A stretch of DNA of 64,000 nt from Fuerstiella sp. (GTDB lineage Bacteria > Planctomycetota > Planctomycetia > Planctomycetales > Planctomycetaceae). Location of the stretch: positions 1 to 64,000 of the forward strand of contig JALHMY010000035.1 of the NCBI GenBank assembly GCA_022843805.1. Reading direction: 5' to 3'. The notes under the pieces are model-generated. The model made no database searches. It was not told the origin of the DNA and was given only the letters and a program-made list of their open reading frames with translations. Positions 1 to 64,000 of this stretch are shown one piece after another (the stretch's first letter is position 1; the number at the start of each line of letters is the position of its first letter). The translations under genes and the position numbers were made by a program.

Positions 1-119
1 GATTGCTCTCCACCTTTCTTCACAGAAACGCAGTCCTCATTTTTTGGTTACAGGGTTGTGACGACACCCTGACAGGGACTTTCACCCTGCTGTTCAAACG
101 CCTTCACAGGCGCACTAGC

Positions 120-167
120 GGCGTCTCTCCGAGACGTCGGGATTCGCGAGTCTCGGAGAGACTCGCC
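120..167. repeat. Imperfect hairpin repeat
   Basis: The 13-base arms GTCTCTCCGAGAC (123-135) and GTCTCGGAGAGAC (150-162) are exact reverse complements. They are separated by 14 bases, and the stem extends outward with GGC/GCC. The downstream arm is also partly self-complementary. It resembles the short palindromic units scattered elsewhere in this window and lies just past the IS110-like remnant. Confidence 0.6.
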
Positions 168-214
168 TACGTGGTGGCGATCGCCTGGGCCAACCTTCGT
201 TCGGGAAGACCGGA

Positions 215-420
215 TCAAGCGAACGAACCGGTGATCGGGCCATGATACACCGATGTGGCCGACTGACGTGTCGAGGGAGTCAGTCCCAGATCGCTGGCGG
301 CCGCATCACCCGACTTGAATCGGCTGATGTCGCCAAAGGCAGCCACCAGAGCCTGAAAACGTCCGGCCCTCGTTTCGGTTGCCATGTGCGCATGATCACC
401 ATAAATGCCTGGACAGGCAA
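215..420 (-). pseudogene. IS110-family transposase C-terminal remnant
   Basis: Read on the minus strand and ending at a TGA at 215-217, the frame gives a peptide containing FGDISRFKSGDAAASDLGLT followed by PSTRQSATSVYHGPITGS. This matches the Transposase_20 signature of IS110-type enzymes, where a GDI-x-RF element is followed by a GLTP-x-x-x-QSG element. Upstream in the same frame a TGA interrupts at about 425, and no catalytic N-terminal half is visible. The downstream RNPRLR-type tail of the family is also missing. I infer a short decayed relic of an old insertion. Confidence 0.6.
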
Positions 421-626
421 TTCAGAATTGTTCGGCGGGCGTGTTAAACGGTTCAACGACAAATGAAGTGCACGCTGTAGCCTCGTTCCGAAATGCACAA
501 CCCGATAAAGTGCAGAAGAATATGATCTGAACAAAGGCGGGACCGCAGTTTCCGGGTAGATTCCGTTCTTCTCAGACAGTAACAGACAAGAGTCCGCGGT
601 TCAGGGCGGAAACGGAACGTGAGAAA

Positions 627-1331
627 ATGATTCAGGAAAAAAAAGCGGTGGTGCTTGTCAGCGGAGGACTCGACTCGGCGACTGTTCTGGCAATTGCCAA
701 AAAGCAGGGATACCAGCTGCATGCGATTTCATTCGATTACGGTCAGCGACATCGATTTGAGCTGGAGGCGGCACAAAAAGTCTGTCAGGCCGTGGGTGTA
801 TTGGAACACGTGGTCTTCAGGCTCGATACCAGCATATTTCGAGGATCTGCGCTGACCAACGACATTGCGGTACCGCACAACCGGACTGATGCGGAGCTGA
901 GTGAAGGAATACCGGTGACCTATGTGCCGGCTCGGAATACAATCTTCCTGTCGGTGGGTCTTGGATTCTCCGAGTCGGTCGGGGCCAACGACCTTTTTAT
1001 TGGCGTCAACGCGGTTGACTACAGCGGATATCCGGACTGCCGTCCCGAATTCATCAGTGCGTTCGAAGTCATGGCAAACCTGGCGACGAAGGCCGGTGTG
1101 GAAGGACAGCGGCTGCGAGTTCACACTCCGCTCGTTTCACTGACAAAGGCTGAGATCATTCGGCGTGGCATCGAACTGGGCGTTGACTATGGAATGACGC
1201 ACAGTTGCTACGACCCCGATCAGTACGGCAACTCATGTGGAGAATGTGACTCCTGCAAGCTGCGTCTGAAGGGTTTTCATGAGGCAGGAATCGCTGATCC
1301 AATCCGCTATCAGAAGCTGTCACGTCCATAA
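627..1331 (+). CDS. queC: 7-cyano-7-deazaguanine synthase QueC
   Basis: Makes preQ0 from 7-carboxy-7-deazaguanine, ammonia and ATP, a step toward queuosine in tRNA; cytosolic. The 234-residue protein has the PP-loop ATP-pyrophosphatase motif SGGLDS at residues 12-17, an [11 protein letters not shown] element at about 34-44, and a C-terminal zinc-binding cysteine cluster (C-x8-CGECDSC). Length and motif order are those of complete QueC proteins. The start is the ATG after a weak GTGAGAAA leader. No other queuosine gene is visible nearby, so it appears to stand alone, followed after 52 bases by the bshC-like gene on the same strand. Confidence in the family is high. Confidence 0.95.
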
Positions 1332-1383
1332 GAATGGATCCATCGTGTTTCCGAGTCAGTGAGCCGCGGGCGCAGTTGTTTTT

Positions 1384-2997
1384 TTGTTGAGTAGCCGAGT
1401 GATTAATTTCTACGAGAATCCACTGACCGAGCCCGACCTGTCTGAGTGGCAGAAGCTGATGTACGCTCATTTTGAGGGCGTGAAAGGGAACCAGTTATCG
1501 TCAGGAAAAGCAAGTTCTGAACGTCTGACAGCTCGCCGCCGACTGATTGATTCCGCTCAGTCATTTGTCCTTCGACTGCATGAGATGATGCAGCGCGCCG
1601 GACTTCCCGCATTGTCGACTCCGGTTCTGACGGGCCAGGCAGAGAAGCAGCCATTGGTGATGACCGGTCATCAGCCCGTCATTTTTCATTCAGGTCTGAC
1701 GTTCAAGTATGAGACGACAGAAGCATTTGCCGCAGGGCATTCGGCAATCTGTGTGGCAGTGGTGATTGATACGGATGAGGGGGACTGCGGCCAGTTTGCA
1801 GTTCCTCAGCTGACAGGTTCATTCCCGGACAATCCCGATGAGCTTCCGCACATTCAGCAGGTGATTGAGTCAGTTGCTCAGTCTTCCGGACTATTTCTAA
1901 CGTCTCAGCTGAAAAACTCGGAAGAGATTCGTCACATCGCCGCGCAGACTGCCGACCGGCTAAGTTCATTGAATCTGCCGGATGAAGCCCGCGATGCTCA
2001 GCAGCGACTGCAACAGTATGCGCAGCTGTCAGATGCGGGAGCAACGGCGATGGAGGCCAGCCTGATCATGCGCTGGCAGCACGGGATTGGTCCGCGAATG
2101 CTGGAACTGCCGTTGTCGGCGATCTGTTGTTTCCCTGAAACGCTGGCTGAAATCGCGAACATCCTGACTCGGTTTGAAGAATTCTCTGAACTCTATAACC
2201 GACTTTTGCACCGCTTTCGAACAGAACAGAAAATCGAAAACGCTGCCAATCCATTTCCCAGTCTGGAAGTGAATGCAGACTCTGCGGAGCTTCCCTTCTG
2301 GATGCTGGACACGTCGGCCGGCCGCAGAGAAACAGTGCGAGGAAAGGTGCTCAATGGGCAGTTGCAGCTGATTTCGGAAGGATTGCAGCCGATTCTGCTG
2401 CCGTTGCCCGTCACATCCGAATCGCTTGAAAACCTGCTCCTTCAAAATCGTCAGCTCATCCCCAGAGGTGCGTTGATTACGGCTCTGCTGCGGGTGCTGT
2501 TCTGTGATTTGTTTGTCCATGGCACGGGCGGCGGGAAGTATGACCGGATGACCAATTTGCTGATTGAAGACTGGTGGCAGAGCACTCCATCTCCGTTTTC
2601 GGTCGCCAGTGCTTCAGGATACCTGTTTGCAGACGCTCGCAGAAAACTGATCGGCCTTGAGGAGCTCGCAAAACAACTCCGGGACCTGCAGTTCAATCCT
2701 CAGCGACACCTGGGTACACAGATTTTCCCGGCCGAGCTTGAGGGGCGACTGCAGGTTCTCATTCGCGAAAAGCAGGATGCCGTTGCCCGAATGAAATCAG
2801 CACACGCAGAAAATCAGTCGGCAAAAGCGGTTGGCCTCGAGATTCAGCAGCTAACGAACCGTATTCGGGATGAGGTTTCTGCCGCATTTGAGAACCGGCT
2901 GACTGCATTAAGGTCATTGTCAGCAGAAGAAAAAGCGGCGATCAACAGTCGAACGTATGCCTGGATCCTGTTTTCGTCTGCATCGAAGAATTCCTGA
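1384..2997 (+). CDS. bshC: Putative cysteine ligase BshC (bacillithiol synthesis)
   Basis: About 537 residues, the usual BshC length. The N-terminal third carries MTGHQPVIFHSGLTFKYE, the counterpart of the TGQQ-x-G-x-F/GPxY-x-x-K signature. The middle has GTGGGKYDRMTN, matching the family's conserved (G)S-G-x-x-Y/D-x-x-T segment. A C-terminal helical stretch with many Q, E and R residues fits the dimerisation coiled coil. BshC adds cysteine to glucosaminyl-malate in the last step of bacillithiol synthesis. No bshA or bshB is in view, so the role is inferred from family only. The start is uncertain: TTG at 1384 opens the frame and GTG at 1399 is an alternative, and neither has a clear ribosome-binding site. 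The gene follows queC closely and may share its transcript. Confidence 0.8.
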   Translation: MLSSRVINFYENPLTEPDLSEWQKLMYAHFEGVKGNQLSSGKASSERLTARRRLIDSAQSFVLRLHEMMQRAGLPALSTPVLTGQAEKQPLVMTGHQPVIFHSGLTFKYETTEAFAAGHSAICVAVVIDTDEGDCGQFAVPQLTGSFPDNPDELPHIQQVIESVAQSSGLFLTSQLKNSEEIRHIAAQTADRLSSLNLPDEARDAQQRLQQYAQLSDAGATAMEASLIMRWQHGIGPRMLELPLSAICCFPETLAEIANILTRFEEFSELYNRLLHRFRTEQKIENAANPFPSLEVNADSAELPFWMLDTSAGRRETVRGKVLNGQLQLISEGLQPILLPLPVTSESLENLLLQNRQLIPRGALITALLRVLFCDLFVHGTGGGKYDRMTNLLIEDWWQSTPSPFSVASASGYLFADARRKLIGLEELAKQLRDLQFNPQRHLGTQIFPAELEGRLQVLIREKQDAVARMKSAHAENQSAKAVGLEIQQLTNRIRDEVSAAFENRLTALRSLSAEEKAAINSRTYAWILFSSASKNS

Positions 2998-3255
2998 CTG
3001 GTTCGGAAATTCGCAGAAAACACAGGAAATTTTCGCCGTTTTCCGACACCTGCCAGATGGGATCATCTCCCGCAGCCAGCGTTTTTCGGCAGATTCCGCC
3101 GATCATCACCTGACTGCAGGCTTCTCTGTGGCAGAAATCTTCTGAAGGCTGCCATCGCTAGAAAGCAGTCAGCACTATAAAATGGCTGAGAAGGCAGGAA
3201 GCGGCAAACCCAGGCGAGTGTCCTGGCCACACCCCTGCAACAGACGGATAGAAAA

Positions 3256-4491
3256 ATGCGAAGCGAATCGGAAGTCCTTTTTGAAGACAATCCCTTCTCC
3301 ATCCCGGTAGCGGATCGAGTACGACGATTGCCCCCTTATTTGTTTGGCACCATCAACAAACGCAAGTACCAGCTGCGCGTCGCCGGAGTGGACGTCATTG
3401 ACCTGGGCATGGGAAATCCGACGGATCCACCGGATCCGCTGATCGTCCAGAAGATTGAAGAAGCGCTGGGTGACGCTCGCAACCATCGGTATTCGGTTTC
3501 CAACGGCATTGGCAATCTTCGCAAGGAAGTGTCAGCCCGGTACTGGAAACGATATGGCGTTCGCCTGGACCCGAACGACGAAGTACTGGCGTGTCTCGGT
3601 TCCAAGGAAGGCTTCAGCCACATGTGTCTGGCCCTGATGGGCCCCGGAGACACGGCCATTGTACCGGCACCCTCGTTTCCGATCCATGTGTACGCCGTGA
3701 TGCTGGCGTCTGGAAACGTCATTGCTCTGGATGTGCGTGATCCTGAAAAGTATCTGCGAAACATCGCCTACACCTGTGAACATCTGGTGCCGAAACCCAA
3801 AGTTGTGGTTGTGAACTTCCCTCACAATCCCTCGTCCACAGTCATTGAAAAGGACTTTTATGTTGAACTTGTGCGACTGGCAAAGAAGCACAACTTCCTG
3901 GTGATCAGTGACTTCGCCTACGCCGACATTTGTTACGATGGTTATGTAGCGCCCAGTTTCCTCTCCACGCCAGGTGCTCTGGATGTAGGCGTCGAACTGA
4001 CTTCAATGAGCAAAAGCTACAGCATGGCTGGCTGGCGTATCGGTTTTTGCTGCGGCAATTCCGAAATGGTTCGTGCTCTGGCCACGATCAAAGGCTACTA
4101 CGACTACGGAATCTTTGCTCCCATCCAGATCGCTGCGATTGTGGCGATGCGTCACTGTGATGCCGCTGTGGAGAGCCTGGCCGTTGAATATCAGGGCCGT
4201 CGCGATGTGCTGTGCGATGGTCTGACAAGACTTGGCTGGAAGGTCACGCCACCTCGTGCCGGTATGTTTGTCTGGGCTGAAATTCCCGAACCATGGCGTA
4301 AAATGGGTTCGATAGAATTCGCCATGAAACTGCTGAACGAAGGCGGAGTGGCTGTAAGTCCGGGACGAGGATTCGGTCCGGAAGGTGAAGGATGTCTTCG
4401 GCTGGCCATTGTGGAGAATTCTCAGCGTCTCCGACAGGCTGTGCGACAGATCGATAAATGCCTGAGCGCTGCGGAAGCAGCCACCGCCTGA
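3256..4491 (+). CDS. alaC: Class I PLP-dependent aminotransferase (AlaC-like)
   Basis: A fold-type I aminotransferase of 411 residues, in the group of alanine and LL-diaminopimelate transaminases. Visible features are the N-terminal [13 protein letters not shown] substrate-loop motif, [10 protein letters not shown] (the NPTG-like phosphate and ring region), [14 protein letters not shown] with the PLP-nitrogen-contacting Asp and the Tyr, and [15 protein letters not shown] with the Schiff-base lysine near residue 253. An Arg near the C-terminus (CLRLAIVEN) fits carboxylate binding. The GNPTDPP and [10 protein letters not shown] forms are closest to glutamate-pyruvate transaminase AlaC, but substrate cannot be settled by eye. 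It is a single gene that converges on the DNA glycosylase gene with 7 bases between the stop codons. Confidence 0.8.
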
Positions 4492-4498
4492 CAGATCT

Positions 4499-5176
4499 TC
4501 ATTTCCGCCGGGAGCCTGTCCCGGCGGAATGCTTTTCCGGGAGTGAACTCGGGCATTCCTCCCGTATCTCTTTTTGTTTTCGAATACGGCTGGTTGATAT
4601 CGCTTTCCCAGCCGGTACGCTGACGTGCGGATGATCGGCGATCAAAAATCGCCATTGCTGGTCGAGCCCCTGACTGAGACCCACCCGATAGTCGGTCACA
4701 ATATCTGTGTGCGGCGTCTGTTCAGATGGCCGACACACGTAACGCTGGCTGCTCAGCAGCGAACTTCCATGGTCCTGCCCGGATAGAGCCAGAGCCTGCC
4801 CCAGCTTGCCAGGGCCGGAACACAAAGCCGACAAACTCTCTTTCCCGCGACGCTGCTGCATCAGTTCAATCCCACTGGAGGGTTCAAGCGCTCGAAAGAG
4901 CACGATTCCGTCCTTTGTCAGAACATTCAGCAGCCAGTGAATCCCATAATTCATATACACGTATGTGGTGCCTGGCTGATTTCGCAGGAAAAATTCCCTT
5001 GATGACGGACGAAACCAGGTATGACAGGCCGGATCGTCTTCCGCACCATAGGCCTCTGTTTCCACAACAATACCCGAAACTCCGTCCCACACCAGCTGAC
5101 AACCCAGCAGGTCTCGGGCAACATCCACATGGTGTCGACAAAAGAACGATTTTTTCAGACGTCTCGGGACTGTCAT
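4499..5176 (-). CDS. mpg: DNA-3-methyladenine glycosylase (AAG/Mpg family)
   Basis: Excises alkylated purines from DNA in base-excision repair. The 225-residue protein has the family landmarks in order: LLGCQLV near residue 24, VVETEAYGAEDDPACH at about 37-52 with the catalytic Glu in the ETEAY motif, TYVYMNYGIHWLLNV, VLFRALEP, and CSGPGKLGQALAL, which lines the pocket. The last 25 residues are low in complexity and are encoded across a strong palindrome, so the useful fold ends near SVPAGKA. The gene is divergent from the propeller gene at 5329 and convergent with the aminotransferase. Confidence 0.92.
   Translation of the reverse strand: MTVPRRLKKSFFCRHHVDVARDLLGCQLVWDGVSGIVVETEAYGAEDDPACHTWFRPSSREFFLRNQPGTTYVYMNYGIHWLLNVLTKDGIVLFRALEPSSGIELMQQRRGKESLSALCSGPGKLGQALALSGQDHGSSLLSSQRYVCRPSEQTPHTDIVTDYRVGLSQGLDQQWRFLIADHPHVSVPAGKAISTSRIRKQKEIREECPSSLPEKHSAGTGSRRK
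4503..4529. terminator. Perfect 11-bp hairpin between convergent genes
   Basis: TTCCGCCGGGA and TCCCGGCGGAA pair over 11 bases with a 5-base loop (GCCTG). The hairpin starts 11 bases after the aminotransferase stop and lies inside the last codons of the glycosylase gene. There is no long T run on either side, so it may be a weak or Rho-assisted terminator, or only a repeat unit. Its position between two convergent genes favours a two-way terminator. Confidence 0.5.
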
Positions 5177-5328
5177 AAAGGCCTGTCCGGATCACCTCAC
5201 ACGGGTTGAGGTTTCCTGCGAAGATTGTCACACTTTAGTGCCTGCATGAAAACCAGTATGGACATTGCAGGCAAGACGATCGCACAAAACAATCGCAAAG
5301 CGGGTCCGTCCTATTTTGGGAGACGACG

Positions 5329-6684
5329 ATGAAATATCCAGATCAGACGTTATTGATCTTCCTGATCACTCTGGCGATCTCGACGGTCCCACAGTGCGAA
5401 CTCCTGAATGCCAGTGAACCCGCGACAAAAACTTCCAGCTGGACAAATTGGCGCGGGCCGAATCTGAACGGCAGTGCGGCGGCAAACGCCAAACCTCCCA
5501 TCAAATGGGATTCAGGAACGAATATCCAGTGGGTCGCCGATTTGAAAGGCGAAGGGACATCCACACCAATTGTCTGGGAAGATCAAATCTTTGTCTTGTC
5601 CGCAGAAAAGACTGATCGAAAGGGGGAATCATCAACCCCGACAAACGAAGCCTCCAAAACCATTCGCCCGGATGTATTTTATCGGTTTCTGGTCACGTGC
5701 ATTGATCGCAATTCAGGAAAAACGATCTGGCAGAAGCTGGCTGCTGAAGAGGTTCCTCACGAAGGAAAACACGATACACATACTTACGCAGCCGGTTCAC
5801 CGGTGACCGATGGCGAACGACTCTATGCATCGTTTGGCTCGAGAGGTCTGTTCTGCTATTCCCTGGACGGCGAACTGCTGTGGCAGCAGGATCTGGGCGA
5901 TATGCGGACTCGATTCGGCTGGGGCGAAGCAGTCACCCCGGCCCTCGCCGGTGATTTGCTGATCGTGAACTGGGACCAGGAAACGAACTCCTTCATCACG
6001 GCACTCGACAAAATAACGGGGAAGTCCGTCTGGAAGGTGGACCGAACAGGTGAAGTGACGTCCTGGAACACGCCGCTGGTCACTGAGTGGGACGGCAGTC
6101 TGATGGCTGTGGTCAATGGAACTGAGCGAGCCAGAGCTTATGACGTCAGGACCGGTAAAGAACTTTGGTCGTGTGGCGGACAAACCGTCAACGCAATTCC
6201 CAGCCCCATCCGATTCGAAAACTTTGTTGTCTGTATGAGCGGATACCGGACGGCTGCAGCCTATGCCATTCCTCTGGATTCGATGGGTGACCTGACGGGA
6301 ACCGGAAAGACTCTGTGGCATCATGCTCAGGGAACTCCCTATGTGCCTTCACCCTCACTCAGCGGGCACCGACTGCTGTTTACCGCAGCAAACAACGGAC
6401 TGCTGAGCTGTCTGGATGTACGCACAGGCAAGCCAATTGCCGATCGCAGAAGAATCAATGGAGTTTCCGCCCTGTATGCATCTCCTCTTGTCGCGGGCGG
6501 ACATGCCTATCTGATCAGCCGCGATGGAGCGACAGCCGTCCTGAAGGATGACGATACTCTGGAAGAAGTGGCTTTGAACAAGCTCTCAGGCACTTTCGAC
6601 TCATCTCCGGTTGCCGTAGATCATCAGTTATTTCTTCGCAGCTGGACTCAGCTGTTTTGTATCTCAGATCCCGGTAATCGCTGA
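5329..6684 (+). CDS. Secreted PQQ-like beta-propeller protein
   Basis: The 451-residue protein begins with a signal peptide (MKYPDQTLLIFLITLAISTV) and continues with NWRGPNLNGSAA, the typical opening of planctomycete outer-membrane or periplasmic propellers. It contains repeated blade motifs such as WQKLAAEEVPHEG, LLWQQDLGD, GKSVWKVDRTGE and GKELWSCGGQ, each with the G-x-x-x-W pattern of PQQ/BamB-like repeats. No enzymatic quinoprotein residues are evident, so I call it PQQ-like in fold only. GGGAG six bases before the ATG supports the start. It stands alone, divergent from the glycosylase gene. Its biochemical role is unknown. Confidence 0.85.
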   Translation: MKYPDQTLLIFLITLAISTVPQCELLNASEPATKTSSWTNWRGPNLNGSAAANAKPPIKWDSGTNIQWVADLKGEGTSTPIVWEDQIFVLSAEKTDRKGESSTPTNEASKTIRPDVFYRFLVTCIDRNSGKTIWQKLAAEEVPHEGKHDTHTYAAGSPVTDGERLYASFGSRGLFCYSLDGELLWQQDLGDMRTRFGWGEAVTPALAGDLLIVNWDQETNSFITALDKITGKSVWKVDRTGEVTSWNTPLVTEWDGSLMAVVNGTERARAYDVRTGKELWSCGGQTVNAIPSPIRFENFVVCMSGYRTAAAYAIPLDSMGDLTGTGKTLWHHAQGTPYVPSPSLSGHRLLFTAANNGLLSCLDVRTGKPIADRRRINGVSALYASPLVAGGHAYLISRDGATAVLKDDDTLEEVALNKLSGTFDSSPVAVDHQLFLRSWTQLFCISDPGNR

Positions 6685-6768
6685 ATCGGTGTGAGTGACT
6701 AAAGATTCGCCACACGCCTCACTGCGCGAACCACCACAAGGCAGGCCAATCCCCCCTGAACGGCACCC

Positions 6769-6824
6769 GTGAACAACAACACCCGTGAACAACAACATCA
6801 GGTGAACAACAACATCAGGTGAAC
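6769..6824. repeat. Tandem repeat of a 16-17 bp unit upstream of the PLD gene
   Basis: The core GTGAACAACAAC occurs at 6769, 6785 and 6802, and a partial fourth copy (GTGAAC) sits at 6819. The spacing is 16, 17 and 17 bases, with the linker changing from ACCC to ATCAG. The array ends 14 bases before the ATG of the phospholipase-D-like gene, so it lies in the 5' leader of that transcript. Confidence 0.85.
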
Positions 6825-6838
6825 CAGAGAGACACCCA

Positions 6839-7537
6839 ATGAAACCGCAACAGGTTCGTGAAATGCTTGAACAGACTCTGGCGGACAGAACACTGTCACG
6901 CGGAGAAAAAACTCAGCTGACCGACATTTTTGAACCTCTTCATCCCGATCCTCAGCTGTTTGCGAATTTTCGAAGCATCGCATTTGAACTGGCGAGGCAG
7001 ACCATTGACGCTGTCAACGGGGCTTTGGTCATTCAATGGCTGGAAGACGTCAACCGGCTGCTGCAGCCGAGGGATGCAAAACCGATGATCAGTACGATCT
7101 CGCAGGCTTTCTTCAGCCCGAAGGACGATTGTCCCCGGGAAATTCGTTCGCAGATTGCCGAGGCCAAACGCTCAATCGATATCTGTGTGTTTACAATCAC
7201 CGACGATCGACTCACGTCATCGATTATTGACGCTCATCGGCGAGGAATCAAAATTCGAATCATCAGCGATGACGAGAAATCTGAAGATCTGGGCTCGGAT
7301 ACGGATCGTTTTCTGGAAGCCGGAATTCCACTGCGACTGGACCGTTCCCGTTTCCACATGCATCACAAATTTGCAATCTTTGACAGCTCAATTCTGCTGA
7401 ATGGCAGCTACAACTGGACTCGCGGAGCAGCAGAAAACAATGAGGAGAATTTTGTTCTCTCCGGTGATCCTCGCCTGATAAATGCTTTCATGGATACGTT
7501 TGAAAGTCTGTGGGAACAGCTGGGCAGAAACGACTGA
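6839..7537 (+). CDS. Single-HKD phospholipase D-like protein
   Basis: A cytosolic-looking 232-residue protein with no signal peptide. Residues 1-95 are helical and unassigned. From about residue 100 it follows the PLD fold: EAKRSIDICVFTITDD, then IIDAHRRGIKIRIISDDEK, then the catalytic HHKFAIFD motif (H-x-K-x4-D, His at residue 175) and LLNGSYNWTRGAAENNEENF. One HKD motif means it would act as a dimer, as in Nuc-type endonucleases and MitoPLD-like enzymes. The N-SYNWT-x-x-A-x-x-NNEN pattern is that of the Nuc/cardiolipin-hydrolase-like group. The substrate, nucleic acid or phospholipid, is undetermined. It is convergent with the small membrane protein gene, with 7 bases between. Confidence 0.85.
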   Translation: MKPQQVREMLEQTLADRTLSRGEKTQLTDIFEPLHPDPQLFANFRSIAFELARQTIDAVNGALVIQWLEDVNRLLQPRDAKPMISTISQAFFSPKDDCPREIRSQIAEAKRSIDICVFTITDDRLTSSIIDAHRRGIKIRIISDDEKSEDLGSDTDRFLEAGIPLRLDRSRFHMHHKFAIFDSSILLNGSYNWTRGAAENNEENFVLSGDPRLINAFMDTFESLWEQLGRND

Positions 7538-7544
7538 GCAACGC

Positions 7545-8000
7545 TTACACTGACTGGCCGCCGAGCCCACGGGTCTGATCACTTCTGACCCCGCGCAACA
7601 CGATGATCGCAAAGGGGTACAGCCATAGCAGATCGTTGAACGGGATCAGCAGCAGCACGCCCGATGAAATCTCACCGTTCCAAACCGACCAGCTGATCCC
7701 TATCGGTCCGAGAGTTTTAGCAATCAGCCCTATCAGCACGACGGCCCAGTGCTGCCTCGGATTCAGCGATGCAATCGAATAGCCAATACCCAGAAGCAGG
7801 ATCATCAGACCTGCTCCCTGCCACAGAAAAAGATCGGTCAGTGGCTTTGCATAGCCGTAGACGTCTGCAGACGCCGCTGGGAACAGAATAATGAACGCTC
7901 CCCAGACGAGACAATGTACTGCAGCGCACCGGAGTACAAACACATCCCACAGCAAGCTGGCGTCTTCTTTCGTACCCATCCGGTGTGCATCATCAATCAT
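7545..8000 (-). CDS. Small four-helix membrane protein, unknown function
   Basis: A 151-residue protein from the ATG at 8000, chosen because AGGTGG lies 8 bases upstream; a GTG at 8012 also opens the frame. Four hydrophobic segments are visible: CAAVHCLVWGAFIILFPAA, LTDLFLWQGAGLMILLLGIG, WAVVLIGLIAKTLGPIGISW and LLIPFNDLLWLYPFAIIVL. The N-terminus is polar and acidic. The PFNDLLWLYPF signature near the end is conserved in small membrane proteins of other bacteria as far as I recall, but I cannot name a family. It stands between a convergent PLD gene and the codirectional epimerase gene 77 bases upstream. Confidence 0.6.
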   Translation of the reverse strand: MIDDAHRMGTKEDASLLWDVFVLRCAAVHCLVWGAFIILFPAASADVYGYAKPLTDLFLWQGAGLMILLLGIGYSIASLNPRQHWAVVLIGLIAKTLGPIGISWSVWNGEISSGVLLLIPFNDLLWLYPFAIIVLRGVRSDQTRGLGGQSV

Positions 8001-8076
8001 TAAAACAACCACCTGCCGCCGATGAAGGGGCGATTAACTCAGAACCCCAAAAAACTGCGTGAGCGGCCACGGAGGT

Positions 8077-9039
8077 TTAGTTAGCGGTTCTTAGTTCAAA
8101 ATCGAGACATTCCTTCAAACCTGGCTGTTCGAACTGAAATCCCGCGTTGATGAGTTTCCCGGGAGTGACTCGAATACTGCTCAGCAGCAGTTCATCGGCC
8201 ATCTCACCCAGAACGAGTCTGGCCATGAATGCCGGTAGTGGAAAAATCGTCGGGCGATGCAGTACGTTCCCAACGACCTTCGTGAAGTCATGATTGGTCA
8301 TGGACTCCGGGCTAACTGCATTAACAGGTCCGCGGAGGTCCTTATGGTCAAGGCAGAATGCGAATACTCGAACGAGATCATTCAACCCGATCCAGCTCCA
8401 GTACTGACGTCCCGATCCAATGATTCCGCCAGCACCCAGCCTGAACGGCACGATCATTTTGGCCAGTGCACCGCCTTTGGGAGTTAACACCACACCGACT
8501 CGTACACAGACCACGCGGATTCCCAAAGCTTCCGCCTTCATGGCTTCTGCTTCCCATTCTTTGCAGACATCCGCCAGAAATCCGGATCCCGGTGCAGCCG
8601 ATTCGTCCATGATGCGTTCGCCCCGTTCCCCGTAGAACCCCACGGCAGAAGCACACACCAGCGTTTTGGGACGATGCTCAATGCTGGCGAGAGACTGCAC
8701 AAGGCTGCGAGTTCCATGCACCCGACTGGTGCGAATCCGGCTTTTTGTGGCCGCATTCCAGCGTCCGGAAGCGATGTTTTCTCCCGCCAGATGCACAATG
8801 GAATCCACCGATTCCAGCCTTGCCGGATTCAAAACTCCCGTTTCCGGGTCCCAGCGAATTGAATTCTCGTAACCAGCCCCTTCACCACGAGTCAGAGCAA
8901 TCACATTCTTTCCCTGCGCCTGAAGCAGCCGGGACAGAGCTGAACCGACCAGACCGGTTGCTCCCGTGATTGCAACGGTTTCCACTGCTGTGCTGCCTGG
9001 CCGAACAACAGATTCTGTAATTTCACCGGCAGAAGACAT
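8077..9039 (-). CDS. TIGR01777 family NAD-dependent epimerase (YfcH-like)
   Basis: An SDR-fold protein of 320 residues. The N-terminal dinucleotide motif is VAITGATGLVGSAL, followed by VDSIVHLAGENIASGRW, the sugar-epimerase-like SDR39U1 signature. VCASAVGFYGERGER supplies the Ser and Tyr region, and the C-terminal third (HRPTIFPLPAFMARLVLGEMADELLLSSIRVTP-type sequence) is the DUF1731 domain that defines the TIGR01777/YfcH group. The ATG at 9039 has GGAG seven bases upstream and is preferred over the ATG at 9057. The substrate of the family is unknown. The next gene upstream on the same strand, fabF, lies 146 bases away. Confidence 0.88.
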   Translation of the reverse strand: MSSAGEITESVVRPGSTAVETVAITGATGLVGSALSRLLQAQGKNVIALTRGEGAGYENSIRWDPETGVLNPARLESVDSIVHLAGENIASGRWNAATKSRIRTSRVHGTRSLVQSLASIEHRPKTLVCASAVGFYGERGERIMDESAAPGSGFLADVCKEWEAEAMKAEALGIRVVCVRVGVVLTPKGGALAKMIVPFRLGAGGIIGSGRQYWSWIGLNDLVRVFAFCLDHKDLRGPVNAVSPESMTNHDFTKVVGNVLHRPTIFPLPAFMARLVLGEMADELLLSSIRVTPGKLINAGFQFEQPGLKECLDFELRTAN

Positions 9040-9185
9040 GAGCAAACTCCAATACAATCGCCAATCGAACCAATGCCATCAATTACCGTCGTCAAAACGC
9101 ATTGATAACAGGTAAAATGGCGCAATCCTGCTCAAAGACCGGGGTCCTGAGCATTCGCAGGGTTCTAGACGGAACCGGTTAGGTT

Positions 9186-10466
9186 TCAATCGGTTATGGA
9201 GCGGCGCAGGTCTGATTCCTGCACGCGCCCGATGACCAGTGAAACGTTGTGACCTCCAAAGCCAAAGCTGTTATTGATCGCATAACGAACATCTTTTCGA
9301 ATGGCTTTGTTCGGAATATAGTTGAGGTCACAATCCGGATCCGGCGTGTTGTAGTTGATCGTCGGCGGCAGCGTGCCGGATGTTAATGCCATGGCACAGG
9401 CCGACATTTCAATGGCACAGGCAGCCCCGATCATGTGACCCAGCATACTCTTCGTGGAACTGATTTTCAGTTTGCCCGCATCGGTTCCAAAAACACTCTT
9501 CAGAGCAACCGTTTCCATCGCATCATTATACTGAGTGCTTGTGCCGTGAGCGTTCACATACGTGCAATCCGCCATTTGTTCGGGCGTCAGACCGGCCGCT
9601 TTAATGGCCGCCCGAATGGCTTTGACCGCCTGTCGGCCTTCCGGATCCGGCTGCACAAGGTGAAAGGAGTCGCTGGTTGAACGACCGGACAGCACCTCCG
9701 CCCATGCCTTTCCGCCACGTCGCCGCAGATGATCCTCATTCTCAAAGATCAGGATCGACGCTCCTTCAGACATGATGAAGCCGCTGCGGTCTGTATCGAA
9801 CGGTCGCATGGACTCTTTGGGCCGATCGTTCATCGTTCGGCACATTGCCTTCATGTTCACGAACGAGGAAATTCCCAGCCGGGTCAGAGACGCTTCCGTA
9901 CCACCGGTGACAATAAAATCGGCTTCGCCCCGCCGTAAAAATTCGATCGCATCGATCATGGCATGACCGGATGACGAACAGGCACTGCTTGTGGTGTAAC
10001 AGGTACCCTGAATGCCAAAGGCCAGACTGATATTTCCCGGCGGTGCATTGGGCATCAGCATGGGAATCGTGAACGGGCTGACTCGGGAAGGACCTTTCGT
10101 CAGCAGTCGTTCCATTTGAAACTCGTACGTTTCGAGCCCCGCCAGTCCAGCGCCCAGAATCACGGCCGCCTGTTCACCGATATCACGCACCGGCAAACCC
10201 GCATCCTCCAGCGCCTCATGAGCAGCATGCACGGCAAACTGACTGGCTCGATCCATACGTCGAGTGGACACGAGGTCGTTTACATTGATGCGTTCCGCGT
10301 TCATGTTGCGGACTTCGCCACCAATGTTGACTTCCATATCCTTCGTATCGTGTTCCACAAGACGATCAATACCGCATTGACCGTCAATCAGATTCTTCCA
10401 GAAGGTACGACGATCATTGCCAAGACAGCTGCAGACGCCGATCCCTGAGATAAAAATTCGTTGCAT
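9186..10466 (-). CDS. fabF: Beta-ketoacyl-ACP synthase II FabF
   Basis: Elongates fatty acids by condensing acyl groups with malonyl-ACP. The 426-residue thiolase-fold protein has the nucleophile Cys163 in SSACSSSGHA and the two catalytic histidines His307 (NAHGTST) and His344 (SMLGHMIGAA). The SSACSSSGHA context differs from the common TACAAS form, so it may be a divergent KAS II or a second condensing enzyme for a special lipid. The glycine-rich NNSFGFGGHNVSLV tail is intact. No acpP or fabG is nearby, so the gene is separate from a fab cluster. It is divergent from the peptidoglycan-binding gene at 10929, with a 462-base spacer. Confidence 0.92.
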   Translation of the reverse strand: MQRIFISGIGVCSCLGNDRRTFWKNLIDGQCGIDRLVEHDTKDMEVNIGGEVRNMNAERINVNDLVSTRRMDRASQFAVHAAHEALEDAGLPVRDIGEQAAVILGAGLAGLETYEFQMERLLTKGPSRVSPFTIPMLMPNAPPGNISLAFGIQGTCYTTSSACSSSGHAMIDAIEFLRRGEADFIVTGGTEASLTRLGISSFVNMKAMCRTMNDRPKESMRPFDTDRSGFIMSEGASILIFENEDHLRRRGGKAWAEVLSGRSTSDSFHLVQPDPEGRQAVKAIRAAIKAAGLTPEQMADCTYVNAHGTSTQYNDAMETVALKSVFGTDAGKLKISSTKSMLGHMIGAACAIEMSACAMALTSGTLPPTINYNTPDPDCDLNYIPNKAIRKDVRYAINNSFGFGGHNVSLVIGRVQESDLRRSITD

Positions 10467-10928
10467 ACAAAATTTCCGGAACTTCCGCTTTCCGTCGTCA
10501 GCTGCCTGCTCCCTTCAGTGAAAGCAGAATTTTCCATTGTAGAACCGACGACATTTGTAAGCGCGTACTACAGCAAACATGCGGCAGACTTCAACTATTG
10601 ATGCAGCCAAAGCTGCGATTCGGCCAATGTTTGCCGGTTTTTTGACCAACAATTTTTGACCCCGGATCGAATAAATCGGGACGATTTAGGCTTGATCTTC
10701 GCATTCTGACCGTTTTTTAAGCCTCCAGACTCCCGGACCTTGTACCCAGGGAGCACCTCTTTCCGGCAGTTCCCCTGTTTTTCCGAATTGTTGTCGATTT
10801 CCTGTCGCAGTTTGCCTGGCTTTAGCGAGCCACTGTCAGTTCGGGCTCTCATCCATGTGAGAACAATGGACTGCTCAGCCCAGATCAGGTCTCCCGCAAG
10901 ACAATATCACTGTAAGGAAGTCACGTTC
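10467..10928. other. Spacer between divergent fabF and peptidoglycan-binding gene
   Basis: The spacer is non-coding as far as I can see. The long plus-strand frame that reaches into it from 10740 is an open extension of the downstream gene, whose start is better placed at 10929. A small minus-strand frame at 10595-10852 is rich in K, S and N with no motif. Promoters for both flanking genes should lie here, but I see no convincing -35/-10 pair. Confidence 0.5.
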
Positions 10929-11879
10929 ATGTCCACAACATTCGAAGAAAAGTACATTCAGTGGGTCCAGCGAACACTCAATCGTGATCTGGATTCCGAT
11001 CTGATCACTAACGGCCGGGCCACTGCCGATTACCGCGAGGCGGTTGAGACATTCCAGCTGAAACATGATCTCAGCATCACAGGACTTGTGGATCGAAAAG
11101 ATCAGGATGTCATGATTAAGGTGAATCACCAGACCAAAGGATACGTAAACTGGCTTCAGGAAGCACTACGCGCGGCGGGGGTGGATTCTTCCCTGCCGAT
11201 TACCGGTGTCGTCGATGATGTCACGAAGCGATGCATCAAATCGTTCCAGAGCTTCCATCATCTCACGGATGATGGCTGGGTTGGCGCTAAAACAGAAAGT
11301 GAACTGATCGAATCGAGCGGACTTCTGCCCGGCGGACACATCAAAGGCATCCGTCCGCCACGACGACCGTTGTTCTACGACAACCCCACTCCGACTCACT
11401 CGGCGATCCCCGTCGAACAGGCGGTCAATCGGATTATCAGTTCCAACTACACTTACGCCCTGCACAATGCTGACGAAATGTCGGCAGATTCCCGGCGGAC
11501 ACGCCTGTCCGTGCTCGGCAAGTTAAAGCAGCGACACGGAATTCTGGATTCATTTCCCGATGAATTCAGGCTGGATATGGCCCACGGCGGAGTAAAGCAG
11601 TACAGCACCGCTCAGTCGGTATTCGTCAGTGCACGGGAGTATCTGACAACCAAAGTCTCCGGCTGGCCATCCTATCAGAGATTGAATGTCCATTCAGGAC
11701 GGCTGCTGGTGATCGACCTGATGAAACAGATCGAACGAGGCCTGAGCCGACTCAATCGCTATGCCAGGGAATCAAAAACTTCGCCTTCGGCATCCTTCGG
11801 ACCGCTGCTGGCAGAAATTGTGGCTGTTGTGGAAGAAAGGAAGCGGAAACCCAGCAGCATTCTGCACTGCTTTAAATAG
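10929..11879 (+). CDS. Protein with tandem peptidoglycan-binding-type domains
   Basis: A 316-residue protein from the ATG at 10929, chosen because TAAGGAAG ends 9 bases upstream and the homology begins there; the open frame runs back to 10740. Residues 5-60 (WVQRTLNRDLDSDLITNGRAT..AVETFQLKHDLSITGLVD) and about 66-125 (WLQEALRAAGVDSSLPITGVVD..IKSFQSFHHLTDDGWVGAKTE) are two copies of the PG_binding_1 three-helix repeat. The C-terminal 190 residues are polar and unassigned, with no transmembrane helix. There is no signal peptide, which is unusual for a wall-binding domain, so the target may be something else or export may be non-classical. It is monocistronic, and its stop is followed after 35 bases by a dispersed repeat. 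Confidence 0.7.
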   Translation: MSTTFEEKYIQWVQRTLNRDLDSDLITNGRATADYREAVETFQLKHDLSITGLVDRKDQDVMIKVNHQTKGYVNWLQEALRAAGVDSSLPITGVVDDVTKRCIKSFQSFHHLTDDGWVGAKTESELIESSGLLPGGHIKGIRPPRRPLFYDNPTPTHSAIPVEQAVNRIISSNYTYALHNADEMSADSRRTRLSVLGKLKQRHGILDSFPDEFRLDMAHGGVKQYSTAQSVFVSAREYLTTKVSGWPSYQRLNVHSGRLLVIDLMKQIERGLSRLNRYARESKTSPSASFGPLLAEIVAVVEERKRKPSSILHCFK

Positions 11880-11914
11880 GCAATCCCAGGCTCGCGGGCG
11901 AGCCATCGCGTCTT

Positions 11915-12280
11915 CCAGCCCCCACGAGCTCGACTCGTGGGCTTGCAGGGCCTTTGCACCAGGACAAAGCCTGCGGAGCGACGACGTGCGAACGAACTCC
12001 ACCTGGCGCAGAGGTTTTGAAGTTGCGCACTTTCTAACCGCGAAGCGGTGGCAGCATGTAGCCCATGGCGTAAGCCGTGGGAAAACGAAGCCATCCCAAC
12101 CGAAAGCCACGAAGTGGCGACAGCAAACTCTGCTGTCGCCACTTCGTGGCTGGTGGTTCAGAAGACACCAAAAACCGCGGGTTCACACCCGCGGCTACAT
12201 GCTGTCGCTCCTTCGGAGCTGAAAGTGTGCAACTTCAAAACGCAGAGGCGAGGTAAACCCACGAGACAGCTCGTGGGCGA
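11915..12280. repeat. Dispersed repeat, copy A (interrupted)
   Basis: This copy matches 32890-33024 (copy B) nearly base for base once a 226-bp insertion is removed. Shared landmarks are GAGCTCGACTCGTGGGCTTG, CAGGGCCTTTGC-CCAGGACA, CTGGCGCAGAGG, CGAGGTAAACCCACGAG and GCTCGTGGGCGA. The ends are complementary (CCCACGAG and CTCGTGGG), so a single transcript could fold on itself. It is non-coding in all frames. Confidence 0.85.
12015..12240. mobile_element. 226-bp MITE-like element with 8-bp target duplication
   Basis: The element begins TTTTGAAGTTGCGCACTTTC and ends GAAAGTGTGCAACTTCAAAA, which are inverted repeats with one mismatch in 20. It is flanked on both sides by CGCAGAGG (12007-12014 and 12241-12248). 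Copy B of the surrounding repeat has CGCAGAGG once (32984-32991) with no insertion, which is an empty site. It contains no open frame. Internally it is a stack of hairpins, the longest with 21-bp perfect arms (12105-12125 and 12131-12151, loop AACTC), plus CCGCGGGT/ACCCGCGG near 12180 and an outer pair CAGCATGTAGC/GCTACATGCTG. I infer movement by a transposase encoded elsewhere. Confidence 0.85.
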
Positions 12281-12419
12281 CTGAGTCAGGTCTTCCGCTG
12301 CTTTGCTCCGACCTGTGCCGTCCAGGGAAGCGTACCGGACCTATGGTGCGAACACCGAAAACCGGATCTCTGCGAAGCAGACGACAGCAACTCGGCCGCA
12401 TCTTCTACTTCGTCACGCC

Positions 12420-12857
12420 TTACTTCTTAAACGCATTACCGCCGAATCCGCCCCTGACATTCCCTTCATCATAGAATTCGATAAAGCCTATTCCGTTGTC
12501 CTTCGATTGCCCCGTCGCAAGAGCTGTCTTCTCATTCTTTGTGTATAGTAACAGCATCGGGCCAGCATCATTCGGGTTTGCAGCGAGCCTTACGCGCGCT
12601 TTGCCTGAACTATCCTGCAGGACCAGGTGAGCTCCATCATCCACCAACATCAGTGAAGCTCTTGTGTTCCCCTTGCCATCGGTCAGTACAAACTCTTCGG
12701 CGACTACCTTCTTTGCATTGAGGCTCTCGTTTTGCGATGCCGCACCCAGAACTAATGCAAACAATGGTAACAGCAGTATCAACCAGCGTTGTCTCCGATT
12801 TTGACGCTCGAGTAAGCATATTCGTGACTCAAGCGAGAATGTCGATTCGCAATTCAT
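12420..12857 (-). CDS. Membrane-anchored small beta-rich protein
   Basis: The 145-residue protein starts with a short charged stretch that may form a coiled coil (LESRICLLERQNRRQRW). One transmembrane segment follows (LILLLPLFALVLGAA, about residues 26-40), then an exported or periplasmic domain with repeated beta-hairpin units: EEFVLTDGKGNTRASLMLV, then AHLVLQDSSGKARVRLAAN, then PMLLLYTKNEKTALATG and a glycine-rich tail. The D-x-x-G-K-x-R pattern recurs in membrane-anchored proteins of many bacteria, but I know of no assigned function. It is a single gene on the minus strand, 152 bases downstream of the large propeller gene's end. The tail GGFGGNAFKK is intact. Confidence 0.6.
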   Translation of the reverse strand: MNCESTFSLESRICLLERQNRRQRWLILLLPLFALVLGAASQNESLNAKKVVAEEFVLTDGKGNTRASLMLVDDGAHLVLQDSSGKARVRLAANPNDAGPMLLLYTKNEKTALATGQSKDNGIGFIEFYDEGNVRGGFGGNAFKK

Positions 12858-13009
12858 TGTTATGCTCCAGGTTTGTGTATTCGCAGTAAAAACCGCCTTA
12901 CGGACGAACGACTACGACCACCCGATTGCGGCTCAGGTAAGCCACCGCCGCCGCAGAGGGTTAAGTGGGCACGTTGTAGTGGGAAAACGTGGCCTTTGCC
13001 ACACTCACA

Positions 13010-15937
13010 TCATTTTTGAAGACGATCAGGCTGCGCCCGGCAGGCGTGCAGCTGCCCATCCTGTGTGGCCACCAGAATGAATCCTCTGGCCACCGCGACA
13101 CCGTCAAACACGGGTTCAGCGGGCAGATCGATCTTCTGTGCAGGCAGTCCTGACTGCAGATCAATCGTATGCAGGAAGCCGCCTGCAAGAGTGTTGGTTC
13201 GGTCGCTGCCCCCGGCAACGATCAGATGGCTGCTCGCCAGGACGAGCCCCGTGACCTGCTGCGGATGGGCAATAGTGAGCTTTATCGGGTGGTCGCCGTT
13301 GAGCTCGACAACCTGGGACTCGGCATCGTACGCGGCACAGCTGGAAGGCGAAAACGCCAGCAACTGGCCCTCTGCACCCGCGGCCGTCCAGGTTTGAATG
13401 ACCTTCCTCAATGCCAGGTCATGCTTTGTCCAGGAGGCTTCCAGCAAACCGACTTTTCCCCCTTGAAGATGGGCGGAATTCTTCGGAGCCGGACCGTGCA
13501 AGCCAGTTTTGCTGTCGAATTGCCAGTTGGCAAGATAGACCACGTCGTCGCCGGCAATCAGGTAGTCGCACAGGCCTCGAAAGGTGCCGCCTTCGATCCG
13601 CTTCGTCCAGACAGGTTTTCCCGTTTGCAGTTCCAGTGCATGTACTGTGATTCCACCATCGGCATCCGGAGCACGACCAGCCGCCGCATATGCCAGTCCA
13701 TCGTGGACAAGGATCGAACCTGCGACTGGCCAGGCAGATTCCAGGTTCCCAAAGGCTACAATGCGGCGATCGACAGGCGCGGCACGGAACTTCCACGCCA
13801 GTTGCCCACTTTCGGCTTCGAGGCAATACACGTAACCATCATGCGATCCAAACAGGCACAGCCCTCGATATATCGTCGGCGGACTGTCAATGCGTCCATT
13901 CGCCTGAAAGTTCCAGCGAATCTGTCCATCCGTCAAACTAACAGCAAACAGACGACCCTGATCGACGTCAGCCGCGAATACCGTTTCACCCGCAATTGTC
14001 GGAGCGGTGATAACATTTCCAGTTCGCAGTCGCCAGGCCTGAGCGGATATCGAATCGGTCGCCGCGGCAATCGAGGTGGACCATTCCAGCTGGATTCTGT
14101 CGGCAACTTTTGATGGCGATACACCGCTTCGAGTTCCATTGCCCCGGTAAACCGGCCAGTCTTCAGCAGCCACCGTATCGTCGACCAGCTTCGGTGTGAA
14201 ATATGTCTTTAATTGTTCGCTGCGGTCAGCATCAGTGACCGCCAGCAGTCGGTCGGCTTCGATGGAGTGCATGCCGAGGAAGCCACGAATCGTTTCCGAA
14301 AAACATCCGCACGCATGGGGATGCGAATAAACGAGCCCATTTGCGGGCACGAACCCCAGACCACAGCCGCCTCGGACGAATTTGAATCCCAGCTTTTCGC
14401 CCGTTTCCAGATCAATATACGTCGCCTGTCTGGGAATCATAATGTATTGATCAGAGGCGATCATCAGTTGACAGCCCATCTTGGCGGGAGTATCGGTCCG
14501 CGGCCATTCGCCCTGGGTCGCAAGTTCGCGCACAACATCGCCTGTTTTCGGATCTCGCCCAAGCCATAGGCTCTGTCCTCCGGGCTCTCGTGGTGCGTTC
14601 TGGTCGTGCATCCAGACAAGCCCTTTGCGGTAGAAGTGTCCCACAAATCGCTCATCGGAATAATCTTTTCCCGGGCGGGCTTTGGTAGTCTGTGACCAGA
14701 GATGCTGACCATTTTCAGCAGAGAACATGTGCAGATGGCCATGCGCCTGCAGCGCGATATAGCCATCCTGAACGAAGTTGATCTGCACGCTCTGACTCAT
14801 TACATGTGGTTGCGTATTCTGTCGCCAGACCAGTTCCCCGCTTTCCACGTTCAGTCGAATCAATTCGTGCCGGAAGTTGCCGTCGGAAGAACGACCGCGA
14901 ACAAGAAAACAGACGCTGTCTTCGCTTGCCACAAGCCCACTCGAATTCCGCTGAGCTGACGTCCACAGGATCTTTGTCAGTGAGGGGTCGAATCCGGTCA
15001 CCCCATTGATTGTCTGCACCAGCACAACGTTCCTGTGAAAAAGAAGTTTGTCCGCCGGGGCATCCATAACAATTTCTGCCAGCGTTTCTCCGGTGCGGGC
15101 ACTCACTGCAAGCAGATTCTTAGCTCCAGCGATGTAGACCTTCCCGGCGTCTGCCACCATGCGAGCATTCGTTTCGCCATCGCCAGTCGTGTAGGGTCCG
15201 ACCCAGGCCCGCTGCCACAGGATCAAACCGTTGTAGGCGTCACGCGCCACAAGGTACTGACGCTGGTCTTCCGCACGGACGTTCTCGGACACGTTCTGTG
15301 TCACGTAAAAGTTGATACCCCCGGAAGATACCAGAGACTGCGTGCTGGTCTTTCGCCCGGCCATTGCAAAGAGCGGTCCGGAGACCCATTGGATCCCCTG
15401 CGGCACTCCGACACTCTTGTCGTCGGTCACCAGTCCGCCGTCGGCCGCGTGCCACTGATGCGTCCATTCGTCCGCGTCCGCCGGGACCGGCTTAACAAAC
15501 TCTGACACCTTCCCTCCATCGAACGTCAGAGCCCTGCCCCCCGGACAAAGGACACGTGAAATCTCCCTCTGATCAATCCATGAGGTATCTGTAACCACGA
15601 TCAAATTTGCCAGATTATCAGCATGAGGCAGGCGTGACTGCGTCCAGTGCTCGACCAGAATCGTCGCTTTGGGCGACTGAACGCTGACCCGCTCCTGCAA
15701 CTGCTGAACAGCCCTCGCGTCACGATCCAGACCATGAATCAACAATTTCGGCGAATTCATGCATGCATCTGCCGCATCCGGCTGGATGCCCACCAGAATA
15801 CATAACCCGGCAGATTCGGCGATTGCGTGCTCCAGAGTCTCAGTCGAATCCCCGACAGGTTTATCTATGGCAGCAGCGTCAGTGGCCCAATACGCCAGCA
15901 GCATGCAGGCAAAAATAAGCTTTCGAGAACTCTTCAT
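13010..15937 (-). CDS. Secreted PQQ-like propeller with methyltransferase-like N-terminus
   Basis: About 975 residues from the ATG at 15937, preferred over 15970 because it gives a clean signal peptide (MKSSRKLIFACMLLAYWATD). Residues of roughly 35-145 look like a worn class-I methyltransferase fold: LCILVGIQPDAA, then LLIHGLDRDARAVQQLQERV, then LANLIVVTD, then ISRVLCPGGRALTF. The last is the classic motif after which a Rossmann methyltransferase closes. Downstream are many propeller blades (ILWQRAWVGPYTTGDGETN, LLAVSARTGE, LVWRQNTQPH, QHLWSQTTKA, LAWKFRAAP, KPVWTKRIEGG). The SAM-binding G-x-G motif is not clear, so the N-terminal part may be structural. The partner or ligand is unknown. A 152-base spacer separates it from the small membrane protein gene. 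Confidence 0.85.
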   Translation of the reverse strand: MKSSRKLIFACMLLAYWATDAAAIDKPVGDSTETLEHAIAESAGLCILVGIQPDAADACMNSPKLLIHGLDRDARAVQQLQERVSVQSPKATILVEHWTQSRLPHADNLANLIVVTDTSWIDQREISRVLCPGGRALTFDGGKVSEFVKPVPADADEWTHQWHAADGGLVTDDKSVGVPQGIQWVSGPLFAMAGRKTSTQSLVSSGGINFYVTQNVSENVRAEDQRQYLVARDAYNGLILWQRAWVGPYTTGDGETNARMVADAGKVYIAGAKNLLAVSARTGETLAEIVMDAPADKLLFHRNVVLVQTINGVTGFDPSLTKILWTSAQRNSSGLVASEDSVCFLVRGRSSDGNFRHELIRLNVESGELVWRQNTQPHVMSQSVQINFVQDGYIALQAHGHLHMFSAENGQHLWSQTTKARPGKDYSDERFVGHFYRKGLVWMHDQNAPREPGGQSLWLGRDPKTGDVVRELATQGEWPRTDTPAKMGCQLMIASDQYIMIPRQATYIDLETGEKLGFKFVRGGCGLGFVPANGLVYSHPHACGCFSETIRGFLGMHSIEADRLLAVTDADRSEQLKTYFTPKLVDDTVAAEDWPVYRGNGTRSGVSPSKVADRIQLEWSTSIAAATDSISAQAWRLRTGNVITAPTIAGETVFAADVDQGRLFAVSLTDGQIRWNFQANGRIDSPPTIYRGLCLFGSHDGYVYCLEAESGQLAWKFRAAPVDRRIVAFGNLESAWPVAGSILVHDGLAYAAAGRAPDADGGITVHALELQTGKPVWTKRIEGGTFRGLCDYLIAGDDVVYLANWQFDSKTGLHGPAPKNSAHLQGGKVGLLEASWTKHDLALRKVIQTWTAAGAEGQLLAFSPSSCAAYDAESQVVELNGDHPIKLTIAHPQQVTGLVLASSHLIVAGGSDRTNTLAGGFLHTIDLQSGLPAQKIDLPAEPVFDGVAVARGFILVATQDGQLHACRAQPDRLQK

Positions 15938-16090
15938 CGGCGTTTTTCCTGAATTGGTCTGCATTGCCACAATGACTGCTGTCGGCCGAGATTATCGTGG
16001 AAATGTGAAGAAGCAGGTTTCCTCAATAAGAAAATTCCGTTAAGCGCGAATCCGCCCAGTGCTCTGTCAAGATAAAGAGTTGGGGTTGGA

Positions 16091-16148
16091 GGTAGTGGAT
16101 CTTGCTAAAGATCCCCTGGCTGCAGGACCTTTAGCAAGGTCCACTACC
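16091..16148. repeat. Long hairpin downstream of phnA
   Basis: The arm at 16091-16114 pairs with 16125-16148 over 24 positions, with two mismatches that would be G-U pairs in RNA. The arms read GGTAGTGGATCTTGCTAAAG and, at the other side, CTTTAGCAAGGTCCACTACC. The hairpin lies about 100 bases after the end of the phn operon and before the start of the propeller gene. There is no T run, so it is more likely a repeat unit than an intrinsic terminator, although it could block transcription. Confidence 0.7.
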
Positions 16149-16244
16149 CGAAATTCAAAGCGTGACAAAGCACCAGGCCGGTCATCGATCCATGATGCGG
16201 TCAGCTCCGGACAATGCGACCCGGGACGCTTGCACCACAACCGA

Positions 16245-17375
16245 TCAATCACGGAACAGGCTGCGAGTCAGGTCTTTGTTGTGCTGAAACTCGTCGGCCG
16301 CCGGTAGTACTCCCTGGTGATTGTGAATGATCAGCGGGACGCGGAATTCATACAGAGAGCCGTGATTTCGGTAGGTGGGTGACAGTTGCTCAAACGGCTG
16401 GTCCAGGTCACCGAACATCGTGGTTCGGTCGGCAAGCACAACAAGATCGCCAATACGTTCATGAGGCAGATGGAAGCGGTCTGCAGCCTCATCTCGTGAA
16501 AGGACTTCTTCAACTCCCGCCAGTTCCGCAAGCGAAGTACGAACCGGAAGATCGTCGTCCGGCGAGTTGAGCCACAGATACGAGCAGCCCGCGAGATTGC
16601 GATGATGCCTGATGTAATAGTCACGTTCCGGTGACAATGCAAACCGGATGGGAGTGCCGAGTTCGGCGAGTGCACGAGTCAGGTCCCAGCCCCGCGTCTT
16701 GGCATTCATGCTGTGATCGGCGGTAAGAAACAGTGCGGCATCGGGAGCCGTATCACATGCACGGCCAATTAGTTCGTCCAGGACGGTCAGGTGTTCCTGT
16801 GACTCAGGCGATTCCGGTGCCCACATATGCATCGGATAGTCGGTCGTGTGCACATACAGAACCTGAATGTCCGGGCGATTTTTCAGCAAATGGATCGCAG
16901 CTTCCCAAAGCCAGTAGTTGATCTCGCGGCTGTAGATATCAGCCGGCTGCCCCAGCGCGGCGATCCATTCTTCGTCAGGACATTCTGCCGCAATGGCCAC
17001 ATCCGTATCGCGGGAAAGGAGCTCAATGGTCTTGCGTTTGGACGTCAGCAACGCGGACTTAACGCCCTTCCCGGCGGCGCGCTGAAACAGCGTGGGGCAG
17101 CGCACAAGGTCCGCGGAATTCATATAAACGGCACCATGCTCAGCAGGCTCGTAGTACGAATTGCCGATAATGCCGTGTTCAAAGGGCCATGCTCCGCAGC
17201 AGATTGAGACGTTGTTCACGTTGGTAACGGATGGGAACACTCCCTGAACTTCGCGACATAAACCGTTCGCGGCCATTTGTCGCAACCGGGGCATCGGAGT
17301 CGCCTCCCAGTATTCCCAGCCAAATCCGTCAATCATAGCCACGATCACTCGTTGCGGCGATTTTGTCACGAACAC
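16245..17375 (-). CDS. phnA: Phosphonoacetate hydrolase (PhnA type)
   Basis: A 376-residue alkaline-phosphatase-superfamily enzyme. The N-terminal metal site is VAMIDGFGW, and the nucleophile region is FPSVTNVNNVSICCGAWPFEHGIIGNSYYE, closely matching the P-S-x-T-N-x-N-N-x-S-I motif of phosphonoacetate hydrolases rather than generic pyrophosphatases. TLFQRAAGKGVKSALLTSKRK, LYVHTTDYPMHMWAPESPE and LFLTADHSMNAKTR (second-metal Asp and His) follow in family order. It should split phosphonoacetate into acetate and phosphate. The gene sits 36 bases after phnE in a phnD-phnC-phnE-phnA operon, which independently supports a phosphonate substrate. No signal peptide is present, so it acts in the cytosol on imported substrate. 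Confidence 0.82.
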   Translation of the reverse strand: MFVTKSPQRVIVAMIDGFGWEYWEATPMPRLRQMAANGLCREVQGVFPSVTNVNNVSICCGAWPFEHGIIGNSYYEPAEHGAVYMNSADLVRCPTLFQRAAGKGVKSALLTSKRKTIELLSRDTDVAIAAECPDEEWIAALGQPADIYSREINYWLWEAAIHLLKNRPDIQVLYVHTTDYPMHMWAPESPESQEHLTVLDELIGRACDTAPDAALFLTADHSMNAKTRGWDLTRALAELGTPIRFALSPERDYYIRHHRNLAGCSYLWLNSPDDDLPVRTSLAELAGVEEVLSRDEAADRFHLPHERIGDLVVLADRTTMFGDLDQPFEQLSPTYRNHGSLYEFRVPLIIHNHQGVLPAADEFQHNKDLTRSLFRD

Positions 17376-17411
17376 ATCTCCCTGAATAATGAATACAAGT
17401 CCTGAAGCGAT

Positions 17412-18224
17412 CTAATGATTCGGAGCTAACAGCCTCCGACGGATACTGGCACCGGCCAGTTCCACCAGAAGCACAACGGCAAGAATGCACAGGATGATCG
17501 CGGAGGCACGACGGAATTCAAAAAGCTCCATGGCAACTTTTAACTCGATGCCGATTCCCCCCGCTCCAACGATTCCAAGCACTACGGAGGCTCGGAGTGC
17601 TCGTTCGAGGGCATACACTGATGTATGGATCATTGTCGGGAGGGCAGCGGGCAGAACAGCACCCAGCAGGATCTGAACTCGACCGGCACCAAGACTGGTC
17701 AGCGCTTCCTGTGGTCCGCGATCACAGTCGTCTATTGCTCCCGCAAAGAAGCGGCCGGCGAAACCGAGTGTATCGACGACAATTGCCAGAACTCCTGCAA
17801 TCGCTCCCGGACCAAGACATGCCACAAAAACAATGGCCCACACCAGTTCGGGAATCGTCCGTAATAACGCAAGCCACCCATGAAATATCAGATGCGTTCC
17901 CCTGATGGGAGTCTGCGTCCGCGATGCAAAAACACCCAGCGGTAAGCTGAGAGCCAGCCCCAACCCCGTTCCCGCTATCGCGATTTGCGTGGTCACGCCA
18001 AGAGCCTCTATGATGGCCGGGAATCGCGAGAAGTCTGGCGGCACCATTTGTCGCACCAGCCTCGTCATTCGCGGAATCCCCCGGTAAAAGCTGTCGAGCG
18101 TCATTCCCGATGCTCCCAGACTCATCACGACCATGACGGCCAGTGCCAGCAGCGGAATTAAGTCGCGGACTGTCCGCGCGGTCCAGCGGGGAGGTGGATT
18201 GAAATGCGGATCACCGGATCTCAC
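17412..18224 (-). CDS. phnE: Phosphonate ABC transporter permease PhnE
   Basis: An inner-membrane permease of 270 residues, the usual size. Membrane segments are clear at LIPLLALAVMVVMSLGA, TTQIAIAGTGLGLALSLPLGVFAS, LIFHGWLALLRTIPELVWAIVFV, PGAIAGVLAIVVDTLGFAGRFFA, VVLGIVGAGGIGIEL and AIILCILAVVLLVELAG. The RTIPELVWAIVFV segment and the EALTSLGAGRVQILLGAVLPAALP loop correspond to the EAA-type coupling region used by PhnE proteins. Its start overlaps the phnC stop by 4 bases, which indicates translational coupling. It pairs with PhnC and PhnD to import phosphonates. Confidence 0.9.
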   Translation of the reverse strand: MRSGDPHFNPPPRWTARTVRDLIPLLALAVMVVMSLGASGMTLDSFYRGIPRMTRLVRQMVPPDFSRFPAIIEALGVTTQIAIAGTGLGLALSLPLGVFASRTQTPIRGTHLIFHGWLALLRTIPELVWAIVFVACLGPGAIAGVLAIVVDTLGFAGRFFAGAIDDCDRGPQEALTSLGAGRVQILLGAVLPAALPTMIHTSVYALERALRASVVLGIVGAGGIGIELKVAMELFEFRRASAIILCILAVVLLVELAGASIRRRLLAPNH

Positions 18225-19033
18225 TGGAGTCGTCCTTCCGACGAAAGTCGATTTCCATACACAGCCTGCAGTCGTTCCGCCGACAGAGCGGCTGTTGGTT
18301 CGTCGATCACGATCTCCCCGCTCCTCAGACCAATAATGCGATCGGAATATTCCAGTGCCCGCGTTATGTCATGAGTGGCGATCAGCATCGTCACACCCTG
18401 ATCCCGATTCAATCGCTGCAGGCGATCAAGAATCTCTTTGCCAGAGATCGGATCGAGGCTCGCAGTCGGTTCGTCGGCAAGGATCAGGTCCGGCTCGCGT
18501 ATCAGCACCCGGGCAATTGCCACTCGCTGAGATTCCCCGCCGGAAAGCGATCGGGCAGGTTGCAGCGTCTTGCTTTCCAGGTCGACCTGCCGCAAACAAA
18601 GCATGGCTTTTTGTCGAACAGATTCCGGAGCTGTGGCGTGCCAGCAGCATCGCCATCCTTCAGGAAATCCCATGCGACCATGAACCACATTCGTGAGTAC
18701 GCTGTACTGAGGTACAAGCTGATGCTTCTGAAAGATCAGCCCCACGCGACGACGCATCGCAGCCGTCCACGGCTGAGTATCACAACCGGCAAATACCATG
18801 CTTCCGGTTTTCGGTGTAATCAACCCGGCACAACACCGCAGCAGCGTCGATTTTCCCGCACCATTGGAACCCAGCAGCACGACACACTCCCCGGCACGCA
18901 CGGAAAAACTTACGCCTTTCAGAATAGCCGACTTTCCATAAGCAAAACCGAGCCCGCGCACATCCAGCAACAACTCGTCCGAGACGGCGTTCGATGGCAG
19001 CTGTCTGTCAGGTTCAGCGACTGGTCGTTGCAA
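18221..19033 (-). CDS. phnC: Phosphonate ABC transporter ATP-binding protein PhnC
   Basis: A full ABC ATPase. Walker A is GSNGAGKSTLLR, the Q-loop region is GLIFQKHQLV, the signature is LSGGESQRVAIARVL, Walker B is LILADEPTASLD and the H-loop is IATHD. The frame stays open to 19138, but that would overlap phnD by over 120 bases. A TTG at 19033 overlaps phnD by 20 bases and gives 270 residues, close to normal PhnC, so I prefer it with modest confidence. The N-terminal peptide before DELLLDVRGLGFAYGKS is not conserved. It overlaps phnE by 4 bases at the 3' end. It energises uptake of the ligand bound by PhnD. Confidence 0.88.
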   Translation of the reverse strand: MQRPVAEPDRQLPSNAVSDELLLDVRGLGFAYGKSAILKGVSFSVRAGECVVLLGSNGAGKSTLLRCCAGLITPKTGSMVFAGCDTQPWTAAMRRRVGLIFQKHQLVPQYSVLTNVVHGRMGFPEGWRCCWHATAPESVRQKAMLCLRQVDLESKTLQPARSLSGGESQRVAIARVLIREPDLILADEPTASLDPISGKEILDRLQRLNRDQGVTMLIATHDITRALEYSDRIIGLRSGEIVIDEPTAALSAERLQAVYGNRLSSEGRLQ

Positions 19034-19928
19034 GTTTTTCGAGTCCCGCGCTTCGAAACATCTGACGAACGTCATCATAATCGGCATCGGTAATCTTCGA
19101 GCGAAACTGCATGCCGCGGTACTTTTGATTGTCGTCACCCTTCAGGATGGCCGCCACAAATGCATCCGTATGTGTATCGATCGCCGCCGTGATGGCGTCC
19201 GTCACCGTCGTCGGCAGTCCATTGCGAGCCAGTAGCACGTCCATCGGCAGTGGACTGCTCTCGGCGAGCAGCATCACGTTCTCTGAGTCATCTTCCTGCA
19301 TCAACAACAGGTACTTGTCTTTGGTCGTGGCAAATGCCGCCACATCCCCTCGTAACAGCGTCTCCCAGCCAGCCCGGATTCCAGTGTGAAACGGTTCCAT
19401 TTCATCCGGTCCAATGCCAGCGGTACTGAGCATATGCATGGGGGCCAGATGCTTGGATGTGGATGCAACAGCTCCCATCGCAATTCTTTTCCCCTTCAGA
19501 TCGCTCAGTGATCGATAATTTTCATCCCGTCGAACGAGGATAACGGCGGTGTAGTCGGGTCGATACAAACCTACCAGCGGTTCTACTCTTGTACGACTGC
19601 GAAAAATGACATATTCCGCCGGACCGGTCAGCACCAGATCGATCAGATTGTTTTCCAGGGCAATAACTGCAGCAGTCCGATCAGAAACAGGAAACAGCTC
19701 GATCGACAGCTTTGTCTCCTTCTCAAGAAGTTCACGGAACGCCCCAAATTCCCGCTGGAGCTGCTCCAGTCCCTCAACATCCGTGATGGCAAACCGCAAA
19801 CTTTTCGCATCAGCAGGCGAAGTGATTTCGGACTGGCAACCCGTGTTCAGCATCCCTGCGAGGAGCAGGCTGAACCAGATGGCCTGTCGCCGCAATCGAG
19901 ATCCACACACTCGGATACTCCAATACAT
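19014..19928 (-). CDS. phnD: Phosphonate-binding lipoprotein PhnD
   Basis: A 304-residue periplasmic binding protein with a lipoprotein signal sequence ending in LLLAGMLNTGC, so Cys30 would be lipid-modified. The PhnD-like family motifs follow: LRFAITDVEGLEQLQREF (mobile strand), then FPVSDRTAAVIALENNLIDLVLTGPAEYV, then LVGLYRPDYTAVILVRRDENYRSLSDLKGKRIAMGAVASTSKHLAP, then GWETLLRGDVAAFATTKDKY. The VASTSKHL segment corresponds to the ligand-binding S-x-S loop of PhnD. It is first in the phnD-C-E-A operon and its start codon is the ATG at 19928. A 433-base upstream spacer should carry its promoter; no Pho-box-like repeat is obvious. Confidence 0.9.
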   Translation of the reverse strand: MYWSIRVCGSRLRRQAIWFSLLLAGMLNTGCQSEITSPADAKSLRFAITDVEGLEQLQREFGAFRELLEKETKLSIELFPVSDRTAAVIALENNLIDLVLTGPAEYVIFRSRTRVEPLVGLYRPDYTAVILVRRDENYRSLSDLKGKRIAMGAVASTSKHLAPMHMLSTAGIGPDEMEPFHTGIRAGWETLLRGDVAAFATTKDKYLLLMQEDDSENVMLLAESSPLPMDVLLARNGLPTTVTDAITAAIDTHTDAFVAAILKGDDNQKYRGMQFRSKITDADYDDVRQMFRSAGLEKLATTSR

Positions 19929-20361
19929 CGATCAGGCTGAATATGTAGCTCGGCGGACATAAATCCGATATCTATCATCAAATTCCTCGCCGTGCTGCGA
20001 ACATTAGTTGAGCTCCTCCGCGGAAGTCCAGACAGAGGACACTATTTCCCAGGCAATTTCGCATACGATCGCGCCATCGCTACTCATCGCATTATCAATT
20101 ATTTATACTTATTAATATTCTTAATACTAATGACATATTTGATGCTGCTGTTATCAGCCTCGGTTCTTTTGGCGGCCCGAATGCGTGAAACCGCCTGGAA
20201 CTGAAATTTCGTGTTTCTCCGATTCCTCACACCCTCCTCACATGTTCCTCACACTCATGGATTAGCATCAGAATCCGGCTGATGAGCATGCTGTCATCCT
20301 GAACGGAACTCTGATGCCGCCGACGGAATATCTGTTGTCCTTATTTGTGAATGGGGGAAAC
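19929..20361. other. Spacer between phnD and DNRLRE gene, with AT-rich patch
   Basis: The spacer separates two divergent genes. Bases 20090-20150 are strikingly AT-rich for this DNA (CAATTATTTATACTTATTAA and following). A 70-codon frame at 19992-20204 includes one hydrophobic run (IINYLYLLIFLILMTYLMLL) encoded by that patch. It has no clear ribosome-binding site and no familiar sequence, so I do not call it a gene. The AT-rich patch may mark a promoter region for phnD or for the surface protein gene. Confidence 0.4.
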
Positions 20362-21024
20362 ATGATGTCGATCTTCTGCCTGATAAGTTTCGTGTCTCTG
20401 GTTATTTCGCAACTTACCGGCAACGCAGTTCTCACCCCGGCAACACCCGCTGCCCGGTCTCTCACCTTCATCCAGGGTGTTGACGGCTACAGTGGAACGG
20501 TCGATGTCGAGATTTGGGCACTGGCGCCCACAACAATCCTGCACAATAACCCTCAAGTCACGGTGGATGTGAGCAACGGTGGAGCAGAGAGTCAGGTTTT
20601 AATGCGGTTCGACGGGATTTTTGGAACAGAAAAGCAACAGATTCCGCCGGGTTCCACAATTATTTCAGCCCGACTGGAGGTGAGTGCCTTCGATCAGGGT
20701 GACACGGTTCATCTGCACCGCATGCTCGTTCCATTCGGAAACGCGCCGACGTGGAACAAAATGATTTCCGGCGTTTCTGCAGACGGCATGGAATCTATGC
20801 GCGTCACGGAGACCTTCACATTCGGCAAGATCTCTGCCGCCGCATCCTTCGTGGCCTTTGAAGTGACGGAAACGATGCAGGCCTGGTCAAACGGAGCGGA
20901 GAATCATGGCTGGGTCCTTCTGAATACCGGTGGAAATGGCTGGGACTTCTATGCATCTGACTTTGACCGGATTCCCCAGCGGCCACGGCTGATTGTCAGG
21001 TTCACGCCCCCTTCCGCACCATGA
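20362..21024 (+). CDS. Secreted DNRLRE-domain protein
   Basis: About 220 residues. The ATG at 20362, just after GGGGGAA, starts a good signal peptide (MMSIFCLISFVSLVISQLTG), so I prefer it to the ATG at 20314. The mature part has SLTFIQGVDGYSGTVDVEIW and VLMRFDGIFG, then PPGSTIISARLEVSAFDQGD and VAFEVTETMQAWSNGAENHGWVLL, ending in RPRLIVRFTP. This order (Q-G-x-x-G-Y-x-G-x-x-D, L-x-x-F-D, I-x-x-A-x-L, V-x-x-W-x-x-G-x-x-N-x-G, P-x-L-x-V) is the DNRLRE beta-sandwich, usually a cell-surface binding or adhesion module. It lies 143 bases upstream of the DUF1501 operon and may belong to it. Confidence 0.75.
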   Translation: MMSIFCLISFVSLVISQLTGNAVLTPATPAARSLTFIQGVDGYSGTVDVEIWALAPTTILHNNPQVTVDVSNGGAESQVLMRFDGIFGTEKQQIPPGSTIISARLEVSAFDQGDTVHLHRMLVPFGNAPTWNKMISGVSADGMESMRVTETFTFGKISAAASFVAFEVTETMQAWSNGAENHGWVLLNTGGNGWDFYASDFDRIPQRPRLIVRFTPPSAP

Positions 21025-21167
21025 AGCTCTGTCACGCATTTTTCTGAAATCTGAAAGATGTATTGCCTTTGGGTTACGTGCATTTGCGATGCGATCGCCT
21101 GCTGTTTTCGTTCCTGCTGTTTCGTTCCTGCTGAAACGCCTTCGGTTATTTTAAGGACTTCCACACC

Positions 21168-22526
21168 ATGTCAACGAATCATCCTCCGGGTACCTGGTTT
21201 GCCGATCCTTCACATTTCAGACGACCGTCACGGCGCAACTTTCTATACGCTGGCTGGGCTGGCGGGCTGGGACTTACGCTGGGACAGCTTCTTCAGTCTG
21301 ATGCGAACGCTGCAAGTGCCGATGGCCGAAGGAAGGAACCAGCGGCGAAGTCAATTATCCATATCTATATGTCCGGCGGATTTCCCCACATGGACAGCTT
21401 CGACCCAAAGCCTGATTCGCCGGTCGAATATCGGGGCGATGTTCTTGGAACGACGCAGACTTCACTGCCCGGGATAAGATTCAGTGGTCACATGCAGCAT
21501 ACGGCGAAAGTTGCGGACAAAATTACTGTTGTCCGCAGCATGACGCATACTGAAGTGGACCACGGCCGTGGCCAGCACAGCATGTTCACCGGTTATCGCC
21601 CAAGCCCGGCTGTCACGTATCCCAGCATTGGAAGTGTGGTCGCGAGCAAACTGGGACAACGTGGTGCGGTGCCCCCCTATGTCTGTGTGCCAACACAGGG
21701 CAGCCAGTTTCTCGGCAGCGGCTATTTGAGCAACGCCTTCGGTCCCTTCGCTCTGGGAACCGATCCAGGCCGTCCGGGCTTCCAGGTACGTGATCTTGGG
21801 ATGGCCCCGGGTATTGATGATGCACGCTTTGGCGAACGAAAGAGCCTGAAGGAAATCGTCGATGACCACTTCCATTCAAAGTCCAAAGATGACTCGATCG
21901 TTACTATGAATACGTTCTATCAGCGTGCCTACGACATGCTTGCGTCGCCGGAAGCCCGTGCGGCATTTTCGCTGGACGGAGAAACTGAAGAAACGAAGGC
22001 TCTTTATGGATTCGGCAGCGGTGGTCGATCTTCTGCCGGACCGCGTTTCATGATTGCCCGGCGTCTGATTGAAGCTGGCGTCCGCTGCGTGACGGCGACG
22101 TTCGGGGCATGGGATACTCACTCGTTCCATTACCGGGGAATCGAACTGCAGATGCCCGATTTCGATAAGGCATTTGCAGGCCTGATTCAGGATCTGGACC
22201 AGCGTGGCCTGCTCGATTCAACGCTTGTCGTCGTCAACAGTGAATTTGGTCGTACTCCAAAGATCAACGCCGGCGGCGGCCGTGACCATTGGCCCCGTGT
22301 CTTCAGCATCGTGATGGCTGGCGGTGGCATCCGTCGCGGTCACGTTTATGGCGCTTCAGACAGCCTGGCGGCCGATCCGGCTGATTCACCGCTGTCCGTA
22401 GAAGACTATAGCCACACCGCATATCACCTGCTGGGCATTAACGGGGATGATTACCTGATGTCCCCGGGCGATCGGCCACAGCGAATTGTCATGGATGGCA
22501 AAGTCGTTCAGGGTTTGCTGGTTTAG
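21168..22526 (+). CDS. DUF1501 family secreted protein
   Basis: A 452-residue protein with a Tat-type N-terminus (RRPSRRNFLYAGWAGGLGLT), followed by KSIIHIYMSGGFPHMDSFDPKPDSP, MTHTEVDHGRGQHSMFTGYRPSP, and DSTLVVVNSEFGRTPKINAGGGRDHWPRVFSIVMAGGGIRRG. These are the conserved DUF1501 segments, related in fold to the alkaline-phosphatase/sulfatase group, with Asp and His clusters suited to metal binding (FDPK, GRDHWP). AAGGA lies 10 bases upstream of the ATG. It heads a run of codirectional genes (PPC, DUF1549/1553, PSCyt1-WD40). Its enzymatic reaction is unknown. Confidence 0.9.
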   Translation: MSTNHPPGTWFADPSHFRRPSRRNFLYAGWAGGLGLTLGQLLQSDANAASADGRRKEPAAKSIIHIYMSGGFPHMDSFDPKPDSPVEYRGDVLGTTQTSLPGIRFSGHMQHTAKVADKITVVRSMTHTEVDHGRGQHSMFTGYRPSPAVTYPSIGSVVASKLGQRGAVPPYVCVPTQGSQFLGSGYLSNAFGPFALGTDPGRPGFQVRDLGMAPGIDDARFGERKSLKEIVDDHFHSKSKDDSIVTMNTFYQRAYDMLASPEARAAFSLDGETEETKALYGFGSGGRSSAGPRFMIARRLIEAGVRCVTATFGAWDTHSFHYRGIELQMPDFDKAFAGLIQDLDQRGLLDSTLVVVNSEFGRTPKINAGGGRDHWPRVFSIVMAGGGIRRGHVYGASDSLAADPADSPLSVEDYSHTAYHLLGINGDDYLMSPGDRPQRIVMDGKVVQGLLV

Positions 22527-22664
22527 CTGGACAGCTTTTGAAATGTTCGAATGCCTGTACCGCGGCCATGTGTGGCGTGCATCGGCGCGGTTCGTTTCGA
22601 CCTGTTGCACGGCTCGTCGAGTCGCTGCACAGATGTTTTGCGGCGTTTGTTGAAGGAGCTCGCA

Positions 22665-25151
22665 GTGTCTCACCTCAGTTGCCTCAGTTGCGGTGTGGGG
22701 ATATTTGCCGCGGTTCTTGTTTCGACTGCATCGGCCGCGGCTCCGCGTATTGCTGACGTCAACCCGGGGGTGGGACAGCGCGGTACGTCGTTCGAACTGC
22801 AAATCGAAGGCAGCGGATTCTCTGATGACGCAAGTCTGCTGTTCTACCGCCCGGGACTGACCACCACAGGTATTAAAATCGAGTCAGAAACGGTACTGAT
22901 TGCCTCTTTGCAGGCGGAGGCAGACTGTGCACTCGGGAACCACGCCTTTCGGGTGCGAACTAATCGAGGTCTCTCAGAAATACGCATCGTACGGGTGCTG
23001 CCACTGCCGCTGATCCAGGAAACTGAACCAAACAACGTGCCCGCTGAAGCTCAGATCATCGCTGCAGGATCGACCGTGGTCGGCAGTCTTCCCCTCGAAG
23101 ATGTTGATCTTTTTCGATTGACGATGAAGAAGGGGCAGCGCCTTTCGGCGGAAGTGGAAGGGGTGCGACTGGCGGCGACGCTGTCGGATATGAAACTGCT
23201 GATTCGAAGTCCCAATGGCGATCTTCTCGCCACGGCAGACGATACTCCACTCGGGAAACAGGATCCTTACCTGACTCTTATCGCTCCGGGCGACGGAGAT
23301 TATACGGTCCAAATTGAGTCCTCAGGGACCGATAGCGGTGACCAAACTCGCTACGCCCTTCATCTGGGACATTTTCCGCGACCTGACTACGTATTTCCAC
23401 CAGGCGGAAGAGCCGGGGAAACGCTGACGGTCCAGGTTCAGGGTGACGCTACGACCCGGTGGGAGCAAACCATCACCTTCCAGGAATCCGGGACCCACGA
23501 CTTTTATCCGACACAGGAAGGGCTCTCCGCCCCGACCCCGATTCCGTTCCGCGTTTCACCGTTCGAGAACCTGCTGGAGAAGGAACCAAACAATGTTCCT
23601 TCCGACACTGGTATCGTGGCAAACACACTGCCGATCGCTTTCAACGGCATTATCTCAGAGCCCGGTGACCGCGATCATTACCGATTTCATGCCGAGGCCG
23701 GATCGACCATCGCATTCACGGCGTTCGCTGCGCAACTGGGTTCAGTTGCAGACACAGTGATTCGAATCCTGTCATCCGACGGAAAAGTACTGACATCCGC
23801 GGATGACGGTGTGGGATTCGACAGTCACCTGGTGTGGCCGTGTCCGGCAACGGGCGACTATTTCCTGCAGGTAGCTGAGAAACGCCGTGCGGGAGGCGAG
23901 CGGTTCGTCTATCGGGTGGAAGCCACGAATGTCGGTCCCGAATTGAAAGCATTTCTGCCCCGTCGTGATCGTCAGAGTCAGGCAGGTCAGACTATCAGCG
24001 TACCTCAGGGAAATCGCGTACTCGGTTTCGTTGCCGTGCAGAGACAGCGATGGTCGGGTGATGCCGAGATCAGCTTTCCGCAAATGCTGCCTGGAGTGGA
24101 TGTGGCACATGGTCGAGTCAGTGAAGGCGAGTTTCTGATGCCAGTGGTCTTCGAGTCTGCGAAAGGTGCACCGCTGGGAGCCGGCCTGTTTCCGATACTG
24201 GCACTCAGCGACAGAGAAGGCCCAACCATCGTGGGTGAGTTCGAACAGACAGTGGATCTGGTCGCGGCCTCGGCGGACCGACTTTACCAGGGTGTGACTG
24301 TAAACCGCCTCGCCATGGCCGTCGTCGAACCTGCGCCTTACCGCATCAGCTTCCTGCCGCCGCCAACGGCTCTCCCGCGCGACGGATCGCTGGAGCTGAT
24401 CGTCCAGGTTGAGAGAGACAATGGCTTTGAAGGGGAAATCGAAGTAACGATTCCCTTCCTGCCAACATGGGTAGACAGCCCCGAAAACATCACCATCACC
24501 GCTGATAAGTCAAGCGGCCGATTTCTGCTGCGGTCATTTCCCCAGGTGGTTTCCTGCACCTGGCCCACCGTTGCCGAAGGAAAGTCCAAAGCCATCAATG
24601 CTGCAGTATCGACCGCAGAACCTATGACCGCGACAACGACGCCACCACGGAGACAGCGCAGGCAGGGCCGGGGTGCAGCCAGTGGTCACGAAGTCGCCAG
24701 CCAGTTGCTGTCGCTGGAGATTGCAGAATCACCTCTGAAGGGTCATATCGGACCGTTGATGGCAACGCCGGGCAGAACACTGACCGTGACGATTCCCCTG
24801 GAAAAGTCGGGTAAAGTCCCCGAAAGTCTGACGGCCACACTGCTGGGTCTGCCGGCACACGTGGAAGCGAAGCCGCTGACAATTGCTGAGAGCAATCAGC
24901 GACTGGAGTTTACCGTTCACGTCGGCGAAGACGCGCCGCTGGGAATGTTTGGGACGTTGTTCTGCGAACTGTCAGGGGAATGGGACGGCCACTCGGTTAC
25001 TTACCGCATCGGCCGTGGTGGCAGCCTGAAGATTGTGCGTCCTGACGAATTGATGGTCGATGAATCGGGCCGACCACTGTCGCCGCTGGAAATCCTGAGG
25101 AGGCAACCAGTGAACACAGGGGATTCAACCGGTGAAACCAGTTCCAGGTGA
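22665..25151 (+). CDS. Secreted pre-peptidase C-terminal (PPC) domain protein
   Basis: About 828 residues from the GTG at 22665, chosen because AAGGAG lies 6 bases before it and it gives a signal peptide (SCGVGIFAAVLVSTASAAAP); the frame opens upstream at 22551. The mature protein starts with an IPT/TIG-like unit (PRIADVNPGVGQRGTSFELQIEGSGFSDDASLLFY). It then has two PPC units, each with an ETEPNN or EKEPNN opening and a D-x-D-x-[FY]-x-F tail (DVDLFRLTMKKGQRLSAEVEG and RDHYRFHAEAGSTIAFTAFAA), and continues as Ig-like strands. The TTPPRRQRRQGRGAASG linker near residue 690 is basic and probably flexible. It is secreted and non-enzymatic. It lies 138 bases after the DUF1501 gene. Confidence 0.85.
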   Translation: MSHLSCLSCGVGIFAAVLVSTASAAAPRIADVNPGVGQRGTSFELQIEGSGFSDDASLLFYRPGLTTTGIKIESETVLIASLQAEADCALGNHAFRVRTNRGLSEIRIVRVLPLPLIQETEPNNVPAEAQIIAAGSTVVGSLPLEDVDLFRLTMKKGQRLSAEVEGVRLAATLSDMKLLIRSPNGDLLATADDTPLGKQDPYLTLIAPGDGDYTVQIESSGTDSGDQTRYALHLGHFPRPDYVFPPGGRAGETLTVQVQGDATTRWEQTITFQESGTHDFYPTQEGLSAPTPIPFRVSPFENLLEKEPNNVPSDTGIVANTLPIAFNGIISEPGDRDHYRFHAEAGSTIAFTAFAAQLGSVADTVIRILSSDGKVLTSADDGVGFDSHLVWPCPATGDYFLQVAEKRRAGGERFVYRVEATNVGPELKAFLPRRDRQSQAGQTISVPQGNRVLGFVAVQRQRWSGDAEISFPQMLPGVDVAHGRVSEGEFLMPVVFESAKGAPLGAGLFPILALSDREGPTIVGEFEQTVDLVAASADRLYQGVTVNRLAMAVVEPAPYRISFLPPPTALPRDGSLELIVQVERDNGFEGEIEVTIPFLPTWVDSPENITITADKSSGRFLLRSFPQVVSCTWPTVAEGKSKAINAAVSTAEPMTATTTPPRRQRRQGRGAASGHEVASQLLSLEIAESPLKGHIGPLMATPGRTLTVTIPLEKSGKVPESLTATLLGLPAHVEAKPLTIAESNQRLEFTVHVGEDAPLGMFGTLFCELSGEWDGHSVTYRIGRGGSLKIVRPDELMVDESGRPLSPLEILRRQPVNTGDSTGETSSR

Positions 25152-25194
25152 TGATTGAGTTACCAGGGCTGCCAACACAGAGGATAAAGATTTC

Positions 25195-27639
25195 ATGAAC
25201 GCTGTTTCTCGTTCGGTGACAACCGCATTATTGATGTTTTCAGGGATCCTGTCGGACCGTGTGGTCGGCGGCGAAGAATCGGCAGGAACGCGACAGCTGC
25301 TCGTTTATCCCGGCGAAATCAGCCTCACCTCCCAGAGAGATTCCCAGGCGATGATCGCGGTCCTTGCCAACCCCGATGGAAGCACGCAGGACGTGTCGGC
25401 CTCGGCCACAGTTAACGCGGTCGACGCCGGGCTGGTCTATCTGCACGAAGGGATCGTCGATCCGGTTGCTGACGGGGAAACGGAACTCGTCGTCACCTTT
25501 GAAGAGCTCACTCAGCGAGTCAAAGTGAAGGTCTCCAGTGTCTCTCATTCGCCAGCACTTACTTTTCGCAACGATGTGCTGCCAGTGTTGACTCGCAGTG
25601 GCTGTAACACGGGACGCTGCCATGGCCAGGCTTCGGGTAAGGACGGATTTCGACTGAGCCTGTTTGGTTACGATCCTCTCGGCGACTATCACCGTATCAC
25701 TCGCGAATTTGCCGGTCGTCGTATCAATCTCGCTACTCCGGAAGATTGCCTTCTGATCAACAAGGCGCTGGGCAGGGTGCCGCACACTGGTGGTCAGAGG
25801 ATTGAAGACGGAAGTCGTGAATACCGAATCGTCACCGAGTGGCTGTCGGCTGGTGCGACACCGGATCCCGCGGAGATGCCACAGCCAGTGGGAATAGAAG
25901 TATTCCCCCGGCAGGCTGTTTTCAACAGCACAGGCTCGGATCAGTTTCTGATGGTCCTTGCCCGGTACAGCGATGGCAGCGACCGCGATGTTACCGATGA
26001 CTCAGTCTACATGACCAACAACGAAGGGGCAGCCGTTGTCACCAGCCAGGGACTGGTGACCAGTGCCGGGCCGGGTACCGCGTTTATCCTGGCCCGGTTC
26101 GATCAATTCACCGCGGGATCCAGCATTGTGGTGCGTCCCGACAAGCCGTTCACCTTTCCGCAGGTTCCTGCCAATAACGACATTGACGTTCTGGTCTACA
26201 CTCACTGGAAGAACCTGCATCTTACGCCGTCCGAGCTGTCGACGGATGAAGAATTTCTGCGGCGAGTGTTCATTGATCTGCTTGGACTTTTGCCATCACC
26301 GGAAGAACTGCACCATTTCCAGTCCGACAGGAGCACAGATAAGCGCGACCGGGTAATCGACGAACTGCTGGAACGTCCGGAGTTTCTGGATCTTTGGGTG
26401 ATGAAGTGGGCCGAAACATTACAGATCCGGACCGTGAACGGTATCAGTGGAAAAGGCCTTGAACTGTACGACAAATGGCTGCGGAGTCGTGTTCGATCGG
26501 GCGCAACGGTTGCCGACGTTCTGCAGGAAGTGATTCCCGCCAGCGGCGGCACCTTCGAAAACCCGGCAAGCAATTACTATCAGACCGAGACCACGCCACA
26601 GCTGCTTGCAGAAAGTGTTGCTCAGTCCTTCCTGGGAACTCGGATTCAGTGTGCACAGTGTCACAATCATCCATTTGATCGCTGGACAATGGATGATTAT
26701 TACGGCTTTGCGGCTTTCTTCAGCCAGGTAGGTTACAAGCATGCTGCCGATCCCCGCGAACTCACGATCTTCAACGCGGGCGAAGGAGAAATACTGCACC
26801 CCGTCAATAATCGGCCGGTGGTTCCGAAGTTCCTCGGTGGTGAAACACCAAAATTCGACAGCGAATCGGACTATCGTCAATCCCTGTCAGCGTGGATCGC
26901 GACCCGCGAGAACAAAGCCTTCGCTCGGAACATTGCGAATCTCGTATGGGCGCATCACTTCGGTATCGGAATCGTCGAACCGTTTGATGATGTGCGGATC
27001 AGCAATCCGCCGTCGAACCCGCAATTGCTCGATGCACTCGGTAATAAAATTGCCGATTCCAATTTCGACATCAAGCCTCTTGTACGAGAAATTTGCCGGT
27101 CGCGCGTTTATCAGCTGTCATCGGATCGTACGCCGGACAACGAATGGGACGAGCGACATTTTTCCCACAGCAGGGTTCGGCGGTTGCGTGCCGAAGTTCT
27201 GCTGGACTGCATCAACCAGGTAACCGGAGCGAAGGACATCTGGCCGGGAATGCCGGATGGCAGTCGCGCCGTTCATCTTGCAGATGGACATACTCGCAAC
27301 TTTTTCCTTACGACTTTCGGACGCTCGACGCGAGATACACCATGCAGTTGCGAAGTGTCCACATCACCCACGCTTTCACAGGCACTGCATCTCCTCAATG
27401 GGGAAGTGACGTCGGGGAAGATCGAAGAAGGCGGTGTCGTCGAGGCATTGCTGGAAAAGCATAAGAATGCGATGGTAGTGGCCGAGAATCTCTACGAGCG
27501 CTGCCTGAGCCGGAAACCTCTGCCAAAAGAACGGGCCGCCATCGGCGCGAAACTCAGCTCCAGTAAAGATGTGAAGCAAACTCTGACGGACCTCTTCTGG
27601 GCACTGCTGAATTCGAACGAATTCATTTTCAATCACTAA
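25195..27639 (+). CDS. DUF1549 and DUF1553 domain surface protein
   Basis: The 814-residue secreted protein combines several parts. An N-terminal bacterial Ig-like unit (VYPGEISLTSQRDSQAMIAV) is followed by a cytochrome-c-like region with SGCNTGRCHGQASGKDGFRLSLFGYDP (CxxxxCH-type haem attachment). A DUF1549 part follows (DEEFLRRVFIDLLGLLPSPEE), then CAQCHNHPFDRWTMDDYYGFAAFFS (a second CxxCH motif), and a C-terminal DUF1553 part (NIANLVWAHHFGIGIVEPFDDVRISNPPSNPQLLDAL). Two CxxCH-type sites suggest c-type haem. Proteins of this architecture are a planctomycete hallmark, with the DUF1501 protein as a usual neighbour, and their substrate is unknown. AGAGGAT lies upstream of the ATG. Confidence 0.9.
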   Translation: MNAVSRSVTTALLMFSGILSDRVVGGEESAGTRQLLVYPGEISLTSQRDSQAMIAVLANPDGSTQDVSASATVNAVDAGLVYLHEGIVDPVADGETELVVTFEELTQRVKVKVSSVSHSPALTFRNDVLPVLTRSGCNTGRCHGQASGKDGFRLSLFGYDPLGDYHRITREFAGRRINLATPEDCLLINKALGRVPHTGGQRIEDGSREYRIVTEWLSAGATPDPAEMPQPVGIEVFPRQAVFNSTGSDQFLMVLARYSDGSDRDVTDDSVYMTNNEGAAVVTSQGLVTSAGPGTAFILARFDQFTAGSSIVVRPDKPFTFPQVPANNDIDVLVYTHWKNLHLTPSELSTDEEFLRRVFIDLLGLLPSPEELHHFQSDRSTDKRDRVIDELLERPEFLDLWVMKWAETLQIRTVNGISGKGLELYDKWLRSRVRSGATVADVLQEVIPASGGTFENPASNYYQTETTPQLLAESVAQSFLGTRIQCAQCHNHPFDRWTMDDYYGFAAFFSQVGYKHAADPRELTIFNAGEGEILHPVNNRPVVPKFLGGETPKFDSESDYRQSLSAWIATRENKAFARNIANLVWAHHFGIGIVEPFDDVRISNPPSNPQLLDALGNKIADSNFDIKPLVREICRSRVYQLSSDRTPDNEWDERHFSHSRVRRLRAEVLLDCINQVTGAKDIWPGMPDGSRAVHLADGHTRNFFLTTFGRSTRDTPCSCEVSTSPTLSQALHLLNGEVTSGKIEEGGVVEALLEKHKNAMVVAENLYERCLSRKPLPKERAAIGAKLSSSKDVKQTLTDLFWALLNSNEFIFNH

Positions 27640-27652
27640 AAAACACCTGTTG

Positions 27653-27696
27653 GCGATCTGTTGCCGGGGGAATCGCGATCTGTTGCCGGGGGAATC
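27653..27696. repeat. 22-bp tandem duplication over the start of the next gene
   Basis: A 22-base unit (GCGATCTGTTGCCGGGGGAA plus TC) occurs twice in tandem, at 27653-27674 and 27675-27696. Each copy ends with GGGGGAATC, which can act as a ribosome-binding site. The second copy sits a few bases ahead of the GTG start at 27700. The duplication also creates an extra in-frame TTG at 27661. Confidence 0.9.
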
Positions 27697-27699
27697 AAA

Positions 27700-29268
27700 G
27701 TGTTTCGATATTTCGTCGTCGTATTGCTTCTTATGGCATGGATTTTGCCGAGTGGCTCGCTTCTCCAGGCTGCGGACGAAAAAGTCGTCGCGGTGACATT
27801 CGACAAATTGCAGCCTGTGCTTCAGAAGCGCTGCGGGTCGTGTCACGGCCGCAATGAGCCCCGCAGCGGGCTCGATCTGACAAACCTCGCGGGCCTGAAA
27901 GCGGGCTCCGAATCGGGGCCCGTGGTTGTCTCCGGAAAACCCGAGCTGAGTCTGCTGTATCTGACGGCCGCGCACATCGATGGCCCGACAATGCCACCGG
28001 GAAAGGAACGAATTCCTTCATCCGAACTGCAGCTCTTTCATGACTGGATCATCGGAGGATTGCAGGAACGCGGCGGTACGTCTCCGTCAGCTTCTATGAC
28101 AGAGACTGCCTCTGACAAACTGCCACAGCAGGTCCCGGTGACACCCCTGATCCGCCCGACGGCAACCACAGCTTTGGCCATCGATCCGCAGGGAAAGCTG
28201 ATCGCCGTCTCGGGAATCCGGCAAGTGGTGCTGCTTGACGCCCGGACATATCAGCCCGTGACCGCGTTTCCCTTTCCGGAAGGTGAAGTGTTTGCTTTAA
28301 AGTTCTCGCATGATGGGGAATGGCTCGTAACCGGGGGCGGCTTGAGCGCCGCCAGCGGAAAGGTCGTGATCTTTGACGTTGCATCCGGAAAACGGCTTCT
28401 CGAGACGCCCGAAGATCGCGACTCCGTCCTTTGTGTTGACATCACAGCTGATCGACAAACCATCGCCTGGAGCGGACCATGGCGGACGGTCAAAGTGATG
28501 AATGTTCCCTCACAGACTGTCGCGTTAACTTTGACCGGTCCAACTGACTGGGTACTTAGCGTGGCCCTCAGCCCGGACGGACGGCTGGTCGCCGCCAGTG
28601 ACCGCTTCGGCGGTGTCCGCATCTGGAACGCCGCGACGGGAAAAGAATTCTGGAATCTGCGCGGGCATACCGGAGCGGTGCCGCAATTGGTTTGGTCACC
28701 GAAGTCCGATCACTTGCTGACTGTGGGCGAAGATGAATCTGCCCGGCTTTGGGATTTGCATACAGGTGACCAGGCCGCCGCATGGGAGCTGGCACTGGGT
28801 GGCCTCCGTGCCGCTGACTGGCATGCGACGAATGTGATTGCTGTTGGGGGCCGCAACAACAGGGCACTGCTGCTCGATCCCCACGGGAACACCCTTACCG
28901 AATTGCCGCTGTCAGACGAAGTAACAAAGATCGCGTTCAGTTCCGACGGAGCACGAGTACTGATCGCCGACGCTGCCGGTCGCATCGCTCCGTTCGAGGT
29001 CTCCAATGGCCAGCTGACCGGTGCATTCTCGCTGCCAGTTTCTCAGCCTGTCGCTCGCGTCGAAGTCCCATGGCCCACTCGCACACGCCCCATTCGCAGT
29101 GTCGCCAGTTCAGCCAAACCAAAATCGACGGCGTCCCCCGAAGCCGAACTCCTTGAGGCTGTTCTTGAAGCAGAAGCGGCGGTCAGATCGACAGAGGAAT
29201 CCCTCGCTAAACTCCGGGCGACCGCGGAGAGACTGCGCAAAATTCTCGCTGAGTCGGACGCTCGCTAG
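27700..29268 (+). CDS. PSCyt1 haem domain fused to WD40 repeats
   Basis: About 522 residues from the GTG at 27700, preferred to the TTG at 27661 because it follows GGGGGAATC and opens a signal peptide (MFRYFVVVLLLMAWILPSGS). The PSCyt1 motif RCGSCHGRNEPRSGLDLTNL places CxxCH at residues 45-49. From about residue 160 come WD40 or beta-propeller units: GEVFALKFSHDGEWLVTGGG, DWVLSVALSPDGRLVAASDRFGGVRIWNAATGKEFW, GHTGAVPQLVWSPKSDHLLTVGEDESARLWDLHTGD. The C-terminus is a helical coiled-coil-like stretch (EAELLEAVLEAEAAVRSTEESLAKLRATAERL). It is last in the DUF1501 run, 60 bases after the DUF1549/1553 gene. Role unknown; probably exported and haem-bearing. Confidence 0.88.
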   Translation: MFRYFVVVLLLMAWILPSGSLLQAADEKVVAVTFDKLQPVLQKRCGSCHGRNEPRSGLDLTNLAGLKAGSESGPVVVSGKPELSLLYLTAAHIDGPTMPPGKERIPSSELQLFHDWIIGGLQERGGTSPSASMTETASDKLPQQVPVTPLIRPTATTALAIDPQGKLIAVSGIRQVVLLDARTYQPVTAFPFPEGEVFALKFSHDGEWLVTGGGLSAASGKVVIFDVASGKRLLETPEDRDSVLCVDITADRQTIAWSGPWRTVKVMNVPSQTVALTLTGPTDWVLSVALSPDGRLVAASDRFGGVRIWNAATGKEFWNLRGHTGAVPQLVWSPKSDHLLTVGEDESARLWDLHTGDQAAAWELALGGLRAADWHATNVIAVGGRNNRALLLDPHGNTLTELPLSDEVTKIAFSSDGARVLIADAAGRIAPFEVSNGQLTGAFSLPVSQPVARVEVPWPTRTRPIRSVASSAKPKSTASPEAELLEAVLEAEAAVRSTEESLAKLRATAERLRKILAESDAR

Positions 29269-29856
29269 CCAGCGGCTTCTAAAGTCGGTTCGGATTCTTC
29301 CGGAATGTCGACCCATCGAAAACGACGCCCAGGACCAGTCGAGGCCTCACGCACTCGCCATAACTCAGCGGTCCGCCCTGCTTCAGCGGTCCGCCGCAAC
29401 GCGGTGACCCCCGGAGACTCGATGTGAAACCCTTACCGGGTTAAGTCACGGACTTGACCATCATGGTTCCTGTGATTCATGTTGGAGTTCTCCTGACGAG
29501 AGTCATTGAAAGCGGCCCTGTCGACCGGATTGGTAAATCAGGCAATTCAGAGTGCGGGATCCTAAGTCGTTATCAGACAATAAGTGTCGCCTTTTGCTCC
29601 GCAAAAGGATGCTCTTTTGCGGAGCGAAAGGCGACTATGGCGGTAACTTATTGTTTTCCAGATCCTGAAGTTGTCGCCTCCTACTCTTTCGGTCGAGTAC
29701 ATCCATCCTCACGACGGCATAACAGCGTCACGGAATTCCGAAAATCCTGCAGACTGTGAGATACCTCACAGAATGGATACCGCGACTCGTGTATCACTGT
29801 CAGCAGAGTCGTTGTTGTAAACGACCACACGTAATGTTCTCATTCAGGATCGACCT
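29269..29856. other. Spacer with nested hairpin element
   Basis: No convincing gene is seen. A 101-codon frame across 29454-29759 is a translation of the hairpin element and its flanks and has no protein-like features. The region carries the hairpin at 29577-29654. The leader of the spondin gene occupies the end, with AGGA about 8 bases before its ATG. Confidence 0.6.
29577..29654. repeat. Nested palindrome (22-bp arms, outer 9-bp arms)
   Basis: The inner arms at 29586-29607 and 29614-29635 pair over 22 bases with one mismatch (loop GATGCT). The outer arms ACAATAAGT (29577-29585) and ACTTATTGT (29646-29654) pair exactly. The inner unit starts GTCGCCTTTTGCTCCGCAAA. A second copy of the same unit, with more mismatches, is at 55987-56045, so this is a dispersed repeat family. 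Confidence 0.85.
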
Positions 29857-30645
29857 ATGAAAAGTGCTTACATTCCTGTATTAGCGGTCTTTCTGCTGAC
29901 CAGTGGCTTAATGACCGAAGGGAGGGTTCAGGCCGGTTTGGTCACCATTTCCATCAGCAATCCAGGCAACTCGAGTTTCTCGCTGACTCCACTGTGGTAT
30001 GGGTTCCACGATGGCGGCCACGACATCTTTGACCCTGGGCAGGCGGCTTCAGCGTCGCTGGAGATGCTGGCGGAAGATGGGATCGTCAGTGGATTGCAGA
30101 GCGATTTTCTGGCGACATCTCCGACTGGCCAGCAAGGTGTCCTCGTCGCTCCAGGCGGGTTTCCTGGTGCCCCGGTCATTGAGCCTGGGGAGACCGCCAG
30201 CTTTACATTTCATCGGCATTTGGCCAATCGCTTTCTTTCCTTCGCCTCAATGATCATTCCGTCCAATGATGCGTTCATTGGGACTCCTCAGGCCATTGAG
30301 ATCTTCAATGCTGATGGGAGCCTCGCGGGAGGTGGCAATAAGCGTACGCTGACTATTTCCTATGGACAGATTTGGGATGCAGGAACAGAAGTCAACGACA
30401 CTCTTGGGGCTGCCTTCTCAACGGTGGGAGGCATCTCCACTGACGAAAACGGAGTTGTTGAGTTGCTGCCAGCAGGCGGCCTGAATAACTTTCTAAGTAC
30501 TTTCACTCCGGCTGGCCAAATCACAAGTCTGTTTACTCCCTTGTTCGCTGTTTCAGCGGCTGAGCCTGGATCAGCTCAGCCGTCTGGAACGCCACGCTCG
30601 CATACGGACTTTTGCAAAGGGAAACGCGATCTATCTTCCTTCTGA
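29857..30645 (+). CDS. Secreted spondin-domain protein, 3' end replaced
   Basis: A 262-residue frame. The signal peptide is MKSAYIPVLAVFLLTSGLMT. The spondin_N-like part shows ITISISNPGNSSFSLTPLWYGFHDG, SGLQSDFLATSP, FTFHRHLANRFLSFASMIIPSNDAFIG and an N-D-G-S-L-A-G-G element. The family normally ends with an A-x-I-x-x-T strand, and here the match stops near SLFTPLF. The last 35 residues (AEPGSAQPSGTPRSHTDFCK and on) are translated from DNA that, one frame over, encodes the start of a Crp/Fnr protein. I infer that a deletion joined two genes and that the true end of this one is missing. It may still be expressed. Confidence 0.75.
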   Translation: MKSAYIPVLAVFLLTSGLMTEGRVQAGLVTISISNPGNSSFSLTPLWYGFHDGGHDIFDPGQAASASLEMLAEDGIVSGLQSDFLATSPTGQQGVLVAPGGFPGAPVIEPGETASFTFHRHLANRFLSFASMIIPSNDAFIGTPQAIEIFNADGSLAGGGNKRTLTISYGQIWDAGTEVNDTLGAAFSTVGGISTDENGVVELLPAGGLNNFLSTFTPAGQITSLFTPLFAVSAAEPGSAQPSGTPRSHTDFCKGKRDLSSF

Positions 30646-31255
30646 CCAGTCCAATGGAGCGTTTTTGCTGGGAGCAGGACGCGTTCGCATCTGCTCTACA
30701 ACTCCTGAAGGCAAGCAGGCAATTCCGGGCTTCGTTAAATCCGGTGAGCTTTTCGGAGAGATGTCATTGGTTCAGGATGGGTTTCGGGAAGAGCGAGCAG
30801 AAGCCGCGGAAAGGTGTGAGGTCGTACTCCTGCCAGCCGATGAAATGCGAAACTTGATGGCCACCTGCGCGGACTTGTCCCTCGGCATTACCAAACTGAT
30901 TGGTTTAAGAAGATTGCGAATCGAACGAAGGCTCAGAAGTCTGCTCTTCCGCTCCAATCGAGAGCGTTTGGGCTGCCTGTTGCTGGATCTGATTGAACAG
31001 TTCGGTAAAAAGTGTCAAACCGGTACTCTGATTGACGTGAAGCTGTCGCATCAGGAACTAGCATCAATCATAGGATCGACGCGCGAATCCGTATCAATTC
31101 AACTTGGTGAGTTTCAATCGGAAGGATTGATTCAGCAAAGCCGCATGAGGATTGTTGTTACAGGTCTACCACATTTGTCCGCTGAGTTTGGTGGGGAGAT
31201 CCAGCCGAAAGTGCGTCGGGATGCTGGTAGTCTTCCTGCCTTATCCCCGGAGTAA
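30530..31255 (+). pseudogene. Crp/Fnr-type regulator lacking its start
   Basis: In the frame of 30665, homology begins upstream of any start codon: the DNA reads LFQRLSLDQLSRLERHARIRTFAKGNAIYLPSDQSNGAFLLGAGRVRICSTTPEGKQAI in pieces, then GELFGEMSLV. That is the cyclic-nucleotide-binding-like beta-barrel of planctomycete Crp/Fnr proteins. The C-terminal helix-turn-helix follows (VKLSHQELASIIGSTRESVS and QLGEFQSEGLIQQSR). No ATG, GTG or TTG lies in frame between the stop at 30494-30496 and the TTG at 30665. The first visible start would therefore drop about 40 residues of the sensor domain. I treat it as a truncated or headless gene; a 196-residue product from TTG 30665 is possible. Confidence 0.7.
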
Positions 31256-31324
31256 TCTATAGAAAGATGACCTCAAATCGTTACGCTGCATCAGATTGGT
31301 AAAGCCGTTCGCGAGTCTCCATTA

Positions 31325-31709
31325 TGTCCAACATCCACAAACACGACGAAGACTGGCATGCTTGCCAGCCTGGAACGCTTGCCGCGAGCGTCGATTGCAA
31401 CGCAGGCATTTTCTGATGCGTGCCAGCGGCGCCGGCGTGATGGGCGTGGGAATTGTTGTTACATGGTTTCTTACCGGGGAAAGCAGCCCGCCGCAAAAAA
31501 CCGGACTGGCGCCGGAGGGCAGCTTTCCTGGTGAAAAGACATATGGAGGTATCCATTGCTCGAAAGTGAAAAAGCTGGCCCGGTCGTTCCTTCAGAAGCA
31601 GCTAAGCGACTCCGAAGTCGAACAAATTAAGATTCACCAGGAATACTGTGTCTCCTGCCGGAGCTTTGTTGAGAGTTTACCCGACCCCGATTCTCATACT
31701 GATGTGTAA
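31325..31709 (+). pseudogene. Cysteine-rich planctomycete small protein, frameshifted
   Basis: The ATG at 31325 opens a frame reading MSNIHKHDEDWHACQPGTLA, the usual N-terminus of a planctomycete zinc-finger-like membrane protein, but it stops soon after (…NAGIF, stop at 31415). One frame over, from about 31390, the protein continues as RERRLQRRHFLMRASGAG, then a membrane segment (VMGVGIVVTWFLTG) and the cysteine-bearing part YGGIHCSKVKKLARSFLQKQ, QEYCVSCRSFVESLP. The two parts together make a family-like protein, so a one-base indel near 31385-31395 is inferred. The intact frame 31296-31709 gives 137 residues with an unfamiliar N-terminus. The CxxC zinc-ligand-like pair is retained. Confidence 0.55.
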
Positions 31710-31925
31710 CAGCCACATGTGGCGGATTTAGTACCACCAACTGAAAACTGCCAACTCGCCACACAGCTGTCGCTTGCGTTTCCCAAATAACACGGGCTGT
31801 TGATATACCACCGTGCTTCCTGAACAAATGCAGCCGCCGGCGAACCAACAGAACGGTTTTCGACGGGACCTTTGGGATGACGCACTATGCACATGCATAG
31901 TCCTGTTCGCTTGTCAGTGACGGTG

Positions 31926-32687
31926 TCAGTCGCATTTCAGATCCTCAATAAACCTCGCATCTGGTGTGATCTCTTTAACAGGCACATCAAGTTGGTCCGA
32001 GACAATTGAAACCAGTTTGTCCCAAACTTCAGCCGTGCTGATAATTTGCCTGGACCTTTGAACCGGATAAACTGGTGGGCGAGCGTATCGAACGATATCA
32101 GCCACCGTTTCGCAGGACGCCGGGAACGCAACAGCGAACGGCCTTGATGCCGAGTAGCCAACAGTCAGGCATGCGATTGCCGTACAAACTGGCAACAGAA
32201 TCCCCGACGCCCCATACATTGCAACTCCGCAAATAGTAGTGACGAGCAGGATCAATCCGACGATCACCTTGAGCGTGGCAGCGAGAGAAGCAGGAAGCGT
32301 TAGTGCGGGAAGGCGAATGCACGCAAGCGACTGAAATTTTGCCCATATTTCGCGACGTTCACTGCAAGCAATGATTGCCGACAGAGATGACGACGGACGC
32401 ACATCACGTGGATCTGATGACGTCAATGACACCAGAGCATCTCGCGTAGCGAAAAATGGTGCGATTGAAGGACACACAGAATGTTTGCATTGCCGTTGCG
32501 AATCGAGCTGCGCGCAAATGACACGGTGCAGATCACCGACCGTTCGAATCCCGCTCCAGTCATCGTCAAAGTGAACCTCGAATTCGTCCTCTACCGCAAG
32601 AACCAGCTCAACGATGTCGAGTCCCACAACGATTTTACCTCGCCAGCTAAAAAACTGTGATCTCTGCGTCAGGCGATTTGCCGACAT
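31926..32687 (-). CDS. Membrane protein with permuted acyl-carrier-like halves
   Basis: The 253-residue protein has no carrier domain in normal order. Residues about 19-62 (VVGLDIVELVLAVEDEFEV, then GIRTVGDLHRVICAQL) look like the second half of an acyl-carrier fold, with glycine in place of the phosphopantetheine-accepting serine. Residues about 75-110 (FFATRDALVSLTSSDPRDV, RPSSSLSAII) look like a first half. Two membrane segments follow (VIVGLILLVTTICGVAMYG, GILLPVCTAIACLTVGYSA), then TVADIVRYA (tail of a second half) and finally VWDKLVSIVSDQLDVPVKEI then TPDARFIEDLKCD (first half, ending where the DSL serine would come). I recall similar planctomycete proteins, but their function is unknown. 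The order may allow domain swapping. Confidence 0.65.
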   Translation of the reverse strand: MSANRLTQRSQFFSWRGKIVVGLDIVELVLAVEDEFEVHFDDDWSGIRTVGDLHRVICAQLDSQRQCKHSVCPSIAPFFATRDALVSLTSSDPRDVRPSSSLSAIIACSERREIWAKFQSLACIRLPALTLPASLAATLKVIVGLILLVTTICGVAMYGASGILLPVCTAIACLTVGYSASRPFAVAFPASCETVADIVRYARPPVYPVQRSRQIISTAEVWDKLVSIVSDQLDVPVKEITPDARFIEDLKCD

Positions 32688-33123
32688 ATCGATCGTGCGT
32701 TGAACTCTTCCGCTTTTTGAACTGAGCCGTTGGTCTGGAACTGTCCTTATGCAGAATCACTCCCTGACACTCGTCGGTCAGCCAAATTTTACCAACCGGA
32801 AGAATGAGTGTCACCTGGAAATTCTGATCATGGCTTCATTCAAGCTGCCAGCCCCAACTGCTCCCGTCGTGGGCGAGCATTCCCGCTAACCAGCCCCCTC
32901 GAGCTCGACTCGTGGGCTTGCAGGGCCTTTGCGCCAGGACAAAGCCTGCGCAAACGCCCGCGTTCGAACGAAATCCGCCCTGGCGCAGAGGCGAGGTAAA
33001 CCCACGAGGCAAGCTCGTGGGCGAGCATTCGCAGCAGTATTCACAAAATGTTTAATCCACCGCGACCTGCATGACGTTGACCTCCCGAAACAGCAATTGA
33101 TCGTTTTCGGAGACAACAAGCCC
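32688..33123. other. Spacer carrying dispersed repeat copy B
   Basis: No gene is visible. Small frames here read through repeat DNA. The repeat copy B occupies 32890-33024, and the direct repeat CGTGGGCGAGCATTC flanks it at 32868-32882 and 33016-33030. The ABC gene's leader with GGAGA (33109-33113) is at the end. The long frame open from 32929 merely extends the ABC gene upstream through the repeat. Confidence 0.6.
32890..33024. repeat. Dispersed repeat, copy B (uninterrupted)
   Basis: A 135-bp repeat homologous to copy A at 11915-12280 without the MITE-like insertion. It shows CGCAGAGG once at 32984-32991, directly joined to CGAGGTAAACCCACGAG, and serves as the empty-site reference. Its ends carry complementary CGTGGG-type words, and CGTGGGCGAGCATTC repeats on both sides. 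Confidence 0.85.
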
Positions 33124-33969
33124 ATGCGTTCAGGTGACCGCATTCCAGCCGTGGTCGAGGCGAAAAATCTTTATTGTGCACATGGCTGGCAATATGTCAT
33201 CAGGGATGTCAGCTTTCAGGTTCAGCGAGGAGAAATTGCGGTCGTCGTGGGTGTTAACGGTGTGGGAAAGTCGACGCTCCTGGCCGCCATCGCGGGTGCC
33301 CTTTCGGCCGTAAAAGGTTCGGTCAGCGTGTGCGGCAATGTCCGACGATCAAGCCCGGAATCAGAGCGGGCGGCCCGACAGCGGACCATCTTTCTTCCTG
33401 ATGATCCATGGTTTCCACGCACGATGCTCGTTCGGGAATACCTCGGCTCCGCTGCCGAACTGTTCAATCTTCCCAAAGCAGAAGCCCTCGATCGTATTGA
33501 CAGCCTGCTTAATCTTTTCGCTCTGACGGATTCAGGTCGACAGTCACTTTTCAGCCTCTCATCCGGACAACGCAAAAAGGTCGGCCTGTGCGTTGCACTG
33601 CTGCCGGATCGCGAACTGCTTTTGCTCGATGAGCCCTTCAGTGGCGGCCTGGACCCTGCCGGGATTGCGGCACTGCAGCGAGTTCTCACGCATCGAGCCC
33701 GGCATAACGGGCAAACAATCGTGATGACAACCCCCGTTGCCGAAATCGTCAGCGAGCTGGCCGATCGCCTGCTCATTCTGAAGAGTGGTGAACTGACCGG
33801 GAATTTCAGCCGATCAGAGCTGAAGCAGCACTGTCAGGACGAAGTGATTTCAGCAAACACTCTGAATGCTCTGATTTTCCCGGACGTGGCTGCAAGGATC
33901 GATCAGTATCTGGCTGAATCGACCGGACAGTTCACCTCGTCAGGCTCGTCTTGGTCGGGTACCCGGTGA
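33124..33969 (+). CDS. ABC transporter ATP-binding protein
   Basis: The 281-residue ATPase starts at the ATG at 33124 (GGAGA ten bases upstream). Walker A is GVNGVGKSTLLAA, the Q-loop lies near RTIFLPDDPWF, the signature is FSLSSGQRKKVGLCVALL, Walker B is ELLLLDEPFSGGLDP, and the H-loop position reads VMTTPVAEI, where the usual histidine is replaced by Pro or Val. This switch-histidine loss is worth noting for activity. The 3' end overlaps the permease gene by one base (TGATG), so the two are translationally coupled. It is a small ABC-2-like exporter of unknown substrate. Confidence 0.85.
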   Translation: MRSGDRIPAVVEAKNLYCAHGWQYVIRDVSFQVQRGEIAVVVGVNGVGKSTLLAAIAGALSAVKGSVSVCGNVRRSSPESERAARQRTIFLPDDPWFPRTMLVREYLGSAAELFNLPKAEALDRIDSLLNLFALTDSGRQSLFSLSSGQRKKVGLCVALLPDRELLLLDEPFSGGLDPAGIAALQRVLTHRARHNGQTIVMTTPVAEIVSELADRLLILKSGELTGNFSRSELKQHCQDEVISANTLNALIFPDVAARIDQYLAESTGQFTSSGSSWSGTR

Positions 33970-35180
33970 TGCGACTGAATACTTTTCTTCCCTTAACGAC
34001 GGACACCGCCTGGACAAGCGTTCGAGGCTGCCTGAGCATCGTGCCATCCACAGCGCTCGGTATGGCAATCGCCCGGACGTTTCCCAGGCCCTCAATGCTG
34101 AGTTTTCCCGAGACTTCGGCAGTGATCGAGCAATTGCAGCAGATGCAGGATGCCTGCGTGGCTGTTTCGGCCTCGGTCGGGATGCTGTTCTTCACAATCC
34201 TTCAGCAGAGCTTTCGAAGCCCTCTTCACAGCAGAGGTATGCAAAGCTGGCTCGCCATCCACGGCTGGAATGGCTGCATCACAAAGAGCCCGTATGGTTC
34301 AATCGTTAACGGGGCAGAATGGCTGATCCTGCTCTCCACGACCTTCTTCTGCATGTTCTGCGCGACGTCCTGTTTTGTGTTTGTTCCCCTGGCATGGTGT
34401 GCCGCGAGATTCTGCCTGCAAGGCAGGCGGCCCTGGAAACAAGCGCCGTTCATCTGTTACACGTTTGCAGTCGCCGCCGGTGCTGTTTTGCTATTCTCAG
34501 ATCTGTTTCCGGTTTGTGTTCCTTTGGTGATTATCATGTGTGCCATCGTGCCGCGACTGGAAGCTATGGCACTTTCCGGACTTGCTCAGGATGTGTTGTC
34601 CGCCGACCTGGATCCTCAGAATCATGACCGCCAGCGTGCTGATTACAGCCCCGGAAAGGGAATCACCTGGAAGCTTTATCCCTGGTATCAGCTGCGACCT
34701 GAAGTGCGGGACTGGCGTCCTTCGTGGCACATCGCACTAACCGCAGCAACTCTGGTCACCTGGCTCATGTTTTGTATCGTCTGGCGAGGCTCCCGTCTGG
34801 TGCCTGAACCGCTGGATGGCACGCACCACCTGAAGGAAAATGAATTGCTCGCCGGGTTCGGGCTGTTTGCGGCTTTTCTGGGTGGTCTGATTCGCGTCGC
34901 CCTTTCCACCGGGTCTGTGTGGGTACCCCGACATGGTCCGATCACTCGCCTTGTGTCCATGCGATGGATTGTCCGTTCCTCCGATCGAGCACTGCTGCCA
35001 TTAATGTTTTCTGTAAGTCTCGTCCTGGTGATGGCCAGCCTGCCGGCGGGCATGCCGGTGATAAAATTCCCGGTCACTCTGTTTTGCCTGATACTCATCT
35101 GGCTGCGGTCACCTCCGCGAGACGACGACTGGCAGCTGACATCCGAAGCAAAACTCACGTCGGTACTGCTCGGCAAATAG
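33969..35180 (+). CDS. Membrane partner of the ABC transporter
   Basis: A 403-residue protein translated from the ATG at 33969, whose first base is the last base of the ATPase stop codon. It has about six hydrophobic segments, including LLSTTFFCMFCATSCFVFVP, FICYTFAVAAGAVLLFSDLFP, IALTAATLVTWLMFCIVW, ELLAGFGLFAAFLGGLIRVA, ALLPLMFSVSLVLVMASL and VTLFCLILIWL. A long polar loop links the second and fourth segments (LDPQNHDRQRADYSPGKGITW). There is no known family signature that I recognise, and the pairing with the ATPase is the evidence for function. The substrate is unknown; the final 30 residues are polar. Confidence 0.7.
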   Translation: MRLNTFLPLTTDTAWTSVRGCLSIVPSTALGMAIARTFPRPSMLSFPETSAVIEQLQQMQDACVAVSASVGMLFFTILQQSFRSPLHSRGMQSWLAIHGWNGCITKSPYGSIVNGAEWLILLSTTFFCMFCATSCFVFVPLAWCAARFCLQGRRPWKQAPFICYTFAVAAGAVLLFSDLFPVCVPLVIIMCAIVPRLEAMALSGLAQDVLSADLDPQNHDRQRADYSPGKGITWKLYPWYQLRPEVRDWRPSWHIALTAATLVTWLMFCIVWRGSRLVPEPLDGTHHLKENELLAGFGLFAAFLGGLIRVALSTGSVWVPRHGPITRLVSMRWIVRSSDRALLPLMFSVSLVLVMASLPAGMPVIKFPVTLFCLILIWLRSPPRDDDWQLTSEAKLTSVLLGK

Positions 35181-35540
35181 TCCGAAAAGCCATCGTCGGT
35201 GCCGAGACTTAAACCACGTTGTTTCGGTTCAACGTCAGTCGGCAGAGGGATTCGGACAAGCGTCTCTTTGGACAATGTCTGCCGTATGAAACGCAATGAT
35301 CGTTTAACCCGTGGCCGACAGGCCAGGCGTGAACTGGAGACTGCCTGGCCTGTCGGCCACGGGTTAAACGAAGCGGAACTCGACGCAAAAATTATTCAAC
35401 AGTCGTTCGTGTCATCTGGTGCCCTGGAGGACGGACTGGCTGTGCCTCTTTCGGTATTTTCGCACTGTTCATCGCCTTGCCAGACTGTCATTTAAGAAAG
35501 AAGCGGATTGCCAGCAATACCCTCTGCGTCGGCCGATGCG
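35181..35540. other. Spacer with long perfect hairpin
   Basis: No gene is visible. A plus-strand frame at 35199-35495 reads through the 28-bp inverted repeat and has no motif. The region separates the ABC exporter from the minus-strand candidate immunity gene, so it should hold the convergent ends of both transcripts. Confidence 0.6.
35301..35370. repeat. Perfect 28-bp inverted repeat
   Basis: The arms at 35301-35328 and 35343-35370 are exact reverse complements over 28 bases (first arm begins CGTTTAACCCGTGGCCGACA), with a 14-base loop GTGAACTGGAGACT. It sits 120 bases after the ABC permease stop and before the minus-strand toxin neighbour. Perfect pairing over this length in a non-coding spacer implies recent formation, a mobile palindrome or selection. 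No T run follows on either side. Confidence 0.9.
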
Positions 35541-36053
35541 TCAGTGAGACTTGTACAGTTTACGAAACGTCCCATCCTCCATCTCCGTGAGCCACAGCAG
35601 ATCGCAGTTCTCGTAACGGATCCGTGTCGGATGATCGAGAGGAAGTGCTGTTACGTTGAGAACCTGTGAACCAATTCGGTTCTTTATTCTCTCGTATTCA
35701 CACTGGATACTGAAATCACCAGTCAACAGATCTGGAAAGAACTCAACAAGTAACTTCCCTGTAGTTGCAAATGGATGATTCGTTGAGCTATGGGGTCCTC
35801 GAACTCCTCGAAGTTGACGAAGAACCCAGAAAGCCATACCCGCTATTCGATTATGATCTGATGCACTGAAGATATCGACGCAAGCGCTCGAATCACTTAA
35901 CAATTCAAAAGATAGCTGAATCACGCACTTTTCCGATAATAACTCATAAACGCAGTCGTTTATCTGCGCAATCCTGAACGACAACTCCTGAGGTAATGCA
36001 CCATGGAGATCAAAAACATTTTGTGTTCGCAAATGCGATTCCGTCTCTGACAT
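35541..36053 (-). CDS. Candidate immunity protein for the RHS toxin
   Basis: An unrecognised 170-residue cytosolic protein, mildly acidic, with no signal peptide. Its start ATG (36051-36053) lies 13 bases beyond the stop of the giant RHS gene. The sequence AGGAGGTAA there contains both a perfect ribosome-binding core and that stop codon, so the two genes should be translated together. Small genes in this exact place after an RHS toxin are usually immunity proteins. The sequence has a mixed alpha/beta look (FELLSDSSACVDIFSASDHN, FWVLRQLRGVRG, LVEFFPDLLTGDFSIQCEY). I infer the role from position and coupling, not from sequence identity. Confidence 0.65.
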   Translation of the reverse strand: MSETESHLRTQNVFDLHGALPQELSFRIAQINDCVYELLSEKCVIQLSFELLSDSSACVDIFSASDHNRIAGMAFWVLRQLRGVRGPHSSTNHPFATTGKLLVEFFPDLLTGDFSIQCEYERIKNRIGSQVLNVTALPLDHPTRIRYENCDLLWLTEMEDGTFRKLYKSH

Positions 36054-36066
36054 ATTGAAAATCTGC

Positions 36067-39000
36067 TTACCTCCTGGGAGGGAGTAATCGGGTAAAGGTC
36101 CCGTTCCACCTGTATTTATGAACTTGCATCAAGTAATTTACTTCACGTCCAAATACGGTGACTTGTCCAAACTCATCCACCGTATGCATTGTCGACGAAA
36201 TTACCACAATTTCATCCCCGCGTTCAGCAGCAGCCTTGAGCCATGGGACGTTGTAGAGTTCAAAGAAGTCATCGACGGTCGGAGCCCTGTGCCGTACCGA
36301 TTCCATGTCGATATGCAGCACATTGAATCCACCCGGATTTGCTGCCTTAAAGCTTTGCAGTATCTCCTCATGAGTTCCTCGCAGGGGTGAAAGATTCAAT
36401 TCTCTTTTAAGAAGCAGAATATCGGACCAGTCTCTGCCAATGATTGTCGTCGTTTTTCCTGGCGTTGAGTAAATGTAGGTGCCCGATGTGGGTCTGTAAA
36501 ATACAATCGGAGCCAGCAGGTTGCGATTGCGAACGGGATCGCTGATCTGAGGATGATTCACTTTCCAGTAAACATCCTCATGCTCAGGAGATAACCGTGG
36601 CCTGACAGACGGAAGACCCGATCCCGGAAAAATGCTCTGGCCCGGAAGAGGCCCACGATTCTTTGGGGAGATCGCACCCGGGTACAGCGACAGAGCAAAG
36701 CAGGCAGTACGAATTGCCAGCTGCACGACGTCCCGGGATGTCTGCAGGGTCGCCTGAGCACCAATAACAGCAATCACCGACGCAATCGAGTGGAACATTG
36801 CATATTGCTGCGGGACCGCAGAAAGTGCAGCTCCCAGAACAAAACCCAGTGCTGTCGCATAACGGGCTTCAGCGATCGCCGCTGACTCCGGGTCGGCTCC
36901 CGGAGTATAACTGGCTGTGTACCAGCCATCTGTGTATCCGCAAACATACCCCAGTGCAGCGCCAGCCGCGGCGTTGGCAACACGGACCGCACGGTCCTGA
37001 AAGGACGCATACGATACAATCGCCGTGCGCCCGCTGGGGTCTGTAAACACCAGCGGCCGATTGCCCGTATAGCGATACAAATTGACGTCGCCAGCAGCAA
37101 ACTGATCGGGATCTTCACTGAGAAATCGGCCAGCAGTTGGATCATAATATCGGGCTCGATAGTAATAATATCCCAGCTCAGCATCCCATTCCCGTCCTGT
37201 GAAGCCAAACCGATCCGCCTGCTGAACATTGCTTTGATGAACGATTTGCCCAAAACTGTCGTAGGTGCTGGTATTGATGACGTTGCCGGCGCTGTCGAGC
37301 AGGTGCAGCACGCTGCCCGCCTGATCAGACAGGTACCATGCCGTTCCGTCGGCCGGTGTCCACCGTGCAGTGATTTCGTCGACGGATGGACCAAACAGAT
37401 AGCGGGCCAGAACCTGACCCGATTCGTCGAAATCCGCCCACGTGTGATGTCCGTCATACACCATATTCAGGATGCCGGCGGGCAACGGTCCGGAACCATC
37501 AGTATCCGCAATCCGGCTGATTCGTCGATCGAAAACATCATACACAGACTCGACGGACACCAGCAGGACATCACCAGCCGAAAACGTCCGAGCCGAAACC
37601 AGACGGTTTCGATAATCGTACTCATAAACTGTGAAAATTCCTGTGGCCTTTTCCGTTCGGCGGATCAGGTTGCCTTCCGCATCAAACCTGTAAGCATACA
37701 GCCTGTCGCTCAGCAGCTGATTGGCAGTTCCGATGATTCTCTCATCGTTTACCCTGTTTCCAACCGCATCGTACTCGAAGAATTCATCCACCTGCTGATC
37801 GTGATCGGCAAAGGTCAGCTGACCAGTCTCGTCAAACGCATAAGACGTCTGATTCCCATCGAGAGTTCTCGACAGTATTTCTCCGGCCAGATTCCATTCA
37901 ATATTCAGGTCCGAAAACAGCTCATCGACAGCATTCCAGTGTTGCATACTGTTGAGTCGGCCGGCGGAATCATATTGCCAGGACGTGCTGCTGATCGGGG
38001 TGGCATCACCTGCATTCTGAAAGCGCCGGGTCAGCATTCTTCCGCCCCGGGCATCCCACGAATATTCTGCCCTGATCGGGTCTGTTTCCCCGCCTGACCA
38101 CCTGCTGCTCACGAGTTGATTTCGGGCATCGTAGACGCTGCTGACAGTGACCCCGGCCTGGTCGGATCTGCGGACAACATTTCCGGCAGCGTCATATTCG
38201 TAAGAGAGAACCAGGCCCGGTCGCCCGTCGATCGCGACACTGGCAATCTGAGAGATTCGACTGAGAGGATCCCGGCTGATCGAATAGTCGCTCTGGCCGT
38301 CCGCCGCACGAGTCAGGTTTCCGACGGAATCATACGTATAGGTGAATTCCCGAAGAACGTTATTCGCCTGGAGCCAGAATTCTGCGGTTCGACGGTTGAG
38401 TTCATCGTACGTAAACTGTCGCACTCTTCCGTTTCGATCAGTCGACTGTTTCAGATTTCCTACGGGATCCCATTCGTAAGTGCGAGTATCGCCGAGCGCA
38501 TTCGTATCGCGAATCAGCTGATTCATTTGGTCGAATTCAAATAAGGAAACATTTCCGGCAGCATCAATCACAGCAGTCTGATTTCCCGCTGCATCGTACG
38601 CGAACCGCGTCGCTGCACCCAGAGCGTCTGTGAATGAAGTTCGGCGACCTAAATCGTCGTATTCGAAATGAGTTGTGCGACCCAGCGGATCGCTGACAGA
38701 GATCACATTGTTCCCTGAATCATACTGCCATGTCGTGGTGCCACCGTTCGGATCAGTCAGGGCCGTTCGGCGATTCAGACCATCGTATTCGTACCGGGTT
38801 ACGTTTCCTTCTTTATCGGTGGACGACGTCAGAAATGACACGGCGTTCCACTGGAAAAACTCCGAGTATCCAAGGGGATCTGTCTGACTGACAATACGCC
38901 CCAGTTCATCCCGGACGGCTCTTACGACATTTCCTCCGGGATCCCTCGCTTCGATCGTCTTTCCGACAGCATCATGGACGAATGTTGTCGTGCCACCCAT

Positions 39001-42000
39001 GGCATCGCGGACTTCGGTGAGACGCCCTGCCGGATCATAGGCCATCGTGGTCGAGTAACCTCGCTCATTGATCCACGATTCCAGATTCCCCACAGCATCA
39101 TAAACCCACTGCTGTACTCCACCCTGAGCATTCGTCTGTCGAATCATCCGGTGATTCTCATCGTATTCATAACGAGTCGTGTGATTCCTGGCATCCGTAA
39201 CCGACACCTGACGGCCCGCCGCGTCCCATTCGTAGGTGGTTGCATATCCCAGTGCGCTGACTGTGCGAATTGTTCGATCGAGCAGATCGAATTCGAATGA
39301 TGTGATACTTCCCCGTTCATCCGTTGTACGGACCGTATTTCCGCGAAGGTCATATTCCCAAAGAGTTGTTTCACCCATTGCATCCGTCTGCTGTATCATG
39401 CGATGCATCGGGTCATAGAGGAACGTTGTCGTACCACCGCGGGAATCGGTAACAGAATACAAATTGCCTGCGATGTCCCAGGCAGTCAGCGTTGTTCCTC
39501 CCATGGGATCGATCGTCTTGACAATTCTGTTTAAAGGGTCGTATGCAAACCGAGTCAGATGATTCGCTTTATCAGTCATTGAAGTGACATTGCCGACTTC
39601 GTCATAGGTCCAGACGGTTGAATAGCCAGCGGCGTCAGTTTCGGAGATCAGTCTTGAGCGGCTGTCACGTTCATAGTGGGTTGATCGCCCCAGTGCATCG
39701 GTATAAACAACGATATTGCCCATGGTGTCATACTGCCATGCTTCCACAGCTCCCAGGGCATCTTTTTTTTCCGTCATTCGATTCAGGCGGTCGTATTGGA
39801 ATGCGGTGGAATGTCCTGATTCGCTGGTTTCCCGTACCACGTTTCCTGCGGCGTCGAATTCAAACGTCTTTGCAGGCCGCAGTTCTCCATGCACCTGCCA
39901 CCGTTCACTCGTCATTCTTCCCAGACCGTCATATTCCCGGAGCAGGCGATGACCCAGAGAGTTCACTGCGGCCACAAGATTCCCGGTGGCGTCGTATTCC
40001 ATCCCGGTAACTCCGCCCATTGCATCGATCACGGACTGCATGCGGCCATCCGCCGTGTAACGATACTGTGTGGCGGAATTTCCTGGGCGGATCATTGTGA
40101 TGAGCTGATTGTTGGCATCATACTGATACTCGGTGATACCTCCCAGCGGGTCAGTTTCCTTAACTTTCCTGCCTGCGGCGTCGTATTCGAAGTGCACGAC
40201 TGATCCGTCCGGCCCGGTGATGGATATCAGACTGGTGCCATCCCAGGCATACTGTGTGTGGCCACCGAGTGCGTCAGCGGCAGAGATCAGATGCCCGGCT
40301 GCGTTGTAGCGAAACTGCGCCTGATGACCTCGTTCATTCGTCAGAGATGTGGTTTCTCCAAAGATATTGAATGTCATCGACCGGACCGTGCCATCCGGGT
40401 TCGTAACTCGAACAGGATCCGGAGAACCCCGGTCGGAATACTCAAAATGATAATCGCTTCCCAGAGGATCCGTCAGCATCACGGTTCGGCCGATTGGGTC
40501 GAGCGTCATCGACGTTGTCACGCCATTCGGATCAGTAATGCCCGTGAGATTGCCGCCAGCATCTCTGGAATAGACAACTGAGCGGCCCAGAGGATCTGTC
40601 TGAGTCAGCAGATCGTTCAAAGAATTATAAGTGTATTTCCAGATTCCACCGTCTGCATCGGTCCGTTCGACTACGTTACCTCGATCATCCAGACTTCTGG
40701 AGGTTGTAAATCCTCTGGCATCCGTTACCGAGACGAGTTCGTCGCTGGCATCGTAGACCATGACAGTCGTCTGTCCCAGCGGATTCGTCATCGCCGTGAT
40801 GTTGCCTCGTCGGTCATAAGTCAGGACCATTGGGTTTCCGACGCGATCAACAATCGTTTCAGTGTTCCGAAGCAGGTCGACGGAGTGGGATGTTGTGTTC
40901 CCGAAGGCATCTCCCAGCGCCTGAAGCCGACCACTGTCATCGTATGTCGCCGTGAATTCAGTATTGCCGTGGTGGTCACGAGCTTCACTCAGAAAATGCG
41001 CGGGCTGCGACAGATAGGACATCGTGGTCGAATTTCCAGTCTGATTCGTGACGCTGGTCAGATCTCCGGCGTCACTGTACTGGTACACAATCTGATGGCC
41101 GTCGGGATCCGTAATCTTTATGATTCGGCCGAGTGCATCGCGAGTCCATGTGACAGACGGTCCGAACGAACTGAAAATTCCGTCTGCCGTATGCGTCAAA
41201 CGGACATTGTTTCGATTCGTGATACTGATCAGACCATCAAACTGATCGTAGTGGTAACGCACCTGATCTTTTGTTGTCAGGGTGTATTCGCGAGGATTAA
41301 AACTGAACCCTCCGAAATAGAGACTGAATGATCCGTCCGGGTTCTGGCGGAGTGGCACATCCTCCACCATCAGCTGTTCGTACACGCCGCGATCCGGCCG
41401 AAAATGTGGTCGGAACAACGTCCCCAGTGCACCACCTTCCGCAACCGGATCAAACGTAAAGCCGACACGACGTCCGTCCGGAGTGTTAATGTAAACGCGG
41501 GTTCCGGTTCGAAAACCGAGGTTGTGAAAGAGCGATTCGTTTTCGAGAACGGGTCGAGTCTCACGGATGCGTCCGTCGATCAGTCCCATCATCCAGCCGA
41601 ATCCAAAATCTCCGGACGTTCCCGCCTGAAGAGTATCCCAGGTCCTGATAATGGTCAGCGGGATTCCGGCAAGTGGAACAGTCAGGTCCGTGAACTCCAT
41701 GCGATAGTTGCCGATTTTTGCATGGCCTTCCAGGTGCAGCTCAAACTGAAGAGTACTGACATTTCCGCTCAGATCGGAAGCAGTGATGCGAACCTCATAC
41801 GAATCGTTCATCAGCAAAGTCGGATCGAACGTCGCGAGAATCGCATTGGAAACGATTCCATCGGCATCAGAATACGTCTGCCCTGCAAATGTCGTCCACT
41901 GATTCTCGTACAGCGGCGACCATGCCACGGACCAGGATTCCAGATGATCGTCGATGATCGAACCCTGAATATCCGTCAGCCACGACACGACACTGCCTGG

Positions 42001-45000
42001 CGACGGACTTGTAACAGTGATTATGGGGGCCGACTGGTCAAACGGATCGATGACTCGCAGCACTCTTCTGGAAGTGGCCGAGTTCCTGCGAGCATCTGCA
42101 GCGACGGCAACGACTTCGTACAATCCGGGCGCCGTGGGACGATAAACGGCCGACCCGCGGTCATCCAGCGGAACAATTACTCCATTCACCTGCAGCGTGG
42201 TTTCGGTGACGCTCACATTGTCGCGGGCGATAACAGACAGCGAAATCAAATCACCCGGCTGAATTATCTGATTACTGAGCAGCACGGCAACTTCCGGTGG
42301 CTGAATATCGGCGATCACGTCAAGAACGAACCGCTGAGTTGTCACAGCCCCGCGGTCGTCCACAGCTCGCACCTCCAGCGGGTAGCTTCCGATTTCTGCA
42401 TCGGTTGGATTCCAGAGAATCAGGCCTGTGATCGAGTTAAAATGCATACCGGGAAGACGATTAATCAGCTCATAGCGGACTGAATCTTCAGCGTCTGTGG
42501 CATCCACATCGTATCGATATACCGAATCTGCCGTGACGATGGTGACCGGAACACTCGTGATCACCGGCGCCACATTCGGCCCTCGCACCTGCAGGAGGTA
42601 CGTCTGCAGAGCCGACTGGCCGCTGATATCGACGGCCTTCAGCTGAACAGTGAAATTTCTTCCCGCGGGGCTGTCACTGATCCAGCGGAGTACAGGCGTG
42701 GGAAGTCCGATCACCGAATCTCCGTCATTGAGCAACTGCATCCCGGCAGGTCCTGAGACCAGTTCATATCGGATCAGTGACCCTTCCGGATCACGCGCCA
42801 GCGGCTCATACCGGTACTCGGTGCCTGTTGTGGCCGCAGTCACAGGCAGTGACGCGAAGTAAGGAGCCTGATCCAGTGGCAGGCCGCCCGTCGTTAACGT
42901 AAAGAACTGACTGGCGAAACCACCCAACCCATCGGTGACCTGCAGAATGACATCAAACTGTCCCGTCAAATCATTCGGTGGCAGCCAGTCCAGTCTGCCA
43001 GTTGCCTGTTCGATTTGCAGACCGACCGGTGCCGTCAGCAACGACCAGGTAAGAACGTCGCCGTCAGAATCGAGGGCAAGCGGAAGATAAAGCCATGGCT
43101 GACCGGACGAAGCGTTCACCGCTGGCGTCGACAGGATGGTTGGAGCGTGAGGATTCTGCGGCAGAATCCCGGCAGACACACTGAACTGCTGAACTGCCTG
43201 CCCGCCCTGCCCGTCGGAAACTCGTAACCCTATTTCCCAGACACCCTGATGAACACCCGAAATCGTCACGAGTCCGCTTATTGGATCCACGGAAGCACTG
43301 GGTGGCCCAAAATCGAGACTGTATGTCAGGGCATCCCCGTCGACGTCAGCTGCATCTGCGTCATAAACCCATAACATTCCGGGAATCGCAGAAACATCGG
43401 GAATCGACCGAAACACGGGAGGACGATTATTTCCGGCCTTCGAAACAGTCAGCTGCCAGCGCTGCACAGCAAATCCCCCATGACCATCAGCGGCCTGAAC
43501 TTCGATATCATGATTCCCAATATCCAGCTCAGTGGGCTCCCAGATCAGCTCAGCAGCGCCAGTATGGTTCTGCAACTGCATGCCAACCGGCCCTCGAATC
43601 AACTGAAAGACCAGTTCCTGGCCCTCTGCATCCATTGCCTCCAATGCCGATCGAAACGGTGTGCCGGATCGAACCTCCATCGTTGGTACCGACGTGAACC
43701 AGGGCGACTGATTTCTCGAATGCAGAAGCGAAATCTCGGCAGCGAATCGCAGCAGTGCAGGATTCGAGAACTGCATGGGAATCACTTCTGACTGCTGTCC
43801 AGGCAATAACCGGCCATCCGGAAGTTCATCATCGAAATGAACCCAGGGAATCCTGTCAGGCTCGAAGTACCCTTCCGCAGACTGAAGCTGCACAAGTCCC
43901 ACCGGTAATTCATCGACAGACGCCAGAATCGGGCCTTCGAACACCTCACCGGAAACATTTCTGATTTTCAGGTCAGCATGCAGCACGGCCGTATTGCGGT
44001 TGAACGTCGGACCTGACCAGACAGCGGTCGAATGTTCTGCCGCAGTCATCTGGCTGACGCTGGCTGAAGGTTGCGATGGAGAAACGCCAAACAGACTGAT
44101 TTGTCGCAGTGTCGACCGGCCCCATGAGTCAATCGCACGGATCTGTATAGTCTGCTGACCTTCATGCACAGAAACCGGAGTAAAGAAATTGCCAGCGGCG
44201 TCGAGCGATTGAACGCCCTGATTATTGACCGTCACGCCAATCACCTGCAGCGACTGCAACAATGCCGCGCCAAGATCCTGAGGATCGCTGACCAGAAAAG
44301 TACGACCGGCTGATCGAGGATCGGCATCAATGGTCTCGCCCATCTTCCGAAGCGAACGAGTGACCTCAGTTCCCGAGATCTGAAATCCGTAGAAGTCGAT
44401 ACCCTTTGCCGCCAACCGCTGCAGATCAGCGTCGTCAGGAACGGGTGCGTCTCCATCTGTCAGGAAAAAGACCTGAGATTTTTCAGCAGGCAATGCGCGT
44501 TCCAGAACTTCGTCGACCAGAATTGTTGTCGCGGAGAAATTGGTCCCAATTCCCAGACTCAGTTCACGGAACTTTCTGGCCGAACCGGAAGTCAGAGACA
44601 CCACACTTTCATCAATATCAAAAATCCCGTTCCTGTTCTGATCTGCGTCCGGGCTGACGAAAGTCTGGAAGAACGGCAATGGGCTCAGATCCATGTAATC
44701 CGTAAACGTTGCAAAGGGTACAATCGCAACGCGGGCATCGATCCGGTTGTCTCGCAGGCTCTGAACAATTCTGAGCAGCGAACCGATTTCCACATCCAGA
44801 ATGTCGCCAACCGAGCCGTCACCGTTAAGATCGTCCTGCTGATCGGCAATTCCATCGAAGTTGGCGTCGGAACCAGCGGAGCCCAGAGTACTGTTCGACA
44901 AATCGATGGCAAATACCAGATTCGCCGTCGACGGCAGAACGGTTGCAGTTCCGGACAAAGCGACGCGACTTCCTGCCGGAAACTGCTGGCCGTCGATCAG

Positions 45001-48000
45001 ATGCGCTTCAACCGCGGGCGGACCTGATTCCAGAAGTCGATGGTAAACTGCGGTTGGAGCAGATACTCGAGCATTGTTGTCTTCCGCGAGCAATTCGAAC
45101 TCATTGTTCCAGGCGTCTGTTTCGACAATGACCGACAGATCGCCCTCAAAGCCCGCCGGGACGACGATCGTCTGAACCCGAGTGTAGCTTTCTCCCGGCT
45201 GCAGCGACCCATGATGCATCACTTCAGCCGTAAGCCTCTCCTGTGCTCGCTGAAACTGCCTGTCGGCTGAAAGATAAATGCGATCGAACCAATGATCCCC
45301 GGTGATTCCAGGCCCAAAATTCGTCACCGTCCAGGTGACCTCAAGGGAGATATTTTTCCCAACCACAACGGACGGACGAATGACCGTTGAAACCACCAAA
45401 TCAGACGGAACGGGCAGCGGTGGCGACTGGTCGGGGCGGATCATTCGAAAACTAAACTGGCCCGTTGCGTCCGTGTGAACAGCTGGCGATTGATCCACTG
45501 TGATCGTGTAGCGGCCGGATTCAGAAAGGAGACCTGTTTCCTGATCTGCCGCGGCATTCTGAAACAATGTCTGGCCAGAAGGTGTGCTGATGGTCCATGC
45601 CATCAGACCGGACTCATTGTACAACACATCCAGTTTCAATCGTTCACCTGCCAGAGCATCCACCGTCCATTTAATCTGGCGTCCTGGCTGGTTCAGACTG
45701 CCTGTCACAATCTGGTCTAACTCAATCTGTGTTGGTGCAGCGGGTGTGATATCGAAGATACGAAACTGAAACTCTCCCAGAGAATCAAGACGCGCGTTTG
45801 TTATCAGCGAATACAATCCGTCGACCGGCAAAGTTATTGGTGAACTGTCCAGCTGACTGATCAGAAAAGCGGACGCCGTGGCCATTGTGGAATCATCCGG
45901 CCGGCGAAACTGCCACTCCACCCAGGTATTGTTTTGCTGAAAATCGATGTAAATCTGCTGGCCGGCATAGCCTCGGAATTGAAAAATGTCCTGTCGTCCG
46001 GGCGACTCAATATTGCCCAGCATCAGTTCGCCGAAAGGCGATTCATAAACATCAGGATCAGGAACATTCCAGATGCGAAATGTATACTTAGGCAGTGTGG
46101 CCGACGGGCTGCGAAAGTGAATTTTCCATATCCCGGTTTGATCCAGCAGCATCGGGCCACGATCAAGAGCACTCAGAATGAAATTGCGAGTTTCCCCGTA
46201 GCTGACATTGTTGGGACCAAACAATTCGTATTCAATCCCGCCACTGATTGCCTGCAGATCCAGATAAATCGTATCGCCGACCTGGCCGTGGAATTCCCAG
46301 ATGTCGGGTCGTTCGAGACCTTCGATCGTGGATGTCTGTGCTTGATCGATTGCTGTCTGCCGGATCACGGGCGATGAATCGCGAATGATGAACTGGTAAG
46401 CCGGAATATCGTCACGGATCCCATCCACAACCAGCCGGTACCTGCCCGACTGCTGAAACACAATCGGCCCGGAATCCACTGCCAGCGTACCGAAAATCCG
46501 CTCGCCTGTCGGCGAAAACAGCTCGGTCCTGACAGCACCTCCGGTGATTCCACCGAAGTCCCATGTCAGGATCTGGCCAGCTGCAATGTCAATCAGCCAT
46601 TCGTCCAGGGCACCGGGCACGCTGATCTGCCCCGAGTATGAAACTTCCGGCAGCGCAACCCGCTGCACTGGTGGCGGTACATCGTAGACAACGATCTGAT
46701 ATGAAGGAGTTTGCCGAGTTCGTGATTCTGCTCGCAGAGTCCACATGCCGTTCTTCGTGATCGTGATCGAACCATCTGCTTCATCGGGGTTCCGCGGACT
46801 GGCATCAAAGCCATAACCGATGACCGTGGCTCCGTCAGGATCCAGCAGGCTGACATGCAGAAAACCTGACTGTACCAGCTGCACATCAACGAAGATCTTT
46901 TGCCCGACAGTTGCAGAAAACTGGTAATCGTTGATTTCTCCGACCGTTTCGATGTTGTCAGAGATCACATCATTCAGCGAATACGGATAAGTCGGATCGG
47001 CGATTCCTTCCGGGTGACGATTTCCTTTGGCCAGTGGAAACCAGTTGGCCGCTGATTGTCGACCCTTTCTGCGAGCTGTACCTTCCGAATATCGATAGAC
47101 CCTGTTGTCGTTTCGATCCGAGATCCAGATATCATGGCCTCCCCGGGGATCAATCGTAATGCCCGAAGGATGCGAGTTTCGGCCGTCGATCTGCCAGCGA
47201 CCAACCAAAGCTCCGTCCGCAATCCGATAGACGACAACGGCTTTCGCATTCTTATCGACGACCCAGGCAACGACTCCATTCGTGGCGATCCCCTGAGCAT
47301 CACTGTTATCCCGATGCAGAGGGAAACTGCGATTGCTGCGATGCCGACCACTTAGCAGTCGGGCAGCTCCCTGAAAGATCAGGACGCGATCCAGACCACG
47401 GTCAACGATCAGAAGATCATCCCCATCGACAGCGATGTCTTCAGGAGTCTTTAAGCCTTCAGCATGCCATGCCCCCAGCAGTTTCTCTTCTGCCGGGTCA
47501 TAAACATAAACCGTATGATTTGAATCGATCGTCCAGATGGGCATTCCGGAACCGTTGGTCGTTACTCCCCGAACATTATTCGACGGCTTCAGCGAAAAGC
47601 TTCCCAGCGAGTTACCGTCACTGTCGTACCTCCATGTTCGATCGGAATGGGCATCCACCACGAAGAATCGGGTTGCCATGACGTTCTGTCGAACAACGTT
47701 CACCCGTTTATCCGGCCCCTGATGTACTCCATCTTCATCCACCGCAAACACACGAATCCGCATCTCGCCTGTTTTTCGATAAACATGGCTGACACTGATC
47801 TCTGCAATCGTCGCCTCATCATCTGCGGTTTCATCATCGACCGTCTCGGAATTTTCAGGCGTGCGCCTTGACTTAACTGTGGACCATGTGCCATCGCCCC
47901 AGTCAATTCTCCATCCCACAATGGTGTCGGTGCCCGGATCTGTCGCTGAGAGCGTCAGCCTGTAGTGGGCGTTCATTTCGATTTGATCGGAGCCACTGAG

Positions 48001-51000
48001 CCCGATCACCGGAGAAACGTTTTTCACATCAATCGAAAGCGGGTTGGCAAACCAGCGACTGGTGCTGCTCGATGCAATCGCCGTGATGGCGGCTCGCTGA
48101 TTGTCAGTATACACATGAACGATTTCTGTCACATGTCCGGGAATGTATTCCACAGGAGTGCCATCACCCCAGTCGACTTCCCAGGCGATCGGGTTATGAC
48201 TACCGGCATTCAGCGACAGCAAATAGTGATGACCTTCGTGAGTTTTGAAATCTCCGGCGATTTGCACGCTCGTCGGATAGTTTTGTCTGCAGAAGACGAT
48301 GTCCGTCACAGCTGCACTTCCGGTCAGATGAATTTCCATCCGCCGCACATTACTTCCGTCCAGAGCGATCGTCTGTTCTTCCCACCTTCGACTCTTTGGA
48401 ATTGCCGCGACGGAGATCGATCGACCGGTTTCATCGAACAACTCGATGTAACCACCAGGAGTTGCAATCTCCCGCAAAGCCACCTGATCAAGTTTCACCG
48501 GATCATCAAACCGGAATACCATCACACCGCCACGAGCGGAGCTGCCAGAATTTTTCCCGCCCGGTCGATCGCCGATGACTAAGACTCCGTCATTAATGCA
48601 GCTGAGTCCCTTCAGGCCCCGACCATCTCGAAGAATGACGGCTGGATTTGACGAAGAAGTCGTGGACACGGTGATTCCCCAGTCGCGAAACTGATCGGTC
48701 ACAACCTGTCCATGTACAAGAGGTTCTCCATTGGCATCCGTTTCGAAGTCAATCTTCGGAAGCCATCGATTTTCCGGAAACGTGCACGTTACAAATAGTT
48801 GATTCGAAAAATAGCCGCGACTGCCTGAACCCAGCGCAAGGTCCTCATCCCACGCCTCTGCCTGAATCCGATACGTGGCCGGAATACCCGTATAGAAATG
48901 AACGACAGAAGCCGGGTTGCCCTGAATCAGTTCCGGTTCTGTCCCATCTCCCCAGTTGATTCGCCAGTGTGTCACTCGATCATCACCCGGGTCCGCGGCT
49001 GCCAGATTCAGCCAATAAGGCTGACCAATGAACGCTCCTGGCAGACCCGAAATCGTGAGCTGCTGGCTGACATTCTGAACGTTGACCTCCTTTGTGAGCA
49101 GGGCATAAGAACCAGGTCGGGCGGCTGTGACGGAAATTCGGCGAGTCACCGGACCATCCGCGAAAACATGAGCCACAACTGTCTGGTCAGCCGCAACCAA
49201 TTGCTGCGGAGTTCCATCTCCCCAATCGATCAGCCATTGTGATATTCCAGGGTAACCACCATCGAGCGACAGCTGATAACGGCCACCTTCTGTCGCAAAG
49301 TCTGCTCCGGAGATCGTCGGTGGCCGGACAACAGAATGGATGACAACCGAGAAGGACTGACTGGTCATTCTTCCGTCACCATCTGTCAGACGGATGCTCG
49401 CGCGATACTGACCCTCGTCCACATAGAGATGTTCCGCGACTACCATACCGAAGCCACTGAGAAACGTGACGGAACCGGCGATCACATTGCCGTCACCCCA
49501 GTCCACAACTGCTGTGTACGAATCGGACGATCCCTGATCGCGAAAGCTGGCCTTCAGCACCGCTGGCTGAACTTCGACAACGCTGATCAGCTCGACCGGG
49601 TCGAATTCCGCGGGTGACGCATTCACATTCAGGTGAAAGGACTGGCTGAGCCCCCCGTTCAATCGGTTTCCTTCCAGATCGATCACGGCTGATTCTGCGT
49701 TTTCCCCTTCAACCGTCAGCAGATAATATCCATCGTTAAGATTTCCATCTGCAACATTCAGAGTTGCTCGTCGAAGGGCCGCATTCCAGTCGATGCTGCT
49801 CAGCCGAATCGGTACGTCGTCGGATGTCCGCAGCACTCCGTCAGGACCAGCTTCGGCGAGCTGCCATGCGTTTGTACTGGTGACCGAATTTTTGCCGGTG
49901 CTTCCTCCGTCCTGAACGTCCTTTGAAAACTCCACAAGAATTTCCCGAATCAACGTCCGCACGGTACTGCCTGCTGCCGGAAAGATCAGATCGGCCGCGA
50001 GGCTCATGTCCACTGAGCCCAGCGACGAAATCACCGTACGAGAATCAGCCATTGCCACAATCAGATCGTCATCGAACCGATCTCTGCTCAATCGTGCTGA
50101 AATCAGGCTGCTCGGTGTTGTCCCCCATGTCGCCAGACTGATCTCCGTTCGTGTCCAGTGATCGCTCGGCGGTTCCTCGCCGACTTCCCCGGAATAGATG
50201 AATACACTGCCAGTCGAGATGTCCGCAACGGCGATGTCCGGCAGTCCGTCACCATTAAAATCACCAACTGTACTGCCGGAAACCTGTTGCAAAATTCCCG
50301 GCAGACGACGGGCAGTAAAACCGGACGACACGATTCGATCAGGAACCATCAGCACGTTATCAACAATCACCGAGGAACTGCCGGCCTGTGGGTGCCCAAC
50401 AAGATCGAAAATCAACCGAGCTTCCGTTCCTGGTACCAGATGCGAAATATCAAGAGTTACCGTGATGCCATCCCAGGCAACGCCAGCGGCAAGCGACACG
50501 GAACCTGATGAAGCTCGATTCAGAAACGACGTGGCCGTCGAACGATGAACGGGTACAAGGGAACGATCACTGTTATCCAGCAGAGAGACTTCAAACGCAT
50601 CCGGGATCAGACCGCCCGGATCCTGGAGATTCAGTTGCGGGATATCAAAGGAAATCGTCTGAGGCAAAGAAGGAACAACAAAGGTCTGCTGAAGCGAAGT
50701 GAGAAACGACTGGTTCTCCGTGAGTACCGCAAAATCACCTCCCGATGTCACGGTCCCAGCCACCTGATTGCCTGAATGTCCGACAATCTGCGTTGTCCAG
50801 CCTGTCAGTCCCTGCTCAAATCGACCGTTCACAATCGGCGAGCTTACCACAGGATCGGGTTCATTGATCAGTATCACGACACCATCGGACAGTGACACGA
50901 TCAGGTCAGTTTCACCATCACTGCTGAGATCTGCCGCACTGATGGTCTGGACTTCGCCGTTATCAGCCTGCTGCAGCTCCACAGGAAACTGAACAGAATC

Positions 51001-51798
51001 CTGATGGAATGTGCCGTTGCCATCACCGGTGAAGATGGCAATTCGCCCGTCGCTGTGAGCCACTGCCAGATCCGGTTCCGGGCCCCCGGAAAACTGTCCG
51101 CTCACCACACCGACTGGTTCCTGCCCGCCAGAAACGTAACGCGATGGTTCACTGAACTGACCATTTTGAAGTCCGCGAAAAATCAGCAGTTCGCCACTTC
51201 CTGGCACCACAATCGCGAGGTCTGTCAGAAAATCCTGATCGAACAGACCGGTGGCCATTGAAACAGACGATCTGCTGAACCGAGCGAACTGGCCGGGGAG
51301 TGCCGGTGTCAGTGTTTGCACTGCTCGAAATCCCTGCGCACCGTCGCTGACGGCAATCGTGATCCGATCGGATGAAACAATGATCAGATCGGCAAGATCA
51401 TCCTTTGACACGCTCGCGGAAGCGACGCCAATCCCATCCGGCAGGCCCAGCGAAATTGTCGATACGGACGACCAGCGCTGACCGTTCTGATTCGTTGCCA
51501 GAGTCAGCTGGCCATCAGCAGACAAAGACACGACATCGAGCCAGTCGTCTTTCGAAAATCGCCCGGCGGCCTGAGCCACTGGAATGCCTGACACCGGAAA
51601 ACCGTATTTCAGATCGGCAGAAAGTAAAAGCCGACGCTCCAGAACGTCGGACGAAATGCCGACTGAAAAATCGGATCGCAGCCCGGCTCGAACCGGAGAG
51701 CGGCGCACCTGACCACGTCGAATTCGAACACGGCGCACCGGAGAACAGCGAACAGCATTGCGGCGAAGGTCCGTGAGCGTTCTTCGGATCGTGGTCAT
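36067..51798 (-). CDS. Giant RHS/YD-repeat surface protein with C-terminal toxin candidate
   Basis: A frame of over 5,240 residues. I start it at the ATG at 51798, which gives a basic leader (RRTLTDLRRNAVRCSPVRRV) like other planctomycete giants; ATGs at 51816 and 51897 are alternatives. Residue numbers below count from 51897. Order: a LEPR-XLL-like motif (DVLERRLLLSAD, about 83-94), FG-GAP repeats (about 100-345), five PKD-like units with WGDG (about 800-1335), an NHL-like region (1410-1640), PPC-type units (1645-2160), a CARDB-like unit, a VWA domain (FAIDLSNSTLGS, DxSxS MIDAS), Ig or cadherin-like units (2730-3200), dozens of YD repeats (3540-4730), then the RHS core (GYYYYRARYYDPTAGRFLSE). 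The C-terminal 315 residues after DPSGRTA are the variable tip, with IIGRDW, NVPWLKAAAERGDEIVV and FGREVNYL. Confidence 0.85.
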   Translation of the reverse strand: MTTIRRTLTDLRRNAVRCSPVRRVRIRRGQVRRSPVRAGLRSDFSVGISSDVLERRLLLSADLKYGFPVSGIPVAQAAGRFSKDDWLDVVSLSADGQLTLATNQNGQRWSSVSTISLGLPDGIGVASASVSKDDLADLIIVSSDRITIAVSDGAQGFRAVQTLTPALPGQFARFSRSSVSMATGLFDQDFLTDLAIVVPGSGELLIFRGLQNGQFSEPSRYVSGGQEPVGVVSGQFSGGPEPDLAVAHSDGRIAIFTGDGNGTFHQDSVQFPVELQQADNGEVQTISAADLSSDGETDLIVSLSDGVVILINEPDPVVSSPIVNGRFEQGLTGWTTQIVGHSGNQVAGTVTSGGDFAVLTENQSFLTSLQQTFVVPSLPQTISFDIPQLNLQDPGGLIPDAFEVSLLDNSDRSLVPVHRSTATSFLNRASSGSVSLAAGVAWDGITVTLDISHLVPGTEARLIFDLVGHPQAGSSSVIVDNVLMVPDRIVSSGFTARRLPGILQQVSGSTVGDFNGDGLPDIAVADISTGSVFIYSGEVGEEPPSDHWTRTEISLATWGTTPSSLISARLSRDRFDDDLIVAMADSRTVISSLGSVDMSLAADLIFPAAGSTVRTLIREILVEFSKDVQDGGSTGKNSVTSTNAWQLAEAGPDGVLRTSDDVPIRLSSIDWNAALRRATLNVADGNLNDGYYLLTVEGENAESAVIDLEGNRLNGGLSQSFHLNVNASPAEFDPVELISVVEVQPAVLKASFRDQGSSDSYTAVVDWGDGNVIAGSVTFLSGFGMVVAEHLYVDEGQYRASIRLTDGDGRMTSQSFSVVIHSVVRPPTISGADFATEGGRYQLSLDGGYPGISQWLIDWGDGTPQQLVAADQTVVAHVFADGPVTRRISVTAARPGSYALLTKEVNVQNVSQQLTISGLPGAFIGQPYWLNLAAADPGDDRVTHWRINWGDGTEPELIQGNPASVVHFYTGIPATYRIQAEAWDEDLALGSGSRGYFSNQLFVTCTFPENRWLPKIDFETDANGEPLVHGQVVTDQFRDWGITVSTTSSSNPAVILRDGRGLKGLSCINDGVLVIGDRPGGKNSGSSARGGVMVFRFDDPVKLDQVALREIATPGGYIELFDETGRSISVAAIPKSRRWEEQTIALDGSNVRRMEIHLTGSAAVTDIVFCRQNYPTSVQIAGDFKTHEGHHYLLSLNAGSHNPIAWEVDWGDGTPVEYIPGHVTEIVHVYTDNQRAAITAIASSSTSRWFANPLSIDVKNVSPVIGLSGSDQIEMNAHYRLTLSATDPGTDTIVGWRIDWGDGTWSTVKSRRTPENSETVDDETADDEATIAEISVSHVYRKTGEMRIRVFAVDEDGVHQGPDKRVNVVRQNVMATRFFVVDAHSDRTWRYDSDGNSLGSFSLKPSNNVRGVTTNGSGMPIWTIDSNHTVYVYDPAEEKLLGAWHAEGLKTPEDIAVDGDDLLIVDRGLDRVLIFQGAARLLSGRHRSNRSFPLHRDNSDAQGIATNGVVAWVVDKNAKAVVVYRIADGALVGRWQIDGRNSHPSGITIDPRGGHDIWISDRNDNRVYRYSEGTARRKGRQSAANWFPLAKGNRHPEGIADPTYPYSLNDVISDNIETVGEINDYQFSATVGQKIFVDVQLVQSGFLHVSLLDPDGATVIGYGFDASPRNPDEADGSITITKNGMWTLRAESRTRQTPSYQIVVYDVPPPVQRVALPEVSYSGQISVPGALDEWLIDIAAGQILTWDFGGITGGAVRTELFSPTGERIFGTLAVDSGPIVFQQSGRYRLVVDGIRDDIPAYQFIIRDSSPVIRQTAIDQAQTSTIEGLERPDIWEFHGQVGDTIYLDLQAISGGIEYELFGPNNVSYGETRNFILSALDRGPMLLDQTGIWKIHFRSPSATLPKYTFRIWNVPDPDVYESPFGELMLGNIESPGRQDIFQFRGYAGQQIYIDFQQNNTWVEWQFRRPDDSTMATASAFLISQLDSSPITLPVDGLYSLITNARLDSLGEFQFRIFDITPAAPTQIELDQIVTGSLNQPGRQIKWTVDALAGERLKLDVLYNESGLMAWTISTPSGQTLFQNAAADQETGLLSESGRYTITVDQSPAVHTDATGQFSFRMIRPDQSPPLPVPSDLVVSTVIRPSVVVGKNISLEVTWTVTNFGPGITGDHWFDRIYLSADRQFQRAQERLTAEVMHHGSLQPGESYTRVQTIVVPAGFEGDLSVIVETDAWNNEFELLAEDNNARVSAPTAVYHRLLESGPPAVEAHLIDGQQFPAGSRVALSGTATVLPSTANLVFAIDLSNSTLGSAGSDANFDGIADQQDDLNGDGSVGDILDVEIGSLLRIVQSLRDNRIDARVAIVPFATFTDYMDLSPLPFFQTFVSPDADQNRNGIFDIDESVVSLTSGSARKFRELSLGIGTNFSATTILVDEVLERALPAEKSQVFFLTDGDAPVPDDADLQRLAAKGIDFYGFQISGTEVTRSLRKMGETIDADPRSAGRTFLVSDPQDLGAALLQSLQVIGVTVNNQGVQSLDAAGNFFTPVSVHEGQQTIQIRAIDSWGRSTLRQISLFGVSPSQPSASVSQMTAAEHSTAVWSGPTFNRNTAVLHADLKIRNVSGEVFEGPILASVDELPVGLVQLQSAEGYFEPDRIPWVHFDDELPDGRLLPGQQSEVIPMQFSNPALLRFAAEISLLHSRNQSPWFTSVPTMEVRSGTPFRSALEAMDAEGQELVFQLIRGPVGMQLQNHTGAAELIWEPTELDIGNHDIEVQAADGHGGFAVQRWQLTVSKAGNNRPPVFRSIPDVSAIPGMLWVYDADAADVDGDALTYSLDFGPPSASVDPISGLVTISGVHQGVWEIGLRVSDGQGGQAVQQFSVSAGILPQNPHAPTILSTPAVNASSGQPWLYLPLALDSDGDVLTWSLLTAPVGLQIEQATGRLDWLPPNDLTGQFDVILQVTDGLGGFASQFFTLTTGGLPLDQAPYFASLPVTAATTGTEYRYEPLARDPEGSLIRYELVSGPAGMQLLNDGDSVIGLPTPVLRWISDSPAGRNFTVQLKAVDISGQSALQTYLLQVRGPNVAPVITSVPVTIVTADSVYRYDVDATDAEDSVRYELINRLPGMHFNSITGLILWNPTDAEIGSYPLEVRAVDDRGAVTTQRFVLDVIADIQPPEVAVLLSNQIIQPGDLISLSVIARDNVSVTETTLQVNGVIVPLDDRGSAVYRPTAPGLYEVVAVAADARRNSATSRRVLRVIDPFDQSAPIITVTSPSPGSVVSWLTDIQGSIIDDHLESWSVAWSPLYENQWTTFAGQTYSDADGIVSNAILATFDPTLLMNDSYEVRITASDLSGNVSTLQFELHLEGHAKIGNYRMEFTDLTVPLAGIPLTIIRTWDTLQAGTSGDFGFGWMMGLIDGRIRETRPVLENESLFHNLGFRTGTRVYINTPDGRRVGFTFDPVAEGGALGTLFRPHFRPDRGVYEQLMVEDVPLRQNPDGSFSLYFGGFSFNPREYTLTTKDQVRYHYDQFDGLISITNRNNVRLTHTADGIFSSFGPSVTWTRDALGRIIKITDPDGHQIVYQYSDAGDLTSVTNQTGNSTTMSYLSQPAHFLSEARDHHGNTEFTATYDDSGRLQALGDAFGNTTSHSVDLLRNTETIVDRVGNPMVLTYDRRGNITAMTNPLGQTTVMVYDASDELVSVTDARGFTTSRSLDDRGNVVERTDADGGIWKYTYNSLNDLLTQTDPLGRSVVYSRDAGGNLTGITDPNGVTTSMTLDPIGRTVMLTDPLGSDYHFEYSDRGSPDPVRVTNPDGTVRSMTFNIFGETTSLTNERGHQAQFRYNAAGHLISAADALGGHTQYAWDGTSLISITGPDGSVVHFEYDAAGRKVKETDPLGGITEYQYDANNQLITMIRPGNSATQYRYTADGRMQSVIDAMGGVTGMEYDATGNLVAAVNSLGHRLLREYDGLGRMTSERWQVHGELRPAKTFEFDAAGNVVRETSESGHSTAFQYDRLNRMTEKKDALGAVEAWQYDTMGNIVVYTDALGRSTHYERDSRSRLISETDAAGYSTVWTYDEVGNVTSMTDKANHLTRFAYDPLNRIVKTIDPMGGTTLTAWDIAGNLYSVTDSRGGTTTFLYDPMHRMIQQTDAMGETTLWEYDLRGNTVRTTDERGSITSFEFDLLDRTIRTVSALGYATTYEWDAAGRQVSVTDARNHTTRYEYDENHRMIRQTNAQGGVQQWVYDAVGNLESWINERGYSTTMAYDPAGRLTEVRDAMGGTTTFVHDAVGKTIEARDPGGNVVRAVRDELGRIVSQTDPLGYSEFFQWNAVSFLTSSTDKEGNVTRYEYDGLNRRTALTDPNGGTTTWQYDSGNNVISVSDPLGRTTHFEYDDLGRRTSFTDALGAATRFAYDAAGNQTAVIDAAGNVSLFEFDQMNQLIRDTNALGDTRTYEWDPVGNLKQSTDRNGRVRQFTYDELNRRTAEFWLQANNVLREFTYTYDSVGNLTRAADGQSDYSISRDPLSRISQIASVAIDGRPGLVLSYEYDAAGNVVRRSDQAGVTVSSVYDARNQLVSSRWSGGETDPIRAEYSWDARGGRMLTRRFQNAGDATPISSTSWQYDSAGRLNSMQHWNAVDELFSDLNIEWNLAGEILSRTLDGNQTSYAFDETGQLTFADHDQQVDEFFEYDAVGNRVNDERIIGTANQLLSDRLYAYRFDAEGNLIRRTEKATGIFTVYEYDYRNRLVSARTFSAGDVLLVSVESVYDVFDRRISRIADTDGSGPLPAGILNMVYDGHHTWADFDESGQVLARYLFGPSVDEITARWTPADGTAWYLSDQAGSVLHLLDSAGNVINTSTYDSFGQIVHQSNVQQADRFGFTGREWDAELGYYYYRARYYDPTAGRFLSEDPDQFAAGDVNLYRYTGNRPLVFTDPSGRTAIVSYASFQDRAVRVANAAAGAALGYVCGYTDGWYTASYTPGADPESAAIAEARYATALGFVLGAALSAVPQQYAMFHSIASVIAVIGAQATLQTSRDVVQLAIRTACFALSLYPGAISPKNRGPLPGQSIFPGSGLPSVRPRLSPEHEDVYWKVNHPQISDPVRNRNLLAPIVFYRPTSGTYIYSTPGKTTTIIGRDWSDILLLKRELNLSPLRGTHEEILQSFKAANPGGFNVLHIDMESVRHRAPTVDDFFELYNVPWLKAAAERGDEIVVISSTMHTVDEFGQVTVFGREVNYLMQVHKYRWNGTFTRLLPPRR

Positions 51799-51920
51799 CC
51801 AGGGATGCAGCAACATCACGGTGAAGCTTCCATTGATGCGAATCAGGATGTCAGTCAGGGTGTGCGGGGAAACGAACCACAAGTGAATGCAGAGCATTCA
51901 GAATCCGTCCCCGTGCACTA

Positions 51921-51929
51921 TGGTATAAT
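51921..51929 (+). promoter_or_regulatory. Candidate extended -10 promoter element
   Basis: TGGTATAAT (51921-51929) is a consensus extended -10 hexamer (TG-N-TATAAT) on the plus strand, about 250 bases before the GH13 gene. No good -35 is present 17 bases upstream, which extended -10 promoters tolerate. The surrounding DNA is not generally AT-rich, so the match is unlikely to be background. The minus strand shows only TATACC-like sequence, so this may serve just the plus-strand gene. This is a prediction from motif alone. Confidence 0.45.
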
Positions 51930-52176
51930 AGATTCTCATGCTATACGCAAGTGTATCAGCAGGAAGGCCGGCATGTTTTGTTCCAGTGCGTTGGGGTGTA
52001 TCACCGACTCACGTATTGTCATCTGTTCGCTGGTAAAACCTTCGTTCGAATTCCCGGATAGCCGGGTACAGGAGTGACAGCGGGCGGATCGTGCGATAGT
52101 CTTGAGGCCACAGGCGGTTGATATTCGCAACAGGCGTTTGACATCGGAATGGGAAAACGTATCGGGGAACACGACC

Positions 52177-54099
52177 ATGCCCGCTTCGCTCAGCCATGTT
52201 CATCTGGCAACGCCCATGGGGGCAAATCTGATTGCTGACGGTGCCACATTTCGAGTCTGGGCGCCGAATGCGTTGTCAGTTCATGTGATCGGCGATTTCA
52301 ACAATCGTCAGCGAAATGATGACAGTCTGCTGACAAAGACGTCATCCGGACACTGGGTGGGATTTATACCGGGCGCTAAAGACCGTGATCGCTATATGTT
52401 TTATGTGCTGGGGCAAGGCAGTGAAGGTCCCAAGCGTGATCCGTATGCTCGCGAGCTGCAGACTCCGTTTCCCGGAGACTGCATCCTGAGATCATCTGAT
52501 TTTCCATGGCATGAGACTCAGTACCGAACACCCGCGTTTCATGACTTTGTGATTTATCAGCTGCATGTCGGCACATTCTATACGCCGCACCTGCCTCAGA
52601 AGGCCGGCACTTTCCTTGATGTTGCCGCGAGGATTCCACATCTTCAGGAACTGGGTGTTACCGCGATCCAGTTACTGCCCATTCAGGAATTCCAGACAGA
52701 ATTCAGTCTTGGGTATAATGGGACAGACTACTTTTCTCCTGAGATGGATCTGGCGGTCGAAGACGCGGAACTGGACCCATATCTGCATCGGATCAACTCG
52801 CTGCTGCTGAGTGCCGGAATGGCTCCTTATCGTGCCACCGATCTGCGAGGTGAAATGAATCAGCTGAAAGCACTGATTGACCTGTGTCACATTCATGGTC
52901 TGGCCGTCATTCTGGATGTTGTTTACAACCACGCCGGGGGAGATTTCGGTGATCAGAGTCTCTGGTTTTTCGACCGGCAGACCGGGCAGCACCAGGGCCA
53001 GCATCGCAACTCGCTGTACTTCACCGATCGAGGACATGCGGGCGGGCTGGTGTTTGATTTCAGCAAGGCCGAGGTGCGTGACTTTCTGATTCAGAACGCA
53101 AAGTTTCTGCTGGACGAATATCGAATCGACGGATTCCGTCACGATCAGGTCAGTGTGATTGATCATGATGGAGCTCCTCATGGGTGGAGCTTCTGTCAGG
53201 ACCTGATGTCAACTCTGCAGCACCACAGCCCCGGTGCTCTGCAGAAGGCGGAATACTGGAATGTCAACCCGTGGATTGTCAGAACCGTGCCTGAGGGAGC
53301 CGGATTTGATACATCTCTCACCGACGGGCTGCGGGATGCCATCAGACATGTCATCAGTGAAGCCAGTCGACCGGACGAACGTCCCCTGCCGATGAATCGA
53401 CTCGGGCAGAGTCTCTGGCCGGAGGGATTTTCGGAACACTGGCAGTTCGTGCAGGGGCCGGAAAATCATGATATTGTCTATCACGGACGCGGACAGCGAA
53501 TCGCTCGTCTGGCCGATCCTTCCAATCCTCGCTCCTGGTATGGTCGCAGTCGCTCACGAGTGGCCACGGGACTGAGTCTGACCGCCCCGGGAATTCCCAT
53601 GTTGTTTATGGGTCAGGAATTCCTGGAAGACAAACAGTGGTCCGATAATTTTCACCGTGACAGGCAATTGCTGCTGCACTGGGACGGCCTTGATCGTTCA
53701 GACCTGCAGATGACTGACCATCTTCGGTTCACTCGGGAGCTGATCCGCCTGCGATGGCAGTATCCGGGATTGCGAGCATCCGGGTTCCGAGTTGTGCATG
53801 CGAGCGACGAGAACCGTGTGCTGGCCTTTCATCGCTGGGTTCCCGGAACTGGTCACGATGTACTGGTGGTCGCGCACCTGTCGACATTCCATCGCTACGA
53901 CTACCGGATCGGATTTCCGGCATCAGGAGCGTGGAGAGAAGTCTTCAACAGCGACGTGTATGAAAACTGGGTGAATGTGCATGTCGCCGGAAATGGTGGC
54001 CAGGTAACCGCTCATCCGCAACTACTTCACGGCTTTGCAGCCTCGGCATCGCTGGTGCTTCCGGCCAACAGTCTGCTGGTCTTTGCCCGACCCGGCTAA
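52177..54099 (+). CDS. GH13 alpha-amylase-family enzyme (branching-enzyme/MTHase-like)
   Basis: About 640 residues from the ATG at 52177, which follows CGGGGAAC and starts MPASLSHVHL; the open frame runs back to a TTG at 52102. An N-terminal CBM48-like domain (GATFRVWAPNALSVHVIGDFN, HWVGFIPGAKDRDRYMFYVL) leads into the GH13 barrel. The barrel shows VIYQLHVGTF, TAIQLLPIQEF, DVVYNHAGGDF, nucleophile Asp323 in IDGFRHDQVS, acid Glu359 in KAEYWNVNP and Asp432 in GPENHDIVYHG. The CBM48 plus YQLHVGTF layout fits branching enzymes and maltooligosyltrehalose hydrolases. It should cut or rearrange alpha-1,4-glucan, but the exact reaction is unclear. No glycogen gene neighbours are seen. Confidence 0.85.
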   Translation: MPASLSHVHLATPMGANLIADGATFRVWAPNALSVHVIGDFNNRQRNDDSLLTKTSSGHWVGFIPGAKDRDRYMFYVLGQGSEGPKRDPYARELQTPFPGDCILRSSDFPWHETQYRTPAFHDFVIYQLHVGTFYTPHLPQKAGTFLDVAARIPHLQELGVTAIQLLPIQEFQTEFSLGYNGTDYFSPEMDLAVEDAELDPYLHRINSLLLSAGMAPYRATDLRGEMNQLKALIDLCHIHGLAVILDVVYNHAGGDFGDQSLWFFDRQTGQHQGQHRNSLYFTDRGHAGGLVFDFSKAEVRDFLIQNAKFLLDEYRIDGFRHDQVSVIDHDGAPHGWSFCQDLMSTLQHHSPGALQKAEYWNVNPWIVRTVPEGAGFDTSLTDGLRDAIRHVISEASRPDERPLPMNRLGQSLWPEGFSEHWQFVQGPENHDIVYHGRGQRIARLADPSNPRSWYGRSRSRVATGLSLTAPGIPMLFMGQEFLEDKQWSDNFHRDRQLLLHWDGLDRSDLQMTDHLRFTRELIRLRWQYPGLRASGFRVVHASDENRVLAFHRWVPGTGHDVLVVAHLSTFHRYDYRIGFPASGAWREVFNSDVYENWVNVHVAGNGGQVTAHPQLLHGFAASASLVLPANSLLVFARPG

Positions 54100-54101
54100 A
54101 C

Positions 54102-54144
54102 AAAAAAACGCTGGGTGATCCGGTTCTGTTCGGATCGCCCAGCG
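54102..54144 (-). terminator. Rho-independent terminator between convergent genes
   Basis: CGCTGGGTGATCCG (54109-54122) pairs with CGGATCGCCCAGCG (54131-54144), with one G-T wobble and an 8-base loop. On the minus strand the hairpin is followed by seven T residues (A run at 54102-54108), a complete intrinsic terminator for the PEP-CTERM gene at 54223-54903. The plus-strand GH13 gene ends just before it, so the hairpin probably serves both. Confidence 0.75.
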
Positions 54145-54222
54145 GTAATCATATGACGGTATCGTTTTCGAATGAAGTGACATCTCGAAAGCCGACACGT
54201 TCTTTGTCTACAGTCAGCTGTA

Positions 54223-54903
54223 TCAGACAGCAGCGATCTTACGACGGCTGAGTATCAGTCCAAGGCTGCCCAGTCCGAGCAGAACCATTGTCGATGGTTC
54301 CGGAACTTCGCGGGTATCCGGGTTATCGCTGCCGAAGGTTACATTGTCGAATGCAATCTGATTCTGTGCTCCTCCGAAGACCACCGATTTGGCAATACCG
54401 CTGAATGTCAACCCAATGCGGACAAACGGGCTAAACGAACCAGTTGGATCCGGAGCCCCATTGTTCGGAGTCGTTGCCAGGGTCTGAAACGCCAGAACAT
54501 TTCCTGTGCCGTTGAGTCCGTCCCATATCTGCAGGGATCCCGGGTTGGTGATCGCAGAATAGTACGTCGAGAATCCAGTGGTGAATCCGGCGGCGACGTT
54601 CATTAATGGTCTTGCATTCAGGAAAAACATGGCTGTACTTGGTGAAGGTTCACCGCCGATGTTGCCGGTACCACCAGCGTCCGAGTCAATAATGGCAAGA
54701 GAGTCGGAGGAAAATTCAACCCCCAGATTCGGGCCAACACTGCCTTGGCTGCCGGTGCCACCATTATAAAAGCCATTGATGCTTTCCAAATTTTTGAGGC
54801 CTTCAAAGGTCAGCTGAATCACGGCTGCTTTCGCCGGAGCTCCGGCAACCAACATCGCCATTGCGGCACATGCAAACAACAGTTTCCGGGAAATCGATCT
54901 CAT
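54223..54903 (-). CDS. PEP-CTERM sorted exoprotein
   Basis: A 226-residue exported protein. The start is the ATG at 54903, six bases after GAGGAG; a TTG immediately upstream also opens the frame. The signal peptide is MRSISRKLLFACAAMAMLVA. The mature part (LTFEGLKNLESINGFYNGGT, SSDSLAIIDSDAGGTGNIGG, IAFDNVTFGSDN) is a beta-sandwich like other DUF-type PEP-CTERM exoproteins, with a conserved GGTG/IAFDNVTFG pattern. The C-terminus is VPEPSTMVLLGLGSLGLILSRRK, the PEP-CTERM signal (PEP motif, membrane helix, basic tail). It needs an exosortase and is presumably surface-anchored. Function unknown. Confidence 0.88.
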   Translation of the reverse strand: MRSISRKLLFACAAMAMLVAGAPAKAAVIQLTFEGLKNLESINGFYNGGTGSQGSVGPNLGVEFSSDSLAIIDSDAGGTGNIGGEPSPSTAMFFLNARPLMNVAAGFTTGFSTYYSAITNPGSLQIWDGLNGTGNVLAFQTLATTPNNGAPDPTGSFSPFVRIGLTFSGIAKSVVFGGAQNQIAFDNVTFGSDNPDTREVPEPSTMVLLGLGSLGLILSRRKIAAV

Positions 54904-55837
54904 CAAAAACTCCTCAGACGAACAGACAATGTGATCGCTGTCCCCTCCGAGAAGACATGTTTCCTCGGTGACAATGCGATCGTCGGATTGAAAAACTTCA
55001 GCGAAAAGAACTCAGATGGAATTCAGCAAACAAAGGCGGGTTAAAACGGAGAACAAGGCGCGCGGAGGCCCTGCTTCTGCGGACATGGCAAAAGAGCTTC
55101 TGAAACGGTGCTGTTAAGGGAATAACAGCGTGCGCTGGCTTACAACTGGCTAGTCCGTCACCACGGAAACGGATGGTTTCCGAAAATCACGATGAATCAG
55201 AACAGTTTGTGATCATCACTCCTGTCCGACTGCCAGTCCGTGCCATTCGAATGGTGATATTCAGTTAAGGGAATTCTGAGGTTCCCTGTCGGTCCACCAC
55301 TCTGCCTCCTGATGGGGGGAGAGGATAAGCGGGTGCTGAATGCTGTCGCAACAACTTAAATTTACTTTTTGTCATTTTTAGTGATATCAGCGAAATGAAG
55401 CCGCTTCACTCACAAATCTGAGAACTGTAAGGACGCTTCGAGAGCCAAAAACGCTGACTATCCTTTCAAAATGAGCGCGATTTTGAGAGGACTGTTTCAT
55501 TATGAGAATGAACGGCTGATGGCATGCAAAGGATGCTGGTGCGCGGAGTGAGAATACTCTCCTCACAGGGATGTAACTGCTAATCCCCCCGACCGAGCTG
55601 CAACGTCATGGATGATTGCGCATCGTTGTTGCATTTTTGAAACCTGCCCGACATGGTCACGTCGCAGCGACGTCCGGCATTTCCGGAATCGTGAATCTCG
55701 CGACTCAGCCAGCAAAATCACGAGCACCCGGCTGCGGGACCCTGGACTGCGGCAGCCTGCTGCCGCTTTCCAGTCCACAGCCTGCTGTGGACAACCACCT
55801 GCAATTTGAACATCGCGGCGCAAGGCCAGCAGGACTT

Positions 55838-56105
55838 CCGGCCCCAACCGACCCCGCTTCGGTTGTGCCCAGGTTTGGCAACTACAGGCGCTGGATCAGC
55901 CGTCTGAAGTCATTGCGTTGAACCGGGGCAGTGTAGTTGCCAAACCTGGGCTCCATCGGCACGAGGCCCAATGGCGTGGACTTAGTGTCGCCTTTCGCTC
56001 CGCGAAAGTAGCGTTTTCGCGTTTTTTCGCAGAGCGAAAAACGACTATGGAAGCCCGCACGATGTTTAAGCCCACGCCATTGGGCGTGAAGCCGGTTGGG
56101 GCCGG
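55838..56105. repeat. Nested palindrome composite
   Basis: The outer arms CCGGCCCCAACCG (55838-55850) and CGGTTGGGGCCGG (56093-56105) pair exactly. The next pair is GCCCAGGTTTGGCAACTACA (55867-55886) with TGTAGTTGCCAAACCTGGGC (55932-55951), 20 bases, perfect. Then come GCCCAATGGCGTGGA (55966-55980) and CCCACGCCATTGGGC (56071-56085), 14 of 15. Inside the last pair sits the hairpin element at 55987-56045, related to 29577-29654. The set reads as elements inserted inside other elements. Confidence 0.8.
55987..56045. repeat. Hairpin element, diverged copy of 29586-29635
   Basis: Arms begin GTCGCCTTTCGCTCCGCGAA at 55987 and pair with 56025-56045, with three mismatches in 21. Flanking CTTAGTG and CTATGG words correspond to ATAAGTG and CTATGG at the other copy. 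Low pairing and a GC-loop region (AGTAGCGTTTTCGCG) suggest this copy is older. Confidence 0.75.
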
Positions 56106-56498
56106 GCTGCAGAAACGTGCAATGCCTGTGACACTTCACACATGACAGTGGCCGATTGACGACCTTCCACAGAAGCGGACACTTCCCCGCAAAGCGGTTA
56201 AGTTCAACGCTGGCGTTATCCGCCGTTCAAATGGAACTCGTTCTGGCAGAAAAATTTGGACGGAACCGACGAACGCCGTAGCCAAGCCTTATCGAAGCAT
56301 CGGCAGATGGACGCCCCGGACGGACCGGACGTCCGATCGGCGTCGGCGATTCATTTTTCTGCCCCGAAATCTTTCTGCCCAATTACCGTCAGCCGCCAAA
56401 CCCGCGTTCACCCATATTGCAGTTCGTTGCATCTATATATAAGAGCTCCGACCGGAGCCCATCGTACCTGAGTACTGCCTCCCGAGGCGTGTTTTCGG

Positions 56499-56901
56499 TC
56501 ATACCGCCCGTTTGCCCGCTCGCCGCTTCAGAAGGCCGCCAGGGACTGCCGCAACTCCAAACAATGCCATCCCGGAAGGCTCGGGAACTTCTGTTACCAG
56601 ATCGAGATCCGGGTGAAAACCCGTAATATAAATATCGGCCGACCCATCCGCGTTTCGAACAAATCTCAGTATATAGAGGTCTTCGTGAAAGCCGGGTTGC
56701 GCACCTGTCAGAATATGATTCACTGATCCTTCGTATTCGTACGTGTTACCCGGATCTGGTACAGTGACAATCCAGACTGTCCATCCCAATGCCACGAGAG
56801 TTCCATCGTGGTCTCTGTTTCGGACTGATGAGTAATTAAAATGACGCCGCCATACGCATCGTTTATTTGCACGGCAGAAAACACTGCCAGGACCAGGGAG
56901 G
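56499..56901 (-). pseudogene. Frameshifted PEP-CTERM protein gene
   Basis: The frame ending at 56499 carries a typical PEP-CTERM tail (TEVPEPSGMALFGVAAVPGGL, then KRRAGKRAV) and a body NHILTGAQPGFHEDLYILRF. Its upstream part (MISSQSQLSLPGPGSVFC) lacks a signal peptide. In another frame across about 56770-56900 the DNA reads LVLAVFSAVQINDAYGGVIL then ITHQSETETTMELSWHWDG, which looks like the missing exported N-terminus. I infer an indel near 56770-56790 and loss of the start codon. The gene is probably non-functional. A separate intact PEP-CTERM gene lies 1.6 kb away. Confidence 0.6.
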
Positions 56902-57040
56902 CTCAACTGACTCTGGCTGCTGATCATCTGTCAGGGCACGACAGGAAGTGATCTGGAATCGGGCAACCTGTTTGCCAAACTTCCATACAACGCATATCCA
57001 GCGGTATCAGAGGATCGTTCAGGCGATCGACGCAGGTGCA

Positions 57041-59002
57041 CTATGGCGTCGCAAAGCTCTGCAACTGGTTCAGCATGGGAATGTCGGTGGTTTCCAGTAA
57101 ACCAAAACAAAACAGTTCCGGAGCTTGCTCGAACGAGTAGTTGTCTCGCAGCAGGTGTTTCAGTGACTCAAGGGGTCGGTGCTGCTGAACTGTTGTCAGT
57201 CGGTCAGGAAACATCACTGCGGCGACCAGACCGATGACTCCGGACCGAGGACCGTCTGTAACAACCGTCAGGGGGCTCGTATTTCCTGTTTGCCGGATCC
57301 AGGCAGCGACCGATGCGACCTGTCCCGTCTGAATTCCCAGAGGACGTTCGCCCGTTGTGGAGATCATCAGAGCCCACAGATAAGAACGCTCGGCAATTCC
57401 CAGCTGCCCGAAGAATACCGGATCCATCACAAACACCCGATGTTCAGTTCGCAGCAGTTCATCGATTCGTTCGGCAGCTTTCGCCTGGCCTTCGTCGTGC
57501 AGCAGGAGAGCCAGTTTTTTTGCAGAAGCAGGAACAATTTCTGTCACTGGCACGACCCAGTCGGTTCCCAGTGAAAGTCTCCATCGAGTGACCTGAACAT
57601 CGGCGATCGTCTGCTGACTGACCTGTTCAGCAGTGACCGGGTAATCCCGCGGTTTGACGGTTTCCTTCAGTTTCATGACTGACGCTTCCTTCCACGCTGC
57701 TTTTTCTCCCGGCACCTCCGGCATTGGTGCGGCTTTTGGCAACGATTCAGCAAGGGCCAGCGCAAGGCCCTGGAAGGTGAGATTCGGGTCCGGAAGAGCA
57801 ACTTCCAGCTGAGCTGCCGTACGCAATTCGGCGTCGACAGGACGTTCTGTTGTAGCGAACCGTTGTTCGTCCCCTTCAAACCACTGGTCACGGATCATCC
57901 GATAGAGCGACTGGCGGTTATCAATCAGAAAGTTATGAGTGCCCGGGTCACTGTTGACATACGTTCGAAATCGAGTTTCCATACCATACAGCCGATAGAC
58001 AGGATTGGCGGCCTCCACCAGAGGCGACAGGGCGTGGCCAGATGCGAAACAGCAGTTATCCTTGTCGTTATATGTCAGCAACGCCGCACGGGGCGCCAGC
58101 AGCGCAGTCAAATGTGTGTAGTCGGCCGTGATGCCGAGATCCACCGGCGTCTGCTCGGAATCTCCCAGATCGGTTGAATGTCCGATGCGTGTTCGGAAGC
58201 TGGAATACCCGGCAACGGGATTGCAGAGCGTCACTCGGGTATCAAGAGAACTGATCAGAATGGTTTGCCATCCCCCTCCGGAAAGTCCGGCCACACCAAC
58301 TCGCTGCGGATCAGCGTTTTCCAGTGAAAGCAGAAGATCAAGAGCACGGGACATGGCCAGATAGAACGGAGCAAGTCCGCTTGTGCCACACAGGTCCAGC
58401 TGGTTGAGCCGTCCGTGTGCATATCCCGGACCCGTCAGCTGGCCCATGCCGAACCATTCAAGGTTCATGGCAATGATCCCCTGCCTGACCATATGAATGC
58501 AGCGAGCCTGTTTGTAGTCGGCCGCTTTTCCATTCAAATCGTGGCCATTGACGTTCAGAAACACGGGCACTTTGCCCTTCAATTCCTTCGGCAGATAAAG
58601 AAGTCCGGGAACCCAGAGGTTAGGCAGCACTTCCAGACGAAATTTCTGAATTCGATAACCCGGGCCTCCATCGGCAGTTGCTGGAAGTTCCACATCGTCC
58701 CGCATTTCCACAGCAGTCGCCGCATCACGCCATGAGGTCGCAGCACCTCGAAAGACAACTCGTTCCAGAGCGGACCGACGGGTTTCTTCTGCGTACTTCT
58801 GCCAGTCCTCCAGAGTACTGAACTGCGGAACGGTGGCAATTCGCGACAGTGAATACTTTGCTGTGTCGTTCAGAGCCTGCTGTTCCGCAACAATCCGCTG
58901 GGGCAGCAGCATCTGCAGAGCCACAATTCGCTCATCAGCGCTGATATACGTTTTGTTCTGTATCAGCAGGGCAGCCGTCAGGATCAGCAACATGAGTCTC
59001 AT
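57041..59002 (-). CDS. Secreted two-part alpha/beta hydrolase (acetyl xylan esterase-like)
   Basis: About 653 residues from the ATG at 59002, which starts a signal peptide (MRLMLLILTAALLIQNKTYI); the frame opens at 59059. A first hydrolase fold shows PVFLNVNGHDLNGKAADYKQ, IIAMNLEWFGMGQLTGPGYA, the nucleophile elbow GVAGLSGGGWQT (Ser241), and a late His in DPGTHNFLIDNR. A second part (about 440-650) has LALLLHDEGQAKAAERIDEL and resembles an alpha/beta hydrolase without a clear nucleophile (VVTDGPRSGVIGL). The pattern is that of planctomycete acetyl xylan esterase or dienelactone-hydrolase-like exoenzymes. It is exported and 94 bases downstream of the sulfatase gene, suggesting joint work on a modified glycan. 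Confidence 0.8.
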   Translation of the reverse strand: MRLMLLILTAALLIQNKTYISADERIVALQMLLPQRIVAEQQALNDTAKYSLSRIATVPQFSTLEDWQKYAEETRRSALERVVFRGAATSWRDAATAVEMRDDVELPATADGGPGYRIQKFRLEVLPNLWVPGLLYLPKELKGKVPVFLNVNGHDLNGKAADYKQARCIHMVRQGIIAMNLEWFGMGQLTGPGYAHGRLNQLDLCGTSGLAPFYLAMSRALDLLLSLENADPQRVGVAGLSGGGWQTILISSLDTRVTLCNPVAGYSSFRTRIGHSTDLGDSEQTPVDLGITADYTHLTALLAPRAALLTYNDKDNCCFASGHALSPLVEAANPVYRLYGMETRFRTYVNSDPGTHNFLIDNRQSLYRMIRDQWFEGDEQRFATTERPVDAELRTAAQLEVALPDPNLTFQGLALALAESLPKAAPMPEVPGEKAAWKEASVMKLKETVKPRDYPVTAEQVSQQTIADVQVTRWRLSLGTDWVVPVTEIVPASAKKLALLLHDEGQAKAAERIDELLRTEHRVFVMDPVFFGQLGIAERSYLWALMISTTGERPLGIQTGQVASVAAWIRQTGNTSPLTVVTDGPRSGVIGLVAAVMFPDRLTTVQQHRPLESLKHLLRDNYSFEQAPELFCFGLLETTDIPMLNQLQSFATP

Positions 59003-59096
59003 ACGTAAACACCAGCAAACAGTCGATTCCCGAAACGTGTTTATGATTCGCTCCGGCAATCATAGCCGCAGTTTTCGTTCCGCACTACTCTGCAGT

Positions 59097-60620
59097 TCAG
59101 CGCGACGGGGAAACAGCAGGGTCCAGCGGACGAAGGGGATAAACCGACGAGGGTGTACGGTATTCGTCCATGAGCTTAGTGAGCTGCCTGACGAGATCGG
59201 GTTGATCATTTGCCCGATCATTTTGCTCAGAGATATCTTCGCGAATATTATAAAGCTCGGTGACCAGCCGACCTTTTGTCATATTCTGTCGAATTGCCTT
59301 CCAGTCACCCACTCGAACGGACTGCTGACCTCCGTAGGCAGGGAATTCCCGGTAAAGTAAAGGCCGTTCCGGCTGAACTTCGCCTGTCAGTGCAGGCAGC
59401 AGGCTGATTCCACTGATGTTTTCCGGAATCTGTTCACTTGCGCCCGCACAATGAAGCAGAGTTGGCAGCCAGTCTTCAAAACCGCTGATTCGGTCGCTGA
59501 CGGACCCCGGCCGGATTCGCCCGGGCCACCGAACAATCGTGGGAACTCGAACGCCGCCTTCATACAGCGATCCCTTCAGACCTCGCAGTTCTCCCACACT
59601 TTCGAAAAAGTCATAGTCGACTTCATCCCGCAGATGAGTTGTTCCATTATCCGCGGTGAAGATTACGATCGTGTTGTCTTCAAGTCCCAGTTCGGACAGC
59701 AGAGCAAGCAGGCGACCAACATCACTGTCCAGATGGCTGATCATGGCCGCATATGCGGCCCGGGGAGTAAAATGAGGCGTGTAACCGCCTTTTTCTGCTG
59801 TGAACGGAGGATCTTCCCAGCCCAGTTCCAGATAAGGTTTAAGTTCCTCGCTCGGAACATGCAGTGCCACATGAGGAAGCACTGAGGGAAAGTACAGGAA
59901 GAAGGGTCTGTCACGGTTATCCCGAATGAACTTCAGCGCCTGCCGGGTAATTCGTTCGGGCGCATAGTCGGTGCCCTGGAATCGTTCATAGCTCGCCGGA
60001 TTCAGCGGATCATCGCCGGCAGTTAGTTTCGCATGCCCGGGCACCGGGGGATTATTTGCAAGGGAAATTCGAACGTTGTCATCCCAGAGGTAGTCGGGGT
60101 AATAGCTGTGTGCGTGCCTCTGGCAGTTGTATCCAAAGAAGTGATCAAAACCCTGTTTCAGAGGTTCACCTTCGGTTCCAGGCCCACCCAGTCCCCATTT
60201 CCCGTAACCACCGGTGATGTAACCCTGCTTCTGCAGAAGTTCGGCAATGGTCACTTCCGATGCGGGAATCGGTTTCTGGCCTTCGGGCTGCATTTCACTG
60301 TTGTTCCGCACCCATGCATGGCCCGGATCCTTTCCGGTCATTAGCACACATCGGGATGGAGCACAAACGGCATTCCCGGAATAGTGCTGCGTCAGCTTCA
60401 TGCCAGCCTGAGCCAGCTTGTCCAGATTTGGAGTTCGGATCTTCTTCTGCCCGAAGCAACCCAGCTCGGCAAATCCCAGATCGTCAGCCATGATGAATAC
60501 GATATTGGGTCCTGCTGAAGACTGAGGTGCTGACGCGAACACTGTTGTCGCCGATCGACTGGCCGGCGCACAGATGCTCAGACAGGCCACCATAACAAAG
60601 AGAACGGTTTGCGTTTTCAT
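59097..60620 (-). CDS. Secreted type I sulfatase
   Basis: A 507-residue arylsulfatase-type enzyme with a signal peptide (MKTQTVLFVMVACLSICAPA). Metal and nucleophile motifs are PNIVFIMADDLGFAELGCFG (the DD pair), NAVCAPSRCVLMTGK, in which Cys86 would become formylglycine (C-x-P-S-R), DRPFFLYFPSVLPHVALHVP, and IVIFTADNGTTHLRDEVDYDF (D-N-G). The start has AAGGAGAT seven bases upstream. An anaerobic or FGE-type maturase is needed and not in view. It clusters with the hydrolase gene (94 bases downstream), consistent with sulfated polysaccharide degradation. Substrate class cannot be told by eye. Confidence 0.93.
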   Translation of the reverse strand: MKTQTVLFVMVACLSICAPASRSATTVFASAPQSSAGPNIVFIMADDLGFAELGCFGQKKIRTPNLDKLAQAGMKLTQHYSGNAVCAPSRCVLMTGKDPGHAWVRNNSEMQPEGQKPIPASEVTIAELLQKQGYITGGYGKWGLGGPGTEGEPLKQGFDHFFGYNCQRHAHSYYPDYLWDDNVRISLANNPPVPGHAKLTAGDDPLNPASYERFQGTDYAPERITRQALKFIRDNRDRPFFLYFPSVLPHVALHVPSEELKPYLELGWEDPPFTAEKGGYTPHFTPRAAYAAMISHLDSDVGRLLALLSELGLEDNTIVIFTADNGTTHLRDEVDYDFFESVGELRGLKGSLYEGGVRVPTIVRWPGRIRPGSVSDRISGFEDWLPTLLHCAGASEQIPENISGISLLPALTGEVQPERPLLYREFPAYGGQQSVRVGDWKAIRQNMTKGRLVTELYNIREDISEQNDRANDQPDLVRQLTKLMDEYRTPSSVYPLRPLDPAVSPSR

Positions 60621-60750
60621 ACCGCCATCTCCTTTAAATATTTCGAACTGTGAAGTTCCGGAACTGGCATTGCCCTGTTCAGGGAGTAGATGTCAGAGAG
60701 AAGATGTTCCCGGGCAGACCGATTGTTCAGCGGTCATCAGCCGGAATACG

Positions 60751-62493
60751 TCAGCGTTCCGTATCTCCAACTCTTTTCGCCAGGCGTTCAGCCAGTCGCT
60801 TCAGTGCAGGACTCACATCCAGCTTATCGAGATGTACGTTCAGCAGACTAAAGCTGTCCTGATTGGCAAATGCGGCATGGAAAGCCTTTTCCAGGTCATC
60901 TTCGGTGAACACTTCAAACCCCCAGCCGGCCCCCAGCAGTTCGGGCATGCGATGATAGTTCCAGTTGTGAATGTCGTTGAAGGGACCTTCCTGTATGAAG
61001 CGTTCAGTGGAATATCCCTTATTGTTGAGTACAACGACGATGGGATTAAATCCTCGCCGGACGCCAGTGGACAGCTCCATACAGGTCATCTGGAATGCTC
61101 CGTCTCCTACCAGCACCAGTGGTCGCAAACCGCGATTGGCCACCTGAACTCCCACTGCGGCAGGAATGGCAAACCCCATGGAAGTGTAATAAGCGGTGCT
61201 GAGAAATTCTGTATGGCGACTGATGGAAAGATCGGCTGCGGCGAACAGCGAGTCACCCGTATCGGCGACTACCACAATGGCATCGTCGAGGACCGAGTTA
61301 ATTTTCTGAATGAGTCGTTTAACGGTCATGGCTGCCTTAGGCTGTGGCTTCCATGGGGCAATCTGCGGCTGCCTGATTTTCGGGACGGCGCGTCGGGTGC
61401 CGATAACGGATGTTCCCATCGCTTTCAGAAAGTCGCTCAGATTCACATCATGGAAATGATGATGTCCCATGCGAAGTTTTTCGCTCGTGGCATAGATGCA
61501 GCGGGCCGGGTCCAGCCGGGCAGTGAAGATCCCCAGATTGATATCCGTCATAAAAGCGCCCAGCAGAATGACGCAGTCGCTGTCTTCCACGTAACGGCGT
61601 ACTTCTTCACGCCCCATTGCTCCTTCGTAAATGCCCATATAAAGGGGATGACGTTCGCTGACGACGGACTTGCCAAGCAGTGTGGCACAGACGGGAATAT
61701 TGTTTCGTTCTGCCAGAGTCAGCACTTCCTGCTGCAGGCCAAATCGGTGAATCTCGATACCAGCAATGATGACCGGTTTTTTTGCCGCCTTAATTCGCTC
61801 TTTCGCTTCATGAACGGCTTCCCGGAGCGCATTGCTGTCGCTGACGACATTCTCCACATGTGGCTGGTAATCATGTTTTACCTCAGACACCACACGGTCG
61901 CGGGGCAGTTCGAGAAATACGGGCCGCTTAAATCGGGCACAGGCATCGAGACAGCGATCAATCTCACGATATGCTGTCAGCTCGTCATCCAGCGAAGCGG
62001 AGGCCACCGTGATTTTTTCAAACACTTCGCGCTGAGTGTTGAAATCCCGAACCCGATGGTGAAGCAGTGGATCAGAACGCCGTTCGTTCATCCCCGGAGA
62101 ACCACTGATAACAATGACGGGGCTCTTTTCCGCATACGCTCCGGCAACCGGGTTACAGAGACTGAGGCCTCCCACACAGTATGTGACACAGACGGCGCCA
62201 ATACCATTAATTCTTGCATAGCCATCGGCCGCATAGCCGGCACATGCCTCGCTGGTGGTCCCGACCACATTAATTGGGCTGTCTTCCAGCATGCCATAGA
62301 ACTGGAGCACAAAGTCTCCGGGAATGCCAAAGATGTCGCGGACCCCATAGTCCTGAAGTCGCTGAATCAGATATCCGCCTATCGTTTGCCGACCGGCTTT
62401 CACCGGCCGCTGGCTCAATATGCCTGCGGACGCCGAGCCCCGGGGCGGGGAATTCTGACTGTCTGCCGTTCCTGCCGCTTTCTTTCGAGCCAT
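60751..62493 (-). CDS. ThDP-dependent decarboxylase-like enzyme
   Basis: About 580 residues from the ATG at 62493, which has AGGAGA eight bases upstream; the open frame starts at 62532. Three domains fit the pyruvate/indolepyruvate-decarboxylase and acetolactate-synthase superfamily. The N-terminal Pyr part is [17 protein letters not shown]...[17 protein letters not shown], with a catalytic Glu in TSE-x-x-A-G-Y. The middle part contains [16 protein letters not shown]. The C-terminal PP part is [20 protein letters not shown] then [12 protein letters not shown], the GDG-x25-NN motif. A long plus-strand open frame on the opposite strand is a shadow. The substrate is an alpha-keto acid by family. 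It is not adjacent to a known pathway gene. Confidence 0.85.
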
Positions 62494-62591
62494 CAGTGTT
62501 CTCCTGCAAGAAGTATCAACTGCCGCCAGCATTGTTACTCAGAATCGTCCGGTATGATATCTGATCAGTCACCAGCCGGCTCTGTTGCAAC

Positions 62592-62626
62592 AAAAAAAGC
62601 CGGGCAACAGATTTGTGCCAGGCTTT
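62592..62626 (-). terminator. Rho-independent terminator downstream of the small HTH-like gene
   Basis: AAAGCCGGGC (62596-62605) pairs with GCCAGGCTTT (62617-62626), 9 of 10, with an 11-base loop. On the minus strand it is followed by a run of seven T (A run at 62592-62598). It lies 34 bases after the stop of the 62660-63061 gene and ahead of the decarboxylase, so the latter has its own promoter. Confidence 0.65.
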
Positions 62627-62659
62627 CGTAATACTTCGGAATTTCTCGTCATCCGGGAG

Positions 62660-63061
62660 CTACTTCATCTGAAGAGCTGCCACCTGCTTGATCGCAGCGG
62701 TGGCAACCGCTGCATCTCCCTGACACTGCTGAAGCAGCTGCTTGGCCGCCAGCAGCAGATCCAGCCCTGGAACGGATGACGCTGATCCCGCTGAACCCGA
62801 AGACACTGAAGTCCATGTGCGCACCGGGCGACCGCCTGTTCGAGAGATCGGGCGTTTACGGCGAACGGAATTGATACCTAGTTTTCGGCGAGCATTCGCG
62901 TAGGCAACAGAACAGCTGTTCTCATTAATTACCTGCTTAGGAAATTTCTGATTGAGCGAGTTGATGACTTCCCGACCCGTCATTTCGCGATTCTCTGTGA
63001 GCAGTTTGCGAATCTCTTCTGCCATGTTGAAGTCGCCACTGCTGTTACCGCGTTTTGCCAT
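62660..63061 (-). CDS. Small helix-turn-helix-like protein
   Basis: 133 residues, start supported by AGGAAG nine bases upstream. The first 60 residues (FNMAEEIRKLLTENREMTGR, EVINSLNQKFPKQVINENSC, SVAYANARRKLGI) have the three-helix plan of the small planctomycete DNA-binding-like proteins that begin MAK-x-x-x-x-x-x and continue AEEIRKLL. A linker rich in Ser and Gly (VSSGSAGSASSVPG) follows, then a helical Ala/Gln-rich tail (LAAKQLLQQCQGDAAVATAA). Proteins like this are often chromosomal or regulatory, but I know of no assigned function. It has its own terminator. Confidence 0.55.
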   Translation of the reverse strand: MAKRGNSSGDFNMAEEIRKLLTENREMTGREVINSLNQKFPKQVINENSCSVAYANARRKLGINSVRRKRPISRTGGRPVRTWTSVSSGSAGSASSVPGLDLLLAAKQLLQQCQGDAAVATAAIKQVAALQMK

Positions 63062-63813
63062 TTCTTATTCTTCCTGTGCTGGTTGACTGCAGCCCGCTCA
63101 GAGATATCCGTCGGGCCAAACTGTGTACTAAAACTAATTGCTGCTGATCGAAGAATCCTGAACCTGTGGCCCTGATTTTGATCTGACCTGGATCTGATTC
63201 GGCCCTGATCTCACGGTGTATCCATTCTGCGTTGTGATGACCGCAGACCGGACGTATCTTCCGGGTTTATTGAGACATCATGCTGCAGCAGCACGTTCGG
63301 TCGTCGCACCAGATGCCCGCACCACCCTGTTGTTTTCCGACAATTACGTGCTGGCTTCACTTAATTCGATGCAGCATCAATATTGCATTTCAACATTGCA
63401 TTTCAACGGCTGTATTCTGTCTTGCATGGTGGGAATGGAGAAGGTTTAGGGCAGGATTATCATTCGGCTCTTCAGCCGTTTTATCTTGGCACACTGGTTG
63501 TGGACATTCAAGTCAGCTAATGCATTTTCCTGCTGTTGCATGCTAAATACAACAGCGCACGTCAGTCATGAAACCTCCCGGAAGTACTTAATTGTAGTAT
63601 ACACATGCGGCGATTGAGTCAATCCAACTAGTGCGTGGTTGTCCTCAAACCGAAGCGACCATGGTCGATGCCCGTCACTATTCGCTGAAACAGTCGCCGT
63701 ATGCTGAAAAACGGTCAGAGAGACCATCCTGAAGGGCTGAGCCATAGGATTTTTCGAATTCTGCAGTATCATGTGGAAACACAGACAGGCTGAAATAAAG
63801 GGAGCTGACTCAT
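63062..63813. other. Spacer before the terminal cytochrome gene
   Basis: No convincing gene is visible. Small frames at 63216-63449 and 63280-63546 lack motifs. A 13-base tandem duplication ATTGCATTTCAAC lies at 63382-63407. The upstream part carries the divergent leader of the HTH-like gene. The last part carries the leader of the cytochrome gene. Confidence 0.55.
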
Positions 63814-64000
63814 ATGATCTACCTGCCCGCAATGGATCCGAAATTTCCTCTGCAATCATTCGTACCAGTACGATTCAGGGTTCCTGTACAGTTGGTGTTC
63901 CTCACATGGTTCCTGATACACGCAGGAATCGGGTATGCGGACGACGGTCAGCGCGTCTCGTATCAGAAACAGGTGGCCCCTGTTCTGCAAAAGTATTGTC
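63814..64000 (+). CDS. Start of a planctomycete cytochrome-c (PSCyt1) protein, cut by window end
   Basis: From the ATG at 63814 (AAAGGGAG nine bases upstream) the open frame runs off the window. It begins MIYLPAMDPKFPLQSFVPVR, then a hydrophobic signal segment (VQLVFLTWFLIHAGIGYADD), and ends with VSYQKQVAPVLQKYC. The SYQKQVAPVLQKYC ending is where a PSCyt1 domain begins its CxxCH haem site, so the next residues should complete it. Only 62 residues are visible. Its downstream neighbours cannot be seen. Confidence 0.7.
   Translation, partial: MIYLPAMDPKFPLQSFVPVRFRVPVQLVFLTWFLIHAGIGYADDGQRVSYQKQVAPVLQKYC

Follow-up and report, generated by a model that had tools for sequence, protein, structure and literature searches.

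RF01687, or Acido-Lenti-1, was described as a probable RNA of Acidobacteria and Lentisphaerae (Weinberg 2010, PMC2864571). REPs, REPINs and TIRtrons associated with RAYTs are already known (Bertels and Rainey 2011, PMC3116915; Nunvar 2010, PMC2817692; PMC3733652), and GTAG REPs as well as a Y1 class have been reported from Planctomycetes (PMC3733652; Quentin 2018, PMC6006769). The nearest precedent that we have seen for a combination of the kind described here comes from Anabaena variabilis, in which GTAG-15 dimers lie inside long palindromes (Di Nocera 2013, PMC3733652). Among the elements moved by DDE transposases, the IS4 family has direct repeats of 7-13 bp and a YREK signature, and IS701 has a 4-bp direct repeat and an incomplete YREK (De Palmenaer 2008, PMC2266710). 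How does a locus of Fuerstiella sp. compare with these systems? In the window, by which we mean the whole stretch of 64,000 nucleotides analysed here (contig C35), lies a 226-bp element that is probably a MITE moved by an IS4-family-like DDE transposase, with a REPIN-like unit of RF01687 modules as its body.

Like other MITEs, the element is short and dispersed, has inverted ends as in a full genomic IS and is flanked by target duplications; unlike them, it has a body without IS remnant beyond the ends, which is instead an apparently REP-type unit of five hairpins whose fold is kept. Like REPINs, BIMEs and REPtrons as presented in PMC3116915, PMC2817692 and PMC3733652, this unit is an inverted doublet of GC-rich hairpins of a kind that adjoins Y1 genes, with GTAG before the hairpin in the copies of the source genome. 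It differs from them in its length (185 bp here, and 181-256 bp in twelve units free of the terminal inverted repeats, TIRs), in its central hairpin, in the variability of GTAG and in being enclosed here by DDE ends and 8-bp duplications. TnpAY1 class 3 and the TIRtrons (PMC6006769, PMC3733652) likewise have structured repeats flanking Y1 genes, in Planctomycetes and Acidobacteria, but those of class 3 have a CnGA foot. As for Acido-Lenti-1 RNA itself, both arms of the element exceed the gathering score of its model, but the motif is here dispersed, arranged in inverted pairs and found adjoining RAYTs in Planctomycetes.

The element and its insertion site

A sequence-only reading of the window had proposed a 226-bp MITE-like element with 20-bp terminal inverted repeats, an 8-bp flanking duplication and several long hairpins, one of them with 21-bp perfect arms. 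All of these features stand, with coordinates and length as first given (Table 1): the left end TTTTGAAGTTGCGCACTTTC and the inverted right end TTTTGAAGTTGCACACTTTC agree at 19 of 20 positions, and the duplication CGCAGAGG is perfect on both sides. The MITE reading is well supported by the TIRs, the duplications, the dispersed copies and an IS with the same ends on contig C18. What the sequence-only reading did not contain is that the body consists of two inverted RF01687 repeats, that units of this body type occur elsewhere without these ends and that a second insertion, on C15, shares the same base of the host repeat.

Table 1. Features of the element, its target and the host repeat in the window
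Feature	Position	Strand	Basis or remark
MITE, 226 bp	12015..12240	+	length, ends, genome copies, duplication
Left terminal inverted repeat	12015..12034	+	first 14 bp the same as in the ends of the IS on contig C18
Right terminal inverted repeat	12221..12240	-	end comparison
Left target-site duplication CGCAGAGG	12007..12014	.	read from sequence
Right target-site duplication CGCAGAGG	12241..12248	.	read from sequence
Left RF01687 (Acido-Lenti-1) copy	12036..12081	-	cmscan 41.8 bits
Central hairpin	12105..12151	.	21-bp perfect arms 12105-12125 and 12131-12151
Right RF01687 (Acido-Lenti-1) copy, inverted relative to left	12175..12220	+	cmscan 46.5 bits
Interrupted host repeat, left part	11915..12014	+	alignment to other copies
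Interrupted host repeat, right part	12241..12280	+	alignment to other copies
Host repeat, uninterrupted (empty site)	32890..33024	+	CGCAGAGG once, no insertion

A degenerate search for the end (up to three mismatches) gives two matches in the window against none in each of 100 shuffles. The predicted RNA fold of the 226 bp has an energy of -144.3 kcal/mol (z -15.9 against shuffled sequence), and the predicted DNA fold reaches z -14.3 in the same comparison. No ORF of at least 100 aa lies wholly inside the element; three overlap it, each exiting into the left flank (11761-12222 on the plus strand, 11759-12142 and 11772-12110 on the minus strand), and the site is situated between the ends of the convergent ORFs 10740-11879 and 12420-12857. 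Elsewhere in the window, a 5,276-aa ORF (36067-51897, minus strand) shows FG-GAP, PKD, Ig-like and many RHS repeats.

The insertion splits a larger host repeat, which is itself near-palindromic and dispersed, with some tandem runs at a spacing of about 145 bp; its places include 32890-33024 and 11915-12280 in the window, C84:39839-40395, C24, C37, C101 and C5. The empty site that had been claimed for the second copy in the window is there, with CGCAGAGG single and unbroken. Nor does every copy of the larger repeat hold the same 226 bp: 30 of 30 fetched copies align across the site without insertion, 18 of them with exactly CGCAGAGG, in a set that is biased to uninterrupted copies because the query used to find it spans the insertion site. 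Two copies of the host repeat are split by the element, one in the window and one on C15, where the element lies at the same base and in the same orientation. Are these one event or two? The flanks are identical at 129 of 148 positions and the elements at 96%, which speaks more for two independent insertions at a favoured site than for one insertion that was then copied together with the host repeat. No copy of the host repeat adjoins the RAYT genes of the source genome.

The source genome (9.2 Mb in 172 contigs) contains eight 226-bp copies at 95-100% identity, variants of 238 bp (90% identity) and 194 bp (81%), and further pieces that are truncated or at contig edges, several of them at contig ends, and in a search of the whole genome the ends do recur as inverted pairs. 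Target duplications match at 8/8 in six of the eight 226-bp copies; the two copies on C78 have an identical perfect duplication and are probably one duplicated event. The elements at L003 and L004 are full-length and have no target duplication.

An insertion sequence with the same ends

Is there a transposase gene with these ends and an 8-bp duplication, as the sequence-only reading had suggested looking for? The end search found one on C18, in an intact IS of 1,526 bp (L049:2601-4126, corresponding to C18:108600-110125). Its ends are identical to those of the MITE over 14 bp (TTTTGAAGTTGC), it is flanked by a duplication of its own, GCGATCGG (8/8), and its one ORF, of 459 aa, matches PF01609 (DDE_Tnp_1) at 1.8e-18. 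This transposase is the sole close protein match in the genome, next to one weak match of 30% on C112. By blastn, the MITE and the IS have nothing in common but the ends at E below 0.05.

Eight of eight aligned transposases agree fully in the Y, R, E and K residues of the YREK signature, and the spacing Y-(2)-R-(3)-E-(6)-K is also present in 13 of 13 members of a larger set, in which 12 frames were chosen for having the motif. By the definition in PMC2266710, the signature and the 8-bp repeat assign the C18 IS to the IS4 family and exclude IS701, which had given the best NCBIfam score, below its cut-off, and is ruled out by the 8-bp repeat and the complete YREK. The transposase falls below every cut-off of the NCBIfam IS4 and IS701 models listed, and a search of solved structures with the transposase profile gave no match. 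Within IS4, the ISPepr1 subgroup (PMC2266710) is similar in length (1,500-1,600 bp, against 1,526 bp for the C18 IS), in its full YREK and DDE transposase and in its duplication (7-8 bp, against 8 bp); of the subgroup end consensus, YT-AA-YTT, the C18 IS end TTTTGAAGTT matches only YT in register. Planctomycete relatives of the IS include Neorhodopirellula pilleata, an uncultured Schlesneria and Zavarzinella formosa. Among 20 relative loci, a number that includes the IS itself and some elements seen twice, both ends are present in 16, a single end in one and no ends in three, and perfect 8-bp duplications occur at six of the 20 (elements of 1.0-2.4 kb only).

End motifs, targets and bodies in other genomes

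The 14-bp end core is present in 86 of 297 relatives, own genome counted, and 36 genomes have four or more copies; a reversed control never exceeds two. With at most five candidates scored per genome, the transposase is found at E<=1e-20 in at least nine of the 297 genomes and in at least six of the 36 with four or more end motifs, so that most of the end-rich genomes are without a detected close relative of it. G009, which represents a second genus of the family, has no matching transposase at E<=1e-20 despite 29 end motifs and seven elements read, and the mobiliser there is therefore undetected or lost; in G104, a fragment that contains a stop is present. In the loci examined, 60 distinct pairs of ends lie 80-450 bp apart, counting nested and duplicated pairs, and duplications of at least 7/8 accompany 32 of the 59 pairs with both flanks, compared with 4.0% for shuffled flanks. 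Twenty-four duplications from other genomes, each turned for best fit, favour CTNRCGCT (three fit at 2/8 only). The G009 elements have flanks that are similar to each other, which indicates that the insertion target there is also a repeat.

Other genomes carry unlike palindromes between the same ends, including pairs built on GACGCGTCAGCGAGGG (L373, L316). At L316:1501-1716 (G077), an element end is nested in a same-ended element whose outer duplication is perfect. Such varied bodies and nesting fit a capture of repeats by elements that hit repeats, of which no intermediate was seen. In viral contigs the end motif occurs in four, as single ends with no pairs within 2.5 kb, and a plasmid search gave no match.

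The body of the element

Both arms of the body cover all 46 positions of RF01687 and exceed its gathering score of 37 bits; in the left arm, read on the plus strand, GTAG at 12058-12061 precedes a GC-rich hairpin. In the source genome, where 150 of 1,453 candidates were scored, at least 25 matches are over the cut-off: 20 belong to full or partial copies of the element, four are other RF01687 repeats (two on C10, one each on C103 and C52) and the remaining one, on C57 at 37.1 bits, lies in an unlike repeat, CCCAGGGCGTTGCCCTGGG, so the model is not strict. Those matches below the threshold that were read, at about 30-33 bits, are this same unlike repeat and were not counted. The repeat, with the sequence CCCAGGGCGTTGCCCTGGGC and a hairpin partner, has many near-identical copies (L108-L119; C57, C47, C10, C24, C29 and others), of which the one just named exceeds the RF01687 gathering score; copies also precede both RAYT genes on C47.

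In a sample of the phylum, with at most 20 candidates scored per genome, RF01687 is found in at least 78 of 294 genomes (at least 60 over the cut-off), against 0 of 14 control genomes, and many of the matches listed are minus/plus pairs, mostly about 135-160 bp apart. Twelve such pairs without MITE ends, picked from seven genomes, share the layout rcRF01687-hairpin-RF01687, with both arms over the cut-off in 10 and one arm in two (L142 and L138). Middle hairpins are present in all 12; in 10 they are at z -2 or below against shuffles, and in two the middle fold is weak (z -1.3 and -1.4). As the same layout occurs elsewhere without the ends, the element in the window can be understood as a unit of this TIR-free type plus IS ends. 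In G405, contigs C76, C278, C280, C750 and C764 have RF01687 at their first bases, which suggests that the assembly probably breaks at these repeats.

Could the element be an ordinary MITE that arose by internal deletion of an IS, its resemblance to RF01687 being a convergence of GC-rich hairpins? The match of ends and target duplication to the C18 IS, the many unlike palindromic bodies between these ends and the acceptance of the unlike C57 repeat by the model all agree with such an origin, but we give it little chance, since the likeness between MITE and IS stops at the ends, both arms match the full length of RF01687 over its gathering score and the layout recurs where the ends are absent.

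Conservation of the five-hairpin fold

If the element is a MITE with a REPIN-like body, how well is that body kept? The seven copies read in G009 have 72-74% identity and each contains RF01687 twice, over the gathering score in six and at 33 bits in L152; perfect duplications flank three of the seven. Across 15 aligned copies, 96.9% of paired cells remain paired, and both sides have changed in 17 of 79 pairs, against at most three in slid controls; most of these changes come from one split, between the own copies and those of G009, and so amount to few independent events. Inspection by eye of the end-paired elements picked out three more, L319 and L375 (G282, another family) and L317 (G104, same family). 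They keep 66-69 of the 79 pairs and match RF01687 on one arm only, at 33-35 bits and below the gathering score; even at the 56-60% identity that they show, the layout and the length (224-226 bp) are retained. As GTAG is not kept in these three or in most elements of G009, and the linker stem of the G009 elements is, it appears to be the fold, and not a RAYT guide, that is maintained. The pairing could in part be kept by one arm correcting the other during replication, instead of by selection.

Compensatory changes in the fold, the site between two convergent ORFs and the rating of the motif as a probable RNA (Weinberg 2010, PMC2864571) would all suit another view, in which the host retains RF01687 and the five-hairpin unit as functional RNAs, such as 3'-end stabilisers or terminators, and their mobility is incidental. 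This seems improbable to us, because the element is without a match at E<=0.001 in two of three same-genus genomes and has one partial match in the third, which is 66% complete, and because the elements insert into repeats with target duplications.

RF01687 beside RAYT genes

Y1_Tnp genes occur in each of 14 genomes, 12 taken for their numerous RF01687 matches and two for matches to the MITE, but also in five of 14 controls. Position is the sharper criterion. Of 30 RAYT loci, a subset of the Y1_Tnp matches, 11 have RF01687 with at least the gathering score, and of 40 arbitrary regions similar in size, from 12 genomes, none does (Fisher p 2.5e-5); the other 19 RAYT loci are without it. RAYTs flanked by RF01687 are found, for example, in G049, G094 and G342. 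Six of the 11 have it on both sides, minus/plus as in the element (L342, L344, L352, L355, L356 and L358), with additional copies at L352, and in G458 minus and plus copies enclose a RAYT within 300 bp. In the source genome, with its 12 Y1_Tnp matches, none of the 12 RAYT loci has RF01687 at the gathering score. There, the C14 RAYT has upstream hairpin-linker-GTAG-hairpin repeats, one at 34.2 bits to RF01687, and at the two C47 RAYTs the matches, of 32 bits, belong to another repeat. By eye, the RAYT at L126 (C19) has a hairpin-linker-GTAG-hairpin family of a different kind on either side.

The known REP foot is GTAG or GTGG, and the search covered GTAG. It is found on both arms in six of eight own copies, in one of seven G009 elements and in none of L317, L319 and L375; it is missing from both arms in six of the seven G009 elements and in the same three others, and varies among the TIR-free units. 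Its absence or variation makes canonical RAYT recognition doubtful in all of these except the own copies, and its loss from most G009 elements argues against current RAYT mobilisation there. Because RF01687 adjoins a share of the RAYT genes and TIR-free units exist, it is most plausibly a REP-type repeat that belongs to RAYTs; filed as an sRNA with no known role, it looks like mobile DNA. A possible link between RF01687 and group II introns was set aside, these words being absent from the main text of PMC2864571. That the element is itself now moved by a RAYT (HUH Y1) as a REPIN, with the inverted ends as passengers, would agree with the Y1_Tnp matches in the genome, with RF01687 adjoining RAYTs and with GTAG on both arms of most own copies, but is hardly credible, given that the 8-bp duplications abut the outer ends and not the RF01687 arms, and that five of the G009 elements lacking GTAG on both arms have target duplications, at 8/8 in three and at 7/8 in two.

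A model for the element

In the reading that we prefer, a DDE MITE with a REPIN-like body, a DDE transposase such as that of the C18 IS would recognise TTTTGAAGTTGC and insert the element by 8-bp staggered cuts, often at GC-rich sites within other repeats. The shared ends, the duplications and the recurrent targets are observed, and from them we infer mobilisation in trans by the IS transposase. The cargo, a long hairpin with RF01687 modules in inverse orientation on its two sides, would be a REPIN between IS ends. As elements with these ends often hit repeats, we infer as the likely route that a REP array received IS or MITE ends on either side and that the composite then moved together. The fold may be kept for transposition, for replication through the palindrome or for an RNA role. 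A more far-reaching proposal, which we find rather unlikely, is that of a two-system chimera in which DDE ends enclose HUH/Y1 REP modules: its body would spread both by double-strand cut-and-paste and by single-strand RAYT chemistry, its five-hairpin form of 224-226 bp would be selected as a folded single strand and RF01687 would be the half-unit of a DNA element.

In titles and opening abstract lines, with subscription journals thinly covered, neither RF01687 as a REP nor a REPIN within DDE ends was found. The present reading ties RF01687, an orphan Rfam 'sRNA', to a transposase class, and would put right the annotation of many Planctomycetes and perhaps of Acidobacteria. It adds an IS4-like IS and the MITEs that go with it, which often insert into other repeats, and offers a case of a REPIN-type unit turned into the body of a DDE MITE, the divergent copies of which suit tests of fold maintenance.
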